From NCBI RefSeq assembly GCF_014652535.1, contig NZ_BMYZ01000001.1, forward strand, positions 1,116,001-1,180,000: a stretch of 64,000 nt of DNA, in the 5' to 3' direction. Shown here in pieces: positions 1 through 64,000 of the stretch. The notes beneath the pieces are model-generated. The model ran no database searches and was not told the origin of the DNA. It saw only the letters and a list, made by a program, of their open reading frames with translations. Each line of letters begins with the position of its first letter. The stretch's first letter is position 1. Origin of the DNA: Cellvibrio zantedeschiae (lineage in GTDB: Bacteria > Pseudomonadota > Gammaproteobacteria > Pseudomonadales > Cellvibrionaceae). The position numbers were made by a program, and so were the translations under genes.

Positions 1-19
1 AAACTAAAAAGGAAAAGCT

Positions 20-2974
20 ATGAACAGCAAAAAACATCAAATTCAATTTACAAAAAAAATCCTAACCTCTTTTATTGGCGCTTTCAGCTTATCTCTACTC
101 GCACACACGGCCTCAGCGCAAATTGGTAGCGCAAGTGTGCAAGGTATGATTGCCTCACATCTTCAGCCGCAACCTGGCATTGAAGTTATCGCCAAAAATG
201 TTGATAACGGTTATACCTTCCGCGCACTTACGCAAAAAGATGGTACTTACTCATTCAAGGGGCTTGCTCCCGGTAATTATCAAATATTCTTGGAAGCTGC
301 TGCAGGTAAAGCACCTGAGCCAGTGGTATTAAAAGTTGGTCAATCAGTAGCGCTTGATTTCGAAATAGATAAGCCACTAACCAATGCTGATAAAGCAGAA
401 GAAATTTTAATTGTTGGCTCGCAGCTTAAAATTAAAAGTAGCGGTGGCGAGATCGGCACTAACGTTTCGCTTGAGCAAATTAATAAGCTGCCACAAAACA
501 CGCGTAACTTTTTAGCCTTTGCGGATTTGGCACCGGGCGTGCAATTTAATCAGGGCACCGATGGTAGTACGAGTATTAAAGGCGGTGCGCAAAGCCCGGA
601 TGCAATCAACGTATTCATTGATGGTGTTGGTCAAAAGAACTATGTGTTGCGTGGTGGCGTAACGGGGCAAGATTCAAGCCGCGGTAATCCATTTCCACAA
701 TCTGCAATTGGTGAATATAAAGTTATCACCCAAAACTATTCTGCCGAATATGATCAATTGAGCAGTGCGGCAATTGTAGCTGTAACCAAGTCAGGTTCGA
801 ATGAATTCCATGGCGGGCTATTTTTTGATTACACCGACGAAGGTATGCGCAAGCCACGACCCAGTGAAGAAAAAAATAATAACGAAAAAGTAGAGAGTAA
901 CCAAAAGCAATTTGGCTTTAATGTGGGTGGTCCTATCATTCAAGATAAAATGCATTTTTTCTTCGCTTATGAAGGAAAAAATAATGCAGATCCCAAAGAT
1001 GTTATTCCCGGAGGTGGTGCTACGGTTGCTGATTTACCTTCTGCATTACAAGCGCAGACCGGAGGTCGCTCAGCAGATTTTAAAGAGGATTTGTATTTCG
1101 GGAAGTTGAGCTACTTAGTTTCGGACGAACAAAAACTTGAGCTAACTGCAAAAATTCGCAAAGAAACAGAATTAACTGGAATAGGAGAGAGAAACGCTCT
1201 GTCATACGGAACTGACAAAAAGAACGATGAGACCCGCATTGATTTAAGTCACAACTGGCGTACAGACGATTGGATTAACGATGCGCATTTGTTGTATGAG
1301 GAAAATACCTGGAGTCCTCGCCCGCATTCGATGGGTAATGGATTTAAGTATTCAAACGGTGGCGGCCAGGCTATTTTAAACGTGGGAGGTGGCCCCGATT
1401 TTCAAGATAAAGGTCAATCAGGTTGGGGATTGCAAGAAGATTTTACTTATCTTGCCATTCAAGGTCACAGCATCAAAACTGGCATAAAATATAAATCGAT
1501 TGAGCTACATGCAAAAGAGCAACAACCCTATAATCCGCAATACGAATACAACCTGCAATATGATCGCAATGCGAGTGTGCCCTTCAAAGTAAGGTGGGGT
1601 GCGCCGCTAACTGGTATTGGCGATGGCACTGCAAAAGGCGACAACATGCAGTTGGGTATTTATATTCAGGATGAATGGACTGCTACCGATAATCTTACTG
1701 TCAACGCGGGTTTACGTTGGGATTATGAAGAATCAGATAGCTTCCTCGATTACAAAACCCCAACTGATGTTGTGGAAGGAATTACTAAGTGGGTAGGTAT
1801 TGGCAAATCTGATTTGGATATCAATGATTACGTCAGCACCGGAAATAATCGCAATTCATTTAAAAATGCCTGGCAACCACGTATAGGTTTCAGTTACAAA
1901 TTTAATGACGAGCATGACATGACCTTGTTTGGTGGCGTTGGTCGCGCATTTGATAGAAACCTGTTTGATAATTTGCAGCTCGAAACTACGAAAGCGACTT
2001 TCCCGGCTTATGAAGCCTTATTCATCACTGCTGATCCATCGCATCCCTGTGCGCCTGATGCATGTGTTGCGTGGGATCCTAAATACTTGACGCGTGACGG
2101 TCTAACCCAGTTGCAAACGGGCAACAAGGGTGCTGGACGCGAAGTGTTTATGGTGAACAATAATTTGAAAACTCCTTACTCCGATCAATACAGTTTAGGT
2201 TTGCGTGGTAGCCTCAACGAAAATTGGAATGGTGAGGTGAGTATCTCGCGCATTGTGAGTAAGGATGGTTTTGCATGGCGTTTGGCAAACCGTCGCGATG
2301 ATGGTAGTTTCTTTGCTCCCGGAACTACTTGGGGCGCACCTTGGGGGTTTGGTATTCCAGGCTTTGGTGCAACCATCATCGGTGACAATGGAATTGAAAC
2401 AAAAGCCAATTCTTTTTATTTGAAATTGGAAAGGCCCAAAGCAGAATCTAATTGGGGATTTGCCTTGGCTTACACCTACACAGATCCAACAACCAATCGC
2501 GAGTCGGGTGAAGTTTTTGCACTGGATTATCCAACATTGAATGATTATGGAATGCATCCAGCCAACAAAGTGCCCAATCATCGTTTGGTAGTAACAACAA
2601 TTGTTGGCTTACCTCTTGATATAGATTTTTCTGCAAAATTGAATTTGCAAACAGATCGTTACTTCTACGGAACTGATTGTCGCGTTGGTTGGACTGCCTG
2701 TAAGTTTGACACTTTTACACCTGATGAAAGCTTTATCTACAAACAATTGGATATTGCTTTCAGCAAAAATATTTCAACCGGTGGTTGGATAACAGATAGC
2801 AGTATGACTGTACGTTTGGATGTGCTGAATCTGTTTAACAGTTTCAACTACGACGGGTACGAAAGCTGGTTTGGTGGTGCTGGTGAAAATTTACCAGACA
2901 ACTTTGGTAAACATAATGACAGTCTCGCCGGACCAACTCGCACTGTTAAGTTGGGCGTTAGCTGGAATTGGTAA
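20..2974 (+). CDS. Oar-like TonB-dependent outer membrane receptor
   Basis: Outer-membrane transporter of 984 residues that would take up a large substrate using TonB energy. A signal peptide ends near ASA|Q (residues 31-34). Residues about 35-118 form a carboxypeptidase-regulatory-like beta-sandwich, the N-terminal extension of Oar/SusC-type receptors. EEILIVGS (127-134) resembles a TonB box and is followed by the plug domain and a long beta-barrel ending in an aromatic residue (VKLGVSWNW). The ATG is preceded by AAGGA with 6-nt spacing. It converges on a secreted esterase gene with a shared terminator between them. The substrate is unknown; carbohydrate is an inference from the esterase and likely host. 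Nothing upstream is visible because the window begins here. Confidence 0.9.
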   Translation: MNSKKHQIQFTKKILTSFIGAFSLSLLAHTASAQIGSASVQGMIASHLQPQPGIEVIAKNVDNGYTFRALTQKDGTYSFKGLAPGNYQIFLEAAAGKAPEPVVLKVGQSVALDFEIDKPLTNADKAEEILIVGSQLKIKSSGGEIGTNVSLEQINKLPQNTRNFLAFADLAPGVQFNQGTDGSTSIKGGAQSPDAINVFIDGVGQKNYVLRGGVTGQDSSRGNPFPQSAIGEYKVITQNYSAEYDQLSSAAIVAVTKSGSNEFHGGLFFDYTDEGMRKPRPSEEKNNNEKVESNQKQFGFNVGGPIIQDKMHFFFAYEGKNNADPKDVIPGGGATVADLPSALQAQTGGRSADFKEDLYFGKLSYLVSDEQKLELTAKIRKETELTGIGERNALSYGTDKKNDETRIDLSHNWRTDDWINDAHLLYEENTWSPRPHSMGNGFKYSNGGGQAILNVGGGPDFQDKGQSGWGLQEDFTYLAIQGHSIKTGIKYKSIELHAKEQQPYNPQYEYNLQYDRNASVPFKVRWGAPLTGIGDGTAKGDNMQLGIYIQDEWTATDNLTVNAGLRWDYEESDSFLDYKTPTDVVEGITKWVGIGKSDLDINDYVSTGNNRNSFKNAWQPRIGFSYKFNDEHDMTLFGGVGRAFDRNLFDNLQLETTKATFPAYEALFITADPSHPCAPDACVAWDPKYLTRDGLTQLQTGNKGAGREVFMVNNNLKTPYSDQYSLGLRGSLNENWNGEVSISRIVSKDGFAWRLANRRDDGSFFAPGTTWGAPWGFGIPGFGATIIGDNGIETKANSFYLKLERPKAESNWGFALAYTYTDPTTNRESGEVFALDYPTLNDYGMHPANKVPNHRLVVTTIVGLPLDIDFSAKLNLQTDRYFYGTDCRVGWTACKFDTFTPDESFIYKQLDIAFSKNISTGGWITDSSMTVRLDVLNLFNSFNYDGYESWFGGAGENLPDNFGKHNDSLAGPTRTVKLGVSWNW

Positions 2975-3000
2975 TTTACGATTGAATAAAACTGTGAAAT

Positions 3001-3037
3001 AAAAAAAGGCGATACAGAAATGTATCGCCTTTTTTTC
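3001..3037. terminator. Bidirectional intrinsic terminator
   Basis: Inverted repeat AAGGCGATACA / TGTATCGCCTT around a GAAA tetraloop, with an A-run on the left and a T-run on the right. It can stop both the receptor gene (+) and the esterase gene (-), which converge here. Confidence 0.93.
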
Positions 3038-3051
3038 TTAAAAATTAAAAC

Positions 3052-3999
3052 TTATTTTTTCGGTTTCAAATAGCCGTGCATATCTAACCAGCGAACAAAG
3101 CTGTCGAACCAGCCGGTGCTAGTGGTTGTTTTTGGATACATACCAAAGCCGTGCCCACCTTGTTCAAACAAATGGAATTCCACCGGACGTTTGGCTTCGC
3201 GCCAGCTATCAATCAAACCGTAACCTGCATTCGCAAAGAATGGATCATCTGCTGCCAAGCCAATAAACAATGGCGGTGCATCTGCAGGAACTTCGACTTT
3301 AGTTAAAGGACCGTAGATATCGCCGATAAAAGCAGGTTTCGCATCCTTACCGTAAAGCGTGGTTGAAATGGTAAGCATAGCGCCGGCAGAGAAGCCGACC
3401 ATACCTATGCGATCTGCATCAATTTGCCATTCTTTGGCGCGCTTACGAATCAACGCGAAAGCAGCACGAGCGTCAGCAATTTGCGGTGCAAATTCAACTG
3501 CTGGATCCTGCTGTGCGAGAGGGCGATTAGCGCGGGCTGCGCCAGAGAACATTTCGGCCATAGACTTTTCAAAATCAGCCATATCTGCCGGTGTTTGCTT
3601 AAGGCGATATTTAAGAACGAATGCCGCTACACCTTTGTCAGCAAGCGCCTTTGCAACATCCCAACCTTCATTATTCATTGAAAGCGTACGGAAGCCGCCA
3701 CCAGGTGCAACTATGACAGCCGCGCCAGACGCTTTGCCCGTCGCCGGGAAGAAAGGGGTTAAGGTTGCCACGGTTACGTTGCGCGCGAACACGCTGCCGT
3801 ACTGGCTATGCCAGGATTCTTTAGCGGTTGCACCTGGTAGTGGGCCTGTGCCAAGTTCAATAGCGCTTGGTTGTGCCGGAATTGCAATGGGGGTCATGAC
3901 ATCGTTCTGTGCGAGCACAGGCATTGTCAAACTGCAGCCTATCGCAGCAAGACCCAACGTTAATGCGCCGGCTAAGCGGCTGAAATGAGGTTTGATCAT
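3052..3999 (-). CDS. Secreted alpha/beta hydrolase (acetyl-esterase-like)
   Basis: Probable exported carboxylesterase of 315 residues. An N-terminal signal peptide runs to about residue 30 (PVLA|QN). The alpha/beta-hydrolase fold shows an oxyanion segment APGGGFR (98-104), nucleophile elbow GFSAG with Ser204, a candidate acid in AADDP (Asp251/252) and His283 in GGHGFGMY. This matches the acetyl-xylan-esterase/lipase-like group (BD-FAE/axeA type), which removes acetyl groups from sugars or plant polymers; the exact substrate cannot be read. Cys22 lies inside the hydrophobic stretch (IGCSLT), so a lipoprotein anchor is possible but the lipobox is poor. An SD (AGGAG) precedes the ATG, and a palindrome lies in the leader. 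Confidence 0.82.
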   Translation of the reverse strand: MIKPHFSRLAGALTLGLAAIGCSLTMPVLAQNDVMTPIAIPAQPSAIELGTGPLPGATAKESWHSQYGSVFARNVTVATLTPFFPATGKASGAAVIVAPGGGFRTLSMNNEGWDVAKALADKGVAAFVLKYRLKQTPADMADFEKSMAEMFSGAARANRPLAQQDPAVEFAPQIADARAAFALIRKRAKEWQIDADRIGMVGFSAGAMLTISTTLYGKDAKPAFIGDIYGPLTKVEVPADAPPLFIGLAADDPFFANAGYGLIDSWREAKRPVEFHLFEQGGHGFGMYPKTTTSTGWFDSFVRWLDMHGYLKPKK

Positions 4000-4027
4000 A
4001 ATTATTAGTCTCCTGAAATCCTGGTCT

Positions 4028-4043
4028 CCGGCTTTAAAGCCGG
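4028..4043. promoter_or_regulatory. 16-bp perfect palindrome upstream of the esterase gene
   Basis: CCGGCTTTAAAGCCGG is a perfect inverted repeat about 29 bp upstream of the esterase start. It could be an operator for a dimeric regulator or a hairpin in the 5' leader. No further copy was noticed in the window. Confidence 0.4.
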
Positions 4044-4171
4044 TGTGTTTGCCGATTTTTGGTTAATGCCTGTAGGCTTCAACCGAGCAGGATAATTACA
4101 CAAAATGAACGTCATTAATACTTTTGTATTATAAAAATATTAAAAGGTGATAAACGTAATATTTTGCGCTC

Positions 4172-4246
4172 AAAAAGCAAAAAGCCCGTAAGAAGCAAAG
4201 CTCAATACAGGATTAAGTTCTGTACTTTGCTTTACTCTTGCGGGCT
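4172..4246 (-). terminator. Intrinsic terminator after purD
   Basis: On the minus strand a long, slightly imperfect stem begins AGCCCGCAAGAGTAAAGCAAAG and closes with CTTTGCTTCTTACGGGCT, followed by TTTTGCTTTTT. It lies just downstream of the purD stop and ends the purH-purD unit. Confidence 0.85.
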
Positions 4247-4274
4247 ATCTGTCGAGGGAGTGAATCTAAAAGTG

Positions 4275-5564
4275 TTATTTAGCTTGTTCACGAGCAATGG
4301 CACGGTAAGCAATATCATTACGATAGAACATACCGCTCCAGCTGATTTTTTTTGCAAGTTGGTAGGCGGTTTGCTGAGCTTCCAATACTGTGTTGCCTAA
4401 AGCAGTTGCACAAAGCACGCGACCACCATTGGTAACCGTATTACCGTCTTTTGATGCGGTACCAGCATGGAACACTTTTTGGCCTGCAATTTCAGTTGTT
4501 GGCAAGCCAGAAATCACATCACCTTTGTTGTAAGCATCCGGGTAACCGCCCGCCGCAAGAACAACACCGATTGATGCGCGTGAATCCCATTCTGCAGTAA
4601 CTTGATCCAGGTTGCCTTTTAAGGCAGCTAGGCAAAGCTCAACCAAGTCGGATTGCAAGCGCAGCATGATAGGTTGGGTTTCCGGGTCACCAAAACGGCA
4701 ATTGTATTCAATTACTTTTGGCAAACCTGCTTCACTAATCATCAAACCGGCGTATAAAAATCCTGTGTAGGTATTTCCTTCTGCCGCCATGCCATCCACA
4801 GTAGGGCGAATAATGTGTTTCATGACATGATCATGAACGGCAGCAGTAACAACAGGTGCAGGGGAGTATGCGCCCATACCGCCAGTGTTAGGGCCTGTGT
4901 CGCCATCGCCAACGCGTTTATGGTCCTGGCTGGTAGCCATTGGCAATACATTTTTGCCATCAACCATAACAATAAAACTTGCTTCTTCACCGGCTAGGAA
5001 TTCTTCGATGACAACGCGGCAACCCGCATCACCGAATGCGTTGCCAGAAAGCATATCGCGCACGGCGTCTTCGGCTTGTTGTAAAGTTTCAGCAACGATT
5101 ACGCCTTTACCGGCAGCAAGGCCGTCGGCTTTGATAACAATAGGTGCGCCTTTTTCGCGAAGGTAAGCGAGTGCTGGTTCAACTTCGGTGAAGTTTTGAT
5201 AATCAGCCGTTGGAATTTTGTGGCGAGCTAAAAAATCTTTGGTGAAAGCTTTAGAGCCTTCTAATTGCGCTGCACCTTTGGTTGGGCCGAAGCAGGGCAG
5301 GTTGCGCTCATTAAAATAATCAACCACGCCAGCAACTAATGGAACCTCTGGACCAACGATGGTTAAGCCCACGCCATTATTTTGTACAAATTCAGCGAGC
5401 TTTGGAAAATCCAGAATATCTATCGCAACGTTTTCAACGTTATTTTCCAATGCTGTGCCAGCGTTCCCTGGTGCAACAAAAACTTTTTCAACTTGTTTGC
5501 TTTGTGCTGCTTTCCACGCGAGGGCGTGTTCACGGCCACCGCTACCAATAATTAATACGTTCAT
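4275..5564 (-). CDS. purD: Phosphoribosylamine-glycine ligase (GAR synthetase)
   Basis: Catalyses the second step of de novo purine synthesis, joining glycine to 5-phosphoribosylamine with ATP to give GAR, in the cytoplasm. The 429-residue length is normal for the family. The N-terminus carries the nucleotide-fold motif IIGSGGREHAL; FGPTKGAAQLEGSK begins the ATP-grasp region and IEYNCRFGDPETQ is the family signature near the C-terminus. It follows purH by 62 bp on the same strand, the usual gammaproteobacterial purHD order, and a strong terminator follows. No defects are visible. Confidence 0.98.
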   Translation of the reverse strand: MNVLIIGSGGREHALAWKAAQSKQVEKVFVAPGNAGTALENNVENVAIDILDFPKLAEFVQNNGVGLTIVGPEVPLVAGVVDYFNERNLPCFGPTKGAAQLEGSKAFTKDFLARHKIPTADYQNFTEVEPALAYLREKGAPIVIKADGLAAGKGVIVAETLQQAEDAVRDMLSGNAFGDAGCRVVIEEFLAGEEASFIVMVDGKNVLPMATSQDHKRVGDGDTGPNTGGMGAYSPAPVVTAAVHDHVMKHIIRPTVDGMAAEGNTYTGFLYAGLMISEAGLPKVIEYNCRFGDPETQPIMLRLQSDLVELCLAALKGNLDQVTAEWDSRASIGVVLAAGGYPDAYNKGDVISGLPTTEIAGQKVFHAGTASKDGNTVTNGGRVLCATALGNTVLEAQQTAYQLAKKISWSGMFYRNDIAYRAIAREQAK

Positions 5565-5626
5565 AAATTTAATCTGCTTTTACTTTCTCTGCTCGCGATA
5601 TCAGCGAGTTGAGCGGTTAATTAAAA

Positions 5627-7207
5627 TTAGTGACGGAAGTGACGCATGCCAGTAAACACCATCGCCATGCCATGTTCATCTGCTGCGGCAATTACTTCTT
5701 CATCGCGCATTGATCCACCTGGTTGGATTACTGCTGCAATGCCAACTTTTGCCGCGTTATCAATACCATCGCGGAAGGGGAAGAATGCATCAGAAGCCAT
5801 TACGGAGCCAGCAACTTGCAACCCTGCGTGTTCAGCTTTAATTGCAGCGATACGTGCAGAATTTACGCGGCTCATTTGGCCTGCGCCAACACCGATTGTG
5901 TGTTTGTGTTTTGCATAAATGATTGCGTTGGATTTAACGAACTTGGCAACTTTCCACGCGAATAACAAATCCTGAATTTCTGCAGGAGTTGGTGCGCGCT
6001 TGGTTACGATTTTCAAATCACTTTCGGTGATGATTCCGTCATCGCGATCTTGCACTAATAAACCGCCATTAACACGTTTGTAATCCAAACCTTTCACACG
6101 AACTTTGCTCCACTCACCAGTAGCGAGCAGGCGCACGTTTTGTTTTGCTTTTACAACTTCAATCGCTTCAGCAGAAACGCTTGGTGCAATAATGACTTCA
6201 ACGAATTGACGTTCAACAATCGCTTTTGCAGTTTCTGCATCCAACTCGCGGTTGAAGGCGATGATGCCGCCGAACGCTGATTCGCTATCGGTAGAGTAAG
6301 CCAAGTCGTAAGCGTGTTTAATCGATTCTGCTACAGCAACACCGCATGGGTTGGCGTGTTTAACAATTACGCATGCTGGTTCATCAAATGATTTAACAGT
6401 TTCCAATGCTGCGTCAGTATCAGCAACGTTGTTGTAAGAAAGTTCTTTGCCTTGCAATTGTTTTGCAGAGGCAATGCCAACTTCTTGCGGATTTTTTTCT
6501 ACGTAGAAAGCCGCTTTTTGGTGTGGGTTTTCACCGTAGCGCATTTCTTGTGCTTTGATAAATTGGGTATTGAAGGTGCGTGGGAAATCTGCACTGCCGC
6601 CTTCTACCATGCGACCAAAATAATTGGCGATGGCGCCGTCATAAGCAGCGGTATGCTCGTAAGCTTTAATGGCTAGATCAAAACGGGTTTTGTAAGAGGT
6701 GCAACCGTTGTTTGCTGAAAGTTCAGCCAAAATTTTTGCGTAGTCAGATGCATTAACAACAATGTTTACATGCGCATGGTTTTTGGCTGCAGCACGAACC
6801 ATGGTTGGGCCGCCGATATCAATATTTTCTACGGCGTCTTCCAATGAACAATCTTTATTGGCGACGGTTTTTTCGAAGGGGTAAAGGTTCACAACTACCA
6901 TATCGATATTGTTGATGCCGTGTTCTTGCATTACAGCGTTATCAACGCCGCGACGTGCGAGAATACCGCCGTGAATTTTTGGATGAAGGGTTTTTACGCG
7001 GCCATCCATCATTTCCGGAAAGCCGGTGTAGTCAGAGACTTCAATCGCAGGGATCTTGTTTTCAGTGAGTAATTTAAAAGTGCCGCCGGTTGAAAGAATT
7101 TCTACGCCTTGCGCGTTAAGCGCTTGCGCAAATTCTACGATACCGGTTTTATCTGAAACGCTAATCAGCGCGCGTTTTACCGCTACAAGATCAGTTGCGT
7201 TGCTCAT
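5627..7207 (-). CDS. purH: Bifunctional AICAR transformylase / IMP cyclohydrolase
   Basis: Catalyses the last two steps of de novo IMP synthesis. The 526 residues comprise an N-terminal MGS-like IMP cyclohydrolase domain (about 1-200; [17 protein letters not shown]) and a C-terminal transformylase domain with the KHANPCGVA signature and a GMRHFRH end typical of full-length PurH. The ATG has an AGGAG SD (AGGAGACTCTCGC-ATG). It is followed by purD. Upstream lies a terminator that separates it from fis, so the purHD unit probably has its own promoter in 7208-7325. I saw no clear PurR-type palindrome there. Confidence 0.98.
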
Positions 7208-7325
7208 GCGAGAGTCTCCTGGACAAAAGAAAAAAATTTAAAGATAAGTACGCAAGATTCTGTGGGTGTTATACAAAATTCTGGGTACTTAACTCTTAAT
7301 GTTTGAATATTGTTTTCGGAAAATA

Positions 7326-7360
7326 AAAAGGGGTGGAAACGAATTGCCACCCCTTTTTTA
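7326..7360. terminator. Intrinsic terminator after fis
   Basis: GGGGTGG / CCACCCC inverted repeat with a short loop, flanked by A-runs and T-runs on both sides, so it can act on either strand. Its position just after the fis stop suggests it ends the dusB-fis transcript. Confidence 0.88.
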
Positions 7361-7389
7361 TGTGTGGCGAAATTAGTCGCCTGCGGTAA

Positions 7390-7689
7390 TTACAGTAAGC
7401 CGTATTGCTTTAACTTTTTACGCAGAGTACCACGGTTCAAACCCAATACTTGTGCTGCGCGAGTTTGGTTGTGGCGAGTGTATTTCAACACGATTTCGAG
7501 CATTGGAGCTTCGACTTCCGCCATTACCATTTCGTAAACATCGCTAACAGATTGACCGTCTAAATGTTTGAAATAATTTTCCATCGCTTGTTCAACACAT
7601 GCACGCAAAGATTGCTGCTGCGCAGTTTGATTCAAATTTTGCGCGTTGTTGGTGTTAACAGGTTGGGTAATAAAAGTTGCAGTGTTCAT
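7390..7689 (-). CDS. fis: DNA-binding protein Fis
   Basis: Nucleoid-associated protein of 99 residues that bends DNA and activates stable-RNA promoters. The C-terminal half holds the conserved helix-turn-helix ([20 protein letters not shown]) and ends KQYGLL as in E. coli Fis. The N-terminal half is Gln/Asn-rich. Its ATG overlaps the dusB stop by 4 bp (ATGA), the conserved dusB-fis arrangement that couples the two genes translationally. A terminator follows. The tRNA operon at 55.3 kb in this window is a plausible Fis target, but no Fis site was identified. Confidence 0.97.
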
Positions 7690-8675
7690 GCGGCTTTTTC
7701 CTCTTTCTTTATCAGCTGCTCAAAAAAACGTTGTACGCTATCTTGTTGCGCTTGAGCCGTTTCCAGTTTGTTGAACTCTCTGCGAAATAATTCGCTATCG
7801 GGCACAGTTTGCAAATACCAACTCGCATGTTTGCGAGCGATTCGCGGCCCCATAAATTCACCGTAGAAACAGTACAGTTCGCGCAGATGGCTGCTTAAAA
7901 TTTCTCTTACTTCATGAAGAGAAGGTTCGGGTAATTCGTTTCCTGTAGCCAGGAAGTGCTCAATTTCGCGGAAAATCCACGGGCGTCCTTGAGCTGCACG
8001 ACCAATCATCACCGCTGCCGCTTGGGTGTGATCCAATACCGCTTTGGCTTTGCGTGCTGAATCTATATCTCCGTTGCAAAACACCGGGATACTGACGGCT
8101 TGCACAACCGCTGCAATAGTGTCGTACTCGGCCTCGCCAGCGAACGCGCAAGCGCGGGTTCGGCCATGTAAGGCGAGGGCACTTATGCCGGAATCTTCTG
8201 CGATGCGTGCAATGCGTAAAGCGTTGCGTTCTTCGGTACTCCAGCCAGTGCGGAACTTTAGGGTTACCGGCACATCGACTGCGGCGACGACTGCTTGCAG
8301 AATTTCGGCGACCAACTGTTCATCTTTTAACAAAGCTGAGCCAGCGGCTTTTTTACACACTTTTTTGGCAGGGCAACCCATATTGATATCAATAATCTGG
8401 GCGCCGTTAACAACGTTTAAACGCGCTGCTTCCGCCATCATTTCAGGATCGCCACCGGCAATTTGTACCGCTATGGGTTCAACTTCGCCGGTGTGATCCA
8501 GACGCAGACTACTTTTGCGTGTTCCCCACAGCTCCGAATTGGAGGTGACCATCTCCGAAACTACCAAGCCTGCTCCCAATTGCCGGCAGAGCTGGCGAAA
8601 AGGACGATCAGTCACTCCGGCCATAGGCGCGAGAATAACTTTACTGTCGATTTGATAGGGTCCGATACGGAACAA
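7686..8675 (-). CDS. dusB: tRNA-dihydrouridine synthase B
   Basis: FMN-dependent enzyme of 329 residues that reduces specific uridines of tRNA to dihydrouridine. The N-terminal TIM barrel shows [13 protein letters not shown] and [19 protein letters not shown]; Cys101 of GCPAK is the likely catalytic cysteine. The C-terminal helical domain follows from about residue 245. The start is a TTG: an AGGAGC SD lies six bases upstream and the resulting MFRIGPYQI is a typical DusB N-terminus. It overlaps fis by 4 bp. An upstream terminator separates it from the DUF3426 gene, so a dusB-fis promoter should lie in 8676-8773. Confidence 0.96.
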
Positions 8676-8773
8676 TTAATGCTCCTGATGTAAGTACACG
8701 CGGGCTTAAAAGGAGTTTCTGCACCTGCGTAAAAGGGGCGCCATGATAACCGTTCAGGGGCAGATTGAAAACG

Positions 8774-8801
8774 AAAAAACGCCAAATATTGGCGTTTTTT
8801 T
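8774..8801. terminator. Bidirectional-looking intrinsic terminator
   Basis: AAAACGCCAA / TTGGCGTTTT inverted repeat with A-run and T-run flanks, 55 bp downstream of the stop of the zinc-ribbon gene on the minus strand. Confidence 0.85.
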
Positions 8802-8856
8802 GAGCTAAAAAGTTGCTTTAAGGGGTTGCATTTTAGTGCGCTAAATGCGTTCCCAC

Positions 8857-10431
8857 TTAATGGGTGAGTAGACTGTAATTTACGGCATCAGGACCCGGGT
8901 CTGATATTTCCAAAGTGATGTGTACAGGTTGGCGTACGGGGATGTGCTGCATGCCGGCCAGTTCACCCGCAAGGTATTCGCGCGGGGTGAAGCGACGTGT
9001 TGCTACAGGCGTTTCATCCAATTTGCTAAAAGATAAAATCAGGTCGGGGAAGGGTTGTTCGAATGGTGCGTTGTTGATCAGTATGGCGTCTACCATCAAT
9101 GCGTTTTCGATGTCCGGGTGATTGCGCACTATAAGGTTGGTGGCCAGTATTTGCGCAGTATCTATAAGTGTGGGCACTTCGCAGCCAAATACCGGACACA
9201 TAAACAGGTAAGCCGTGCGGTAAGGCTCAACGCGGCTGAAGTAATCAAACTTGAAATAAGCCACCTGGAAGAAAAGTAGTGCTGCCATAAGAATGGACAG
9301 GGTTGACCAGAGTTTGCGTTGGTACCAACGGCGCATGCGTTTGGCCGTGAATTCCACGGGCGCGGGCATAATGTTCATCAGCAAGGCAGCACGCGATGTA
9401 TCGAAGGCGCGCATTTTGGATGATTTTACCGGGCGCTTTGAGCTGGGCTTTTCCTCTTCTTCGTCAACCTCTTCGGTAGCAGCCGAATTAAACAGCGCGG
9501 CAGCAAACGCAGATGATTCTGCCGTTTCAGCTGGTGTTGATTCAGATGGCCGAGTAGCGTTTAAAAATTCCTGGCTAAATGCAGACTCTTCACGAGAGTC
9601 TTCCGGGGTTTCGCTAACCAAGCTAAACACAGGGCCCGAGTAGCTTGGTGTTGTTTCGGGTTGTGCCTTGGTCTCGTCAACACCAGCGTGATCTTCATCA
9701 TCCCCATCGGATGAATCCTTATCGCTTACTGGAGCAATAGGTGAGGCAGGCTTTTTGAGTTGGTGTAGAACTTCTTCATCGTCATCCAAAAGCTCTTCTG
9801 CCCAAGACTCATCTTCAAGTTCCTCTTCTTCCTCACGTGGTGCCTCGTAGCGAATCTCGCGTTCGAAAAGTGAAACCGTTTGTTTGGGGTGCATATCTAT
9901 ATCAATGAAACCGTCGAATTCATAAGCGGAACCTTTGTCATTGGTTTGGTCCATGTCGTCACTGATTAGCACATCTTCTTCATCTTCCAGAATTTTGGCT
10001 TTATCAAGGACTGGTTTCACTATTACTGGTTGTTCAGGTTCTTTAATCGCTTTGATGCTTTCAACAACTGTAGCCACTGATGCAGGTTTTACGATTGGAT
10101 GGACGTTTGCAGCGGGGCTGACTACTGCAGGCGTTACAGGTGCAAGTTGTTCAGGATTTTGGGCAGGCTCAAGCGAAAGTTGTTCGGCCTTTTGTTCTAT
10201 TTTTGGAGCTTGCTTACTTTGGGCGGCAGACGTTTTTACGGGTTCCGGTTTCGGAGTCTGATTTTTTTCCGTTGCAGCATCCTGAGCTGCACTTTTCACC
10301 AGATAATCCTGTGCCTTAAAAATATGCAGACAAGAACCGCAGCGCACAGCACCCTTTGCAGACTCAAGCTGAGTGCTGGTGATGCGAAAAGCGGTAGCGC
10401 ATTTAGGGCAGCGGGTAACCATTTGGGTCAT
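8857..10431 (-). CDS. Zinc-ribbon / DUF3426 membrane protein
   Basis: Protein of 524 residues, function not established. The N-terminus is an MJ0042-type zinc ribbon (RCPKC ... VRCGSC). A long, low-complexity region rich in Glu, Pro and Ala follows, with acidic runs (EEEEELEDE), then a single membrane segment (LSILMAALLFFQVAYF) and a C-terminal DUF3426 domain predicted outside the cytoplasm. I place the start at ATG 10431 (MTQMVTRCPKC), with AAGGA 12 nt upstream, because the zinc ribbon begins there; an upstream in-frame extension to 10536 has no domain. Pseudomonas carries an equivalent gene between prmA and dusB. Confidence 0.85.
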   Translation of the reverse strand: MTQMVTRCPKCATAFRITSTQLESAKGAVRCGSCLHIFKAQDYLVKSAAQDAATEKNQTPKPEPVKTSAAQSKQAPKIEQKAEQLSLEPAQNPEQLAPVTPAVVSPAANVHPIVKPASVATVVESIKAIKEPEQPVIVKPVLDKAKILEDEEDVLISDDMDQTNDKGSAYEFDGFIDIDMHPKQTVSLFEREIRYEAPREEEEELEDESWAEELLDDDEEVLHQLKKPASPIAPVSDKDSSDGDDEDHAGVDETKAQPETTPSYSGPVFSLVSETPEDSREESAFSQEFLNATRPSESTPAETAESSAFAAALFNSAATEEVDEEEEKPSSKRPVKSSKMRAFDTSRAALLMNIMPAPVEFTAKRMRRWYQRKLWSTLSILMAALLFFQVAYFKFDYFSRVEPYRTAYLFMCPVFGCEVPTLIDTAQILATNLIVRNHPDIENALMVDAILINNAPFEQPFPDLILSFSKLDETPVATRRFTPREYLAGELAGMQHIPVRQPVHITLEISDPGPDAVNYSLLTH

Positions 10432-10616
10432 GGCGATGGTGATTCCTTGTTGATTTGCCTGTGAGTGTAGCTGGTCACTCTGGCGTGGTAAATTGTTCTT
10501 ATCGTGTAGTGTTAAACCTACCGCATTTGTAAACAAATGCGGGACTTAAAGCAACTTATTCAACCTTATTCTCGCTATCCAATGCCACATTTGGGGTTGT
10601 CTCGTTTGGCGTTTGT

Positions 10617-11501
10617 TTAGGCGCGTACCTTGGTTCCGGTAATACGCACCCACTCTTCCTGGGTGGCGATAGGATCGAATTCAAACCATTGTGCGTAAGC
10701 TGCTTTAACAGTATCGGCTTGGATAGCGAGGATTCCGGATAAACAAATTTTTCCGCCTACTTTGGTCATCGCATTCAAAGCTGGTGCCAGCTCTGCCAGC
10801 GGGCCGGCTAAAATGTTGGCGAGCATGATGTCTGCCTGAAACTCCGGACAATCTTTTGGCAAAAATACTGGCATGGCATCTTCTGGAAGATTATTGCGCT
10901 TTGCATTTTCGGTGGTTGCGAGCAGGGCTTGTGGATCTATATCTATACCGATAACTTTTTTCGCGCCCATCAATAAGGTAGCTATGCCGAGGATGCCAGA
11001 GCCGCAACCATAATCCACAATATCCAGGCCGCTGAAATCTTGTTGGTCAATCCACTGCATGCACATAAATGTTGTTGGGTGCGTGCCTGTGCCGAAGGCG
11101 AGGCCTGGGTCGAGCATTAAATTAATTTTGTCCGGCTCTGGCGGTTGCTGCCAACTTGGGCAAATCCACAAGCGTTCACCGCAGCGAATGGCGTGGTAAT
11201 TGTTCATCCATTCGCGTTCCCAATCTTTATCTTCCAATTGTTCCCATTTATGTTCAGGAAGTTTGTTGCCGAATTTTCTTTCTGCAATCGCAATAGTTTT
11301 TGCTGTGTCGATTTCCGCATCAAATAAACCGGTGATTTTTACGTTATCCCACAGTGGAGTTTCACCAAGGCCCGGTTCAAGAATGGGTTGGTCAGCGTTG
11401 TCTTCAAAAGTGACTGATGCTGCGCCGCACGCGAGTAAAGAATCTTCAATTGATTCTGCATAACGGCGGGGGGAAATAACTTTTAATTGAAGCCAGGGCA
11501 T
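10617..11501 (-). CDS. prmA: Ribosomal protein L11 methyltransferase
   Basis: Transfers methyl groups from S-adenosylmethionine to lysines and the N-terminus of ribosomal protein L11. The 294 residues match the family length. An N-terminal substrate-recognition domain (MPWLQLKVISP) is followed by DPGLAFGTGTHPTT and the SAM-binding motif VDYGCGSGILGIA, then NILAGPL in the catalytic region. It lies downstream of accC in the same orientation with only a GNAT gene between, the usual accBC-prmA neighbourhood. Nothing is missing. Confidence 0.97.
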   Translation of the reverse strand: MPWLQLKVISPRRYAESIEDSLLACGAASVTFEDNADQPILEPGLGETPLWDNVKITGLFDAEIDTAKTIAIAERKFGNKLPEHKWEQLEDKDWEREWMNNYHAIRCGERLWICPSWQQPPEPDKINLMLDPGLAFGTGTHPTTFMCMQWIDQQDFSGLDIVDYGCGSGILGIATLLMGAKKVIGIDIDPQALLATTENAKRNNLPEDAMPVFLPKDCPEFQADIMLANILAGPLAELAPALNAMTKVGGKICLSGILAIQADTVKAAYAQWFEFDPIATQEEWVRITGTKVRA

Positions 11502-11529
11502 AGTTGTTGCTCAAAAAAATAAATAAGAG

Positions 11530-11973
11530 TTACACGCTTTTATTGTAAGCGTAGAAAATATCGTCTCTAACCCAACCTAAAGATTCATATAAAGATTGGG
11601 CAGTTAAATTCGTTTTCGCGGTGGTTAAATCCATGCGCGGAATATTATTCGCTTGCGCGTGTTCGCGAGCCTTTTCCAGCAGCATTTTTCCCAAGCCAGA
11701 TTGGCGCGCGTTTGGCGAGACAAATAAATCAGAAAGCGTATAAATAGGTGCTGCAATCACTGAACAAAAGCTGGGGTAAATCTGGCAAAATCCTAACGCA
11801 TTTTGTGCTTCATCTTCTGCAACAAAAATAATGGACTCATTGTTGCTCAAGCGATCGCTAATAAACTGTTTGGCAAATTCAAGATTGGGTTCTTGTTCGT
11901 AAAACTGACGATAGGCATCAAAGAGTGGTGCGATTTTAGCTGTGTCTGCAATGCTTGCGTTACGAATGTTCAA
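11530..11973 (-). CDS. GNAT-family N-acetyltransferase
   Basis: Predicted acetyl-CoA-dependent N-acetyltransferase of 147 residues with unknown substrate. The acetyl-CoA motif A segment is visible (LSDLFVSPNARQSGLGKMLLEKAREHA, containing Q/R-x-x-G-x-G/L), followed by LTTAKTNLTAQSLYESLGW typical of the C-terminal part. I set the start at TTG 11973 (MNIRNASIAD) because AAGGAG lies 10 nt upstream; a longer ATG start at 12012 would place that SD inside the coding sequence and add 13 non-conserved residues. It sits between accC (after a terminator) and prmA (28 bp), so it probably heads a small unit with prmA. Confidence 0.88.
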   Translation of the reverse strand: MNIRNASIADTAKIAPLFDAYRQFYEQEPNLEFAKQFISDRLSNNESIIFVAEDEAQNALGFCQIYPSFCSVIAAPIYTLSDLFVSPNARQSGLGKMLLEKAREHAQANNIPRMDLTTAKTNLTAQSLYESLGWVRDDIFYAYNKSV

Positions 11974-12020
11974 TCTTAAATCTCTCCTTCGAATCAAAAA
12001 AGTTGCTGGCATTAAAATGA

Positions 12021-12053
12021 AAAATACCCCAGTGCGAAAACACTGGGGTATTT
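12021..12053 (-). terminator. Intrinsic terminator after accC
   Basis: AAATACCCCAGTG / CACTGGGGTATTT stem with a 6-nt loop; on the minus strand it is followed by a T-rich tail. It ends the aroQ-accB-accC transcript, 22 bp past the accC stop. Confidence 0.88.
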
Positions 12054-12075
12054 GCGGCTAAAAAACTGATGTGGA

Positions 12076-13431
12076 TCAGTGATTCATGCCCAATTTCTTT
12101 TCCAGATAATGGATGTTCACACCACCTTTACGGAATTCAGCATCGCGTACCAACATTTGTTGTAGCGGAATGTTGGTTTTGATTCCGTCAACAATGGCTT
12201 CATCCAATGCTTGGCGCATACGATCCAACGCAATCTCGCGGGTATCACCGTAGGTAATAATTTTTGCGATCATGGAATCGTAATTTGGTGGAACTGTGTA
12301 GCCGTTATACAAATGTGAATCAACGCGCACGCCCAAACCGCCGGGAGCGTGGAAACCTTTTACCAGGCCGGGGCAGGGCATAAAAGTTTGCGGATCTTCG
12401 GCATTGATACGGCATTCAAACGAGTGGCCGCGAATAATCACGTCAGATTGTTTGATAGAAAGTGGTAAGCCCGAGCACACGCGGATTTGTTCTTTGATCA
12501 AATCAACACCGGTCACCATTTCTGACACTGGATGCTCAACCTGAATACGTGTATTCATTTCGATGAAATAAAAGCGGCCATTTTCATACAAGAATTCAAA
12601 AGTACCTGCGCCTTTGTATTTAATATCAATACAGGCTTGCACGCAGGCTTTGTAAGTTGCTTCGCGAACTTCTTGCGGAATTCCTGGTGCTGGAGCTTCT
12701 TCCAATACTTTTTGGTGACGACGTTGCAATGAACAATCGCGGTCGCCTAAATGAATTGCATTGCCTTGACCGTCTGACAAAATTTGTACTTCAACGTGAC
12801 GCGGGTTTTGCAGGAATTTTTCCATATAAACCGTGTCATCACCGAACGCAGCTTTCGCTTCGCCCATAGTGATTTGAATTGAGCTGATTAAAGAATCTTT
12901 GTCATGAACAACGCGCATACCGCGGCCACCGCCTCCGGCTGCTGCTTTGATAATAATAGGGAATCCAATACGCTCAGCAATTTCCAAACACTTTTCAGGT
13001 TCTTCAGTTGGATTTGGCAGTGCGCCATCTGAACCAGGAACAGTCGGCACGCCCGCTTTTTTCATCGCCTTAATGGCTTCAACCTTATCCCCCATCATGC
13101 GGATTACATCTGGATCCGGGCCGATAAAAGTGAAACCGCTTTTTTGTACGCGCTCGGCAAAGTCAGCATTTTCTGCCAGAAAACCGTAACCGGGGTGAAC
13201 GGCTTCAGCATCGGTAATTTCCATAGCCGCAATAATCGAAGGCACATTCAAATAACTTTTTGGCGATGGATTTGGCCCAATACAAACGGCTTCATCGGCA
13301 AGGCGAACGTGTTTTAAATTGCGGTCTACTACAGAGTGTACTGCAACCGTTGGAATGCCCATTTCTTTACAGGCACGCAAAATGCGAAGTGCAATTTCGC
13401 CGCGGTTTGCAATGAGAATTTTTTTAAACAT
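12076..13431 (-). CDS. accC: Acetyl-CoA carboxylase, biotin carboxylase subunit
   Basis: ATP-dependent carboxylation of the biotin on AccB, first half of the committed step of fatty-acid synthesis. The 451 residues start [16 protein letters not shown], contain the Gly-rich ATP-grasp loop [26 protein letters not shown], and the active-site signature [14 protein letters not shown]. The ATG at 13431 has a GAGGA SD with 7-nt spacing; an in-frame TTG six bases upstream is less likely. accB lies 30 bp upstream, forming the standard accBC operon, and a terminator follows. Confidence 0.98.
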
Positions 13432-13461
13432 AACCAAGTCCTCAGCAGTTAGCTGTTATTG

Positions 13462-13938
13462 TTAGGCAATAATCACTAAAGGCTGATCGAACTCAACGGG
13501 ATTACCGTCTTGTACCAAAATGGCTTCAATAACGCCGGCTTTGTCGGCCTGGATTTGATTCATCATTTTCATGGCTTCAATAATACAAATTACGTCGCCA
13601 ACTTTTACGCTTTTGCCAACTTCAATGAATGGCGCTGAGCCAGGGCTTGCTGCGCTGTAGTAGGTGCCCACCATCGGAGATTTAATGCTGTGGCCAGTAA
13701 TGGCAGCCGCTGCAGGTGCAGCAGCAGTTGGTGCTGCTACTGGAGCTGCGGCAGCTGGCGCAGGAGCGGCAGCTTGAGCTGGTGCCGGAGCATAATTTTG
13801 TACGGGTGCAGATACATATTGAACAGTGCCGCTGTTGCGGGCAATGCGTACAGACTCTTCGCCTTCTTTGATCTCTAATTCACCGATGTTTGATTCTTCA
13901 AGTAATTCGATGAGTTTTTTAATTTTGCGAATATCCAT
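13462..13938 (-). CDS. accB: Biotin carboxyl carrier protein of acetyl-CoA carboxylase
   Basis: Carrier subunit (158 residues) that holds the biotin shuttling carboxyl groups between AccC and the carboxyltransferase AccAD. An N-terminal helical segment is followed by a mobile Ala/Pro-rich linker (about 48-80) and a C-terminal biotinyl domain. The biotin attachment motif EAMKMMN places the modified lysine at residue 124. The ATG has an AGAGG SD. In E. coli the N-terminus of AccB autoregulates its operon; whether that holds here cannot be told from the sequence. Confidence 0.98.
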
Positions 13939-13987
13939 AGGATCCTCTTAGCAACAGTTGTTGGTTGTAATAATTAATCGTTAACGA

Positions 13988-14428
13988 TTAGTTGTTGAGT
14001 AATGTAAAAGCAGCCTGCATGGCCAAGCGATAACTATCCGGGCCGAAACCGCAAATAACACCTTGGGCAATGTCAGAAAAATACGAGTGATGACGGAAAG
14101 TTTCGCGTTTGTGCACGTTAGATAAATGCACTTCAATAAACGGAATATTTACCGACAAGAGCGCATCGCGCAGGGCGACACTGGTATGTGTGAAAGCAGC
14201 AGGATTAAACAGGATAAAATCAACGCCTTCTTTGCGCGCATCGTGAATACGATCAATGAGTTCGTACTCGGCATTGCTTTGCAGTGTTTGAATATGGTGG
14301 CCAGCATCTAAACATAATTTGGTCAATTGCTGGTTTATGGTCTCAAGAGTGGCGGCGCCGTAGATGCCTGGTTCACGCAGGCCAAGCATGTTCAGATTGG
14401 GGCCGTGAAGTACCAAAATTGTTGCCAT
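13988..14428 (-). CDS. aroQ: Type II 3-dehydroquinate dehydratase
   Basis: Third enzyme of the shikimate pathway, dehydrating 3-dehydroquinate to 3-dehydroshikimate; type II enzymes are dodecamers. With the ATG at 14428 the protein is 146 residues, the normal length, beginning [16 protein letters not shown]. Key parts are the REPGIYG loop with the catalytic Tyr, [16 protein letters not shown], and [11 protein letters not shown] with the catalytic His region. AGGA lies 5 nt upstream of this ATG, while the longer in-frame start at 14497 would add 23 non-conserved residues. First gene of aroQ-accB-accC. Confidence 0.96.
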
Positions 14429-14733
14429 AGTGAGTCCTATTGTTGTGAACAGCTGCGAACGGGCTGTTTGACCACGAGAGGTCGACACAAGTTTCATCGG
14501 ATTTCAAAAAAGTGGCGGGAGTTTGCCGCAATTTGTTACTTATGTCCACGATGAGTGCGAAATTAATTTAAATTGCTGAATTTCGCTGCAAGTTTGCAGA
14601 AATTGTTACTTGCTGTAATTGTTGGGAGGGCCAAAAGCGGAATTTTAGTGACCTGTTACCGCATCTTTCCTGCTTTTTAGAGGCAAGATGCGACAATTTC
14701 GCAGTTTGAGAGGCTAAAATCGTTAATTGTCGT
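14429..14733. other. 305-bp intergenic region upstream of aroQ
   Basis: No gene seen. It should hold the aroQ-accBC promoter (minus strand), but I found no convincing -35/-10 pair. Two imperfect copies of AGTTTGC(CG/AG)AA-TTGTTACTT lie near 14519-14541 and 14590-14611. No clear terminator for dsbD upstream was found. Confidence 0.5.
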
Positions 14734-16557
14734 CTATTTTGCAGGCTTAATGGTGTTTATAACAATAGATGGGGTTAGCAGTTGCGGTAAAACCTCGCCA
14801 CGCTTGGCGGAACCGGCGGGGAACCATACATATAAAGGTACGCCGATTCGGCCATAATCCCGCAATAATTCCTTTATTTGTGGATCTGCGTTTGTCCAAT
14901 CGGCCTTTAAAGTTGCTACATTCAGCTCATCAAAAGCAGCTTCAACTTCTTCGCGGTTAAGTGTTGTACGTTCGTTAACTTTGCATGTGATGCACCAATC
15001 TGCTGTGACATCGATAAAAACCGGGCGCCCTTGGGCGCGCAGTTCGGCCAACAGTTCAGGAGTGTAAGCGATCCAGCGCTTATCAGCCTCGCCATTTTTC
15101 ATGGCTTTATAAGGAATGAATATCGCCAATAAAAGCGCAGCTAAGGCAAGTGCGGTGTAAATCTTCTTGGTCCACCCACTTGTCGGTCTGCGATAAATCC
15201 AAAATGCAAATGCAATGGCGACAGCGCCTAAGCAAACGGCGAGCATCATTCCAGAGCCGGCTTGGTTGGTAAGTACCCAAAGTAACCAAATGGCACTTAT
15301 ATAAAGAGGGAAGGCGAGGAATTCCTTAAGTGTTTCCATCCATAAGCCCGGCCTTGGAAGCTTTTGTGCAAACTGGGGCAAAAAACACAGCAAAAGCAAT
15401 GGCACGGCCATGCCCACACCCAAAGCAACAAAAACGGCCACGCAAACATAGGCTGGTTGGGTAAGCGCGAAGCCCAAAGCGGCACCCATAAAAGGGGCCG
15501 TACAGGGGCTCGCCACCACTGCTGCTAATACTCCAGTGAAAAATGAACCTTGCAGGCCAGACTTTTCAGTAAGGCTTTGGCCTACTCCCATGAGTGAGCC
15601 GCCCACCTGGATATAGCCAGCCATTGCTAGTCCCATGATGAAAAACAGGTAGGCGAGTGCTGTGACTAGCCCGGGAGATTGCAGCTGGAAGCCCCAGCCA
15701 ACGGCTTGTCCGCCCGCTTTTGCAATGAGTAGCAAGCCGGCGAAGGCCGCAAACGAAGCAACTATGCCCAGCGTATACATGAGTCCATGCAGTTTAAGTT
15801 GTTGACCGTGGCTTTGCACAAGGCTCAATACCTTTATGGAAAGTACCGGAAAAACACAGGGCATAAGATTTAGGATAACGCCGCCGAGAAAAGCAAAAAG
15901 CAATGCTTGCCACGCCCACAGTTGATCTTCTTCAGCTGATGCTTGGGCCTGATCGGCTGATGTTGCACTCGAATCAGTAGCGACTCTTGGCTTATTTGCC
16001 AGCTTGGTAACCTCATTTTTGCTTGTATCTATATGGAGGTTTTCGGAATAGGGTGGGTAACAAAGCCCGGCTTCTGCACAGCCTTGGGACGTGACTTTTA
16101 GGTCAAATGAAGGTGTGTTTGCTGGAATAAAAAAATCTGCTGTCACTTCATGGTAGTGAAGCGTCATATCTTTACCGGCAAACTCATCGAACTTGGGTTT
16201 CCCCTCGGGGCTGAAAGTCGGTGTGAGCGCAACCTCGGGTGTTGCGCGAAACTTGAAGCGTTCCTGATAAAGATAGTATTTGTCAGCAATGGTCCAGGTC
16301 AGGCGCAGCTTTTTAGTGGTTGCATCGCTATCGCTAATCTCGGCGTTAAGTTTATAGGCTTCTGTGACAGGCAAAAAATCATCCTGTTTGGTGAAGCTCG
16401 CCGCTTTTACAGTGGAAACATTGGCATTGCCGGAGGGATTAAATTCTTCAGCAAAAGTAAAGGAACCTTGCAGGAAAATGACCCCCAACAGGATATGAGC
16501 AAATTGCTTAATTGCCGGGATTGAAAAATTGAATTCAGGGAAGCGAGAAGTTGGCAT
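14734..16557 (-). CDS. dsbD: Thiol:disulfide interchange protein DsbD
   Basis: Inner-membrane protein that moves electrons from cytoplasmic thioredoxin to periplasmic DsbC/DsbG. All three modules are present in 607 residues: a signal peptide (to FTFA|EE) and N-terminal alpha domain with the redox pair in GCAEAGLCY; an eight-helix membrane domain with cysteines in LMPCVFPVLS and VASPCTAPFMG; and a C-terminal thioredoxin-like domain with ADWCITCK (Cys near 522 and 525). ATG 16557 is preferred, with an AAGG SD, over an in-frame TTG at 16590. Pseudomonas also has dsbD/dipZ beside aroQ. Confidence 0.95.
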   Translation of the reverse strand: MPTSRFPEFNFSIPAIKQFAHILLGVIFLQGSFTFAEEFNPSGNANVSTVKAASFTKQDDFLPVTEAYKLNAEISDSDATTKKLRLTWTIADKYYLYQERFKFRATPEVALTPTFSPEGKPKFDEFAGKDMTLHYHEVTADFFIPANTPSFDLKVTSQGCAEAGLCYPPYSENLHIDTSKNEVTKLANKPRVATDSSATSADQAQASAEEDQLWAWQALLFAFLGGVILNLMPCVFPVLSIKVLSLVQSHGQQLKLHGLMYTLGIVASFAAFAGLLLIAKAGGQAVGWGFQLQSPGLVTALAYLFFIMGLAMAGYIQVGGSLMGVGQSLTEKSGLQGSFFTGVLAAVVASPCTAPFMGAALGFALTQPAYVCVAVFVALGVGMAVPLLLLCFLPQFAQKLPRPGLWMETLKEFLAFPLYISAIWLLWVLTNQAGSGMMLAVCLGAVAIAFAFWIYRRPTSGWTKKIYTALALAALLLAIFIPYKAMKNGEADKRWIAYTPELLAELRAQGRPVFIDVTADWCITCKVNERTTLNREEVEAAFDELNVATLKADWTNADPQIKELLRDYGRIGVPLYVWFPAGSAKRGEVLPQLLTPSIVINTIKPAK

Positions 16558-16760
16558 AATGGGCGCCTTAGTGAGCCGGTAAGCCGGCAAATTAAACCTA
16601 AAGTGGCATAAATTGCAGCAAGTGTAGTTGAGTCAAGAGTCTGGCTGCCAGTCATGTTTTGTTAAAATGGAATTCATTGGATCTTTGGTGTGCGTTCTGT
16701 GTCACAGGTTCAGCCACTGATATATCTTTTCCCAGAGCTTATTTATTAGAGAAAGTATTC

Positions 16761-17507
16761 ATGTTTAGTTTGTTATCTCTTCGTTGTGCTAGATCTTTCA
16801 TCAATGTGCGAATTCTCGGCTTAGTTGGTTTGGCAGCTGTTTTAGGTGCTTGCCAATCTACCCCCAAGCAAGAAGAGCAGCCCCCAGTTGCCCAGCAAGT
16901 GCAAGCCCCTGTTGAGCTCACTGCGCAACAAAAAGTGATTAACTCTCTGTTATCAGAAGCAGACTATTGTTTGTCGCAAAACAAACTGCTTAATCCTATC
17001 GCCGACAATGCCCACGACCGGTACCGTTCTGTGCTCTTGATGGACCCCGAAAATGAGCGCGCAAAACTGGGTTTGCAAACTATCTCCTTACGTTTTGTAG
17101 AGCTTGCCCGTACAGCAGCCAGACGCGGCAATGTTAGCGAAGCGCAAACCATGATCAAATATGCGCGCGGTGTTGATAATAATCCGGTTGTTCAAGATGC
17201 TGCCGAAACCTTGCGCAAACAACTGGGCACTATTCCCGCCGCAAAGCCTTACACACCTGGTGAAGGCGAAGTAGTCTTGGATGCTAAATTGCTGCAGGCG
17301 AAAGATCCCCAGATCACCACGCAGTTGGTAGGTGTTGCGCAAAAAGCAAAAAAAACCGATGAGTTTGTTTTGATTATTGCTCGTACGGATGCGGAAGGCC
17401 GTTATATATATCAACTATTGCGCAATGCAGTTCCCGGTTATTTGGTGCGCGGTGATATTAAAATTGGCTCACCTGCGCGTGTGAAGTTGGTTAAATCCCT
17501 GGATTAA
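16761..17507 (+). CDS. Lipoprotein with TPR-like module, unknown function
   Basis: Predicted lipoprotein of 248 residues; family not recognised. A hydrophobic signal (RILGLVGLAAVLGA|C) places the lipidated cysteine at residue 31. Residues about 58-137 form a helical-repeat-like module with the pattern EA-x4-Q-NKL-x2-P-x2-DNA, a near match to a module in MshN of this window (33481-34866). The C-terminal part (LIIARTDAEGRYIYQLLRN...DIKIGSPA) appears to be a separate globular domain. ATG 16761 is chosen because it gives a clean lipoprotein signal. It diverges from dsbD and is followed by the PCuAC-like gene after 27 bp. Confidence 0.8.
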   Translation: MFSLLSLRCARSFINVRILGLVGLAAVLGACQSTPKQEEQPPVAQQVQAPVELTAQQKVINSLLSEADYCLSQNKLLNPIADNAHDRYRSVLLMDPENERAKLGLQTISLRFVELARTAARRGNVSEAQTMIKYARGVDNNPVVQDAAETLRKQLGTIPAAKPYTPGEGEVVLDAKLLQAKDPQITTQLVGVAQKAKKTDEFVLIIARTDAEGRYIYQLLRNAVPGYLVRGDIKIGSPARVKLVKSLD

Positions 17508-17534
17508 TAATTCGATTATCTGCGAAGGCCTCTT

Positions 17535-17966
17535 GTGAATAAATTACTGAAAAGTCTTGCTTTGGTGATGATGATTTTTAGTGGCGCTCAAGCCGCGTCT
17601 GCGGCTGATGCAAACACGTCAGATATCAATGTAACCAATGCATTTTTTTACGTGCCTTTGGGCACAAGTAAAACCACTATGGCCTTTTTTACCATCACTA
17701 ATAATTCAAACAAGGATATTAGTATCACGGGCGTGAGTTCTAGTTTTGCCAAACAAATTCGGTTAATGCCAGAAGCCACTCTGTTGATTCCTGCACATCA
17801 ATCAGTCGCTTTGAAATCCAGCGGTCGCTATGTAGAAATTAATGATCTTAAAGCCAAGCTAAGCACCGGCGACGAGCTACACTTACTAGTAAGCTTGAGT
17901 AATGGGCAAAAGCTACAACTGGTTGCCCGAGCGAAAAGCGCTTACGATCAAGTACATGGCCACTAA
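17535..17966 (+). CDS. PCu(A)C-like periplasmic protein, copper ligands degenerate
   Basis: Secreted protein of 143 residues with a signal peptide (to SAA|DAN). The beta-sandwich resembles PCu(A)C/DUF461 copper chaperones (TTMAFFTITNNSNKDISITGVSSS ... LKAKLSTGDELHLLVSL). However, the family copper site, a His and Met before a second Met and a C-terminal H-x-M, is not intact: the first segment reads AKQIRLMPEA and appears shortened, and the GGYHxM segment reads SGRYVEI. A His-containing tail (QVHGH) is present. It may no longer bind copper in the standard way. GTG start with AAGG upstream. Confidence 0.7.
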   Translation: MNKLLKSLALVMMIFSGAQAASAADANTSDINVTNAFFYVPLGTSKTTMAFFTITNNSNKDISITGVSSSFAKQIRLMPEATLLIPAHQSVALKSSGRYVEINDLKAKLSTGDELHLLVSLSNGQKLQLVARAKSAYDQVHGH

Positions 17967-17977
17967 AGGTTGGCATC

Positions 17978-18070
17978 ATGAACCTATTGATAAGGTCTTG
18001 GGTTAAATGAGAAGGTCCTGGGTTAAATGAGAAGGTCCTGGGTTAAATGAGAAGGTCCTGGATTAAATGA
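17978..18070 (+). promoter_or_regulatory. Chain of four overlapping mini-ORFs upstream of the DUF2333 gene
   Basis: Four short reading frames occur in series: 17978-18010 (MNLLIRSWVK), 18007-18030 and 18027-18050 (MRRSWVK), 18047-18070 (MRRSWIK). Each TGA overlaps the next ATG as ATGA, and the last TGA overlaps the ATG of the DUF2333 gene at 18067. They arise from the 20-bp tandem repeat. Each unit carries AAGG about 11 nt before the next ATG, a possible weak SD. Whether they are translated is unknown. Confidence 0.55.
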
Positions 18071-18086
18071 AAAGGTCCTGGGTTAA
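17991..18086 (+). repeat. 20-bp tandem repeat, about five units
   Basis: Unit GAAGGTCCTGGGTTAAATGA repeats at exact 20-bp period from 17991, 18011, 18031, 18051 and 18071, with a few substitutions in the first and last units. The final unit runs into the first codons of the DUF2333 gene. No spacers separate units, so this is not a CRISPR array. Confidence 0.95.
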
Positions 18087-19176
18087 AAAATTTCACGTCA
18101 GAGAGTGGTGGGTGCGAAGCGTGCGCCGCGCTCGTGACGAATACGAAGACACCCAGAGCGATATAGAATGCGCCCGGCCAGAATATCGTTGGGCAATTTA
18201 TGTTTTTTTGATTTATCTCGCCGGTACAATTTGCTTAGGGATTTATTGGAGTTCTGCACCCGCAGAATTAAATGTCCGCGCCACTACCCAGCATCAATTA
18301 GCAACTTTAAAAATACCAGTTCAAACACAATGGCCAAAAGGTGTTGCTACTACATCTACTTTGATTAGCATTAGTGAAACTTTATTAGATAAACATGGTG
18401 GCTACCTAACCAACGATTTTTCTCCACCGGGTATTTGGCTTGATAACATGTCCCATTGGGAGTTGGGTGTTATAACCCAAGTGCGAGATACTACCCAAAT
18501 TTTGCGCTCGTCATTGAGTCAATCCAATCTCAAGCATGATTTGGATGTCGATCTGCAAAAAGCAGAGGTGCGTTTTAATTTTTCCGATAATTCCTGGGGG
18601 GTTCCTTCCACCGAATCCCAATACCGCTCTGGTATAGAGCACTTGCAGAAATACAATTTGCGTTTGTTACAAGCGGGCGCTGAGAATGCGCAATTCCATG
18701 TGGATGCTCAACATCTCAATGATTATTTGGCTGGTGTAGAACAGCGCTTAAAAATTTTATCGCAACGCTTAACGGCAAGTGTTGGTCCAAATCCTAATAC
18801 CGATGCATCGGCAATCTCCATGCGCCAAGCTAATGCTAAAAAAATTGTGAGTGCGCTCTACACTAAAACACCCTGGACGCAAGTAGACGATATTTTTTAT
18901 GAAGCTCGCGGTTCGTCCTGGGCGCTAATTGCTGTTTTACAGGCGGTAGAAATTGATTTTGTAGATGTATTGCAAAATAAACGCGCCCAGGTAAGTTATG
19001 AACAAATTATCCGTGAATTAAAACCCACGCAAGATCCAGTCTACAGCCCAATGATTTTAAATGGCGATGGATTTGGGTTTGTTGCCAATCATTCGCTCAC
19101 CATGGCGTCCTATCTTGCACGTGCGCAAGCAGCAATTTCAGATTGCCGCCGCCAATTGTTAGTATCAACTCCCTAA
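18067..19176 (+). CDS. DUF2333 family membrane protein
   Basis: Protein of 369 residues of unknown function matching the DUF2333 family of Pseudomonas relatives. A basic N-terminus (KKFHVREWWVRSVRRARDEYED) precedes a single membrane segment (WAIYVFLIYLAGTICLGIYW, about 38-57); the rest is predicted periplasmic and holds the conserved GGYLTNDFSPPGIWLDNMSHWELG. The start ATG lies in the last copy of the 20-bp tandem repeat, and the residues RSWVK are encoded again by each upstream unit, suggesting the original N-terminus was MNLLIRSWVKKF and was disturbed by repeat expansion. polB follows after 12 bp. Confidence 0.88.
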   Translation: MKRSWVKKFHVREWWVRSVRRARDEYEDTQSDIECARPEYRWAIYVFLIYLAGTICLGIYWSSAPAELNVRATTQHQLATLKIPVQTQWPKGVATTSTLISISETLLDKHGGYLTNDFSPPGIWLDNMSHWELGVITQVRDTTQILRSSLSQSNLKHDLDVDLQKAEVRFNFSDNSWGVPSTESQYRSGIEHLQKYNLRLLQAGAENAQFHVDAQHLNDYLAGVEQRLKILSQRLTASVGPNPNTDASAISMRQANAKKIVSALYTKTPWTQVDDIFYEARGSSWALIAVLQAVEIDFVDVLQNKRAQVSYEQIIRELKPTQDPVYSPMILNGDGFGFVANHSLTMASYLARAQAAISDCRRQLLVSTP

Positions 19177-19188
19177 TAAGTCCCTTTT

Positions 19189-21549
19189 ATGCCGAACGCA
19201 TTTCTATTAACTCGCCAATGGCGCGATACTCGTGAAGGTATTGTGCTGGATTTTTGGTGGGCAACAGAACAGGGCGCCTGTTGGACGCAAATCAATCGGC
19301 AGGAAATGGTATTTTTTATTTTGCGTAAAGACGCAGAAAAAATAGCAAAACTTTTAGCTGGTTTACGCGCCTGGCGTATGGCTGAAGTCGAACTTAAAAC
19401 TTTTCTTAACCTTCCTGTTAATGCGCTTTATTTTAAGAGCCAACGTGCTGCTCGCGATGCCTTGGAGTTACTCAAGCAAGCGAATCTGGATTTTTGGGAA
19501 TCAGATATTCGCCCTCATGAACGTTATTTGATGGAGCGATTTATTACGGCGGGAGCAACTATTGATCTCGTTGAGCCTGTAGATGGTTCCAAGCCAATAC
19601 TAAATCCCAGGATGACACCTTCAGAAACACGTATACCCTTAAAAATGGTTTCTCTCGATATAGAAACCTCTATGGACGCCAAGCAATTATTTTCCATTGC
19701 TGTTTGGGCGGAACATGATCGAAAAGTTTTTATGGTGGGTGAGGGTGAAAATTCTGAAGAGCACTCAGTAATTTTTTGCGCAACTCAAAAAGCTTGTTTG
19801 CAAGCTTTTTTGGATTGGTTGCATGTGTACGATCCCGATATTTTAATCGGTTGGAGCGTCGTGCAGTTTGATTTGTGGGTGCTGGAAACACTTTGCCAAA
19901 AAGAAAATATGACTTTTGAATTGGGTCGAGCCAAGCAAGCTGCGCATTGGCGACAAGAAGACGGTGACGGTCGCCGGTATATTATAATTCCGGGCCGTGT
20001 TGCGCTCGACGGTATTGAATTATTAAAGGCGGCAAATTATCGCTTCGAAAGCTACTCCTTGCAGTTCGTATCAGAACAGCTTTTAGATAAAGGAAAACTT
20101 TTGCAGGGCTCCGGTCGCGGTCACGATATAGCGCGGCTATTCGTAGAAGATAAATTGGCGCTTGCCGATTACAACCTGCGAGATTGTGAGCTGGTATGGG
20201 AAATCTTTGAAGATAAAAAATTGCTGCACTTCGCAGTCGAACGTAGCCAATTGACCGGATTGCTGCTGGACAGAATCGGTGGTTCGGTTGCTGCGTTTGA
20301 ATATTTGTATTTACCACGCTTACATCGTAAAGGTTATGTGGCACCTAATTTGGGTGAGCTGGAATCTGATGTGATTAGCCCGGGTGGTTATGTGATGAAT
20401 TCACGTCCCGGCATTTACGATAATATTTTGGTGTTGGATTTTAAAAGTCTGTATCCCAGCATCATACGCACATTTTTAATTGACCCTTGTGCGTTCTGGA
20501 TTGCGCAGCATGAGCAATTGCCCTCCGAGAATACTGTTGCCGGTTTTAACGGAGCATATTTTGCGCGAGAAGGACACATATTGCCGCACATTATTGAACA
20601 CCTTTGGTCTGCGCGAGATGTTGCCAAGCGTGAAAAAAATGCACCGCTCTCTCATGCAATAAAAATTATCATGAATTCTTTTTACGGTGTTTTGGGGTCG
20701 ACCGGCTGCCGTTTTTTTGATCCACGTGTATGCAGTTCAATTACCTTGCGTGGCCACGATATTATTCAACGCAGCCGCGATTGGATTGAACAACAAGGTT
20801 ACAGTGTTATTTACGGTGATACAGATTCACTCTTTGTTTGGGTAGAAAATAATTGTGTGGGGAAAACGCCCAAAAATAAAGAACAGTGTCAAAAGATCGG
20901 TGATCGTTTGGCGCGTGAGTTAAATCAGTGGTGGCAAGCGGTATTGAAAACGGAACACGCCATTAAAAGCCATTTGGAAATTCAATTTGAAACCCATTAT
21001 CTTCGCTTTTTGATGCCCACCATTCGCGGCAGTGATTTGGGTACCAAAAAACGTTATGCCGGTGTGATTGAGCATAATGGTGAGCGAGAGTTAGTATTCA
21101 AAGGTTTGGAAAATGTACGCACCGACTGGACGCGTTTAGCAAAAGATTTTCAAGAGCAACTTTATAGCAAGGTATTCGCGGGCGAGGACTATCTCGACTT
21201 TGTGCGCGAAACAGTCTCAGATGTACTTGCCGGTAAGCGCAATGATGATTTAATTTACAACAAACGTTTGCGCCGTCATTTACACGAATACGAAAAAAAT
21301 GTCCCGCCGCAAGTACAAGCTGCGCGCAAATACGTACAGCTTACCGGTAAGCCTATCAGGCGCGGCGATTGGATTGCTTATGTTATTACGACGAGCGGAG
21401 CTGAACCCATATCAGCGCAGCAAAGCCCTCTGGATTATCAGCACTATGTAGATAAACAATTAATGCCGGTAGCAGACAGTATTTTGCACTTTATGGAACA
21501 AAATATGACCGAGCTGGTCGATACGCAGATGTCTTTATTTGTTCATTAA
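19189..21549 (+). CDS. polB: DNA polymerase II (family B)
   Basis: Repair and translesion-restart polymerase with proofreading. At 786 residues it matches E. coli Pol II (783). Visible motifs are exonuclease motif I SLDIETSM (about 153-160), polymerase motif A LDFKSLYPSII (about 415-425), motif B region KIIMNSFYGVLGS and motif C YGDTDSLFVW (about 542-551) with both catalytic aspartates. It begins 12 bp after the DUF2333 gene, so is probably co-transcribed. E. coli polB is SOS-induced, but no LexA-type CTGT-N8-ACAG box is present immediately upstream. It abuts a tiny lipoprotein gene at its 3' end. Confidence 0.97.
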   Translation: MPNAFLLTRQWRDTREGIVLDFWWATEQGACWTQINRQEMVFFILRKDAEKIAKLLAGLRAWRMAEVELKTFLNLPVNALYFKSQRAARDALELLKQANLDFWESDIRPHERYLMERFITAGATIDLVEPVDGSKPILNPRMTPSETRIPLKMVSLDIETSMDAKQLFSIAVWAEHDRKVFMVGEGENSEEHSVIFCATQKACLQAFLDWLHVYDPDILIGWSVVQFDLWVLETLCQKENMTFELGRAKQAAHWRQEDGDGRRYIIIPGRVALDGIELLKAANYRFESYSLQFVSEQLLDKGKLLQGSGRGHDIARLFVEDKLALADYNLRDCELVWEIFEDKKLLHFAVERSQLTGLLLDRIGGSVAAFEYLYLPRLHRKGYVAPNLGELESDVISPGGYVMNSRPGIYDNILVLDFKSLYPSIIRTFLIDPCAFWIAQHEQLPSENTVAGFNGAYFAREGHILPHIIEHLWSARDVAKREKNAPLSHAIKIIMNSFYGVLGSTGCRFFDPRVCSSITLRGHDIIQRSRDWIEQQGYSVIYGDTDSLFVWVENNCVGKTPKNKEQCQKIGDRLARELNQWWQAVLKTEHAIKSHLEIQFETHYLRFLMPTIRGSDLGTKKRYAGVIEHNGERELVFKGLENVRTDWTRLAKDFQEQLYSKVFAGEDYLDFVRETVSDVLAGKRNDDLIYNKRLRRHLHEYEKNVPPQVQAARKYVQLTGKPIRRGDWIAYVITTSGAEPISAQQSPLDYQHYVDKQLMPVADSILHFMEQNMTELVDTQMSLFVH

Positions 21550-21569
21550 TGTGTTCCCGGGAGATCCTT

Positions 21570-21776
21570 GTGAAATCTATGTTGATACTGGTATTAGCCT
21601 TTGCTGGTTTGAGTGCGTGTAGCGATCGGCAAATGTATAATTCGATACAAACTGGCAATAAGAACGAATGTGATAACCTGCAACATGTACAGCGCCAGGA
21701 ATGTTTAAAGCGGTTGGGACCTTCATATGAAAAGTATGAAGAAGAGCGCAAGAAATTATTAAAAGATAAAAATTAA
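21570..21776 (+). CDS. Small lipoprotein, unknown function
   Basis: Short protein of 68 residues with a clear lipobox (FAGLSA|C, Cys17) and a charged C-terminal part (SYEKYEEERKKLLKDKN); two further cysteines lie in ECDNLQ and QECLKR. The GTG at 21570 is chosen because GGGAGATCC lies just upstream; an ATG three codons later is possible. It begins 20 bp after polB and may be the last but one gene of the same unit. Family not recognised. Confidence 0.72.
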   Translation: MKSMLILVLAFAGLSACSDRQMYNSIQTGNKNECDNLQHVQRQECLKRLGPSYEKYEEERKKLLKDKN

Positions 21777-21794
21777 CGGTAAGACGAGTAGAAA

Positions 21795-22196
21795 ATGGAA
21801 GAGATCCTGGATTTATTGCGTGAAAATAATGTATCGGTTCCAGTCCCACTGGATTTGCCGGATGAAGATCAGTTAGTCATGATTGAAGAAGAAATCTTCC
21901 TGCCCATTCCGCGCGATGTACGTACTTATTTATTGGAAGCAAGCGATGTTATTTATGGCACTCTGGAGCCAGTAACCGCAGCAGATCCAAATTCACACAC
22001 TTACTTGCCAGAAGTAACAGCTGTTGCCTGGTCAGAAGGTGTACCGCGCTATCTTTTGCCGATTTGTGAAGACAAAGGCGCATACTACTGCGCAGATCCG
22101 GAAGGTGAAATTGTTTTTTGGAAAGATGGCGAGTTGACTGATGAAACCTGGCCATCGATTTGGCAATGGGTAAGGGATGTTTGGTTGGAGTCTTGA
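21795..22196 (+). CDS. SMI1/KNR4 (SUKH) family protein
   Basis: Cytoplasmic protein of 133 residues matching the SUKH-1 fold: LPDEDQLVMIEEEIFLPIPRDVRTYLLEASDVIYG at the N-terminus, then LLPICEDKGAYYCADPEGEIVFWKDGELTDETWPSIWQWV, the family core. SUKH proteins are often immunity proteins of contact-dependent toxins, but many in Pseudomonas relatives are housekeeping orphans. No toxin gene lies next to it, so an immunity role is not supported. It follows the small lipoprotein gene by 18 bp. Confidence 0.85.
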   Translation: MEEILDLLRENNVSVPVPLDLPDEDQLVMIEEEIFLPIPRDVRTYLLEASDVIYGTLEPVTAADPNSHTYLPEVTAVAWSEGVPRYLLPICEDKGAYYCADPEGEIVFWKDGELTDETWPSIWQWVRDVWLES

Positions 22197-22297
22197 GCTT
22201 AAATACTTTTTTGATGGGGGAGTCGTCATTCCCGCTACGAGAGGATGATGATTCCCTATTTAATTCTTCAATATAGTTATTGCAATTGGGTTCCAAA

Positions 22298-23098
22298 TTA
22301 TTGCAGCTTCACTAAAAACATTTTTGGCCATTGCTTGCCTGTAATCCAAAACGTTTTTTTGTCAGCATCATAAGCAATTCCGTTTAATACACTTTCTTCA
22401 TCTTTCACTTTCAGGTTTTTTGCGATCTCGGAAAAATCCAATAGACCTACCACATCACCTGTTGCCGGGTTGATTTTTACAATTCTGTTGTCATGCCAAA
22501 TATTTGCCCAGATAAAACCCTCTGCATATTCCAATTCATTTAAATTGGTTACGGGCTCATGCTTGAATTTTACCGCGATGGTTTTCTCCACGGCGAAGTT
22601 TTCGGTGTTGTGGAAAAATAACTGATTGCTGCCATCGCTACGGATGATTTGTTTTCCATCCGTTGTTAATCCCCAGCCTTGGCCGGTGTAGTTCAAGGTT
22701 TTTTGTAGCGAAAAGTTGGTGGCGTCATAAACAAAAGCTGTATTTTCTTGCCAGGTAACTAAATAGAGTTTGTTATTGAGCAGTGTTAGCCCTTCTGCAA
22801 AAAAACGATCCGGAATGCGTTGCTTCTGTGAGAAAGGTGCTGTCATTTTTGCCCAGGAACTTTCAGGCTCTGTAACAGGATATGAAACTATCTGTGACTT
22901 GGCGTAAAGCCCGCTGCTTTCGTAAAAATTACCGTCTTTAAGCAAAAGGCCTTGCGTAAAAAGACTGGTTTTGTGCGAACGTTCGGCAAGTATTTTGTAG
23001 TGTATAGAGGGCGCGCTAGCGAGCGAATCAGCTTGCGCGCAAGAGAAATTCGCAATAGTTGCAAGGCTAAGGCAAAATAGGCCGATGAGATATTTCAT
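22298..23098 (-). CDS. Glutaminyl-peptide cyclotransferase
   Basis: Secreted enzyme of 266 residues that cyclises N-terminal glutamine to pyroglutamate. A signal peptide (to SCAQA|DS) precedes a five-bladed beta-propeller of the plant/bacterial QC type: HKTSLFTQGLLLKDGNFYESSGLY, FAEGLTLLNNKLYLVTWQENTAFVYD, GQGWGLTTDGKQIIRSDGSN and a C-terminal LNGIAYDADKKTFWITGKQWPKMF are all family hallmarks. It diverges from the DUF502 gene, and converges on the SUKH gene with 101 bp between and no clear terminator. Confidence 0.92.
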   Translation of the reverse strand: MKYLIGLFCLSLATIANFSCAQADSLASAPSIHYKILAERSHKTSLFTQGLLLKDGNFYESSGLYAKSQIVSYPVTEPESSWAKMTAPFSQKQRIPDRFFAEGLTLLNNKLYLVTWQENTAFVYDATNFSLQKTLNYTGQGWGLTTDGKQIIRSDGSNQLFFHNTENFAVEKTIAVKFKHEPVTNLNELEYAEGFIWANIWHDNRIVKINPATGDVVGLLDFSEIAKNLKVKDEESVLNGIAYDADKKTFWITGKQWPKMFLVKLQ

Positions 23099-23169
23099 AG
23101 TGTGTAAGATATTCCAATCTATTTTTAAATTACATCTTCTTTGGCGTTAATTCTTTTAGGGCGAGTATC

Positions 23170-23793
23170 ATGAAGCGTTTGCGTTCATTTGTCAGTATCA
23201 CCTTGCTCGGTGGGTTTATGGTGGTCTTGCCGGGTGCCATTCTGGTTTTATTCGCTGAATGGTTGTTCGGTGTTATTAGTCGTTTGATCAAGCCCTTTAA
23301 TGATTGGGTGGCAACCTGGTCTCCACTTACAAATTACATGGCCGATTTTACCGGCGTTGCGTTTTTATTGGCAGGCTGTTTTTTAATTGGTCTTTTGGTG
23401 AAAACCAATATTGGGCAATGGCTACATGATTTAATCGACGATTTTTTGGGCAAGGTGTTGCCCGGTTACCAAACGATTAATAAGTTGGTGTCGCAACTGT
23501 TGGGCGGCGAGGGCAATACTTCGCTGTTGAAAGGTGAAGCTTGTCGCGCTTATATCATGGGGCGCAATGTTCCTACTTCAGTTACCGGGATTGTGACTGC
23601 CAGACATGCAAACGGTGATTTTACCGTGTATGTGCCAACGGCGCCGTTTTTGACCTCGGGGATGGTATACCACTTGGGCGCAGATAGTGTTGAATTGTTA
23701 CCGCATATTTCGGTTGAAGCCGTCATGCGCACAATCATCGCCTGCGGTAGCGGTTCGCAAGTCTTGAGCGAGCCTTTACCTGCGGAAGAATAA
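23170..23793 (+). CDS. DUF502 family membrane protein
   Basis: Inner-membrane protein of 207 residues with two hydrophobic N-terminal segments (ITLLGGFMVVLPGAILVLFAEWLFG; VAFLLAGCFLIGLLV) and a soluble C-terminal part containing PGYQTINKLVSQLLGG and VYVPTAPFLTSGMVYHL, which are the DUF502 hallmarks. No biochemical role is established. A strong bidirectional terminator follows. Confidence 0.9.
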   Translation: MKRLRSFVSITLLGGFMVVLPGAILVLFAEWLFGVISRLIKPFNDWVATWSPLTNYMADFTGVAFLLAGCFLIGLLVKTNIGQWLHDLIDDFLGKVLPGYQTINKLVSQLLGGEGNTSLLKGEACRAYIMGRNVPTSVTGIVTARHANGDFTVYVPTAPFLTSGMVYHLGADSVELLPHISVEAVMRTIIACGSGSQVLSEPLPAEE

Positions 23794-23805
23794 ATTTTGT
23801 TGCTC

Positions 23806-23846
23806 GAAAAAAGGCCGCCCTGCTAAAACAGGAGCGGCCTTTTTTA
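23806..23846. terminator. Bidirectional intrinsic terminator
   Basis: AAAAAAGGCCGC / GCGGCCTTTTTT stem, with an inner CTG/CAG pair, between the convergent DUF502 and ComFB genes. Confidence 0.93.
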
Positions 23847-23856
23847 TTGCGTGAGA

Positions 23857-24297
23857 TTATTTTTTAACAGGTTTGGATTTGCTAGCTTTCTTGGGAGCTG
23901 TTTCTTCAGTGCTAGCTTTTGCTGCTACTTTCGCGGGTTTGCTTGCGCGCGTGCCCGAAAGGGAAACATCTACAGAGGGTAATTTGGGGTCTTCACCACG
24001 TTCGCGGCTTTCTACATAATTGATTGCATCGGTAACAGCATTAACAACTTTGTTATGAATTTCATGCATGTCTTGTGGTGACATAAAAAATGTCATATCG
24101 ACATCGTGGCGAATGTAACGCGGCGGCATGCGGTTAAGTGCTACGCAAGCAACATCTGCCAGGAAATCTCTATCTCCCTCTTGCGCGCGAGTACTTTGCT
24201 CAAAGATTTCCTCAAGCACCAAACGCTCGTAATAGTTGTGGATAAAATCTATTTCGTCGTAATTAACGAGGTTGTAATTGCGGGAATTGGTCAGCAT
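23857..24297 (-). CDS. ComFB-domain protein
   Basis: Cytoplasmic protein of 146 residues. The first 100 residues match the late-competence ComFB domain: FIHNYYERLVLEEIF, a short acidic loop, then DVACVALNRMPPRYIRHDVDMTFFM. The C-terminal 45 residues are a Lys/Ala-rich tail (PAKVAAKAS...PKKASKSKPVKK). The four zinc cysteines described in some ComFB proteins are not apparent; only one Cys is present. ComFB domains have been linked to motility and competence control, and recent work on cyanobacteria reports cyclic-dinucleotide binding; no such function can be read here. Confidence 0.8.
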   Translation of the reverse strand: MLTNSRNYNLVNYDEIDFIHNYYERLVLEEIFEQSTRAQEGDRDFLADVACVALNRMPPRYIRHDVDMTFFMSPQDMHEIHNKVVNAVTDAINYVESRERGEDPKLPSVDVSLSGTRASKPAKVAAKASTEETAPKKASKSKPVKK

Positions 24298-24388
24298 TGT
24301 CCATATCTCTTATTAGGGGCTAAGGCAGGGGATGATCTGAGTATAGACGGGGTTTTAGCTTTGCGAGGTCTTTCGTTAGTTGCCGGCT

Positions 24389-26422
24389 TTAGCGTTTGCT
24401 GCGGGTTAAATCCCGTATAACAAATCGTGCCGGGTTGAGCGCATTTACCAGTTCGCGCGATAGAGGCATGGGTTCTTCGTTAATTTGCGCAGCGAGCATT
24501 TCGGCGCAGAGCGGGGTATACGCCAGTCCACGTGCGCCGTGCCCAATATTGATATACAAACCAGACCAATAGCTTCCACCGCAGGTAATACCGGCTCTGG
24601 CATTTTTGCGGAGCGGGCCAAAATCTTCCACCATTTTATTGACCAGGGGTAAAGCACCTACAGTTGGCAGATAGTCGGGCAATGAACAGCGAAAAGCAAC
24701 GCGGCCTTGGAGTTGGCTAGCATCAGCATTAATTGCAAAGTTCGGGATGTGCGCGCGCAAATTATCCAGATTCGTTTGGTGATCGCTGGGGCGTGTCTCT
24801 GTCGCAGTATCTTTAAGATTAAAGGTAGCGCCGGTACAAAAAATTCCATCCTGGGCTGGGCTGATATAGCCTTCAGCGCACACCACAGTTTTAAGTGAAG
24901 ACTTGGTTGTGCTTACCGGAATATAGGTCACCTGTCCGCGAATAGATTTAACGGGTAAGTGGTTGGCAACATCAAAATCCAGCGCGTCTTTTGCGCTTGC
25001 AATAATCGCAACGGGTGCCTGTTTTGTAGCCCCGGTGTGTGAGGATACTTTCCAGCTATTTTGATTTTTGGTGAGTTCTTTAACTGCAAAATTATAAGTA
25101 ATTTGGATGTTGGGGTGATCCACTAAATAATCGCAAAGTATGCGTGGATCTATCCACCCCGCTTGTGGGAAAAATAATCCGCTTTGTGTTAACGGGATGC
25201 CCGCCAGTTCGCTTGCTTGTTCTGCATTAACGAATTGAGCTAATTCATTTGCCTGCGCAAACTTTTCCTGCAGTTGTGCGTGCAGCTCAATTTCAGATTT
25301 TTTATGGGCAAGCTGCAAAACACCGCAGTTCTCACCAATGCTGCTCCATAAAGGACTATAAAAATGTAGTGAATATTGCAGGCTCGCTAAATTAAAAGCC
25401 GCCTGGGTTTCCTCCATAGGGGAAAGCTTGGCATAAAGCACACCTTGTGGATTGCCGGAGCCTTCTTGCGCAAGTGCACTGTGACGTTCGAGAATAGTTA
25501 CGGCCCAACCACGTTCCGCCAAAGCTCTTGCCGTATGGCACCCCGCTAGGCCACCGCCAATAATTAATGCATGTTTTTCGGTAAATGTTGGTTTGTTGTT
25601 ATCGATTGTCCAAGGTACCGGGTAGGGCGAGAAGCTTCCGCGATAACTAAAATCATCCGCGTTGAGAGCTTGTGGTTCATTTTCAAAAATCGCTTTAACC
25701 ATTTCGCGCTTGCGCCCGAAACCAGCGACTTTTTGCACGGAAAAGCCTGCGTTTTTTAAACCGTTTTTAACTATGGCGGCTGCGCTAAAAGTTGCCGCCG
25801 TTGTTCCAGGTTTGCTGAGGTTGCGAATGCAAGCAAATAATTCATCACTCCACATGTGTGGGTTTTTTGAGGGAGCGAAACCGTCCAAAAACCAGGCATC
25901 TACTTTAATGCCAGAGGCGGCATATAAAGGATGCGTTGTTGCGAGCAGTTTGGTGAATCCTTGCGCAGCATCATCAATAATTAATGTGAGCTTGATGCGG
26001 CCATTCATAAAATTCAAACGATGAAAGCCGGTGCCAACAAAAACGGGATAAGCAGAAAGCAATTGTTCAGAAAATTGTTTTAATTCAGGCCACAGCGCGA
26101 GCGCGCGTTCCAAATCAATTTTGTTGAGCGGAAATTTTTCAACGCTGACAAAATGCAATTGAGCAGACTCAGGTGCTGTTTTAAGCCACAGTTGCCACGC
26201 GGCTAAAAAATTCAGGCCAGATCCAAATCCAGTTTCCGCAATGATGAAGTGACTTTTGGCTGCTAATGTGAGCCAGCGTTCGGGTAATTGATTGTGTTGC
26301 AAAAATACGTGGCGGGTTTCTTCCAATCCGTTGGCTTTTGAAAAATACACGTCGCCAAAAACGCTTGATACAGGTTGGCCTTCGGCATCCCATTCGAGCT
26401 GGGCACTGGTGATGTCACTCAC
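24389..26422 (-). CDS. mnmC: Bifunctional tRNA mnm5s2U biosynthesis protein MnmC
   Basis: Completes the 5-methylaminomethyl group on wobble uridine U34 of certain tRNAs. The N-terminal part (about 1-240) is a SAM-dependent methyltransferase (VFLQHNQLPERW, FGSGLNFLAAWQ, FLDGFAPSKNPHMW); the C-terminal part is an FAD-dependent oxidoreductase (ALIIGGGLAGCHTARALAERGW). I place the start at GTG 26422, which overlaps the fldB stop as GTGA and gives an N-terminus (VSDITSAQLEWDAEGQPVSS) aligning with E. coli MnmC; an upstream in-frame TTG is unlikely. Length 677. Coupled to two flavodoxin genes. Confidence 0.96.
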   Translation of the reverse strand: MSDITSAQLEWDAEGQPVSSVFGDVYFSKANGLEETRHVFLQHNQLPERWLTLAAKSHFIIAETGFGSGLNFLAAWQLWLKTAPESAQLHFVSVEKFPLNKIDLERALALWPELKQFSEQLLSAYPVFVGTGFHRLNFMNGRIKLTLIIDDAAQGFTKLLATTHPLYAASGIKVDAWFLDGFAPSKNPHMWSDELFACIRNLSKPGTTAATFSAAAIVKNGLKNAGFSVQKVAGFGRKREMVKAIFENEPQALNADDFSYRGSFSPYPVPWTIDNNKPTFTEKHALIIGGGLAGCHTARALAERGWAVTILERHSALAQEGSGNPQGVLYAKLSPMEETQAAFNLASLQYSLHFYSPLWSSIGENCGVLQLAHKKSEIELHAQLQEKFAQANELAQFVNAEQASELAGIPLTQSGLFFPQAGWIDPRILCDYLVDHPNIQITYNFAVKELTKNQNSWKVSSHTGATKQAPVAIIASAKDALDFDVANHLPVKSIRGQVTYIPVSTTKSSLKTVVCAEGYISPAQDGIFCTGATFNLKDTATETRPSDHQTNLDNLRAHIPNFAINADASQLQGRVAFRCSLPDYLPTVGALPLVNKMVEDFGPLRKNARAGITCGGSYWSGLYINIGHGARGLAYTPLCAEMLAAQINEEPMPLSRELVNALNPARFVIRDLTRSKR

Positions 26423-26940
26423 ACGCCAAACTCGTCGCGGATTTGCGCGCACCAAGTCGCAATGCGTTCGGCAGTTTTGCCAAATTCGTTTTCATCATCC
26501 AGAGCTAACCCCACAAAGTGAGTGCCATCGGGTGTAAGCGCTTTAGAAGCTTCGTAGGTGTAACCGTCAATGGGCCAATAGCCGCAAGGAATGGCGCCGC
26601 GGGCGACGACTTTACTGTGCAAATAACCCATGGCGTCGAGGAACCATTCAGGATATCCAACCTGATCGCCAAGCCCGTATAGCGCGACTTTCTTGCCAGT
26701 GAAATCGACTTCGTTAATGTCGTCCCAAATCTCTTCCCAATCTTCTTGCAGCTCGCCGTAATCCCAAGTAGGGATGCCGAGAATAACAAAGTCGTAAAAC
26801 TGAGCGGTGATAATGGGTGTTTCATTAATGTTGAAAAAATCGACCAGATCTTCGCCTAGCTCGGTGCGAATTTTTTCGCCTGCCATTTCGGTGTAACAGG
26901 TGGAGCTGCCGTAGAACAGGCCAATTAATGCTTGCGTCAT
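26419..26940 (-). CDS. fldB: Flavodoxin FldB
   Basis: Long-chain flavodoxin of 173 residues binding FMN and carrying low-potential electrons. It is very close to E. coli FldB as I recall it: GLFYGSSTCYTEMAGEKI (FMN phosphate loop), ILGIPTWDYGELQEDWEEIW, YGLGDQVGYPEWFLDAMG and the C-terminal FVGLALDDENE. The ATG at 26940 overlaps the upstream mioC-like stop as ATGA; five residues upstream of it are not conserved. Its own stop overlaps the mnmC start as GTGA. Confidence 0.93.
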   Translation of the reverse strand: MTQALIGLFYGSSTCYTEMAGEKIRTELGEDLVDFFNINETPIITAQFYDFVILGIPTWDYGELQEDWEEIWDDINEVDFTGKKVALYGLGDQVGYPEWFLDAMGYLHSKVVARGAIPCGYWPIDGYTYEASKALTPDGTHFVGLALDDENEFGKTAERIATWCAQIRDEFGV

Positions 26941-27383
26941 AGTTGTTGTGCCCAAGTGTTTACCCAGTGCAGCGTTAGCGCTTCCGGGCTATCGCCGCTG
27001 CAGGCATCTAACACCAATGGTTCACCAATCCGCACTGCGCCCAAGTCTGCGAATGCAGCGTCCAGCATGCGGCCTGCTTCATTAAAGGTGCTGTAGCTGC
27101 TGTCGCCAAGATTGATAACGCCGTAGCGCTTGCCGGCAATGCGCGGGTAATCGCGGGTTAAATGAAGGTAAATAGGTTGGATGTTATCGGGGAGTTCGCC
27201 TGCGCCGGTATTCGAATGGCATAAAAGCAGGACTTCGTTGCTATCGCGCACAAGGTCCTGTGGGCGGGCATAAGTATTCAAACTGACCTCATGGTCGAGT
27301 TCGCGCAAGCGTGCGGCAGCAATTTCAGCCACCTGTTCGGCACCGCCGTAAATGCTGCCAATTAGAATCTGGATGGATGCCAT
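26937..27383 (-). CDS. MioC-like short flavodoxin
   Basis: Flavodoxin-domain protein of 148 residues similar to E. coli MioC, an FMN protein reported to support biotin synthase. Visible are ILIGSIYGGAEQVAEIAA (phosphate loop), HSNTGAGELPDNIQPIYLHL and the FMN-ring segment YGVINLGDSSYSTFNEAGRMLD. It lies 53 bp downstream of trmL and overlaps fldB by 4 bp, so the two flavodoxins are translationally coupled. Confidence 0.9.
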   Translation of the reverse strand: MASIQILIGSIYGGAEQVAEIAAARLRELDHEVSLNTYARPQDLVRDSNEVLLLCHSNTGAGELPDNIQPIYLHLTRDYPRIAGKRYGVINLGDSSYSTFNEAGRMLDAAFADLGAVRIGEPLVLDACSGDSPEALTLHWVNTWAQQL

Positions 27384-27436
27384 ATCGAAAACCTGTTTAC
27401 TGAATGGCGCGCATGATAGTGGTTTTGCGCCCGAAG

Positions 27437-27928
27437 CTAAACTCTTGATTGAGGCAGTGAGACATCCAGCGCCCCCGTATAACCGAGCTGACGCCAGGCT
27501 TCAAATACCATAACGGCTACTGAATTAGATAGATTCATACTGCGGCTGTTAGCAACCATAGGAATGCGCAATACTTGATCCTGCGGAAGGGATTCGCGAA
27601 GGCTAGCCGGTAGGCCGCGAGTCTCCGGCCCAAATAAAAGGTAATCACCGGCCTGAAACTTCGGCTCACTATGATGTCGAGTGCCTTTGGTGCTTAGCGC
27701 AAAGATTCGGGCTGGCTGTTGTTTGGTCAGGAAGTCTTCCCATCCTTTATAAAGATGCAGCTCCTGCACTTCGGCATAATCCATTCCTGCGCGGTTAACG
27801 CTCTTTTCGTCCAGCTTAAAACCCAAGGGCTCAATAAGGTGTAACTGACACCCTGTATTCGCCGCTAAACGTATGATATTTCCCGTGTTGGGAGGGATTT
27901 CTGGTTCAAACAAAACAATATGAAACAT
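27437..27928 (-). CDS. trmL: tRNA (cytidine(34)-2'-O)-methyltransferase TrmL
   Basis: SPOUT-family (trefoil-knot) enzyme of 163 residues that 2'-O-methylates the wobble base of tRNA-Leu isoacceptors. It shows the YibK/TrmL hallmarks [35 protein letters not shown] and [26 protein letters not shown]. First gene of a minus-strand group trmL, mioC-like, fldB, mnmC. It diverges from the msh locus across 183 bp. Confidence 0.96.
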
Positions 27929-27984
27929 TTGGCATTTTTACCTTTTATGGTCTAAGGTCATGATAAAGGTTATGTTTGTACTCG

Positions 27985-28032
27985 CAATTATAAAGAAGAG
28001 TTATTAGGCAATTATAAAGAAGAGTTATTAGG
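27985..28032. repeat. Perfect 24-bp tandem duplication upstream of mshI
   Basis: Two adjacent identical 24-bp units (27985-28008, 28009-28032), each containing ATTATAAAGAAGAGTTATTA. They lie in the trmL/mshI divergent region, 79 bp upstream of the mshI start. Confidence 0.93.
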
Positions 28033-28111
28033 TGGTTGGTAAAAATCTCGCCAACTCCACGCAAAGAAATCTACCTCATTCCTTAAATCTACAGCGTTAA
28101 GAGGCACTCGG

Positions 28112-29041
28112 TTGAACTGGTTCGGTGCAAAATCGCGGCAAAACGAAGTCATCGGCGTTGAGTTTACAGCCGAAGGAGTAGCCTTCGCCCATATAAAACG
28201 CCCTGCAACCCAACAACCGCTTTTAAATCATTCCGAATTTATCCCCGTAGACAGCGGCCTGAATGCGGCTGATTTGCTTCGTTCCCGCCTTGCCAAGCTT
28301 GGGCTACAAAAGGTTCCCTGTAATATCGTTATGGGTACCGGAAATTATCAAATGTTATTGGGGGAAGCGCCTAAGGTTCCACCAGAAGAGCTGGCTGAAG
28401 CCTTGCGCTGGCGAGTAAAAGATTTGATTCAATTTCCCATCGCCGATGCAGTGCTCGATGCATTTCTGTTACCCGAAGATAGTGCGCGCGGCACCAGTCG
28501 AATGGCATACGCAGTGGTTGCCCAGCGTAATAATGTTGTGCAGCTGATAAGTCAGGCAAAAGAGGCGAGCCTGGATTTGCAATCAATTGATATCGCCGAA
28601 TTAGCGCTACGTAATTTAGCCCAAGCCTGCTGCGATACCAAACGCGGGATCGCGTTGGTAAAGTTGGGGCAGGGCGGTGGTAGTTTGCAAATCATTCGCG
28701 ATGGAAATGTATATCTGTCGCGCCAATTTTCGCTAGCTTATAACGCAGGTTTGTTAGATGACTTACCGGGCGATGCTTTGGTGCTGGAGCTACAACGCTC
28801 ACTGGATTATTTTGAGCGCCAAATGCGCCAAACTCCACCGAGTCACGTTTATCTGTGTGGCGAAAATGTGACTAGCGATAAGCTCACTCCAGAAATTCGC
28901 AATAGCCTCGCGGTAAAAATTGAGCTATTCAATGTTGAAGCCGGAATGCAATTTGGCGAGAACGTGCAAGAACACAGTTTGTTTTTGTGCTTGCTAGCCT
29001 TGGGTGCTGCCCTGCGTGAAGATGCGGTGGGAGCGGCTTAA
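28112..29041 (+). CDS. mshI: MSHA biogenesis protein MshI (PilM-like)
   Basis: First gene of the MSHA type IV pilus locus. The 309-residue protein resembles the actin-like PilM fold (VIGVEFTAEGVAFAHIKRP; DLQSIDIAELALRNLAQ; YLSRQFSLAYN; LELQRSLDYFERQM), a cytoplasmic component of the inner-membrane alignment complex. The TTG start is supported by AGAGG about 10 nt upstream and by the usual N-terminus MNWFGA. Its stop overlaps the next ATG (TAATG). mshH, which precedes mshI in Vibrio and Shewanella, is absent. Confidence 0.93.
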   Translation: MNWFGAKSRQNEVIGVEFTAEGVAFAHIKRPATQQPLLNHSEFIPVDSGLNAADLLRSRLAKLGLQKVPCNIVMGTGNYQMLLGEAPKVPPEELAEALRWRVKDLIQFPIADAVLDAFLLPEDSARGTSRMAYAVVAQRNNVVQLISQAKEASLDLQSIDIAELALRNLAQACCDTKRGIALVKLGQGGGSLQIIRDGNVYLSRQFSLAYNAGLLDDLPGDALVLELQRSLDYFERQMRQTPPSHVYLCGENVTSDKLTPEIRNSLAVKIELFNVEAGMQFGENVQEHSLFLCLLALGAALREDAVGAA

Positions 29042-29658
29042 TGCAACAAATCAATTTATACCTTCCAGAATTTCGCCCGAACCGAGAGCCCCTACGTGCA
29101 ATTCATATGCTGTGGGGTGGCTTGGCACTTTTATTATTGTTAATTCTGTTTTCGTTTTATTCCAATTATGAATACAAAGCGCTTGAGCAGCAGCTGGCTC
29201 AGGAAAAGGTCGCTCAGCAAAACATGCAAACCCAACTGCAATTGCTTAGTACGAAAAAGCCTGCGCAATCCAGTGCAGAATTAGATGTAAAAATTGCTCA
29301 GTTACAAAAAAACTTGCAGCGTCATTTGCAAATACTCAGCATGATTTCGCACCAGGATCTTGGTAACGATAAAGGTTTTTCATCGCAGTTAAACGCTTTG
29401 GGTCAAGCATCCCTAAATACAATTTCTGTTCAAGCCTTTTCATTGCAGCGTGGCGGTAAATATGCCGAACTGAGTGGGCTTACCCGCAGTGCTGACCAAA
29501 TTCCTTTATATTTACAGCGCTTACGCAGAGACTCCAGTTTTGCCGAGGTCGGTTTTGGTGTGCTGAATATTGAGCGTGATAAAGAACAATCTGGTTTACT
29601 GAAATTCAGTTTGGCTAAAGCAAAAGATGAAAAAGATCTGGCGGGAGGGCATCGCTAA
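29041..29658 (+). CDS. PilN-like MSHA inner-membrane protein
   Basis: Protein of 205 residues with the PilN plan: short cytoplasmic N-terminus with MQQINLYLPEFRP, one membrane segment (AIHMLWGGLALLLLLILFSFYS, about 20-41), then a heptad-rich coiled coil (EQQLAQEKVAQQNMQTQLQLL) and a small periplasmic domain. The N-terminal INLY motif is the segment PilN uses to bind PilM, here MshI. It is often called MshI2. TAATG overlaps at both ends couple it to mshI and mshJ. Confidence 0.88.
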   Translation: MQQINLYLPEFRPNREPLRAIHMLWGGLALLLLLILFSFYSNYEYKALEQQLAQEKVAQQNMQTQLQLLSTKKPAQSSAELDVKIAQLQKNLQRHLQILSMISHQDLGNDKGFSSQLNALGQASLNTISVQAFSLQRGGKYAELSGLTRSADQIPLYLQRLRRDSSFAEVGFGVLNIERDKEQSGLLKFSLAKAKDEKDLAGGHR

Positions 29659-30365
29659 TGTTTGAGTCTCTCAAGCTGGATTTTCTGGTTAAAATTCAGG
29701 AAATGATTGATGCGCGCATTATGCGTGAGCGCGTGTTAATCCTGCTTTCAATATTGGCATTTATATTTATGTTATGGAATTTTGTAATTCAATCCTCCAT
29801 AGATAAGAAAACCCAGGAAGCTAAAGAAAATTTGGCAACTTTGGCTACCCAGCGTACAGCATTGCAAACCCAAATTGCGGCTACAACGCAAAGTTTGCTT
29901 AACGACCCTGACAAACAAAAGAAAGAACAAATAGAACAACTGCAAACAGACATTAAAGGTGTGGAAACACAATTACAAACCGTCTCACAAAACCTGATTA
30001 AAGCAGAGCAATTACCCCAAGCTTTGCAAGAAGTGCTACAGAAAACGGAAAGATTAACCTTATTAGAAGTGAAAACTTTACCTGCGCACGAGCTACAGTT
30101 TGTAGAGCTGAGCCCCGCAGCTCCACAAGCTAACGAGCAGCCCGCTTCAGGTCCTGAGCCAACTGCCGGTGTATTTCAGCACGCCGTAGAAATTCGTGTC
30201 TCTGGAAGCTACAGCCAAATATTGCATTTTTTGATTGAGTTGGAACGTTTGCCGTGGCGTTTTTATTGGCAAAGCCTTGATTACAGTGTTGATAAATATC
30301 CCAATGCTGAGGTGACTTTGCGTGTATACACCTTGAGTTCAGAAGAGGGGCTTTTCGGTGTTTAA
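29658..30365 (+). CDS. mshJ: MSHA biogenesis protein MshJ (PilO-like)
   Basis: Inner-membrane alignment protein of 235 residues. One membrane segment (RVLILLSILAFIFMLWNFVIQ, about 25-45) is followed by a long coiled coil and a C-terminal periplasmic domain (VEIRVSGSYSQILHFLIELERLPWRFYWQSLDY) typical of PilO/MshJ. It overlaps the PilN-like gene (TAATG) and mshK (8 bp). Confidence 0.92.
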   Translation: MFESLKLDFLVKIQEMIDARIMRERVLILLSILAFIFMLWNFVIQSSIDKKTQEAKENLATLATQRTALQTQIAATTQSLLNDPDKQKKEQIEQLQTDIKGVETQLQTVSQNLIKAEQLPQALQEVLQKTERLTLLEVKTLPAHELQFVELSPAAPQANEQPASGPEPTAGVFQHAVEIRVSGSYSQILHFLIELERLPWRFYWQSLDYSVDKYPNAEVTLRVYTLSSEEGLFGV

Positions 30366-30693
30366 GATTTTTAAAGTATTTGTGCTTTTATGTTTGTTTC
30401 CCATTGCGTCTGTAAATGCACAGGAAGCAGTTAACGACCCGACCAAACCCTTGGGTTTCTCAGGTGGAACAGGCACGGCAACTGGAAACGCACAAGAAAC
30501 TATCCAGTTAACCAGCATATTGATTGCTGATGATAGAAGAGTTGCCATTATTAATGGCCAATCATTACGTGAAAACCAAATCCTTAAAGGTGTTGGTGCC
30601 ACTGTTAAAAAAATAGATGCAGACGCAGTCACTCTGCAGCAAAACGGTAAAGTCTGGCGCGTGGCGTTAAACAACACGGCTATTCGCAAATAA
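30358..30693 (+). CDS. mshK: MSHA biogenesis protein MshK (PilP-like)
   Basis: Periplasmic protein of 111 residues with a signal peptide (to VNA|QE). The motif NDPTKPLG after the signal and TSILIADDRRVAIINGQSLRENQIL...VKKIDADAVTLQQNGKVWRVAL are the PilP/GspC-type homology region that links the inner-membrane complex to the secretin. GTG start with GAGGGG upstream; overlaps mshJ by 8 bp. Confidence 0.9.
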   Translation: MFKIFKVFVLLCLFPIASVNAQEAVNDPTKPLGFSGGTGTATGNAQETIQLTSILIADDRRVAIINGQSLRENQILKGVGATVKKIDADAVTLQQNGKVWRVALNNTAIRK

Positions 30694-30707
30694 TTGCTTT
30701 TGGAGTT

Positions 30708-32534
30708 ATGGCTATGCCATTAAAGAAAAACAAAGTCGTCATTCGCAACTCGCTGATATTGCTATCGCTTTCAGCGGCGGTGTTGATTAATGGTTGCTCA
30801 AATAACGGCAATAAAAAAATTACCGTTGAAAACGAAATGAGCGAAATCGTTGCAGAACAGACTGAGCGAAATAAAAAAGCTACAACTGTACCGTCAGAAG
30901 TAACTCAGGCTTTGTTAGACAACAACTCCATTAAAACCGCAAGCGGGAAAAAGTTTTCCGAGCGTTTCGATGTGTCTGTACGTGCAGTGCCTGCGCGGGA
31001 TTTCTTTTTAGGTTTGGTTAATGGCACAGGTATAAATGTTGTTGTTCACCCCGACGTTAATGGCACTATTTCACTTGATCTAAAAAATGTGACTATTGAT
31101 GAAGTATTGCGCGTAACTCGTGACATCTATGGCTATGAATACAAACAAGAGCGTGGCATTTATACCGTATATGCCAATGCATTGAGAACGGAAGTTTTCC
31201 GTATTAATTATTTAGATGTGCAACGTGTTGGCGTGTCTGATACTGCCGTGTTGGTAGGTCGCGCGCAATCCAGTGGCCAAAGTAATGGAAATAATAGTGG
31301 CGGTAATTCCGGCGGTAGTTCAAACAGCGGCGGCGATACCGCAAATTTGTTAAGCATGCTGGAATCTGCAGAGAAAAATAAATCTGCTGGCGGTGGTAGC
31401 GGCGGTCAAGGAATTACGCCTGGTTCACGAGTACAAACATTAAACCACACTGATTTCTGGTCTAGTTTACATAACACAGTTGTGTCCATCATTGGTGGTG
31501 AAAGCGAGAGTCGATCTGTGACTATTTCTCCTCAAGCGGGGATGGTTGTAGTTAAGGCCTTGCCGAGTGAGTTGAGCGCTGTGCGTGAATTTTTGGAACG
31601 CTCTGAGTTGAGTGTAAAACGCCAGGTTATTTTAGAAGCAAAAATTTTGGAAGTTCGTTTGAGTGAGGGGTTCGAGGCTGGCGTAAATTGGGGAGCAATT
31701 AGCGGACAACTTGCGCATGCGCATAATATTCGTGACGGTTTTGCTATCAACAGCGATGGTTCAGATACAGAGGTGGGTGAGCGCCGAGATCTCACCTACA
31801 ACTATCCATATTATGACAAAGATGGGGTCTTACAAAATCTCGCTATTGAAGGCGGTGAGAAAATCGGTGGCACTTTTGCATCGCTCTTGCGTGTACAAGA
31901 TATTTCTAAAGTCTTGTCTTTGTTAGAAACTCAAGGCTCAGTTCAAGTGCTTTCAAGTCCTCGTGTATCTACGGTGAACAATCAAAAAGCGGTGATACGA
32001 GTGGGCTCTGATGAATATTTCGTAACTGGAATTTCCAATAGCACTACATCAAACGCGACTTCAGTTTCCAGTACACCGAATATTGAACTGTCGCCATTTT
32101 TTAGCGGCATAGCATTAGATGTGACTCCCCAAATTGCGGAAGATGGTGAGGTTGTGCTGCACATACATCCGGTAGTAAGCGATGTTACCGATCAGCAAAA
32201 AAACTTTACGGTAGGGAATCAAGATTTTTCATTGCCGTTAGCGCTGCGTGGTATCCGTGAGTCAGACAGCATTGTTAAAGCACAAAATGGTCAAGTCATT
32301 GTGCTAGGTGGCTTAATGCAGGAAAACAAAAATAATGTAGATGGGAAGCGCCCCGTGTTGGGGGATATTCCCTTAGTGAATAGCTTGTTCCGTACCAAGA
32401 ACAAAGCCAAATCAAAAACAGAATTAGTTATTCTTTTGCGTCCAATTGTAGTTGATAGCAACACTTGGCAAACACAACTGGAGCAAAGCGAAAAGCGCAT
32501 TCAAAACATTAGTGACGAGTACAGAAAACAATAA
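30708..32534 (+). CDS. mshL: MSHA outer-membrane secretin MshL
   Basis: Secretin of 608 residues forming the outer-membrane channel for the pilus. A lipoprotein signal is present (LSAAVLING|C, Cys30). The order is: STN-like/N0 domain (FDVSVRAVPARDFFLGLVNGTGINVVVHPDVNG), N1-type domain interrupted by a Gly/Ser/Asn-rich linker (about 185-245), then the secretin core (VLEAKILEVRLSEGFEAGVNWG, VQVLSSPRVSTVNNQKAVIRVG, VVLHIHPVVSD, VIVLGGLMQENK, LVILLRPIVV). Complete; no missing segments. GGAG SD precedes the ATG. Confidence 0.96.
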   Translation: MAMPLKKNKVVIRNSLILLSLSAAVLINGCSNNGNKKITVENEMSEIVAEQTERNKKATTVPSEVTQALLDNNSIKTASGKKFSERFDVSVRAVPARDFFLGLVNGTGINVVVHPDVNGTISLDLKNVTIDEVLRVTRDIYGYEYKQERGIYTVYANALRTEVFRINYLDVQRVGVSDTAVLVGRAQSSGQSNGNNSGGNSGGSSNSGGDTANLLSMLESAEKNKSAGGGSGGQGITPGSRVQTLNHTDFWSSLHNTVVSIIGGESESRSVTISPQAGMVVVKALPSELSAVREFLERSELSVKRQVILEAKILEVRLSEGFEAGVNWGAISGQLAHAHNIRDGFAINSDGSDTEVGERRDLTYNYPYYDKDGVLQNLAIEGGEKIGGTFASLLRVQDISKVLSLLETQGSVQVLSSPRVSTVNNQKAVIRVGSDEYFVTGISNSTTSNATSVSSTPNIELSPFFSGIALDVTPQIAEDGEVVLHIHPVVSDVTDQQKNFTVGNQDFSLPLALRGIRESDSIVKAQNGQVIVLGGLMQENKNNVDGKRPVLGDIPLVNSLFRTKNKAKSKTELVILLRPIVVDSNTWQTQLEQSEKRIQNISDEYRKQ

Positions 32535-32563
32535 TTGCAGGGCAATTGTTATCAGAGGTTTTT

Positions 32564-33484
32564 ATGTATCGCCAGCACTTTGGATTAGTAGAGCATCCGT
32601 TTTCGCTGACACCTGACACGCAATTTTTCTTCAATAGTCAGAGCCATCGCGAAGTGCTGAGCACGCTTTTGCTTGCGTTACGTCACAGTGAAGGTTTTAT
32701 CAAAATTGTCGGCGAAGTTGGCACTGGCAAAACATTATTAAGCCGAAAATTATTAGCAAGTCTGGGCGATAATTTTCTTACGGCCTATATCCCCAATCCT
32801 TACCTTACTCCCGAAGAGCTTAAATGGTTCCTCGCGGAAGAAATTGGTATTGCCTATTCGCCGGAAATGCCTTCCTATCAGTTATTGCGCGAAATTAATC
32901 AACGCTTGGTTGATCTTGCCCAACAAAAAAAGCAAGTTGTTTTAATTGTTGATGAAGCGCAAGCAATGCCGCGCGAAACTATAGAAGCATTACGTCTACT
33001 TACGAATCTGGAGACAGAAAAAAACAAACTTTTGCAAGTAGTGTTAATTGGGCAACCGGAATTGGACGATTTGTTAAATCGCCCTGATTTGCGCCAGCTA
33101 AAACAGCGCATCGTTTTTTCGGAATATTTACAAGGTATTCCTCGTCGAAGTTTGGCTGATTACATTAGCTACAGGTTAAGTTCAGCAGGCTATCGCGGTG
33201 CTAATTTATTTTCGCGCGGGGCCTTGGGATTACTATATCGCGCTACAGGTGGTGTGCCGCGTTTAATTAATGTAATTTCGCACAAGGCAATGCTCGCTGC
33301 TTATGGTGAGAAAAGTGAAAAAGTCACCCGCAACCACATGGCTAGGGCTATTGCAGATACCAAGGAAAGCAAATCCGTAGGCCGTTTGCTAGCTAAACGT
33401 AATATTTGGTTATGGCCTGGTGTTGCGTTGGTTGCTGCTGTATCTGCAATAGTCTTACCGAATTTGCTGGGAGTGAACCTGTGA
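32564..33484 (+). CDS. mshM: MSHA biogenesis AAA ATPase MshM (ExeA-like)
   Basis: ATPase of 306 residues of the ExeA/GspA group. Visible are the family N-terminus YRQHFGLVEHPFSLTPDTQFFF, Walker A GEVGTGKT, Walker B VVLIVDEAQAM and the arginine-rich segment LRQLKQRIVFSEYL. A C-terminal hydrophobic stretch (LWPGVALVAAVSAIVLPNLL) anchors it to the membrane. The ATG at 32564 has an AGAGG SD. Its TGA overlaps the GTG of mshN. ExeA-type proteins assist secretin assembly. Confidence 0.94.
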   Translation: MYRQHFGLVEHPFSLTPDTQFFFNSQSHREVLSTLLLALRHSEGFIKIVGEVGTGKTLLSRKLLASLGDNFLTAYIPNPYLTPEELKWFLAEEIGIAYSPEMPSYQLLREINQRLVDLAQQKKQVVLIVDEAQAMPRETIEALRLLTNLETEKNKLLQVVLIGQPELDDLLNRPDLRQLKQRIVFSEYLQGIPRRSLADYISYRLSSAGYRGANLFSRGALGLLYRATGGVPRLINVISHKAMLAAYGEKSEKVTRNHMARAIADTKESKSVGRLLAKRNIWLWPGVALVAAVSAIVLPNLLGVNL

Positions 33485-34866
33485 GTTTGCTCAATGACAT
33501 GCTGCGTGACCTATCCCAGCATAAACCAGTTGCAGATGGTCCTGTTGTTAATGTTGGGGAAGGCGACGAACTATTGCTAAAGGCATCTTCGTTTGCGAAA
33601 AAGAAACAACAAGCTTGGATTCCTTTAGCTATTTTTTTTGTAATAGTTTTTGTGGCAGTTTTAAGTGCAAACTATCTTTTACACAGGCCTGCCAATCATT
33701 CTGGCCCAGTTCCAAAAGCTGCAGAAAGTGCAGCGTCCAACAAGATTTCTCATGCATTGCCTGCTTCTGCTAAAAGCGTGCCTGAAGTAGAAGCTTCGAA
33801 TGTGGAGAATGTTGAAAAGAACTCACCTAATTTGAGTGCTGAAAAAGAAGTAACTTCAGATCTGCAAAATCATATTGAGGATTTATTGTTGCAAGCTGAG
33901 CGAGCTATAAATATGGATCGCTTAACTGCACCAGTTGAAGATAACGCATACGGTTATTATCAAAAAATTCTCACAATGGATGCAAATAATTTGGCCGCTA
34001 AAGAAGGCCTAGATCGTATTGCAAGCCGTTATATGGCGAAGGCGCAGGAACAAATAAATTCTAGTAATTTGCAACAAGCGGAAGCATTAATACAACGTGC
34101 GCGATTTGTTTCTGAACGTTACGTTCAAGCGCACGAAATTTCAACCGGGGCTAATGGCGGTCAATCAGTAGCGCAATTGAATGAGGCCGTGGCTAATGAA
34201 TCAGCATCTGTTTCTGTACAAGCCGAGCAATCAATTAAGGAGACTATTAAGCCTTTTTCTGTAACCGAAGCGCCAGCCGTGTCAGTAACACCTAACGCAG
34301 GTTGGAAAGATGAGCAGTTAGCTCATCACGCTCAAGAGCTTATTCAACAAGCTAAACACTCGGAAGCCTTGGCACTTTTAAAAGCGTTTGTAACAACAGA
34401 ACAAAAGCCTGCGCTTTCTGCAGAGCTCTTGGCAGATTTATATATTCAGCAAGGCAATACCCAAGCGGCCGACATTATTGTTGAAAAAGCCAGTTATTTG
34501 CCGGTAGATGTTAAAGCCAAATTAAAAGCGCAAATACTTGGCGCTCAAGGTGATGAAGCCCAAGCTATTGCCGTATTGGAAAAAAACCTGAGTTCAGCTG
34601 ATGCTAATGAAAGCTACAGATCTTTGCTTGCAATCCTTTATCACAAAACTGCAAATTATCAGCAATCAATTATTAGCTACCAACGCTTGTTAAATAGTTT
34701 TGGTGACAAGCCTGCATATTGGCTTGGTTTGGCCCTGGCTTATGATGGCTTATCGCAGCACAAGAATGCATTGCAGGCTTACCAGCGCTTGCGGGAATTC
34801 CCGCAATTGCAAGAGCAAGTAAAAAAATACACAGATCAACGAATTGCTGCCTTGCGCAGTGAGTGA
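33481..34866 (+). CDS. mshN: MSHA biogenesis TPR protein MshN
   Basis: Protein of 461 residues with a short cytoplasmic N-terminus (VSLLNDMLRDLSQHK), one membrane segment (WIPLAIFFVIVFVAVLSANYLL, about 44-65), a low-complexity stretch, a first helical module (about 130-210) with the pattern QAERAINMDRL-TAPVEDNA, and C-terminal TPRs (about 280-455). The GTG at 33481 overlaps the mshM stop as GTGA and gives the usual MshN N-terminus. The first module recurs in the lipoprotein at 16761-17507. Confidence 0.9.
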   Translation: MSLLNDMLRDLSQHKPVADGPVVNVGEGDELLLKASSFAKKKQQAWIPLAIFFVIVFVAVLSANYLLHRPANHSGPVPKAAESAASNKISHALPASAKSVPEVEASNVENVEKNSPNLSAEKEVTSDLQNHIEDLLLQAERAINMDRLTAPVEDNAYGYYQKILTMDANNLAAKEGLDRIASRYMAKAQEQINSSNLQQAEALIQRARFVSERYVQAHEISTGANGGQSVAQLNEAVANESASVSVQAEQSIKETIKPFSVTEAPAVSVTPNAGWKDEQLAHHAQELIQQAKHSEALALLKAFVTTEQKPALSAELLADLYIQQGNTQAADIIVEKASYLPVDVKAKLKAQILGAQGDEAQAIAVLEKNLSSADANESYRSLLAILYHKTANYQQSIISYQRLLNSFGDKPAYWLGLALAYDGLSQHKNALQAYQRLREFPQLQEQVKKYTDQRIAALRSE

Positions 34867-34873
34867 GATAAAC

Positions 34874-36595
34874 ATGTTTAGTTCGTCAGCACCCAAACGT
34901 ATTCGTATCGGCGATTTACTCGTTGAGAAAAATATGATTACCGAAACTCAATTGTCTCATGCTTTGCAAGAGCAAAAATTGAGTGGTCGAAAATTAGGTA
35001 ATCAATTAGTAGAACTAGGTTATGTTGATGAAAACGAACTGCTAAACCTCTTATCAACGCAGTTAGATATTCCCTTTGTTCAGTTGAAACAATTTCGATT
35101 CGATAAAGAACTTGTGCAAACTTTGCCTGAAACCAGCGCGCGCCGCTATCGCGTTATGGTGCTGCGCGAAGATTTTGATGGTTTGTTATTAGGTATGGCG
35201 GACCCGACGGATATTTTCTGTCTGGACGAATTGCAACGCATACTGCAAAAAAATCTGAAGCCTGCGGTGGTGCGTGAGTCAGAGCTTCTGGATATTTTGG
35301 ATATCGCCTATAGCCATGCGAGCGAGATTGCATCGCTGGCGGGTGAGCTTGACGAAGAGTTGCAGGAGTCTGCGGTCGACCTGGATAGTTTTATTGCAGA
35401 TTCGGTTGATAGCGACGCTCCAGTTGTTAAACTTCTGCAAAAAATATTTGAAGAAGCGCTGACCAACAAAGCCTCCGATATTCATATCGAGCCCGATGAA
35501 AAAGTGTTGCGTATTCGCAACCGTATTGATGGCGAACTCATAGAGCAGGTGATGAATGAAAAACGTATCGCATCTGCTTTGGTTGTGCGCATTAAATTGA
35601 TGGCCAGTTTGGATATTTCTGAAAAACGTTTGCCGCAAGATGGCCGCTTTAACCTGAAAGTTAAGCATCATAATATCGATGTGCGTTTATCGACTATGCC
35701 AGTGCAATTTGGTGAATCGGTAGTAATGCGTTTGCTTGACCATACTGATGGTGTTCGCAGTTTGGATAGCGTGGGGATGCCAGCGAATTTGGTTGCGCGT
35801 TTCCGCAAAGTTATTACGCGCCCTCATGGCCTGGTATTGGTTACGGGGCCAACGGGTAGCGGTAAGACAACAACGCTTTACGGTGCATTGTCTGAATTAA
35901 ATAAACCGCAGAAAAAAATTATTACAGTGGAAGATCCGGTGGAATATCGTTTGCCGCGTATTAGCCAGGTTCAGTTGCATGAAAAAATTGGTTTAACCTT
36001 TAGCAGTGTGTTGCGCGCAACCTTGCGTCAAGATCCCGATATTCTGCTGGTGGGAGAAATTCGCGATGCTGAATCAGCTGAGATTGCGTTGCGTGCATCC
36101 ATGACGGGCCACCTGGTTTTATCTACGCTCCACACCAACGATGCAATTAGTTCAGCGTTACGTTTACTAGACATAGGCGTTGATGGTTACTTGGTGGCTA
36201 CTGCATTGAAAGCGGTAGTTGCACAACGTTTGGTGCGCCGCATTTGTTCCAGCTGCATTCAAAATCACACGCCTGACGCAAATGAATTGCAATTGTTGGC
36301 AACCATTTCCAAAACCCGCAATTTTAGTTCGGTAGTGTTTAAGCAAGGTGCTGGATGTCCACATTGTAATAACACGGGCTATCGAGGACGTATTGGTGTT
36401 TTTGAAATGCTGGAATTGGATGCAGCCATGGCCGAGGCTTTGCGCACATCAGATATTAACGCATTTGCGAAAGCGGCAAGCGAAAGCCCCAATTTCAAAA
36501 CACTCAGTGAAGCCGCACTTGAATATGCAGAGCAGGGCATAACAACATTGGATGAGGTTATGAACATCACCGCGCAAATTGAAGAGCTAACCTAA
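34874..36595 (+). CDS. mshE: MSHA pilus extension ATPase MshE
   Basis: GspE/PilB-type hexameric ATPase of 573 residues. An N-terminal MshEN domain, known to bind cyclic di-GMP in Vibrio cholerae MshE, spans about 1-150 (RIRIGDLLVEKNMITETQLSHAL and SGRKLGNQLVELGYVDENELLNLLS: two tandem RLG/LGxxLV-type motifs). Then come SDIHIEP, Walker A GPTGSGKTTTLYGAL, the Asp box, Walker B ILLVGEIRDAESAE, the His box and a tetracysteine zinc site (CSSC...CPHC). ATG 34874 follows mshN by 7 bp. A cyclic di-GMP response is likely by homology. Confidence 0.95.
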   Translation: MFSSSAPKRIRIGDLLVEKNMITETQLSHALQEQKLSGRKLGNQLVELGYVDENELLNLLSTQLDIPFVQLKQFRFDKELVQTLPETSARRYRVMVLREDFDGLLLGMADPTDIFCLDELQRILQKNLKPAVVRESELLDILDIAYSHASEIASLAGELDEELQESAVDLDSFIADSVDSDAPVVKLLQKIFEEALTNKASDIHIEPDEKVLRIRNRIDGELIEQVMNEKRIASALVVRIKLMASLDISEKRLPQDGRFNLKVKHHNIDVRLSTMPVQFGESVVMRLLDHTDGVRSLDSVGMPANLVARFRKVITRPHGLVLVTGPTGSGKTTTLYGALSELNKPQKKIITVEDPVEYRLPRISQVQLHEKIGLTFSSVLRATLRQDPDILLVGEIRDAESAEIALRASMTGHLVLSTLHTNDAISSALRLLDIGVDGYLVATALKAVVAQRLVRRICSSCIQNHTPDANELQLLATISKTRNFSSVVFKQGAGCPHCNNTGYRGRIGVFEMLELDAAMAEALRTSDINAFAKAASESPNFKTLSEAALEYAEQGITTLDEVMNITAQIEELT

Positions 36596-36596
36596 G

Positions 36597-37820
36597 ATGG
36601 CTATCTATCTTTTTAAAGGCCGCAACGCGGATGGACGCGTTGTAAACGGCCAGATCGAAGCAGCCAATACTGATGCTGCGGCAAATCAATTGTTAGGGCG
36701 CGGTATTACACCTGTTTCAATGGATGAGCAAATTGTTAAGCTCAGTCTTTCTGAGCGATTCGAGCGTTCTGCGAATCTTGGCAAAGTAGAATCTGTTGAA
36801 TTGATTATGTTTTGTCGCCAGATGTATACCATTTCAAAATCCGGTATTCCGTTGGTAAAAGGTCTGCGTGGTCTTGCTGCTTCTTTGCGTAATTATACGT
36901 TTCAGCGTGCGTTGGAAGATATTATTGAACGCTTGGAAACCGGTGTTGAGCTATCTACAGCAATGCGGTTTCATCCGAAAATATTTAATAATTTATTCGT
37001 TAGCATGATGAGTGTTGGCGAAAGTTCGGGACGCCTTGATCTAGTGTTTAAACAGCTGGGCGAATACATGGAGCGCGATTTAAATACTACTAAAAGTATT
37101 AAAACTGCGCTGCGTTATCCAACCTTTGTTTTGATTGCTATTACTATTGCGATGGGAGTTATTAACATTAAAGTAATTCCCGCTTTCGCGGGGCTATTCG
37201 CCAATTTTGGCGCTAAGTTACCATTGCCAACTAGAATTCTCATGGGTATTTCGGAATTTTTTGTCGCCTACTGGGTGTATATGGTGGTGATAGTTGTTGG
37301 CGGTATTGCTTGGTTCTTGCACTACACTAAAACGCCTGAAGGCAGCAGGTGGTGGGGCCAGAAAAAACTTCGGCTGATTGTGGTAGGGGATATTATTGAG
37401 CGTGCGACACTTGCTCGTTACGCGCGTTCTTTTGGATTGATGCTAAATGCTGGGTTGCCAATTTCAAATGCGTTGGAGTTGTGCGCGCGCGCCATCGATA
37501 ATAATTATTTGGGCGATAAAATTCGCGGTATTCGTGCAGGTATTGAGCGTGGTGAGGGCTTATATCAAACACATTTAGTTAGCGGCATGTTTACGCCCTT
37601 AGTATTGCAGATGATTTCGGTTGGTGAGGAAAGCGGCCAAGTGGACACGCTGCTTGGAGAAGTTGCAGAGTTTTATGAGCGTGAAGTCGAATACGATACC
37701 AAATTACTTGGTGATCGAATTGAACCTTTGATGATTGTCGTTATGGCGGGTTTTGTGATTATTCTTGCGCTCGGTATTTTCTTGCCTATGTGGGATATGT
37801 ACTCGATTCAAAAACAATAA
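36597..37820 (+). CDS. mshG: MSHA inner-membrane platform protein MshG
   Basis: GspF/PilC-family polytopic protein of 407 residues that transmits ATPase motion to pilin assembly. Two repeated GspF domains are visible (about 70-193, FCRQMYTISKSGIPLVKGLRGLA; about 275-397, YARSFGLMLNAGLPISNALELCA), each ending in membrane helices; a third helix pair lies between them. The N-terminal small domain (YLFKGRNADGRVVNGQIEA) is present. It starts one base after the mshE stop. Confidence 0.96.
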   Translation: MAIYLFKGRNADGRVVNGQIEAANTDAAANQLLGRGITPVSMDEQIVKLSLSERFERSANLGKVESVELIMFCRQMYTISKSGIPLVKGLRGLAASLRNYTFQRALEDIIERLETGVELSTAMRFHPKIFNNLFVSMMSVGESSGRLDLVFKQLGEYMERDLNTTKSIKTALRYPTFVLIAITIAMGVINIKVIPAFAGLFANFGAKLPLPTRILMGISEFFVAYWVYMVVIVVGGIAWFLHYTKTPEGSRWWGQKKLRLIVVGDIIERATLARYARSFGLMLNAGLPISNALELCARAIDNNYLGDKIRGIRAGIERGEGLYQTHLVSGMFTPLVLQMISVGEESGQVDTLLGEVAEFYEREVEYDTKLLGDRIEPLMIVVMAGFVIILALGIFLPMWDMYSIQKQ

Positions 37821-37839
37821 TATAACTCAGGAATATTAC

Positions 37840-38370
37840 ATGAAAAAAAATCTAGGCTTTTCCAGCTTTGAATTTTATTTCGTAATATCCGTAATCGGTC
37901 TGATAATGATTTTTGGGATTCAGCGTTACTACAAATTAGCAGAGGAAACACAGCAGCTGAGCTTTGAAGTCTTAGCTCAAAATTTTAGTGCTTCGGTTTA
38001 CAGCCATCACGCACGCTGGTTGCTAGCGCAGCAGTCATCAAATATCACGTCGCAACTAATCATTGAAAATAATATCGTCCAGTTTTCCAGGCAGGGATGG
38101 CCTATAGCCGTTGTGACTGAGGGCTCCAGTGTTAAACCCAACGAGATCGCCAGTTGTTTAAGTTTGTGGAATAATTTTTTGCAGAATCCGCCAGCTATTT
38201 CTGCGGGCGACAACTCCAGCGAGGTACGAAAATATCATTTGGCTACAACTCGTGAGGGTAAGTGCCGCTTCGAATTCCTCACACCTGACGCGGGGACTTT
38301 TTTCTTTGAATATTCGCCTGAATCAGGCCAAGTCAAGACTCAAATCCGGCCTATTGCTAAAAATAGTTAG
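37840..38370 (+). CDS. Pilin-like MSHA protein in the mshF/mshB position
   Basis: Protein of 176 residues with a pilin-like N-terminus: MKKNLG followed by FSSFEFYFVISVIGLIMIFGIQ, which has Gly at -1, Phe at +1 and Glu at +5, as a prepilin peptidase substrate would. The C-terminal half has a Cys pair (ASCLSLW...GKCRFEFLT) and WP near residue 85. In Vibrio and Shewanella two genes, mshF and mshB, occupy this place between mshG and mshA; only one is here. AGGA precedes the ATG. Assignment to MshF or MshB is not settled. Confidence 0.72.
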   Translation: MKKNLGFSSFEFYFVISVIGLIMIFGIQRYYKLAEETQQLSFEVLAQNFSASVYSHHARWLLAQQSSNITSQLIIENNIVQFSRQGWPIAVVTEGSSVKPNEIASCLSLWNNFLQNPPAISAGDNSSEVRKYHLATTREGKCRFEFLTPDAGTFFFEYSPESGQVKTQIRPIAKNS

Positions 38371-38555
38371 CAATTTCCTTTTAATAACTGGCAAGTTTCG
38401 ACTCTTCGTCTATATTTTGGTTAATCAAGCAGTTATTTCGATAAATGTCTTGACGAGACAGGAGGGAACATCACACCTGCTCTTGTTTGCGATGTTTCGA
38501 TATATAGGATGCACATCACCACTTACGTACACACTTTTCTGTTTGGAGTCTTGTT
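38371..38555 (+). promoter_or_regulatory. Intergenic region before the major pilin gene
   Basis: This is the longest gap inside the msh locus (185 bp) and the likely site of a separate strong promoter for the pilin gene. A TTGACG at 38450-38455 and a TATATA/TATAGG at 38501-38508 are visible but are not correctly spaced from each other, so I do not assign a promoter. Confidence 0.35.
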
Positions 38556-38954
38556 ATGAAATCTCAACAATCTGGTTTTACACTGATTGAGCTTATTGCC
38601 GTAATTGTTATTTTGGGTATTTTGGCCGCTACAGCTTTGCCAAAATTTGTTGATATGTCTGGTGCCGCCCAACAAGCAGCGGTTGACGGCGTTGCAGGTA
38701 GCTTGAGCAGTGGTGCTGCCATGAACTATGCGAATGCCGTTGCGCTTAGTTCTGGTGTGGTTACCGGTACTGCGAAAGTTGTTGTGGCTAAATGCAGTGA
38801 TACCGCGGGCATCTTGCAAGGTGGCGCTTTACCAAGTGGTTACACTTTCACTGGTACAGACACTGCTGTTGCGGCCTTAGGCACACCTGCGACTTGTACT
38901 TTAACTGGTAAAGGTTCTAAAACTGCTACCTTCCAAACTATCGGCGTTCCGTAA
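38556..38954 (+). CDS. mshA: MSHA major pilin
   Basis: Type IVa prepilin of 132 residues. A short leader MKSQQSG ends in Gly, followed by FTLIELIAVIVILGILAATALPKFVDM with Glu+5, so the prepilin peptidase cuts after residue 7. Residues AAQQAAVDGVAGSLSSGAAMNYA continue the alpha-helical spine. Two cysteines (KCSDT and PATCTL) can close a C-terminal loop. A TGGAG SD precedes the ATG after a 185-bp gap. Only one such pilin gene is present, so MshA is inferred from position and type. Confidence 0.88.
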   Translation: MKSQQSGFTLIELIAVIVILGILAATALPKFVDMSGAAQQAAVDGVAGSLSSGAAMNYANAVALSSGVVTGTAKVVVAKCSDTAGILQGGALPSGYTFTGTDTAVAALGTPATCTLTGKGSKTATFQTIGVP

Positions 38955-38984
38955 GGTTCCTTAGCTAATTTATGTGAACGTTAT

Positions 38985-39398
38985 ATGCGAAGAGCTGTGC
39001 AAGGATTTACGTTAATTGAATTAATAACGATAATTATTTTAATTGGTATTATGTCTGTCACGCTTTTTTCGCGTATGGGTAGTGTCTCAAGTACAAATGT
39101 TAATGCAGGCCGCGATGATCTCATCGCGGCCTTATTTTTTGCACAACAAACAGCTATGGCACGTAGCAACATCCAACTTATTGTCACTGCCAATAGTGTT
39201 AGCGTAACGGAAAATGGCACGCCAATAATTGTTCACAGCAAAGGTTACCCCTTGACCTTCGCCTCTGGCGTCACTGCTTCCCCTATTACTTTTACTTACG
39301 ATAAATTAGGCAGAACTACCGCCGGCAATATTACTTTGTCGTCATCAGGAGGCATTAGTGCCAGCGTTGTGGTAGAGGCGAGTGGTTATGCGCACTAA
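38985..39398 (+). CDS. mshC: MSHA minor pilin MshC
   Basis: Prepilin-like protein of 137 residues. The leader MRRAVQG is followed by FTLIELITIIILIGIMSVTLFSRM with Glu+5. LIAALFFAQQTAMARSNIQ in the spine and a Ser/Thr-rich C-terminal half are typical of GspH-like minor pilins. It follows mshA by 30 bp and overlaps mshD by 11 bp. Confidence 0.88.
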   Translation: MRRAVQGFTLIELITIIILIGIMSVTLFSRMGSVSSTNVNAGRDDLIAALFFAQQTAMARSNIQLIVTANSVSVTENGTPIIVHSKGYPLTFASGVTASPITFTYDKLGRTTAGNITLSSSGGISASVVVEASGYAH

Positions 39399-39855
39399 TT
39401 CGAGTGTTGTAGACAGATATAATTTTCAACGAGGCGTCAGTCTTATCGAATTGGTTATTTTTTTAGTGGTGGTGAGTATTGCAACCAGCGCGCTCTTGGC
39501 TACCTACGCTAATAGCGCAAAAAATAATGCAGATCCTATTATCAAAGTGCGTGCGCTTGAGCTAGCTCAAGCAAGGTTAGATGAAATTTTAGCGCTTAAA
39601 TACGATGCTAATACACCAACTGGTGGTATTCCTGCGTGTAATAGCACCGGTACAGGCGCCATGACGTGTAACAACTCCCCTGACTCTGACCTAAACGATG
39701 TCGACGATTTCCACAATGTCAGCGACACTCCCTATACCGGCTATACGCGCGATGTGACGGTAGTGACGTCTAACAATTTAAAACTGGTTACGGTGACAGT
39801 GACGGCACCTAAAAATATAACGCTTACGCTTGCTGCCTACAGGGCCAACTTTTAA
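39388..39855 (+). CDS. mshD: MSHA minor pilin MshD
   Basis: Minor prepilin of 155 residues. The cleavage region QRG|VSLIELVIFLVVVSIATSALLATYANSA keeps Glu+5. RALELAQARLDEILALKYDANTPTGGIPAC matches the GspI/PilV-like MshD family. ATG 39388 is chosen since GAGG lies 9 nt upstream; a GTG two codons earlier is only 3 nt away. Overlaps mshC and, by TAATG, mshO. Confidence 0.9.
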   Translation: MRTNSSVVDRYNFQRGVSLIELVIFLVVVSIATSALLATYANSAKNNADPIIKVRALELAQARLDEILALKYDANTPTGGIPACNSTGTGAMTCNNSPDSDLNDVDDFHNVSDTPYTGYTRDVTVVTSNNLKLVTVTVTAPKNITLTLAAYRANF

Positions 39856-40670
39856 TGTCACTTTCATATTCCAAAATCAAATTCTCACGTGGATTCACTT
39901 TGATTGAAGTGATTACCGTGATTGTGATTTTGTCGATATTGGCCGTTTTAGGAACGCGTTTTGTCCTTGAGTCTACCAAAGCTTATCAATCCACCCAAAC
40001 ACGTTCGCGTTTAATAAATACAGGTCGGCAAGCTATCGAGAGAATGTCGCGACAACTGCGCGTGGCCTTACCTTATAGTGTTCGTTTGACCAACGGAAAT
40101 ACTTGTTTGGAATTTATGCCGATTGCCAGCGGTGGAAACTACGCCGATTACGTCCCCGATTTGGTGAACGGCGCAACTGCAACACAAGCGCTTAATGTTT
40201 CGCCCCACGTGATTGATTTTGGAACAGCTGTTTATGTAAGTATTGGTGCAATGGCCCCCGATGAACTATATGGCACTAGCCCAACATCCCGGGCAACCTT
40301 AACGTCTCGCTCTGCAAATCAACTTAATTTTTCACCAGCGCGAGGTTGGACACGCAACTCTGTGAACAAGCGATTCTATTTATTGGACAGACCACAAGCT
40401 TTCTGTGTGGTGAACGGCCAGTTGCGTTTTTATGCTGACCAAGATGCAAATGCCACAGATATTAATGCAGCGGTAAATACTGCATCGGCATTCAGCATAT
40501 TGGCAGATAACGTGACAGGTTCAACTACACCCTTCGCATTGACAGCGGGTAGTGAAAACCGTAATACGGTGGTGCGGTTTAATATAACTTTTATGCAGGG
40601 CACCTCTATTGCAGAGGGTGCCGAATCTATAGTAATTAATCATTCAGTGATGATTCGCAATGTCCCTTGA
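39855..40670 (+). CDS. mshO: MSHA minor pilin MshO
   Basis: Minor prepilin of 271 residues, similar in plan to GspJ/PilW. The cleavage region SRG|FTLIEVITVIVILSILAVLGTRFVLES carries Glu+5. The segment SRLINTGRQAIERMSRQLRVALPYSVRLTNG is typical of this family. It begins within the mshD stop (TAATG) and overlaps mshP by 11 bp, so mshC-D-O-P form a tightly coupled set. Confidence 0.91.
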   Translation: MSLSYSKIKFSRGFTLIEVITVIVILSILAVLGTRFVLESTKAYQSTQTRSRLINTGRQAIERMSRQLRVALPYSVRLTNGNTCLEFMPIASGGNYADYVPDLVNGATATQALNVSPHVIDFGTAVYVSIGAMAPDELYGTSPTSRATLTSRSANQLNFSPARGWTRNSVNKRFYLLDRPQAFCVVNGQLRFYADQDANATDINAAVNTASAFSILADNVTGSTTPFALTAGSENRNTVVRFNITFMQGTSIAEGAESIVINHSVMIRNVP

Positions 40671-41151
40671 TAATTTAAAAAAGCAACAAGGTTTTTTAAT
40701 GCCACTTGCGATTTTTATCGTGGTGGTAATGGGATTATTTGCGTTAGTCATATCGCGTAATACTATTCAAAGTGCTACGTCAGTCACGCTTGAGGCAGTT
40801 TCAACACAAGCATTTTATGCGGCAGAAAGTGGTGCGCAACAGGGAATGCAAACTTTGTTTTTTCCTGATGCCAGCTCTCGGCAGCAAGCGGACACGCGTT
40901 GTGCCGGACTAAACACGACCTATAACTTCAGTGTTGCAGGATTAAATAATTGCTCTGCAGCTGTCGTTTGTTCCTGTAGGTTTCAAGATAATACCAATTG
41001 TGCTCCAGTTACAGCAGCGAACTATACTTCCAGCGCTGCACAAAATAAAACAATGAGCTTTTATACCATAACGAGTACTGGGACCTGTGGAGCAGGAACC
41101 TTACGTGCAACGCGGACAATTGAAGCGGGTTCATTTTTAAAACAGGAATAA
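40660..41151 (+). CDS. mshP: MSHA minor pilin-like protein MshP
   Basis: Protein of 163 residues. After MSLDNLKKQQG comes FLMPLAIFIVVVMGLFALVISRNT, a pilin-like helix in which the usual Glu+5 is replaced by Leu, as in tip-located PilX/GspK-type pilins. AFYAAESGAQQGMQTLFFP is the family core. Six or more cysteines in the C-terminal part (CAGL, NCSAAVVCSCRF, NCAP, TCGAG) suggest disulfides. Overlaps mshO. Confidence 0.88.
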   Translation: MSLDNLKKQQGFLMPLAIFIVVVMGLFALVISRNTIQSATSVTLEAVSTQAFYAAESGAQQGMQTLFFPDASSRQQADTRCAGLNTTYNFSVAGLNNCSAAVVCSCRFQDNTNCAPVTAANYTSSAAQNKTMSFYTITSTGTCGAGTLRATRTIEAGSFLKQE

Positions 41152-41184
41152 TATATTTTTTAAATCTTCCGAGCGTTTTTGAAC

Positions 41185-44100
41185 ATGCAAAAAATAACCA
41201 TTAAAAAAATTCTATTGTTGTTTGCGGCTTGGATGTTGTCGTTCATGCCTCTTCATGCATGGGCTGTGGCTTGTGATGTAATATTCAGCAACGGTATTCA
41301 GGCTACAGCAGCTAACGGCAGCATTAATTTAAGTTATCACTCGCTGTTAACAGGCGGCAGCGCCACCTTAAAAACTAAAACACTTACGGATAATACCAGT
41401 TGGGTTGCCTGTAGCGGCTCAAGCTGCGCGGCGAGCGGTACAGCAGCGACAACATCTTCAGTCACCTTTTCTACAGGTACTGGTACTAATGGTGCAATTT
41501 CCGTTGCGGCAAATAGCACTCTCTCTAAGGCATCTGGTGACTATTCAACGACAAGTGTCGGGCAGCAGGCTACCTTGACTTTCAGCACTGCGAATGGAAC
41601 CTATAAGACAACTGCATTTACCACCGGCTACCAGTCTATTGTGCAATTACAATCTGGCGATTACTGGATCAATGGGAATTTAACTCTCGGTCAGGAAACA
41701 GTTTTAAAACGCATTGCTAGCTCGGGTACAACACGTATTTTTGTGAATGGCAATATCACTATGGCATATAAAGTTAGCACGCAAAGTTATGTGTCTGATC
41801 AATTGCTAATTTATGCAACGGGCTCCATCACTGCGGATAACGAAGCCAATTTAACCGGGTTTGTTTATGCGGCGGGTAACGTTAGTTTCAACTTTAAATC
41901 TGTTATCAATGGCGGCGTTTCCGGGGCCAACTTTACGGCTTCTGGTAACGAGGTAACGGTTAACTACCAATCTTCTGCTTTTACCACGGCTAATTTTGCA
42001 CCTTTTTGTAGTGGTGCAACTGTAGCACCAGTTCTGCTCGGCTCATGGCGTATGGATGAGGGGTCCTGGAATGGTACTGCGGGTGAGGTTATCGATAGCA
42101 GTGGCAAGGGAAATCATGGTAGAGCACGCATAGCGGCGGGCAGTACGCCTCTGCCATCTACCACATCTGGCAGTGCACCCGCTTATTCCGTGGGCGCGCA
42201 AAGCACTTGTCGCTATGGCGCATTTGACGGAACAGGCTCACCCTCACGAACCTATAGTTACGTAGAGTTATCCGGCTTTCCCGCGCTCCCCAACGGATTC
42301 ACCTTTGCGGCCTGGATACGTTCAACAAATGCTGGCGCACAACACCAACGCATATTGGTGCGGGATGATGCTGATAACGGTTGGGGGCTTAGTTTGGCAG
42401 ACGGAACAGGTCAGCCTGAGTTGCGCTTTTTTAATCGAAATGTAACTAATAATGGTGCTGTTACAGGGCAGGGCACTAACCCAAACTGCGGGGTATTTTG
42501 TGTTGATACCAATCCCATCATCGCAAGTAATACGTGGTATTACGTTGCGGCGGCGGTAGATACTTCTGCCCAAACTGTCACCTTGTATGTCTACAGTCAG
42601 GCTGGTGTGCTGCAAGCGAAAGCAGTAGGGGCATATTCGGGCACTTGGAAAGACGGAACAGGTACTGCCGCTATAGGGGGGGAAACCTCGGCCTCGTCGG
42701 AGGGGCAGCAGTCATCCTGGCACTTTTTAGGCAATATTGATGAAGTAAATATTTATTCCGGGGCTCTCTCACAGTCTGGTATTGAGGCGTTATTACCTAG
42801 TGTACGTACCTGTCCAGCGCCGGATCATTACGAGCTGCAAGTAGCCGCCTCCAACGTTGCCTGCGCAGGCGCCGATGTCACTGTCCGTGCCTGCGCTGAT
42901 AGTGCGGTACCTTGCAACCAGGATAATAGCGTTAACACCGGCGTCACCTTGGCAACTTCGGCAGGAGCTTTAAATACAACGGCTTTAGCCTTGGTTAATG
43001 GCACCGCCACCACAAAACTTTTGTATGGTGCAGCTGCCGAAGGTGCAACCGCCACCATAACACTCTCAAATGAGGTTACAGCAGCGACTAATGCGAGGAA
43101 ATGTTGTACAGGTACATCTAGCTGCAGCGTAGCCAATAGCTGTACAACTACCTTTAAAAAAGCAGGTTTCATTTTTCCGGGAACCTTATCGGGAACAAGC
43201 GATACTATTCCCACGCAGCGAGCGGGCGTGGCCAGTAATACGGTAGCATCCCCTGTTAGTAACTACGCCTACATACGTGCAGTACAGACCAGTTCGGCTA
43301 CCAATAACGCCTGTGTTGCTCGTTTTACATCTCCTCAAACCGTGCCTATGGCTTACCAATGCGTAAACCCATCGACTTGCGTTGCAGGGCAAACTTTATC
43401 CATGAACGGAACCGGCAATATTCCCGGCTATGCGCAAGCAGCTGCCGTTAGTAGCTATACGAATGTATCGTTCAACTTTGATGCAAATGGCAACGCGCCT
43501 ATATCCATGAGTTATTCTGATGTTGGGCAAATACACTTAATACCGAATTTAGTACTCCCTGCCACCACTAATGATCCTGCTTACACCATGACCGGTCAGA
43601 GCAATGATTTTGTTGTTCGGCCTTTCGCTATGAAAATACCTGCAAGTCCTGTGGGCGTAACCACTGTGGCCGGAGTGGCTAACCCAGGTAAAACCAGCGA
43701 AGCGGGCTCCGCAAATAATTTTGTTTCTGCGGGGACACCGTTTAAAGTATCTGTGCAGGCTACCAACGCGGGAGGAAACGTAACGCCTAACTTTGGGAAC
43801 GAAACCCAGTCCCAGTCCAGGTTTATAACCTTGGTAACCAATAGCTTGGTATATCCGGACCCGGTTGGTGGTTCTGCAACCGCACTGACTTATACCGCAA
43901 ATTCATTTTCTCTAAGCCCTAGCAGTCCATACACCTATAGCAATCCGACTGTTGTTTGGCCGCAGGTTGGTAGTATGACCATTATGCCTGGGTTGAGCGA
44001 TTATCTCGCAACGAATACAACTCTGGGGGCGATTGGCGGGACAGCAAGCTCGACAGTAGGGCGTTTTTATCCGGACCATTATCGAGTAGTGCCTGCATCT

Positions 44101-45096
44101 TCAACAGCCACTAATGGTTGCGGCGCATTCAGTTACATGGGGCAAAAAAATTTATTGATTAAGCCATATATAGTGGCTGAATCAGCAGGCACAGGGCAGA
44201 TTGTGGTTTCCAATTATGACAATAGGACCTTGGGGTATGGCGTTATTGCCAATGCAAAGCTATCCATACCAGTTTATGCCGCAGAGGATAACGCTAATGG
44301 CGTAGATTTGAGTTCACGAATGAGTGCTGATACTGGCACTTGGGTCAATGGTGTTTACAACGATACTGTTGCAGGAACATTTGCCCGTCATGCGTCCACT
44401 GCTCCTGACGGTCCCTTCAACAATTTGCGCGTCGGCGTTTCTGGAGTGACCGATACAACCCCTTCCGCCCCCTATGACATTGTAGGGGGGCTGATTAATT
44501 CACCCGCTTCCACACCCGCGCCCAAAGACATGTTAAGTGCTTCAGCAATTGCTTTTAAAGATCCTGCAGCCCCAAGTAACTATTTGTTGAATTTGCGCTA
44601 TGGCCGCTTACGTTTAGACGATGCCTTCGGTCCAGAAACATACCCGCTCGATGTAAATTTCGTTACCGAATATTGGGCAGGCAATCGTTTTATTGTAAAC
44701 GCTAACGACTCGTGCACGCAGGTTCCACGCGCTGCGGTAAGCTATAAGTGGGGTACAAATTATGCGAGCGGTGGGCCTTTAACTAATGCTACCAATTTGA
44801 CTGTGCCTTTAAGCTCTGGAAGCACTCAAGGTACTTATTTCAATATGGACCCGGCGACAAACGGCAATATTAATTTTAATGCTGGTAACGCGGGGCAAAA
44901 ATTTACTAAGCCTTCTGCGGGTGGCACAGGCACTTTTATTGTATCTGTTGATACAACTCTCTTGTCCTGGTTGAGCTTCGATTGGGATCAAGGTAAAACG
45001 GCTGGTCCAGACACCAAATTACCAAATGCCACCTTTTCGTTCGGCTCCTACCGCGGCAACGATCGCATCATTTATTGGCGAGAAAAATTGCAGTAA
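41185..45096 (+). CDS. mshQ: MSHA protein MshQ with LamG-like domain
   Basis: Very large secreted protein of 1303 residues ending the msh locus. A signal peptide (MLSFMPLHAWA|VAC) is followed by a Thr/Ser-rich region, a concanavalin-A/LamG-like domain at about 284-533 (LLGSWRMDEGSWNGTAGEVIDSSGKGNHG ... FTFAAWIRSTN ... GNIDEVNIYSGALSQSGIEALL), a Cys-rich linker (CPAPDHYELQ...CCTGTSSCSVANSC) and a C-terminal region (about 650-1303; FYPDHYRVV) like the conserved MshQ C-terminus. It is probably cell-surface or pilus-tip associated; glycan binding by the LamG domain is inference. ATG 41185 is used rather than an in-frame TTG at 41179. Confidence 0.88.
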   Translation: MQKITIKKILLLFAAWMLSFMPLHAWAVACDVIFSNGIQATAANGSINLSYHSLLTGGSATLKTKTLTDNTSWVACSGSSCAASGTAATTSSVTFSTGTGTNGAISVAANSTLSKASGDYSTTSVGQQATLTFSTANGTYKTTAFTTGYQSIVQLQSGDYWINGNLTLGQETVLKRIASSGTTRIFVNGNITMAYKVSTQSYVSDQLLIYATGSITADNEANLTGFVYAAGNVSFNFKSVINGGVSGANFTASGNEVTVNYQSSAFTTANFAPFCSGATVAPVLLGSWRMDEGSWNGTAGEVIDSSGKGNHGRARIAAGSTPLPSTTSGSAPAYSVGAQSTCRYGAFDGTGSPSRTYSYVELSGFPALPNGFTFAAWIRSTNAGAQHQRILVRDDADNGWGLSLADGTGQPELRFFNRNVTNNGAVTGQGTNPNCGVFCVDTNPIIASNTWYYVAAAVDTSAQTVTLYVYSQAGVLQAKAVGAYSGTWKDGTGTAAIGGETSASSEGQQSSWHFLGNIDEVNIYSGALSQSGIEALLPSVRTCPAPDHYELQVAASNVACAGADVTVRACADSAVPCNQDNSVNTGVTLATSAGALNTTALALVNGTATTKLLYGAAAEGATATITLSNEVTAATNARKCCTGTSSCSVANSCTTTFKKAGFIFPGTLSGTSDTIPTQRAGVASNTVASPVSNYAYIRAVQTSSATNNACVARFTSPQTVPMAYQCVNPSTCVAGQTLSMNGTGNIPGYAQAAAVSSYTNVSFNFDANGNAPISMSYSDVGQIHLIPNLVLPATTNDPAYTMTGQSNDFVVRPFAMKIPASPVGVTTVAGVANPGKTSEAGSANNFVSAGTPFKVSVQATNAGGNVTPNFGNETQSQSRFITLVTNSLVYPDPVGGSATALTYTANSFSLSPSSPYTYSNPTVVWPQVGSMTIMPGLSDYLATNTTLGAIGGTASSTVGRFYPDHYRVVPASSTATNGCGAFSYMGQKNLLIKPYIVAESAGTGQIVVSNYDNRTLGYGVIANAKLSIPVYAAEDNANGVDLSSRMSADTGTWVNGVYNDTVAGTFARHASTAPDGPFNNLRVGVSGVTDTTPSAPYDIVGGLINSPASTPAPKDMLSASAIAFKDPAAPSNYLLNLRYGRLRLDDAFGPETYPLDVNFVTEYWAGNRFIVNANDSCTQVPRAAVSYKWGTNYASGGPLTNATNLTVPLSSGSTQGTYFNMDPATNGNINFNAGNAGQKFTKPSAGGTGTFIVSVDTTLLSWLSFDWDQGKTAGPDTKLPNATFSFGSYRGNDRIIYWREKLQ

Positions 45097-45141
45097 AAAT
45101 TCTGTTAAGCTTTAGCGCTCTGATTTGCTAAGAAGTAATTT

Positions 45142-45570
45142 ATGGAAATGACCGTTACCACCCCAAGCCTGCTTTTCCCCGCAATTTCGTTGTTGCTGCT
45201 GGCTTACACCAATAGGTTTGTGGTTTTGACCAATGTGATCCGCCAATTGAGTAATTTGGAGAATGCTACCTCCATGGTGCTGGTGCGTCGCCAAATTGAT
45301 AATTTGCGGTTGCGTATCCAGGTAATTCGCCGCATGCAGGCATTCGGCGTTTTATCGTTTGTTTTATGTACGCTATCTATGTTCGCGCTTCTAATGCAAT
45401 GGTCTGTAGCGGGGCAATTGTTGTTCGCTAATAGCCTTATCTTGCTGGTTATTTCACTGATGTTTTCGTTTTACGAAGTCAATATTTCCACCGAGGCAAT
45501 CAATATCGAGCTGGAGAAGTTCGACGCGCGGGTAAGCGAAGTGGAACAAGCGGACGGAAAAGCGGATTAA
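45142..45570 (+). CDS. DUF2721 family membrane protein
   Basis: Small inner-membrane protein of 142 residues with three hydrophobic segments: PSLLFPAISLLLLAYTNRFVVL at the start, then FGVLSFVLCTLSMFALLMQW and LLFANSLILLVISLMFSFYEV near the end. Between them is a basic helix (IRQLSNLENA...RRQIDNLRLRIQVIRRM). This matches DUF2721, which has no known role. It starts 45 bp after mshQ without a visible terminator, so read-through is possible, but it is not part of known msh sets. Confidence 0.85.
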   Translation: MEMTVTTPSLLFPAISLLLLAYTNRFVVLTNVIRQLSNLENATSMVLVRRQIDNLRLRIQVIRRMQAFGVLSFVLCTLSMFALLMQWSVAGQLLFANSLILLVISLMFSFYEVNISTEAINIELEKFDARVSEVEQADGKAD

Positions 45571-45643
45571 AATCTTTTACAGGCCAGTATGAGCGGAGGC
45601 AGCTTAAATAACTATCACCCATCTAGCCTGTTTGACACAAAGT

Positions 45644-46180
45644 TTAGTGGTGAGTGTCTTCAGCCGGTGCTTCCAAACGTATATCTACCGCAAGTTCATC
45701 GGCAATAGTATCCAGCTGATCGTAAAGATCGTCCATGTTGACTGACTTGGGCACCTGAATCAAACCCGTCGCTTCAAACATAGGTTCGCCGGACCAAGGC
45801 ATACTCGAGCAAGCGGTTTCGAGCTCACTCATGTTAATATGACGGCTGGCAAATGCTTGTGCAATTTCAAAGATGATACCCGGGCGATCACTGCCCACCA
45901 CACTGAATTGAAATTCCTTGCCAGCAGTTTTAACAGAATCTGCAGCAGACTCCACCACAATTTTTAAGCCTTGATCAGATAGATTGCTCAAGGCTTCGCG
46001 CAGGGCAGCTTCGCTTTCACTATCAATGGCAACTTGCAAAATACCCGCAAACTTACCGGCTAAATGCGCCATGCGGCTTTCAAGCCAGTTGCCTTGGTGA
46101 TGCGTAATAGTTTGGGCTAAAAGTTCGACAACACCGGGTTTGTCGTCACTGATAATGGTTAGGACTAATTGTGTTTGCAC
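45644..46180 (-). CDS. GcvR-like ACT-domain regulator
   Basis: Protein of 178 residues with two ACT domains (VLTIISDDKPGVVELLAQTI; FSVVGSDRPGIIFEIAQAFASRHINMSELE), similar to GcvR, the glycine-responsive repressor partner of GcvA in E. coli. I set the start at GTG 46180 because AAGGA lies 7 nt upstream and the first ACT strand follows immediately; an ATG 13 codons earlier would bury that SD. No gcv genes lie nearby, so the regulated target is not evident. It diverges from yheU. Confidence 0.82.
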   Translation of the reverse strand: MQTQLVLTIISDDKPGVVELLAQTITHHQGNWLESRMAHLAGKFAGILQVAIDSESEAALREALSNLSDQGLKIVVESAADSVKTAGKEFQFSVVGSDRPGIIFEIAQAFASRHINMSELETACSSMPWSGEPMFEATGLIQVPKSVNMDDLYDQLDTIADELAVDIRLEAPAEDTHH

Positions 46181-46283
46181 AGTGATTTCCTTCTTATGAT
46201 GGCTTGGCAATAGCTTCAAGGTTAACTTTCTCTCAGTCCTTGAACAAGTAAAATATTAAGCAGTCCATGGACAATGACAAAGT

Positions 46284-46520
46284 ATGATTATTCCCCACGA
46301 ACAAATTTCAGCCGATGCCTTGCAAGGTTTGATTGAAGAATTCATTACGCGTGAGGGTACGGATTACGGCGAAATGGAAGTATCGCTTTCGCAAAAAGTC
46401 GCGCAAGTAAAACGTCAGTTAACACAGGGCGAAATTGTGATTGTGTTTGATCCTGCTACTGAAAGCGTATCCATTTTAACCAAACATGATGCCAAATTAA
46501 TGGCATCTAAAGACTATTGA
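46284..46520 (+). CDS. YheU family (UPF0270) protein
   Basis: Small cytoplasmic protein of 78 residues matching YheU: MIIPHEQISADALQGLIEEFITREGTDYGEMEVSLSQKVAQVKRQLTQGEIVIVFDPATESVSIL. The family has no established function. It precedes rlmM by 41 bp on the same strand and diverges from the GcvR-like gene. Confidence 0.93.
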   Translation: MIIPHEQISADALQGLIEEFITREGTDYGEMEVSLSQKVAQVKRQLTQGEIVIVFDPATESVSILTKHDAKLMASKDY

Positions 46521-46561
46521 TTAGTTCTATCAAAACTACGCTTATTAACAATAGAGAAAGT

Positions 46562-47617
46562 ATGAATCATTTATTTTTACACTGCCGTGCAGGTTTTGAA
46601 AAAGAATGTGCTGCAGAAATTACTGATTTAGCAAGTGAAATAGGTGTGTATGGTTACAGTAAAACCAAAGACAATTCCGCCTACGTTGTATTTATCACCC
46701 ACGAACCAACGGGTGCCATGCGTATTCAGCAAGAACTGCGTTTTCGTAAATTAATTTTTGCTCGCCAATGGTTTGTAACTCAAGCTCCAATTACCGGCTT
46801 GCCCGTTAATGATCGCGTAACTCCTTTATTGGCCGCAGCAGAACAATTTCCAATTGCGCGTGAGTTGCTTTTGGAAACTGTCGATACAAATGATGGTAAA
46901 GAACTATCGGGCCTCAGCAAAAAATTTACAGCTCCGTTCAGTAATGCCTTAAAGAAAAAGCAACTGCTCAGCCCAAAAAGTCCGTGGCGTTTGCATTTGG
47001 TTTTTATCACGGGTACAGAAGCCTATTTAGGCGTAAGTTTATACAACAACAGTTCACAATGGCCCATGGGAATTGCGCGTTTGCGTTTACCTAAAGAAGC
47101 GCCCAGCCGAGCAACTCTAAAATTGGAAGAAGCCTGGCATCATTTTATTGCCGCTGAAGATTGGGATACACGTTTGGCCTCTGGCATGCGTGCGGTGGAT
47201 TTGGGTGCGGCACCTGGCGGTTGGACATGGCAATTGGTTCAGCGTGGCATGTATGTAGAAGCTGTAGATAATGGTCCAATGGATAAAAATTTATTGGAAA
47301 CTGGCCAGGTTTTACACATTCTTACCGATGGTTTTTTATATGAACCGAAAAAGAAAGTAGATTGGTTGGTGTGCGATATTGTAGATAAGCCTGCGCGTGT
47401 CACCAGCATGATCATCCGCTGGTTTGGTAAAGGATATTGCCGGGAAGCCGTGTTTAATTTGAAGTTGCCAATGAAGCAGCGCTATCTTGAAGTTAAAAAA
47501 TGCGAAGAGCGAATCCTTAAAGAATTAACCGCACTAGGTTTTGATGCTGCTGTGCAATTTAAGCAACTCTATCATGATCGCGAAGAAGTCACCGGCCATT
47601 TACGTGTTTTTAATTAA
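46562..47617 (+). CDS. rlmM: 23S rRNA 2'-O-ribose methyltransferase RlmM
   Basis: SAM-dependent enzyme of 351 residues that methylates C2498 (E. coli numbering) of 23S rRNA. An N-terminal THUMP-like domain (FLHCRAGFEKECAAEI) precedes a Rossmann-like domain with MRAVDLGAAPGGWTWQLV (SAM motif), VDWLVCDIVDKPARV and a K-D-K-E-type tetrad (NLKLPMKQRY; REEVTGHLRV). ATG 46562 is preferred because the family N-terminus is MNHLFLHCR; an in-frame start at 46517 overlaps yheU. Confidence 0.95.
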   Translation: MNHLFLHCRAGFEKECAAEITDLASEIGVYGYSKTKDNSAYVVFITHEPTGAMRIQQELRFRKLIFARQWFVTQAPITGLPVNDRVTPLLAAAEQFPIARELLLETVDTNDGKELSGLSKKFTAPFSNALKKKQLLSPKSPWRLHLVFITGTEAYLGVSLYNNSSQWPMGIARLRLPKEAPSRATLKLEEAWHHFIAAEDWDTRLASGMRAVDLGAAPGGWTWQLVQRGMYVEAVDNGPMDKNLLETGQVLHILTDGFLYEPKKKVDWLVCDIVDKPARVTSMIIRWFGKGYCREAVFNLKLPMKQRYLEVKKCEERILKELTALGFDAAVQFKQLYHDREEVTGHLRVFN

Positions 47618-47620
47618 ACG

Positions 47621-48016
47621 CTAGTGAAAGGCTGCTTTATTATCGCTAGCAGTGTGGTTTAAAACCCACTCGGTCAATTGAACCCAATCTTCAATTAATT
47701 TGCGCAGCTGATTTAAATGTTCTGGCGGCATATCGTGTTTACTTAATGCCTGCTCTCCAATTTCAGTAAGCGCAGAAACAATTTTGCCGATGGTGTGGGC
47801 CGAGAGTAGTTGGTAAATTTCAGCATTAAAATGCATTTCTCCCGTGTGAGAACCATGGAGATTTTCATAGGGCGCGACGTGAATATGCGTTAAGGTATTT
47901 TTAATAGCGTTAGCTAACCCGGGATTATTATTCCGCAATAATCGAAAGGTGAGCTCTAAAGCTTGGTGGCTAAAAAAATCATCGGGCTGATGGATTTCAA
48001 TTTGCATCCGAGACAT
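47621..48016 (-). CDS. Conserved-looking hypothetical protein
   Basis: Protein of 131 residues, not recognised. It is soluble and predicted mostly helical (FSHQALELTFRLLRNNNPGLANAIKNTL; LLSAHTIGKIVSALTEIGEQALSK), with a His-rich central part (HIHVAPYENLHGSHTGEMHF) and a C-terminal helix with Trp residues (LIEDWVQLTEWVLNHTA). The stop lies 3 bp from the convergent rlmM stop. An AAGG SD lies 4 nt before the ATG. It is divergent from tusA. The codon pattern looks like its neighbours. Confidence 0.65.
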   Translation of the reverse strand: MSRMQIEIHQPDDFFSHQALELTFRLLRNNNPGLANAIKNTLTHIHVAPYENLHGSHTGEMHFNAEIYQLLSAHTIGKIVSALTEIGEQALSKHDMPPEHLNQLRKLIEDWVQLTEWVLNHTASDNKAAFH

Positions 48017-48124
48017 CGAACCTTGTTCCCCGGTAATGAATGGAAGTACTTGTTTTTAATATCCTCAGCTAGAGTTTAGCAATAGAATGTTTTTTTGCCG
48101 GGTGTTTTTAGACGAAGAAATACT

Positions 48125-48364
48125 ATGAATAGTGAAATTGATAAAATTTTAGATACCAGCGGTTTGCTATGCCCAGAACCGGTAATGATGTTGCACAAAG
48201 CCGTAAAAGATCTTGCGGATGGCGGCGTAATTAAAGTAATAGCAACAGATCCATCTACAACACGAGATATACCGAAGTTCTGTCATTTCTTGGGTTATGA
48301 ACTAATTAAGCAGGAAGCAGACGAAAAAAGTTATTTTTATTATATTAAAAAAATTTCTGCATGA
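48125..48364 (+). CDS. tusA: Sulfurtransferase TusA
   Basis: Small sulfur carrier of 79 residues that passes persulfide sulfur from IscS to the TusBCD complex for 2-thiolation of wobble uridine. The hallmark LDTSGLLCPEPVMMLHKAVKDL contains the persulfide cysteine (Cys16) in CPEP. DPSTTRDIPKFCHFLGYEL matches the family. ATG 48125 gives the normal length; the in-frame start 30 bp upstream adds non-conserved residues. Its product serves the same U34 that MnmC in this window modifies. Confidence 0.95.
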   Translation: MNSEIDKILDTSGLLCPEPVMMLHKAVKDLADGGVIKVIATDPSTTRDIPKFCHFLGYELIKQEADEKSYFYYIKKISA

Positions 48365-48451
48365 AGTTCGTACAAATTTTGTGTTTTGAGCGATTTATTG
48401 TGTGTAGAAGTCAATGCTCCATGTATATGAAGCATTGAACAGGAAAGTTTA

Positions 48452-49150
48452 CTAGACGTCGTCGACTAGCAAAGAGATAGCCGCAAGTGCTTCCGGATCT
48501 TGAGCTTTAATCTTATTGGCAATTTGATGCTGAAAAAAGTAACGGAAGTTGTCGTTGGTTTGCGCCGCATACAAACAATCATCACCCGGTAAAACAGGCG
48601 TACTCACTACTTTGGTGTGATCAGTCAACATGCCGTAAATAGTACCGTCGTGCAGCAAGCGCCAGCTAATCACCTCGACCAAAGACAAATGCTTCTGGCC
48701 TGGAGTTGCAAGCACCGCGTGAGTACCAATCATATCCGGAACTTCCTGCACTACGTCATCGTCGTTTTCACATTCAATTTCGTAGTAATCAGCAGCGGTT
48801 TCCAGTTCTACCACCTTATGGATGGGGGCTTCAAAGAAGACATCATCAATACCTTGGTCATAGTAACCCTCAAAATGACCATTTAAGGGGTCACAGAGGT
48901 CCGGGCAGGGCACAATGTCGTTCAGCCAAGGCACTAAACCAACTACTTCACCATTGGCGCGTAAACCCCAACACAGGATTTTTAGGCTAAAGAGCTTTTC
49001 GGAACTGGTATCGTTGGAATAGAGCATTTCGAGGCCATCCAGCTCAGGAGCCAGACGGATAAAGCGTTCATCGTGCAGGGTAGAGAAAGTTTTACCGGTG
49101 AAGAAGTCGACCACATTGTCCATATTGTGGGTTGGGTTTGAGGTCTTCAT
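48452..49150 (-). CDS. Acidic hypothetical protein
   Basis: Protein of 232 residues, not recognised. It is acidic, with runs such as YYEIECENDDDVVQEV, and appears to contain two similar halves: LFSLKILCWGLRANGEVVGLVPWLNDIV and LSLVEVISWRLLHDGTIYGMLTDHTKVV share the pattern SL-x2-I/V-x-CW/SW-x-L-x2-G-x-V/I-x-G. No signal peptide or membrane segment. ATG 49150 has a GGGGGTGG SD about 5 nt upstream. It diverges from pdxB. Confidence 0.65.
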   Translation of the reverse strand: MKTSNPTHNMDNVVDFFTGKTFSTLHDERFIRLAPELDGLEMLYSNDTSSEKLFSLKILCWGLRANGEVVGLVPWLNDIVPCPDLCDPLNGHFEGYYDQGIDDVFFEAPIHKVVELETAADYYEIECENDDDVVQEVPDMIGTHAVLATPGQKHLSLVEVISWRLLHDGTIYGMLTDHTKVVSTPVLPGDDCLYAAQTNDNFRYFFQHQIANKIKAQDPEALAAISLLVDDV

Positions 49151-49318
49151 AATGCCACCCCCTTTATACAAGCGGTTGGTGATAGCCTGCTGGATTTACG
49201 CTGGCTGGCGGTAAGGAAGCGGTTTTAAACGCTACCTTCAAACTAAGTATATGCTAAAGATTTCCGGTGTAACACCCTTTATTTACAAAAAAAGACCATA
49301 GTTTTCAAGAGATTATTT

Positions 49319-50464
49319 ATGAAAATTCTAGCGGATGAAAACATCCCTTTAGTGAATGAGTTTTTCCAGTCCATCGGTGAAGTTGTAACTCGCCCTGGAA
49401 GAACAATGTTAAATAATGATGCGCTTTCTGCATCAGCTTTGTTGGTGCGTTCGGTAACCAATGTTAACCAAACATTGTTGCAATCAAGCAAGGTGAGTTT
49501 TGTAGGTACATGCACAATTGGTGTTGATCATTTGGATCAAAACTGGTTGCAGAGTAATCATATTGAATTTTCCAGTGCGCCCGGTTGCAATGCAAATTCT
49601 GTCGTTGAATATGTATACGCTGCGCTCTGCCATTTAGATGTTAATTGGCTCGACAAAAAATTTGGCATTATAGGTTGCGGAAATGTGGGCGGCTTGTTGT
49701 ACAAGCGCTTAAAATTACAAGGTGTTGATTGCTATTGTTACGATCCACTGCGCACGCCAGAAGGCAATTCAGATTTAACCACATTAGAAGAAGTGCTGAG
49801 CTGTGACATCATTAGTATGCATACACCGCTCACAAAAACGGGCGATCATCCCAGCTTTCATTTAATTAATTTGCCAGAATTACGCCAATTAAAGTCAGGC
49901 GCGGTTTTATTAAATTGCGGACGCGGGCCTGTGATCAATAACGCTGACTTGTTGCAGTTTTTACACGAACGCGATGACGTGCGGGTTGTGTTGGATGTAT
50001 GGGAACCTGAGCCCGATATTTCCTTAGATTTATTAGATAAAGTCGTTTTAGGTTCGCCGCATATTGCAGGTTACAGTTACGATGGAAAGTTGAAAGGCAC
50101 TGAGATGATCTACCAGGCTTTATGTAAACACTTAAAGCGTGAGCCCGAGTTATCTATTAAAAATTTAGTTCCTCCGCTTGCCGATAATCAGCTTCAACCA
50201 ACTGCTAACCAAACAACTTGGGCACAAGTTAAACAACTTATTGCACAAGTTTATTCCATTGCAGAAGACGATCAGCGTTTGCGTGCTTTAGCGCAACGCG
50301 CGCGCGCAGGAGAGGAAAATTTTGGTATTGGCTTTGATGGTTTGCGTAAGCATTACCCAACTCGTCGTGAATTTCATAATTATCAAGTCGTAGGCGCAGA
50401 TGATAAAACGGCAGAATGGCTGCGTGTTTTAGGTTTTGGTGTAGCAAGCTCCGCACATGAATAA
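49319..50464 (+). CDS. pdxB: Erythronate-4-phosphate dehydrogenase
   Basis: Second enzyme of the DXP-dependent pyridoxal phosphate pathway; oxidises 4-phosphoerythronate. The 381 residues begin MKILADENIPLVNEFF, a PdxB hallmark, contain the Rossmann motif IIGCGNVGGLLYKRL, the catalytic SGAVLLNCGRGPVIN and HIAGYSYDGK, and end in the extra C-terminal dimerisation domain of PdxB. The 3' end overlaps the NAD-kinase-like gene by 8 bp. Confidence 0.97.
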   Translation: MKILADENIPLVNEFFQSIGEVVTRPGRTMLNNDALSASALLVRSVTNVNQTLLQSSKVSFVGTCTIGVDHLDQNWLQSNHIEFSSAPGCNANSVVEYVYAALCHLDVNWLDKKFGIIGCGNVGGLLYKRLKLQGVDCYCYDPLRTPEGNSDLTTLEEVLSCDIISMHTPLTKTGDHPSFHLINLPELRQLKSGAVLLNCGRGPVINNADLLQFLHERDDVRVVLDVWEPEPDISLDLLDKVVLGSPHIAGYSYDGKLKGTEMIYQALCKHLKREPELSIKNLVPPLADNQLQPTANQTTWAQVKQLIAQVYSIAEDDQRLRALAQRARAGEENFGIGFDGLRKHYPTRREFHNYQVVGADDKTAEWLRVLGFGVASSAHE

Positions 50465-51620
50465 ATTCAAGCTCGGTGTAATTATCAATCCCTACGCGGG
50501 CATTGGCGGTAGTGTGGGATTAAAAGGTAGCGACGGCGATGAAATTCGCGCTGAGGCTTTTGCACGCGGTGCAGAAACGCGCGCGCAAGTGCGTATGCAA
50601 CGTTGCCTCGCAATGCTGAAAGATTTTTCAACTGAGATAGATGTATTTTGTTTCGCAGGTGATATGGGCGAAGCAGTTGCTTCGGCTGCTGGTTTACATG
50701 TCCGAGTTGTGGGGCAAGCGCAATCATCACCATCCAGTGCGCAGGACACAATCGCTGCAGCAGAAGCTTTAGTAAAAGAATCAGTCGATATTATTTTATT
50801 TGCGGGTGGTGATGGTACGGCTCGTAATATTGCTGACGCATTTCAACATTTAAATATTACAGATCAAGTCGTGTTAGGTGTCCCTTCCGGCGTAAAAATG
50901 CATTCCGGTGTTTACGCAATTACACCAGAAGCTGCTGGCGAAATTTTATTATGTCTGCTAAAAAAACAGCTTGTGAATGTGCAAGCATGTGATGTGCGCG
51001 ATATCGATGAGGATGCTTTTCGCCAAGGGAAAGTAAAAACCCGGTTTTACGCCTCTATGTTTGCACCTGTGTTGCCACAATTTTTGCAACAGGTAAAAAA
51101 TAGCGGTGCTGCGCAAGATGAGTTAGTTAAGCTCGATATTGCCAACTTTCTTATCGATAATCTGGTTGATGATGTGCTCTATATTGTGGGGCCGGGTTCA
51201 ACAACGAAAGTATTTTTAGAACAGTTGGGTGTTCAGGGTAGTTTGTTAGGTGTGGATGTTGTTTTAAATCGGGAGCTTGTAGCAACGGATGTTACAGCGC
51301 CACAACTACAATCATTGGTTGAGAATCATTCTGGCGATGTCAAATTAATTATTACTGCAATTGGCGGACAAGGCCATATTATTGGTCGCGGTAATCAGCA
51401 GCTTACTCCCAATGTGTTGCGCATAATTGGTAGACACAATATTCAAGTGGTCGCCACTAAGGAAAAAATTCTCTCCCTCGCTGGGCGATCATTATTGGTT
51501 GACTCCAATGATCCCGATTTAGATAAATCATTTTCAGGCTATCAATCAGTGCTTGTTGGGTATGATGAGTTTGTTTTGTATCCCATAGGCATGCCTGAAG
51601 AATCTCCGGAAAATCCATGA
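50457..51620 (+). CDS. ATP-NAD kinase family protein
   Basis: Protein of 387 residues with an N-terminal NAD-kinase/diacylglycerol-kinase-like fold: IINPYAGIGGSVGLKGSDG, IILFAGGDGTARNIADAF (GGDG nucleotide motif) and GVPSGVKMHSGVYAITPEAAGE, as in AcoX-like ATP-NAD kinase homologues. The main NAD kinase (about 290 aa) is a different subgroup. It overlaps pdxB by 8 bp and the downstream methyltransferase gene by 4 bp (ATGA), so the three are coupled. The true substrate is not known. Confidence 0.85.
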   Translation: MNKFKLGVIINPYAGIGGSVGLKGSDGDEIRAEAFARGAETRAQVRMQRCLAMLKDFSTEIDVFCFAGDMGEAVASAAGLHVRVVGQAQSSPSSAQDTIAAAEALVKESVDIILFAGGDGTARNIADAFQHLNITDQVVLGVPSGVKMHSGVYAITPEAAGEILLCLLKKQLVNVQACDVRDIDEDAFRQGKVKTRFYASMFAPVLPQFLQQVKNSGAAQDELVKLDIANFLIDNLVDDVLYIVGPGSTTKVFLEQLGVQGSLLGVDVVLNRELVATDVTAPQLQSLVENHSGDVKLIITAIGGQGHIIGRGNQQLTPNVLRIIGRHNIQVVATKEKILSLAGRSLLVDSNDPDLDKSFSGYQSVLVGYDEFVLYPIGMPEESPENP

Positions 51621-52555
51621 AGTTATTGCTCGATAAAATAAAAGAGTTACAACATAAGCTATCGGTACAACAGCATGTTGATAGTTATCGTCTTTTGCAT
51701 GGAAGAGGGCGCTGTTTTGAAGGTTTTGAATTTGTTAATGTCGATTTTTTCCAACCCGTGCTTTTGCTTGTATTTTACAAAGAGCCGCCAACGGGTTGGT
51801 TGGATGAATTGACTGCTTATTTAAGCGATAAGTTATCTGAACAATTATCCTGTGTGCTGGTTCAGCGTCGATATCTTGTAAATGCTCCTTCGGAAATCGT
51901 TATGGGAGAGATGCCAGAAAAAGTATTTGCTCGTCGCGGTAACTTATTATTTAACTTGCACCTTAATGCACAACAAAATTCCGGTTATTTTTTAGATATG
52001 GAATCCGGTAGGCAGTGGATTGAGAACCATGTGCGAGGCAAACGTGTATTAAATTTGTTTGCTTATACTTGTGCCTTCTCTGTAGTAGCGGTCGCAGCAG
52101 GTGCTGATAAAGTTGTGAACGTGGATATGAGTAGCCCTGCATTAAATTTGGGGCGCGCTAATCACCAGTTGAATAATTTTCCTAAAGATAAAACGGAATA
52201 TGTTGCTGAGAATATTTTAAAGTCATGGAGTCGTGTTAAAAAGCCAGGGCCTTATGATGTGGTAATTATTGATCCACCGTCTTATCAGAAAGGAAGCTTT
52301 ATTGCCGAAAAGGATTACGCAAAAGTGATTCGACGTTTGCCGGAGCTAATGCCAAATGGTGGATTGGTTCTGGCTTGCTTGAATGCGCCAGAACTAAGTG
52401 ATGAATTTCTACGGCAGCAATTTGAAGAGCAGTTACCCGATGCAGAATTTATAGAGCGTTTGTCTGCACACCCCGATTTTCCAGATGTAAATCCTGGACA
52501 GCAACTTAAGCTGTTGGTTTATCGAGTTCCTCGGTTTCAAATAGAAAGTGCTTGA
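51617..52555 (+). CDS. Class I SAM-dependent rRNA-type methyltransferase
   Basis: Methyltransferase of 312 residues similar to the RlmI/RlmK-like group. Motifs are GYFLDMESGRQWI, RVLNLFAYTCAFSVVAVAAGA (SAM motif I), VVNVDMSS (motif II) and YDVVIIDPPSYQKGSF (motif IV, DPPSY). There is no PUA domain as in RlmI; residues 1-110 form a different N-terminal part. The target nucleotide is unknown. Third gene of the pdxB unit, followed by a strong terminator. Confidence 0.87.
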   Translation: MKLLLDKIKELQHKLSVQQHVDSYRLLHGRGRCFEGFEFVNVDFFQPVLLLVFYKEPPTGWLDELTAYLSDKLSEQLSCVLVQRRYLVNAPSEIVMGEMPEKVFARRGNLLFNLHLNAQQNSGYFLDMESGRQWIENHVRGKRVLNLFAYTCAFSVVAVAAGADKVVNVDMSSPALNLGRANHQLNNFPKDKTEYVAENILKSWSRVKKPGPYDVVIIDPPSYQKGSFIAEKDYAKVIRRLPELMPNGGLVLACLNAPELSDEFLRQQFEEQLPDAEFIERLSAHPDFPDVNPGQQLKLLVYRVPRFQIESA

Positions 52556-52561
52556 CCTAAA

Positions 52562-52597
52562 AACAACAAAGCCCGCAAGCGCGGGCTTTGTTGTTTT
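52562..52597. terminator. Bidirectional intrinsic terminator
   Basis: AACAACAAAGCCCGC / GCGGGCTTTGTTGTT stem with AAGC loop, followed by T-run on the plus strand. Shared by the convergent methyltransferase and alaA genes. Confidence 0.95.
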
Positions 52598-52606
52598 TAA
52601 AATATC

Positions 52607-53821
52607 TTACTGCGAGTAGCGCGATAAAAATTCACCGAATCGATGAATGGCTTTCGTTAAATCATCTTCACGTGGTAAGAACACAATACGGAAGTGATCT
52701 TTATTGGGCCAATTAAACGCAGAGCCTTGTACCAACAGAATTTTTTCCTGAATTAAAAAGTCGAGCACCATTTGCTGGTCGTCTTTAATTTTGTACATAT
52801 CCAAATCCAGTTTGGGGAATAAGTACAAAGCGCCTTTTGGTTTTACGCAAGAAATGCCAGGAACCGCAGCTAAGGCTTTCATTGCTGCATCGCGTTGGTC
52901 ACGCAAGCGCCCACCAGGAATAATTAATTCATTAATGCTTTGGTAGCCACCAAGAGCGGTCTGCACCGCATACATTGCGGGTACGTTTGCGCAAAGGCGC
53001 ATGGATGACAACATTTCCAAGCCTTCCACATAACCTTTGGCGCGCTGCTTGGCACCGCTGATAACCATCCAGCCTGAACGGAAACCAGCCAAGCGATAAG
53101 ACTTAGAGAGACCATTGAAGCTTACGCAAACAACATCCTGCGCAACGCGTCCCATAGGAATAAATTCCGCATCGTCATACAAAATTTTGCTGTAAATTTC
53201 GTCAGCAAAAATAATCAGGTTGTGTTCGCGAGCTAGTTGTACGATTTGCTCTAACAATGCTTGGCTGTAAACCGCACCGGTTGGGTTGTTCGGGTTAATA
53301 ACGACAATGCCGCGAGTTTTGTCGGTGATTTTGCTTTTAATGTCAGCAATATCCGGGAACCAATCAGATTGCTCGTCACACAAATAATGGCGCGCCTTGC
53401 CGCCGGCGAGATTTACTGCTGCAGTCCACAGTGGATAATCTGGCGCAGGTACAAGAATTTCGTCGCCATTGTTCAGTAGCGCTTGCATCGCCATGACGAT
53501 AAGTTCACTGGCACCGTTGCCCAGAAAAATATCATCAATTTCTACATTGGGAATTTGCAGGCGTTGGCATTCTTGCATAATGGCTTTGCGTGCCACGAAC
53601 AAACCACGGGAGGCGGTGTAACCTTCGGCGTTGGGAAGGTTGTAAATAACATCTTGAATAATTTCGTCGGGCGCGGCAAAGCCAAAGGGGGCAGGGTTGC
53701 CAATATTCAGCTTAAGAATGCGGTGGCCTTCTTCTTCAAGGCGGTAGGCGTGTTCAAGTACGGGGCCACGAATATCGTAACAAACGCCGTTTAACTTGTC
53801 GGATTTCTTAATGGTACTCAT
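52607..53821 (-). CDS. alaA: Glutamate-pyruvate (alanine) aminotransferase AlaA
   Basis: PLP-dependent fold-type I aminotransferase of 404 residues that makes alanine from pyruvate and glutamate. It is strikingly similar to E. coli AlaA as I recall it: KLNGVCYDIRGPVLEHAYRLEEEGH, LKLNIGNPAPFGF, LVPAPDYPLWTAAV, NPNNPTGAVYS and the PLP-lysine segment NGLSKSYRLAGFRSGWM. It diverges from msrB, the same pairing as in Pseudomonas. Confidence 0.95.
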   Translation of the reverse strand: MSTIKKSDKLNGVCYDIRGPVLEHAYRLEEEGHRILKLNIGNPAPFGFAAPDEIIQDVIYNLPNAEGYTASRGLFVARKAIMQECQRLQIPNVEIDDIFLGNGASELIVMAMQALLNNGDEILVPAPDYPLWTAAVNLAGGKARHYLCDEQSDWFPDIADIKSKITDKTRGIVVINPNNPTGAVYSQALLEQIVQLAREHNLIIFADEIYSKILYDDAEFIPMGRVAQDVVCVSFNGLSKSYRLAGFRSGWMVISGAKQRAKGYVEGLEMLSSMRLCANVPAMYAVQTALGGYQSINELIIPGGRLRDQRDAAMKALAAVPGISCVKPKGALYLFPKLDLDMYKIKDDQQMVLDFLIQEKILLVQGSAFNWPNKDHFRIVFLPREDDLTKAIHRFGEFLSRYSQ

Positions 53822-53913
53822 TTGCAGTAATATGCCTTAAGTGTGGTAACGAAATTTGAATTGCGAGCCGCGAATAATCGGTGTTTGCAGCCGCCTATGT
53901 CAAGGAAATCATT

Positions 53914-54309
53914 ATGTCTGAATCACAATTTAACGATGACTCTTATTGGTTGGAGAAACTAACTCCAGAGCAATACCGTATTTGCCGTCAGAAAGGTACT
54001 GAGCGTCCTTTTACAGGTGAATATTGGAATGAATTTAGTGATGGTACCTATTTGTGTCGCGGCTGTGCTGAGCCCTTATTTACATCCAATACTAAATTTG
54101 ATGCTGGCTGCGGCTGGCCAAGTTTTTATCAGCCAGCTAATAAAGAGGTCATTAAGGAAATTCTCGATACGAGTCATGGGATGTTTCGAACAGAAGTTGT
54201 TTGCCGAAAATGCGGTTCTCACTTGGGGCACGTATTTACTGATGGCCCGGCACCAACTGGATTGCGTTATTGCATTAACTCGGCATCAATCGACCTGCAG
54301 AAAGAATAA
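53914..54309 (+). CDS. msrB: Peptide methionine-R-sulfoxide reductase MsrB
   Basis: Cytoplasmic repair enzyme of 131 residues reducing methionine-R-sulfoxide. Two CxxC pairs for zinc are present (CRGC; CRKC), with [28 protein letters not shown] and the catalytic cysteine in [14 protein letters not shown] 53914 has an AAGGA SD; an in-frame GTG 33 bp upstream is not needed. Converges on a gene for a membrane-anchored helical protein with 12 bp between. Confidence 0.97.
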
Positions 54310-54321
54310 GCGAGTTCTGGA

Positions 54322-55104
54322 TTAATCGTAGATTTGCTTTTTCTTCCATGCATCACCATCTGGTGGGGTGAAGTTTTCCCACTCTTTTGCGGTGGGATCG
54401 GGAGTGGCTACTTCGGCAGGAGCTGAAACCTCGCCAGTTAACTGAGCCTTCTCTTCCAACTTAGCGGTAATTTCTTCCAGTTGCGCAATTTGTTTGTCGT
54501 ATCCGCGAGTCGTGTTTTCTGCGATCAATAATTTTTTAGCAAGCGTGAAGTAATGAATGGCAAGGCGAAGCTTGTTGGCTTGTTGCGCCAGTTTTGCGTG
54601 ATACAGGTAGGCATCTACCGCCATTTGTAGGCTCAGACGTTTCACTTGATCTGTATAAGCGCCGAATTGCACTTTGTTAATGATCTTTAAGGCTTCTTGC
54701 TGCACCAGGAAATGCTGTAGTTCTTGCAGGTGCTGCCGTATCTCTTTCATTGCCTGCGGGTTTTCAACACGCGCACGCTGTGCGGTGTTATTTTTTGGCA
54801 ATGTATCCAACTGGTTGTTATAGAGCGTGATGTCATCAAGATGCCGCTGATCTTTGGGCTCAATTTTGCTCAGTTGTTCGCAGGTGTCTATTAATGCGCG
54901 ATAAACCAGGCTCAATAACTCACCGGTTAAAAAATTGGGTGGGAATCCATTAATTAAATGTATGAGGTTGCGCTGTTTGGTTTTCAGGGTCATGAGGATG
55001 CGCTGTTTCTGAATACGTTTTTTTTCGATCGATTGCGTAATGTATGCATAGCCTGCGATGGCGAGCAGTAGGGCGAGAACAGCGGCAACAATGAATATAG
55101 ACAT
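54322..55104 (-). CDS. Membrane-anchored helical hypothetical protein
   Basis: Protein of 260 residues, family not recognised. One N-terminal membrane helix (IFIVAAVLALLLAIAGYAYI, 3-22) is followed by a basic segment (EKKRIQKQRILMTLKTKQR) and a predominantly helical body (LLSLVYRALIDTCEQLSKI; LQHFLVQQEALKIINKVQFGAY; AIHYFTLAKKLLI, TPR-like). The C-terminus has a Pro-rich tail with WENFTPPDGDAWKKKQIYD. Genes of this plan occur in Pseudomonas relatives, but no function is known to me. Confidence 0.7.
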   Translation of the reverse strand: MSIFIVAAVLALLLAIAGYAYITQSIEKKRIQKQRILMTLKTKQRNLIHLINGFPPNFLTGELLSLVYRALIDTCEQLSKIEPKDQRHLDDITLYNNQLDTLPKNNTAQRARVENPQAMKEIRQHLQELQHFLVQQEALKIINKVQFGAYTDQVKRLSLQMAVDAYLYHAKLAQQANKLRLAIHYFTLAKKLLIAENTTRGYDKQIAQLEEITAKLEEKAQLTGEVSAPAEVATPDPTAKEWENFTPPDGDAWKKKQIYD

Positions 55105-55238
55105 GAGCTTATTTCTAAAAAGTAATTACATGTGCCAAGTATAGCACTGTTAAATAACCAAATAGATTATGTAATACGCAGTTGTAATCATTGAGCTAAG
55201 TGCTTGTTTCCAAAGTTATAAAATTCGAGATAAAAGTG

Positions 55239-55267
55239 TTGACAGAGTAGGGTCTGCTCCTTAGAAT
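55239..55267 (+). promoter_or_regulatory. Near-consensus sigma-70 promoter of the tRNA operon
   Basis: TTGACA (55239-55244), 17-bp spacer, TAGAAT (55262-55267), then the GC-rich discriminator GCGCCCC. A GC-rich discriminator is the classic mark of stringently controlled stable-RNA promoters. Transcription would start about 45 bp before the first tRNA. Confidence 0.88.
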
Positions 55268-55319
55268 GCGCCCCACTTCTGCAGACGACGTCACAAACGT
55301 CCAAGCGGGAGGATTCTGG

Positions 55320-55395
55320 GTCCCCATCGTCTAGTGGCCTAGGACACTGCCCTTTCACGGCGGTAACAGGGGTTCGACTCCCCTTGGGGATACCA
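55320..55395 (+). tRNA. tRNA-Glu (UUC), copy 1
   Basis: 76-nt cloverleaf with anticodon TTC in CCTTTCACG and encoded CCA. The acceptor stem is GTCCCCA/TGGGGAT, so pair 1-72 is a G-U wobble and the discriminator base is A, unlike copy 2 which has G-C and G. Confidence 0.97.
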
Positions 55396-55397
55396 CT

Positions 55398-55473
<76 letters not shown>

Positions 55474-55519
55474 ATTTTTTATGTTGTATTGCTCTGTTTA
55501 CCAAGACGGAGTTCCATCT

Positions 55520-55595
55520 GTCCCCTTCGTCTAGTGGCCTAGGACACTGCCCTTTCACGGCGGTAACAGGGGTTCGAACCCCCTAGGGGACGCCA
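55520..55595 (+). tRNA. tRNA-Glu (UUC), copy 2
   Basis: 76-nt cloverleaf with anticodon TTC and encoded CCA. Acceptor stem GTCCCCT/AGGGGAC with a standard G1-C72 pair, as in E. coli tRNA-Glu. Confidence 0.98.
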
Positions 55596-55600
55596 TTTAA

Positions 55601-55676
<76 letters not shown>

Positions 55677-55722
55677 GTTTCTCATCAAGTCCTTTAGTTT
55701 TGTCTTCCCTGACGACTCTCTT

Positions 55723-56121
55723 CTAGTGTAATCCCAAAGATTTCAAACGTGCGTTTTCATAGGAAAAAGGCTCCTGTGTTTCGCTTGCATTCTGACGTAG
55801 CTCATCGAGCTCCTGAAAAATACGAATTTCTTCATCTGGCATGTAGTGCAGGCAATCCCCGCCAAAAAACCATAATAAGTCCCTGGGGACCAAAGGCATA
55901 AGATGCGGATAGGCTGCTACAATTCTGCAAAATAGATGTTGCCCTTGTAATAAAAGATCTGCGCCCCCACTATTGGGCAGTTCCGATAATTCAAGAAAAA
56001 AATCCCGATCTTCTTGTGTGTTGTCTTCAAGGCAGAAGGGCGGTTGTTCTTTTGCTCGCTCTATAAATGCGTGTAAAAGACGCATATGAAAATCTAAATA
56101 TGCCTTATCGTAATCGTTCAT
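55723..56121 (-). CDS. PA2817-like family protein
   Basis: Small soluble protein of 132 residues. MNDYDKAYLDFHMRLLHAFIE, a central GADLLLQGQHLFCRIVAAYPHLMPLVPRDLLWFFGGDCLHYMPDEEI and a polar C-terminus match the PA2817 family of pseudomonads, whose function is unknown. The family assignment is from memory of this conserved segment. Its stop lies 46 bp from the last tRNA, which runs towards it. Confidence 0.72.
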   Translation of the reverse strand: MNDYDKAYLDFHMRLLHAFIERAKEQPPFCLEDNTQEDRDFFLELSELPNSGGADLLLQGQHLFCRIVAAYPHLMPLVPRDLLWFFGGDCLHYMPDEEIRIFQELDELRQNASETQEPFSYENARLKSLGLH

Positions 56122-56182
56122 TGTTCAAGCTCGTTCGTTACTTTAGTTCTATTGAATACACATTCATTGAAAAAGAGGCGCT

Positions 56183-57118
56183 ATGTCTGCAGCACTTTCA
56201 ATTCGAAATCTCACCAAGGTTTACAACAATAAATTTGAAGCATTAAAAGGCATTTCTTTAGATGTTATGCCAGGTGATTTTTTTGCAGTGCTGGGGCCTA
56301 ACGGTGCCGGCAAGTCTACCACAATCGGCATCATCAGTTCGCTAGTGCGTAAAACGGCGGGTGATGTAGAAATTTTTGGAGTCAATATAGATACAGATTT
56401 CTCGCAAGCCAAAAAATATTTGGGCGTTGTGCCGCAAGAATTTAATTTCAATTTGTTCGAAAAAGTAGAAGATATTGTATTGCAGCAGGCTGGTTACTAC
56501 GGTTTGCCGCGTGATTATGCAAAAAGCCAAACAGAAAAATATCTCAAAAAACTTAACTTATGGGATAAACGTAGCACGCCAGCAAGAATGCTTTCTGGTG
56601 GGATGAAGCGCCGGTTAATGATTGCTCGGGCACTGGTTCATGAACCGAGGTTGTTAATTCTTGATGAGCCTACCGCAGGTGTCGATATTGAATTGCGTCG
56701 TTCCATGTGGGATTTTTTGCGAGAAATTAATGAAGCAGGCACGACGATTATATTGACCACTCATTATCTTGAGGAGGCTGAAAGCCTGTGTCGTAATGTG
56801 GCGATTATCGATAAGGGTTTGCTGGTTAAAAATACCAGCGTCAAAAACTTACTCCAAGGGTTGAATAAAGAAGTTTTTATTTTTGATGCTGCTGCGGATT
56901 TGCCGGAACAATTTTCAATTTCTGGTTTTGATGTTCAAAAAATAGATAATCACTCGTTTGAGGTTGAAGTTGAAAAAGGCCAATCGCTAAATCAGGTATT
57001 TTCTGCCTTGAGTGAACAAAAAATTTCCATTATCAGCATGCGCAACAAGGCCAATCGTTTGGAAGAAATGTTTGTATCCATGATCGCCCAATCGGCAGCT
57101 AATGGTGGAGGGCAATAA
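56183..57118 (+). CDS. ABC-2 transporter ATP-binding protein
   Basis: ATPase subunit of 311 residues for the permease gene next door. Walker A GPNGAGKSTT, Q-loop VVPQEFNF, signature LSGGMKRR and Walker B LLILDEPTAG followed by the H-loop TTHYLEEAE are all intact. The C-terminal ~80 residues are a regulatory extension typical of the YadG/CcmA-like group. The ATPase-permease pair is like E. coli YadGH; the substrate is unknown. Confidence 0.93.
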   Translation: MSAALSIRNLTKVYNNKFEALKGISLDVMPGDFFAVLGPNGAGKSTTIGIISSLVRKTAGDVEIFGVNIDTDFSQAKKYLGVVPQEFNFNLFEKVEDIVLQQAGYYGLPRDYAKSQTEKYLKKLNLWDKRSTPARMLSGGMKRRLMIARALVHEPRLLILDEPTAGVDIELRRSMWDFLREINEAGTTIILTTHYLEEAESLCRNVAIIDKGLLVKNTSVKNLLQGLNKEVFIFDAAADLPEQFSISGFDVQKIDNHSFEVEVEKGQSLNQVFSALSEQKISIISMRNKANRLEEMFVSMIAQSAANGGGQ

Positions 57119-57119
57119 G

Positions 57120-57893
57120 ATGGAATACAAAGAACAGTGGATTGCTTTTACGACAATTTTGCGTAAAGAAATAAAGCGCTTTACCCGTATTTGGGTCCAA
57201 ACACTTTTGCCGCCGGTTATTACCATGGCATTGTATTTTGTGATTTTCGGAAAGCTAATCGGTAGCCGCATTGGGGATATGGGCGGCTTTAGTTATATTC
57301 AATTTGTGGCACCTGGTTTGATCATGATGGCGGTGTTAACCAACGCTTATTCAAATGTTGTGTCCTCCTTTTTTAGTGCGAAGTTTCAGCGCAGTGTAGA
57401 AGAAGTTCTGGTGTCACCTACACCTAATTATGTGATCCTGCTTGGCTATACCATGGGTGGTGTTGCGCGCGGATTGTGCGTTGGCTTGCTTGTGACTGTT
57501 ATGTCATTAGTTTTTACTGATCTGCACATTTACAGTTGGTCTATCACCATTGCGATAGTTTTGCTTACATCCATGTTGTTCTCACTTGCAGGTTTTATCA
57601 ACGCTGTCTACGCCAATACATTTGATGATGTCTCCATAGTGCCAACATTTATCCTAACCCCGCTCACATATTTTGGCGGCGTTTTTTATTCAATCAGTTT
57701 GCTTCCCGAAATTTGGCAGCATATTTCGCGATTGAATCCTATACTGCATATGGTTAACGCTTTCCGATACGGAATACTCGGCGTAAGTGATATCAACATT
57801 GTAAACGCAATTGTTGGTTTGCTTTTAGGAGTAATAGTATTGTTTGTGGTGAGTTTACATTTATTAAAAACTGGTAAGCGTTTGCGCGCTTAA
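57120..57893 (+). CDS. ABC-2 type transporter permease
   Basis: Inner-membrane permease of 257 residues with six hydrophobic segments and the ABC-2 signature (LNPILHMVNAFRYGILGVSD). N-terminus MEYKEQWIAFTTILRKEIKRFTRIWVQTLLPP matches YadH. ATG 57120 starts one base after the ATPase stop and has GGAGGG about 8 nt upstream; the in-frame start 18 bp earlier overlaps the ATPase. Confidence 0.93.
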   Translation: MEYKEQWIAFTTILRKEIKRFTRIWVQTLLPPVITMALYFVIFGKLIGSRIGDMGGFSYIQFVAPGLIMMAVLTNAYSNVVSSFFSAKFQRSVEEVLVSPTPNYVILLGYTMGGVARGLCVGLLVTVMSLVFTDLHIYSWSITIAIVLLTSMLFSLAGFINAVYANTFDDVSIVPTFILTPLTYFGGVFYSISLLPEIWQHISRLNPILHMVNAFRYGILGVSDINIVNAIVGLLLGVIVLFVVSLHLLKTGKRLRA

Positions 57894-57903
57894 TGAGATA
57901 TTG

Positions 57904-58731
57904 ATGGCACATTCAATTGATTCCAGCCCTTTGGGGCAAAAAAGCTCCTATGTTTCCAGCTACGACGCGAGCTTATTGTTTCCAATTGCGCGCGCTGAGT
58001 CTCGAAAGGCGCTTGGGCTCAGCGAGCAGCTGCCATTTTATGGCCACGATATTTGGACGGGATATGAATTGTCCTGGTTGAATTTAAAAGGGAAGCCAGA
58101 GGTAGCTGTAGCAGAATTTGTTATTCCTTTTGATAGTCCATGTATTATCGAATCCAAGTCATTTAAGTTGTATTTGAATTCGTTGAATCAAACAAAGTTT
58201 TCAGGATTCGATGAAGTTAAAACACTACTGTTAAAAGATTTATCTGCAGCGGCAGGTGCTGATGTAAGTGTAAGTTTGCATCCTTTGCGTGATTCAAACC
58301 TGTTGATTGATTTTACCTTTAACGCAACTTGTATTGATGGTTTGGATATCGAAGTTGATGCCTATCATCCACAGCCTGATATTTTGACTGCTGACGCGTC
58401 TTGTTCTGTTAAAGAAACGCTCTGCAGTCATTTGCTAAAAAGTAATTGTCCTGTGACTGGCCAGCCTGATTGGGCGAGTGTGATTGTTGAGTATGAAGGG
58501 GCAAAAATAAATCACGAAAATCTGCTGCGTTACGTGGTTTCATTTCGTGAGCATCAAGACTTTCATGAGCATTGTGTTGAACGAATATTTACGGATATTC
58601 TGGCGCAGTGCAAACCTGAGTTTTTAAGTGTATATGCGCGTTATACGCGTCGTGGTGGTTTGGATATTAATCCCTTCAGGTCATCAGAAAAAGGTGCCAA
58701 GCCAGCGGTAGGTCGATTGCTAAGGCAATGA
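57904..58731 (+). CDS. queF: NADPH-dependent 7-cyano-7-deazaguanine reductase
   Basis: Reduces preQ0 to preQ1 in queuosine synthesis, modifying tRNAs with GUN anticodons. The 275-residue length marks the long two-domain (unimodular) QueF type. The nucleophilic cysteine lies in NCPVTGQPDW (Cys182), and an Asp is in the same motif. ESKSFKLYLNSLNQTKF and the GGLDINPFRS C-terminus are family hallmarks. Starts 10 bp after the permease gene; ends 2 bp from the convergent cyclase. Confidence 0.97.
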   Translation: MAHSIDSSPLGQKSSYVSSYDASLLFPIARAESRKALGLSEQLPFYGHDIWTGYELSWLNLKGKPEVAVAEFVIPFDSPCIIESKSFKLYLNSLNQTKFSGFDEVKTLLLKDLSAAAGADVSVSLHPLRDSNLLIDFTFNATCIDGLDIEVDAYHPQPDILTADASCSVKETLCSHLLKSNCPVTGQPDWASVIVEYEGAKINHENLLRYVVSFREHQDFHEHCVERIFTDILAQCKPEFLSVYARYTRRGGLDINPFRSSEKGAKPAVGRLLRQ

Positions 58732-58733
58732 CC

Positions 58734-60116
58734 TTAAATGATTACTTTATCGCGTAATCTGCTAGCGGCTTTTTCCAAAGACTCGATAACTTTTTCTTTA
58801 TCGTAATTACGCACTTTATCCATGTCCAAATACATGGAGAATCCTTCAGCACGATCTTCAAAATAACTTTGGTTTTTGCCCAAATCTTTGCGCAGGTCTG
58901 CAACCTGGTAAACCTTAATCGGCTGTGCAAAACCTTTCACCTGAATTTCGCCTTTGTCACGGCACATGATAGTGTCTTTACAAAGTGACCAGGTTTCATG
59001 AGAAATTAAAATTTCATCAGGTTCTGCTGCTGACTCTAATCTGCTCGCCAGATTCACCTGAGTGCCCAGTACTGTGTAGTCCAGATGGCTTGATGTACCG
59101 AATGTGCCAACGGTGCAGTAGCCGGTGTTAATTCCCATGCGTATTTGCAGCGGCTTTTTAATGCCCTGGTTGAACCACTCTAATTGCAGAGAGCGCATTT
59201 TCTTTTTCATGGCAACAGCCATGGATACACAGCGAACACAATCTGCTTTCACGCCCTGGCTATTACTATCACCAAAGAGCACCATAATCGCGTCACCCAT
59301 GAATTTATCAATAGTACCTCCGTGTTGGGTGACTATCTTAGACATCTCAGTGAGGTAATGATTGAGTAATTCGTTTAATGCTTCAGCTTCAATCTCTTCC
59401 GCGAGTTGGCTAAAGTCTTTGATGTCTGAAAAGAAAATGCTGATTTTTTTACGTTCAGCTTGCAGGGTTTCATCTTTACCTTGGTTAATAGCTTTCCACA
59501 CCGTGGGCGGAAGATAACGAGACAGCTTGTACGCGCGGATCTTGTGCCACTTCTGTTCGTTTTCCAGTTGTTTTTGTGAAATGGAAAGCTTGTGAAAGCG
59601 ATTGTGCATATAAACGGCATACACCAGAAAATAGGCGGCAATACCAATGAGGCTGGAAAGGCTTATTTCAATACTGGTTGATAAGACAAAACTAGGCGCA
59701 TGGAAAATAAAACTTACTAGAATCCCCACCGCAAATGCGGAGTTATCTTCCATTAACTTTCTTAGCCCTCCGCTAATTAACGCATTGAACTGAATCATGG
59801 TTAAAAAAAGTACGCAGGGCAAAACGCTGAAATTGGTAAAACTTAAAACCAAACCAATGAGTCCGGCATCAACATAGGATAACCAGCGTGAGCTTTTCGC
59901 CAGTGTATCTGCTGCTTGTTTGTGCGTGAAATGATAAGTGCCGTAGGCGTATATCAATAAGGCAACAATAGTTGCGCTATAAAGCGGGCTAACATTTGAC
60001 CAATTGATGTAGGAAGCTAGAGTCCCCGCGGCCGCAAAGCATATTAGCGTACGAAAATAATACTGTTGCTGAGGTGATTCCGCCTGAAGGGAGGATGTTT
60101 CTTGCTTGCTGGTCAT
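58734..60116 (-). CDS. Membrane class III adenylate cyclase
   Basis: Probable cAMP-forming enzyme of 460 residues. The first ~170 residues contain about six membrane helices with no recognised sensor family; a short helical linker follows. The cyclase domain (about 220-410) keeps metal-binding Asp231 (FFSDIKDF) and Asp275 (KFMGDAIMVLFGD), Lys271 typical of ATP-specific enzymes, and Asn355/Arg359 (VNLASRLE) needed for catalysis, so it should be active. A C-terminal tail (QSYFEDRAEGFSMYLDMDKVRNYDKEKVIESLEKAA) is extra. The signal it senses is unknown. Confidence 0.9.
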   Translation of the reverse strand: MTSKQETSSLQAESPQQQYYFRTLICFAAAGTLASYINWSNVSPLYSATIVALLIYAYGTYHFTHKQAADTLAKSSRWLSYVDAGLIGLVLSFTNFSVLPCVLFLTMIQFNALISGGLRKLMEDNSAFAVGILVSFIFHAPSFVLSTSIEISLSSLIGIAAYFLVYAVYMHNRFHKLSISQKQLENEQKWHKIRAYKLSRYLPPTVWKAINQGKDETLQAERKKISIFFSDIKDFSQLAEEIEAEALNELLNHYLTEMSKIVTQHGGTIDKFMGDAIMVLFGDSNSQGVKADCVRCVSMAVAMKKKMRSLQLEWFNQGIKKPLQIRMGINTGYCTVGTFGTSSHLDYTVLGTQVNLASRLESAAEPDEILISHETWSLCKDTIMCRDKGEIQVKGFAQPIKVYQVADLRKDLGKNQSYFEDRAEGFSMYLDMDKVRNYDKEKVIESLEKAASRLRDKVII

Positions 60117-60308
60117 TTTTAAGGCCTGGTGAGACGCGTAATTATTTTCTGTTTGGAGTGCTTATAAACCGGTATGACTGATGGCATATTAAACGTTCTT
60201 TTGTATTAAATGTCTATTGGATGATCAATGCTAAAATGGCTTACTAAATTCAAATCATTGCAATTAAGGTTATTAAAAACTGAGAGCGCACTTATGGTCT
60301 TTCTCAAT

Positions 60309-61559
60309 TTATTGACCTAATTTTAAATCAAGATATTTTTCTTCAAGTTCAGCATATTGTTTTTTAAGCTCGGATAATTCTGATTGCATCTTGGCGGCTT
60401 CAGGTTGGGCTGCAACAATGTTAGCGCTGGGTGCCGGTTGACGCATGTTTTGTTTGAGGGAATCATTTTCTTGTTCCAACTCATTGATGCTGCTCACCAA
60501 GTCTTTACTTTCCAGCGTAAAGTTATGCAGTGCATTTTTAATTTGTTTATTTTCTTCACTCAGGGCACTGGTTTCATCCAGCGTTTTTTCTTGTAACGAA
60601 ATTTCTTCATGTGCTTTTGCCAGTTCGTCTTCCAGCAATTGAATGCATGTTTCTGATTCTTGCACGAAGCGAATTTGACGTTGCAGTTGCTGCTGTAATT
60701 CCTGGATGATTAATTCTTTTTCTTCAGTGGTACTGGCTTCAACAAGCTTGCGTTGTAAGTCATTTATGATGCGATGCTGATCAGCAGCAACATTACGCAG
60801 TTTTACGATCTCCTCTGCCGCACGTGGATCTTGTCGCGTGATGTTAATCGTTTTATGGGTAAATGAATCCGGATTTTGGATTACCTGGGTTATGTTTTGT
60901 TGGATGCTATCGTACACCCCGTGATAGCTTTCCAAAACATCATTGAATGCTGCGCGGTCGCTAACTCCATCAGAAAGAACTAGTAGTTGGGCGTAATAAT
61001 CCTGGGCATTTGCTTGTGCTGCGGCCCATTGCTTTTCCATATCGAAAAACAAACGTTTAAATTTCTCGAGATTTTCGATGCGCTTTTTGGCCGTTTCTAA
61101 CTCTTCGCTAGAGTTGTCTGCTTGGTGACCCGCCAGTAAAGGTTCTAAAGCTTGTAAAAAGATGCTCCAGTATTCTGCTGTTCCCCGGTCTTCAGTGGTG
61201 CCCAATTCTTCCGCACGTAAAAAGGCGTAACGCAAGGCTAAAATTCGTTGCATTAATGAGCTGTCTGCAGGTAGCTCCAGGGCTATATCACCGTCGGGCG
61301 CATGGATGGAAAATTCAGCCGCGGTAGCGTCTAACTCTTCATTTAAATAGGACTTGTAGTTTCCTGAGGCTGGTAGGGATGGCGTTGGGACTTCTGCTTG
61401 GGGGCTTTGTTGAGCTTTCAGGAGCTCTAATAGCTTTTCCTGTTGGCGGCGAACCAGCGACTTGAGTTTGCGCGAATGAAAGAAAAAAAACACAGTACAC
61501 AACAAGAGTACTATGTTAATTTCTGCCACGACGATAATAAGGGCGTTGGGTACCTGCAT
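60309..61559 (-). CDS. Membrane-anchored coiled-coil protein
   Basis: Protein of 416 residues, not recognised. One N-terminal membrane helix (NALIIVVAEINIVLLLCTVFFFF) with a short basic segment (HSRKLKSLVRRQQEK) is followed by a central domain and a long coiled coil (about 265-416; LQQQLQRQIRFVQESETCIQLLEDELAKAHEEISLQEKTLDE). The cytoplasmic coil suggests a structural or scaffold role, but this is inference. The SD is weak. Confidence 0.7.
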   Translation of the reverse strand: MQVPNALIIVVAEINIVLLLCTVFFFFHSRKLKSLVRRQQEKLLELLKAQQSPQAEVPTPSLPASGNYKSYLNEELDATAAEFSIHAPDGDIALELPADSSLMQRILALRYAFLRAEELGTTEDRGTAEYWSIFLQALEPLLAGHQADNSSEELETAKKRIENLEKFKRLFFDMEKQWAAAQANAQDYYAQLLVLSDGVSDRAAFNDVLESYHGVYDSIQQNITQVIQNPDSFTHKTINITRQDPRAAEEIVKLRNVAADQHRIINDLQRKLVEASTTEEKELIIQELQQQLQRQIRFVQESETCIQLLEDELAKAHEEISLQEKTLDETSALSEENKQIKNALHNFTLESKDLVSSINELEQENDSLKQNMRQPAPSANIVAAQPEAAKMQSELSELKKQYAELEEKYLDLKLGQ

Positions 61560-61692
61560 GGGTTTGACTCGTTATTGGGTTCGCGCTGTTAGGAGCGTCT
61601 CTGCCTGCAAGCCTTTATTATGGTACAGAGTTTGCGGATATACGAATTTCAATGTTTATTAAATCTGGTGATAAGCCGGATAAGAGGTGTTA

Positions 61693-62256
61693 GTGGACGC
61701 ATTACAGCTTTTGCAGAACAGGGTATCTATAACCAAATTGGTAGCGCCAGCTCCCGATGAAGGGCAGTTATTGGAGATATTTAAAGCTGCCACCCGGGCT
61801 CCAGACCACGGCAAATTACAACCTTGGCGCTTTTTGGTTATCGAAGGTGATGGTTTAAACGATTTAAGCTCGGTATTAGTGAATGCCTTGGTTGCCGCAA
61901 ATCCTGAGATTTCTCCCTCGATTGTCGAAAAGACCAAAAATATGCCTTTCCGGGCACCGATGATTATTATCTCAATCGCTAAATGTCAGGATCATCCTAA
62001 GGTCCCCAAGCAAGAGCAGCTTCTTGCCTGCGGTGCTGCGACCCAGAATATCCTGAACGCGCTTTTTAGCCTTAATTTTGGTGCAGTGTGGCGAACAGGT
62101 GATTTAGCTTATGACGCAAATGTCAAACAAGCATTGGGTTTGGAAGGATTGGAGGAGATCATTGGCTTTATTTACGTAGGGACTCCCGCAGCCGATATTC
62201 CTGCGGCCCCGGAAACAGATGTGACCAGATTTTTTGCTAAATGGCCTGACAAATAA
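61693..62256 (+). CDS. Nitroreductase-family protein (YdjA-like)
   Basis: FMN-dependent oxidoreductase of 187 residues similar to E. coli YdjA. DALQLLQNRVSITKLVAPAPDEGQL, TRAPDHGKLQPWRFLVIEG (FMN-binding) and GAATQNILNALFSLNFGAVWRTGDL are recognisable. I set the start at GTG 61693, with AGAGG 5 nt upstream, because it gives MDALQLL, the usual N-terminus; a GTG two codons earlier lies inside the SD. Its physiological substrate is unknown. Confidence 0.9.
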   Translation: MDALQLLQNRVSITKLVAPAPDEGQLLEIFKAATRAPDHGKLQPWRFLVIEGDGLNDLSSVLVNALVAANPEISPSIVEKTKNMPFRAPMIIISIAKCQDHPKVPKQEQLLACGAATQNILNALFSLNFGAVWRTGDLAYDANVKQALGLEGLEEIIGFIYVGTPAADIPAAPETDVTRFFAKWPDK

Positions 62257-62334
62257 TATTGCCTTTTAGTGTGTCCTTGTGTACATTTGCGCCCCCTTAC
62301 ATAGGGTCTGAAGATGATTGCTATGTGAAGATTA

Positions 62335-62355
62335 GTGATATGTCCGAGTGGCCGA
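62335..62355 (+). pseudogene. Partial tRNA-Ser copy (5' fragment)
   Basis: GTGATATGTCCGAGTGGCCGA differs by one base from the tRNA-Ser gene 120 bp downstream (62455-62475), covering most of the acceptor strand and D-arm. The rest of the tRNA is absent, so it is a remnant. Confidence 0.75.
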
Positions 62356-62376
62356 GTCGGAGTTTTACGTAGACAA

Positions 62377-62415
62377 CAGCCGAAGGCTGATAACGAGCAC
62401 GCAGGCGTGCTGTTA
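62377..62415. repeat. Two adjacent stem-loops after the tRNA remnant
   Basis: CAGCC-GAA-GGCTG (62377-62389) and TAAC-G-AGCACGC-AG-GCGTGCT-GTTA (62391-62415), the second an 11-bp stem with one bulged G. There is no T-run after them, so they are not terminators. Their role is unknown. Confidence 0.6.
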
Positions 62416-62453
62416 AAAACACGGTATTGAATTTAGTTTAAAAAGTTTTAATT

Positions 62454-62541
62454 GGTGAGATGTCCGAGTGGCCGAAGGAGCACGCCTGGAAAGTGTGTAT
62501 ATCGCAAGGTATCGAGGGTTCGACTCCCTCTCTCACCGCCA
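62454..62541 (+). tRNA. tRNA-Ser (GGA)
   Basis: 88-nt class II cloverleaf: acceptor GGTGAGA/TCTCACC, anticodon GGA in CCTGGAAAG, long variable arm, T-arm GAGGGTTCGACTCCCTC and encoded CCA. A terminator follows directly. Confidence 0.97.
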
Positions 62542-62550
62542 TATAAAAGA

Positions 62551-62584
62551 AACCCCGGATTGTTTAAGACATCCGGGGTTTTTC
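62551..62584. terminator. Intrinsic terminator after tRNA-Ser
   Basis: AACCCCGGAT / ATCCGGGGTT stem with 10-nt loop, then TTTTTC on the plus strand. It overlaps the 3' end of the convergent helicase gene, whose stop is at 62564-62566. Confidence 0.9.
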
Positions 62585-64000
62585 ATTTGTGAGCTTCACA
62601 TTTTCACTACTGATGTTCCACCAATCAGGTAATAATTTCCTGATATCGCTCTGTTGAAAGCGTTCATCTAAAAGCCATAGATAACCTGTATCGGTTTTGG
62701 TGCGAATAACTCGCCCCGCAGCTTGAATGACTTTTTGAATGCCGGGGTAGGTGTAAGTAAAATCATAGCCGCGCTGAAATTTTGTTTGCATAACATTGCG
62801 TAGATGTTCTGTTACAGGATTCATTTGTGGTAACCCCAAGGTCGCTATAAACACCCCCTTTAATGCATCACCAGCAAGATCAATACCTTCGCTAAAAGCC
62901 CCTCCTAATACCGCGAGTCCTAATACATTATTGTGCTGATTGAACTGCTCGATAAATTCTTGTCTTTCGGATTCATTCATTTGCCGCGATTGGGCAACTA
63001 TTTTAATGTGTTGATTTGCAAGTTTGAACTGCAAGCGCTCTTCAACTTTTTGTAGAAACTCATAACTTGGGAAGAACGCAATTGCGTTGCCTGGATTATC
63101 TGTAAGTTGTTCGCAAATTAAATTGCAAATAGGTTCTATAGCAGCAAGCCGATCTTTGAACCGGGTTGATAAGTTGCGTGCGAGTTTGACAGTTAATTGA
63201 TCACGATGAAAAGGTGAGGGGACTTTAATGTGCACGCAATCATCTGGCAGCCCTAACAGGGATTGGTAGTAATGAGCTGGGTGCAAGGTTGCAGAAAAAA
63301 AACAGGCACCTTGCGCATATTCTGTACGTTGTGCCAGCAAGCGTGCCGGTATCAAGTTTCTTACGGTCAATATTTCTGCTTTTGTGTTTAGGGATTGCAA
63401 ATCAATACAAAAGTCGTCGCCAATAGCCTCAAGTACTTTTTGAAACTGAAGTGCAGCAAAAAAGAATTCATGTGCTAGTGTGCGTTGAATGGGGTGCTCA
63501 GGGTTTTGTTGAAGTAACTCAATATATTTATTGGTGAATTCCAACAAGGCTAAACTGAATTTTTCCGGTAGTGCCGGGATGATAGCCAGATTCTGATGGC
63601 CGAACTCATTAATTAGTTTTAACCAAATTTTATTGATGGTGTTTAATGGATTTTTAATTGAGGCAGGGGCAGATTTTTTGGCGCTGAGCAGTTGCTTGCG
63701 ATCTAACTCACCTGAGTACATTTGACGGCCGCGATCAATCAGGTTGTGGCTTTCATCAACTAATAAATAAGGCCGCCAATTAAATTCCTGGGTTAATCCT
63801 AACAGCAAAGGGGTTCCGTCAAAATAGTAGTTTACGTCTGCAATTATAATATCGACCCAGCGACTCATCTCTATGCTCAAATAAAAAGGACAGATCTCAA
63901 ACTCGTGAGCGAGTTCAGCTAATGCATTTTTATGTAAGACAGGATATCCATAGGCCGCCTCCCGAGCTGCCTCCAATTTTTCGTAAAAATTAAATGCGTA
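62564..64000 (-). CDS. DinG/XPD-type ATP-dependent helicase (C-terminal part)
   Basis: Superfamily 2 DNA helicase of the Rad3/XPD/DinG group; the 5' end lies beyond the window, so only about 478 residues are seen. Present are CPFYLS, a likely iron-sulfur cysteine region, the Walker B-like VDESHNL, FFSATLHPAHYYQSLLGLPD, FFPSYEFLQKVEERL and the motif VI arginine finger QAAGRVIRTKTDTGYLWLLDERF. The missing N-terminus should hold Walker A. The reading frame is open to the last base. It may be closer to the YoaA/DinG-like group than to classic DinG; repair of DNA or R-loops is the family role. Confidence 0.88.
   Translation of the reverse strand, partial: YAFNFYEKLEAAREAAYGYPVLHKNALAELAHEFEICPFYLSIEMSRWVDIIIADVNYYFDGTPLLLGLTQEFNWRPYLLVDESHNLIDRGRQMYSGELDRKQLLSAKKSAPASIKNPLNTINKIWLKLINEFGHQNLAIIPALPEKFSLALLEFTNKYIELLQQNPEHPIQRTLAHEFFFAALQFQKVLEAIGDDFCIDLQSLNTKAEILTVRNLIPARLLAQRTEYAQGACFFSATLHPAHYYQSLLGLPDDCVHIKVPSPFHRDQLTVKLARNLSTRFKDRLAAIEPICNLICEQLTDNPGNAIAFFPSYEFLQKVEERLQFKLANQHIKIVAQSRQMNESERQEFIEQFNQHNNVLGLAVLGGAFSEGIDLAGDALKGVFIATLGLPQMNPVTEHLRNVMQTKFQRGYDFTYTYPGIQKVIQAAGRVIRTKTDTGYLWLLDERFQQSDIRKLLPDWWNISSENVKLTNEKPRMS

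Follow-up and report, generated by a model that had tools for sequence, protein, structure and literature searches.

A likely frame-safe minisatellite expansion at the start of a DUF2333 gene

Introduction

In the 64,000-nt stretch of DNA analyzed here (the window), a DUF2333 gene begins inside the last of five tandem 20-bp units, behind a chain of mini-ORFs in which each stop codon overlaps the next start codon. How did a gene come to start within a repeat, and what does the repeat do to its expression? We consider it reasonably likely that the array is a lineage-specific, frame-safe minisatellite expansion, and that the gene is translated from the ATG at 18067 by a combination of reinitiation and direct entry. 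Rather than an on/off switch, the array is probably an accident that has been tolerated and perhaps tunes dose. The array itself, its reading frames, its absence from the relatives examined, the ancestral start position and the intact gene are matters of observation, and the argument below begins with them.

Structure of the array

As assembled, positions 17987-18086 comprise five 20-bp units in tandem, in register with the start codons (Table 1). TRF calls the repeat at 17988-18087, with a period of 20, 5.0 copies, 93% matches and a score of 172. None of the other TRF rows (24 in all, with a score of at least 50 and a period of at least 6) in 464 kb of the same genome, i.e., the window plus 20 further stretches, scores as high; the runner-up has 98. 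When the array is compared with itself at lag 20, 75 of 80 positions are identical, while 20 dinucleotide shuffles of the window gave at most 42 matches over lags 8-60. The initial annotation had assigned a single 20-mer to all five units; the count of five stands, and the exact 20-mer ATGAGAAGGTCCTGGGTTAA is confined to units 2 and 3.

Table 1. Positions and properties of the features discussed
Feature	Sequence	Positions	Strand	Remarks
Upstream ORF	window	16659-17507	+	no Pfam match; possible first gene of same-direction run
PCuAC copper chaperone-like gene	window	17535-17966	+	Pfam PF04314, 7.3e-14; directly upstream of DUF2333
AAGG, SD-like	window	17966-17969	+	8 nt before ancestral start 17978; same in G017
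Mini-ORF 1	window	17978-18010	+	MNLLIRSWVK, 10 codons; at the gene-start position of relatives
Repeat unit 1	window	17987-18006	+	TTGATAAGGTCTTGGGTTAA; TTG where units 2-5 have ATG
Repeat unit 2	window	18007-18026	+	ATGAGAAGGTCCTGGGTTAA
Mini-ORF 2	window	18007-18030	+	MRRSWVK, 7 codons
Repeat unit 3	window	18027-18046	+	ATGAGAAGGTCCTGGGTTAA, identical to unit 2
Mini-ORF 3	window	18027-18050	+	MRRSWVK, 7 codons
Repeat unit 4	window	18047-18066	+	ATGAGAAGGTCCTGGATTAA, ending GGATTAA
Mini-ORF 4	window	18047-18070	+	MRRSWIK, 7 codons; its AAGG 11 nt before gene ATG 18067
Repeat unit 5	window	18067-18086	+	ATGAAAAGGTCCTGGGTTAA, beginning ATGAAAAGG; holds start codon of DUF2333 gene
DUF2333 gene	window	18067-19176	+	369 aa; Pfam PF10095, 1.2e-118
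DNA polymerase II-type family B polymerase gene (polB)	window	19189-21549	+	Pfam, 1.3e-42
PrdB/GrdB-like gene	L141	103-1029	-	three ATGA-linked 20-bp units before start; Pfam GRDB, selenoprotein B type
FlgT gene	L151			Pfam
DUF6586-like gene	L159			Pfam, below gathering score
Ladder before zinc-binding dehydrogenase gene (Pfam)	L190	1505-1589	-	five 17-bp units: MKGVEL, MKKAEL, MKKVEL, MKKVEL, MKGAEL
Pyrroline-5-carboxylate reductase (ProC) gene	L193			Pfam; ORF starts 11 nt past last in-phase ATG

Among 144 family genomes, the unit forms an array in one; 13 others contain one site each, with 2 mismatches. Since the array form is confined to the window's genome within this set, a dispersed repeat was rejected. 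RNA structure was likewise rejected as an explanation of the array, the folding of 17960-18120 being no better than that of shuffles (z = -0.23). An internal promoter or terminator was rejected because both scans came up empty within the array: there are no sigma70-like promoter sites in 16500-19300, versus 5.0 expected from shuffles, and all four terminator-like sites found lie outside the array.

The mini-ORFs are 24-33 nt long and are joined by four ATGA overlaps, in which the TGA of each shares bases with the next ATG, the last of these being 18067. The description of the mini-ORFs as 7-codon peptides with overlapping stops and starts was thus accurate for the overlaps, which are real, and inaccurate for mini-ORF 1 (Table 1). 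All four ATGA junctions show the stop/start overlap (4 or 1 nt) that marks termination-reinitiation coupling.

A 20-bp unit is 2 mod 3, meaning that the frame shifts with each unit; the ATG of the last unit stays in the DUF2333 frame. Gain or loss of whole units keeps the gene in frame because this last ATG travels with the array. By frame arithmetic, the gene is never closed at any whole unit number, and with only unit 1 left, the ORF from 17978 would continue into the gene (MNLLIRSWVKKF). On/off phase variation by frame was therefore rejected, leaving a graded effect as the only option: copy number could only grade DUF2333 expression. The proposal of a contingency-like locus fails on this point; a tandem repeat is present at the 5′ end of the gene, and whole-unit changes never put the DUF2333 gene out of frame, so that on/off switching by frame is absent.

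Origin of the displaced start

In a comparison set of one genome per species, the five closest same-genus relatives (G017, G003, G005, G020 and G006) have a DUF2333 gene without the repeat. Their gene starts lie 11-12 bases after the PCuAC stop, and the window's ATG at 17978 lies 11 bases after it. G017 (78% protein identity) shares with the window the SD-like AAAGGTTGG and a CCTATT after the start codon. On this comparison, we take the ATG of mini-ORF 1 (17978) to be the ancestral DUF2333 start, since displaced inward, because the five nearest same-genus relatives begin the gene there, repeat-free. The earlier suggestion that the gene once began at the first mini-ORF is thereby upheld, and the expansion looks specific to the window's lineage.

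Units 2-5 begin with A, whereas unit 1 and, in an ungapped reading, G017 have T at that position; the in-unit ATG is therefore probably derived. The number of residues before the conserved RDEYE block ranges from 15 to 20 in the five relatives and is 22 in the window protein. N-terminal length thus varies, and the stretch therefore tolerates change.

These observations suggest a sequence of events. Twenty base pairs lying shortly after the DUF2333 start codon would have been duplicated in tandem in the window's lineage. A T-to-A change would have converted the TTG at the head of a unit to ATG, and the changed unit would then have been copied further, if we have the order of mutations right. 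The old start at 17978 would now drive just a 10-codon mini-ORF, with the gene beginning in the last unit. The divergence of unit 1 from the other units could reflect older, more complex events. If this account is correct, the locus shows inward movement of a start codon by tandem duplication, with the gene retained.

A leader peptide with a sensed sequence was also considered. No peptide resembling the window's was found in any of the five nearest relatives, i.e., the conservation expected of a leader-peptide attenuator is missing among them, and the candidate was rejected. In one relative, G020, one linked ORF of unrelated sequence (MAANRFTS) precedes the DUF2333 gene.

The DUF2333 gene and its neighbors

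The labels DUF2333 and DNA polymerase B, first assigned by eye, agree with the Pfam searches (Table 1); the PF10095 match scores 396 bits, versus a gathering score of 22. Nine of 21 genus genomes have a DUF2333 match. PCuAC is present in the same nine, directly upstream in 9/9, and both lack a match in the remaining 12/21. The polB gene is present in 21/21 and adjoins DUF2333 in 6/9; the steadier pair in the genus is therefore PCuAC-DUF2333, not DUF2333-polB. The fact that PCuAC and DUF2333 matches come and go together suggests a shared function.

For the window DUF2333 gene versus that of G017, dN/dS is 0.10 (dN 0.13, dS 1.31; 348 codons, one pair). This ratio points to a protein kept by long-term purifying selection, and it may mostly cover time before the array arose, so that it would hardly register a recent loss of expression. 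Among Alteromonadaceae matches, a DUF2333 gene of 47% identity (L064) occurs in a Klebsiella pneumoniae MAG record, which is possibly mislabelled.

Translation through the array

The frames support the earlier claim that translation of DUF2333 now requires reinitiation or direct entry at 18067. Ribosomes entering at 17978 or at any unit could pass down the ladder by termination-reinitiation, and others would enter directly at 18067 via the AAGG of unit 4. The presumed old SD, the AAGG 8 nt ahead of 17978, has stayed intact. An AAGG lies 11 nt upstream of each in-array ATG (TAAGG for 18007), which makes the SD match 5 nt long for 18007 and no more than 4 nt for the other ATGs, 18067 included. 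In the same scan, 128 of 209 ORFs from the genome sample (at least 250 aa, taken from the first ATG, starts uncurated) lack an SD match of at least 4; weak SDs are therefore not unusual in this genome. Codons 2-3 of three mini-ORFs are AGA AGG, which are rare codons in the window genome sample (2.26 and 1.37 per thousand, respectively, versus 23.3 for CGC).

In overlap and length, the mini-ORFs resemble published cases of coupling. That work supports coupling by termination-reinitiation in ATGA-overlap geometry, and SD removal led to less reinitiation in four of five cases (PMC6728339; PMC10666635). The array would be near-neutral, tolerated because it is frame-safe: some start for the gene remains at any unit number.

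Similar ladders in other genomes

A stronger claim is that the array is a copy-number rheostat, in which frequent gain and loss of units adaptively grades DUF2333 output. Either reinitiation would be below 1 per step, with each unit lowering output as an attenuator, or coupling would be near 1 and each unit would be an extra entry site, with output rising as the ladder lengthens. Recent slippage would account for the identity of units 2 and 3; an AAGG precedes every in-array ATG at the same distance; the ATGA geometry is suited to coupling; and similar tandem ladders stand before GrdB/PrdB-like, FlgT, DUF6586-like, zinc dehydrogenase and ProC genes elsewhere. We nonetheless think such a device unlikely, on the strength of two comparisons.

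The first comparison concerns period. Four ATGA motifs at fixed spacing were sought in the same 390 order genomes, and matches were found in 19 genomes for spacing 20, 19 for spacing 17, 14 for spacing 19 and 122 for spacing 18; the last, swamped by coding repeats, was left out of the array analysis. Merging duplicates among the matches listed gave 18, 22 and 18 arrays at spacings 20, 17 and 19, respectively. Those with mean neighbor identity below 0.75 outside ATGA, a cut-off chosen after the arrays had been seen, were removed as non-tandem (1, 4 and 3), leaving 17, 18 and 15 among the matches listed. An ORF starting at the array had a Pfam match in 4/17, 2/18 and 0/15 of these, respectively. 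Ladders with a period of 2 mod 3 are thus not significantly commoner at gene starts than the period-19 control among the matches listed (6/35 versus 0/15; Fisher one-sided p = 0.10, or 0.15 without the window). The six ladders counted, again among the matches listed, are those of the window, L141, L151, L159, L190 and L193. Four others (L153, L183, L184 and L208) were kept out of the count, as the ORFs behind them, of 124-369 aa, had no Pfam match; L149, L173, L212 (weak matches only) and L218 also stand before genes and were excluded, their units not being alike.

The second comparison concerns linked mini-ORFs, defined as ORFs that begin with ATG, span no more than 30 codons and end in a stop overlapping the gene start. 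One or two of these, without a repeat, precede the gene in 6 of 13 relatives of L190 (L286-L298), where the relatives judged are the 13 with a match from residue 1; L299-L304, with a later or unaligned start, were left out. One such relative, L293, has a single mini-ORF, MKVRKK, at the same 17-nt spacing. Linked mini-ORFs precede 1/8 genus DUF2333 loci (L003-L008, L017 and L100) and 3/22 other DUF2333 loci (L009-L031 without L017), and the one congener compared with L141 (L202) has none. Linkage by itself is therefore no sign of function. No tandem ladder occurs among the same 13 L190 relatives, 8 genus loci and 22 other DUF2333 loci. In the L190 ladder, every ATG from the second onward has an AAGG 7-9 nt upstream.

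In the genomes searched, tandem ladders thus recur and are absent from the relatives compared, with no significant preference for the coupled period. Tolerated duplications would explain this pattern no less well than selected devices. A general class of start-codon ladders (repeats of 3n+2 bp with an ATGA per unit) that would be recurring, frame-proof variable loci, in which copy number sets dose gradually and DUF2333 and the five others are independent cases, is decidedly improbable. Two warnings follow from the survey: mini-ORF ladders can arise without selection, and single linked mini-ORFs before genes are too common to mean much.

Two further observations were made in the course of the survey. 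The L141 gene has an in-frame TGA between two pieces that match TIGR04483 at 17-144 and 157-234, below the curated cut-off, the first piece also matching Pfam GRDB; this arrangement would fit a selenocysteine codon at the TGA. G484 contains several tandem arrays on a AGCCATGAGC core, with unit lengths of 17, 18 and 19 (L182, L193, L210 and further places). Some other genomes have similar cores, and this looks like a dispersed minisatellite family.

Other readings of the gene start

It is very doubtful that a downstream in-frame start, GTG 18112 or 18121, is used, with the array as leader clutter. GTG 18112 is in frame with DUF2333, a bulge-allowing duplex scan gives -8.3 kcal/mol upstream of it versus -6.6 for 18067, and the length before the RDEYE block varies; against this, 18112 lacks an uninterrupted SD match of at least 4, and an ATG upstream of the equivalent site begins the gene in the five nearest relatives. 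Least credible of all is a damaging accident that has left DUF2333 poorly expressed and decaying in the window's strain: the PCuAC-DUF2333 pair does seem dispensable, given that 12 of 21 genus genomes lack a match to either gene, and three mini-ORFs carry the rare AGA AGG, but the 369-aa reading frame is unbroken and matches the Pfam model in full, and four units retain an ATG that arose anew.

Relation to known systems

In the full-text literature, in which few subscription papers are covered, we came across no report of ATGA-linked mini-ORFs forming a tandem ladder where a gene begins; DUF2333 is mentioned by one paper there. The component parts, i.e., tandem repeats, ATGA coupling and minigenes, are already known. 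The systems described in the ATGA termination-reinitiation papers (Huber et al. 2019, PMC6728339; PMC10666635) share with the window the ATGA stop/start, the sufficiency of a very short upstream coding stretch and, less certainly, an SD-like motif in the upstream ORF; there, two real genes are joined once, whereas the window has four near-identical tandem mini-ORFs before one gene. In the work on minigenes, e.g., mg2 in axe-txe (PMC8708949), a few-codon ORF lies just upstream, as in the window, and affects translation of the next gene. Minigenes are described there as occurring singly or in twos, some bases from the gene, rather than as a tandem array.

Repeat-based contingency loci likewise carry a tandem repeat at the 5′ end of a coding sequence; unlike in those loci, unit number in the window leaves the gene frame unchanged. 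If copy number does vary, the locus would resemble a contingency locus with graded rather than on/off output. It also offers a natural series of 1 to n coupled starts on which the reinitiation achieved at each step could be measured. The TAACTGA heptamers of Beggiatoaceae (PMC4679880) are tandem repeats that hug start codons, as in the window; they occur at many genes and have no start codon in the unit, whereas the window has one locus, a 20-bp unit and a start codon inside it. Elsewhere in the window, a perfect 24-bp tandem duplication lies at 27984-28032, between the divergent ORFs 27437-27928 (-) and 28112-29041 (+).
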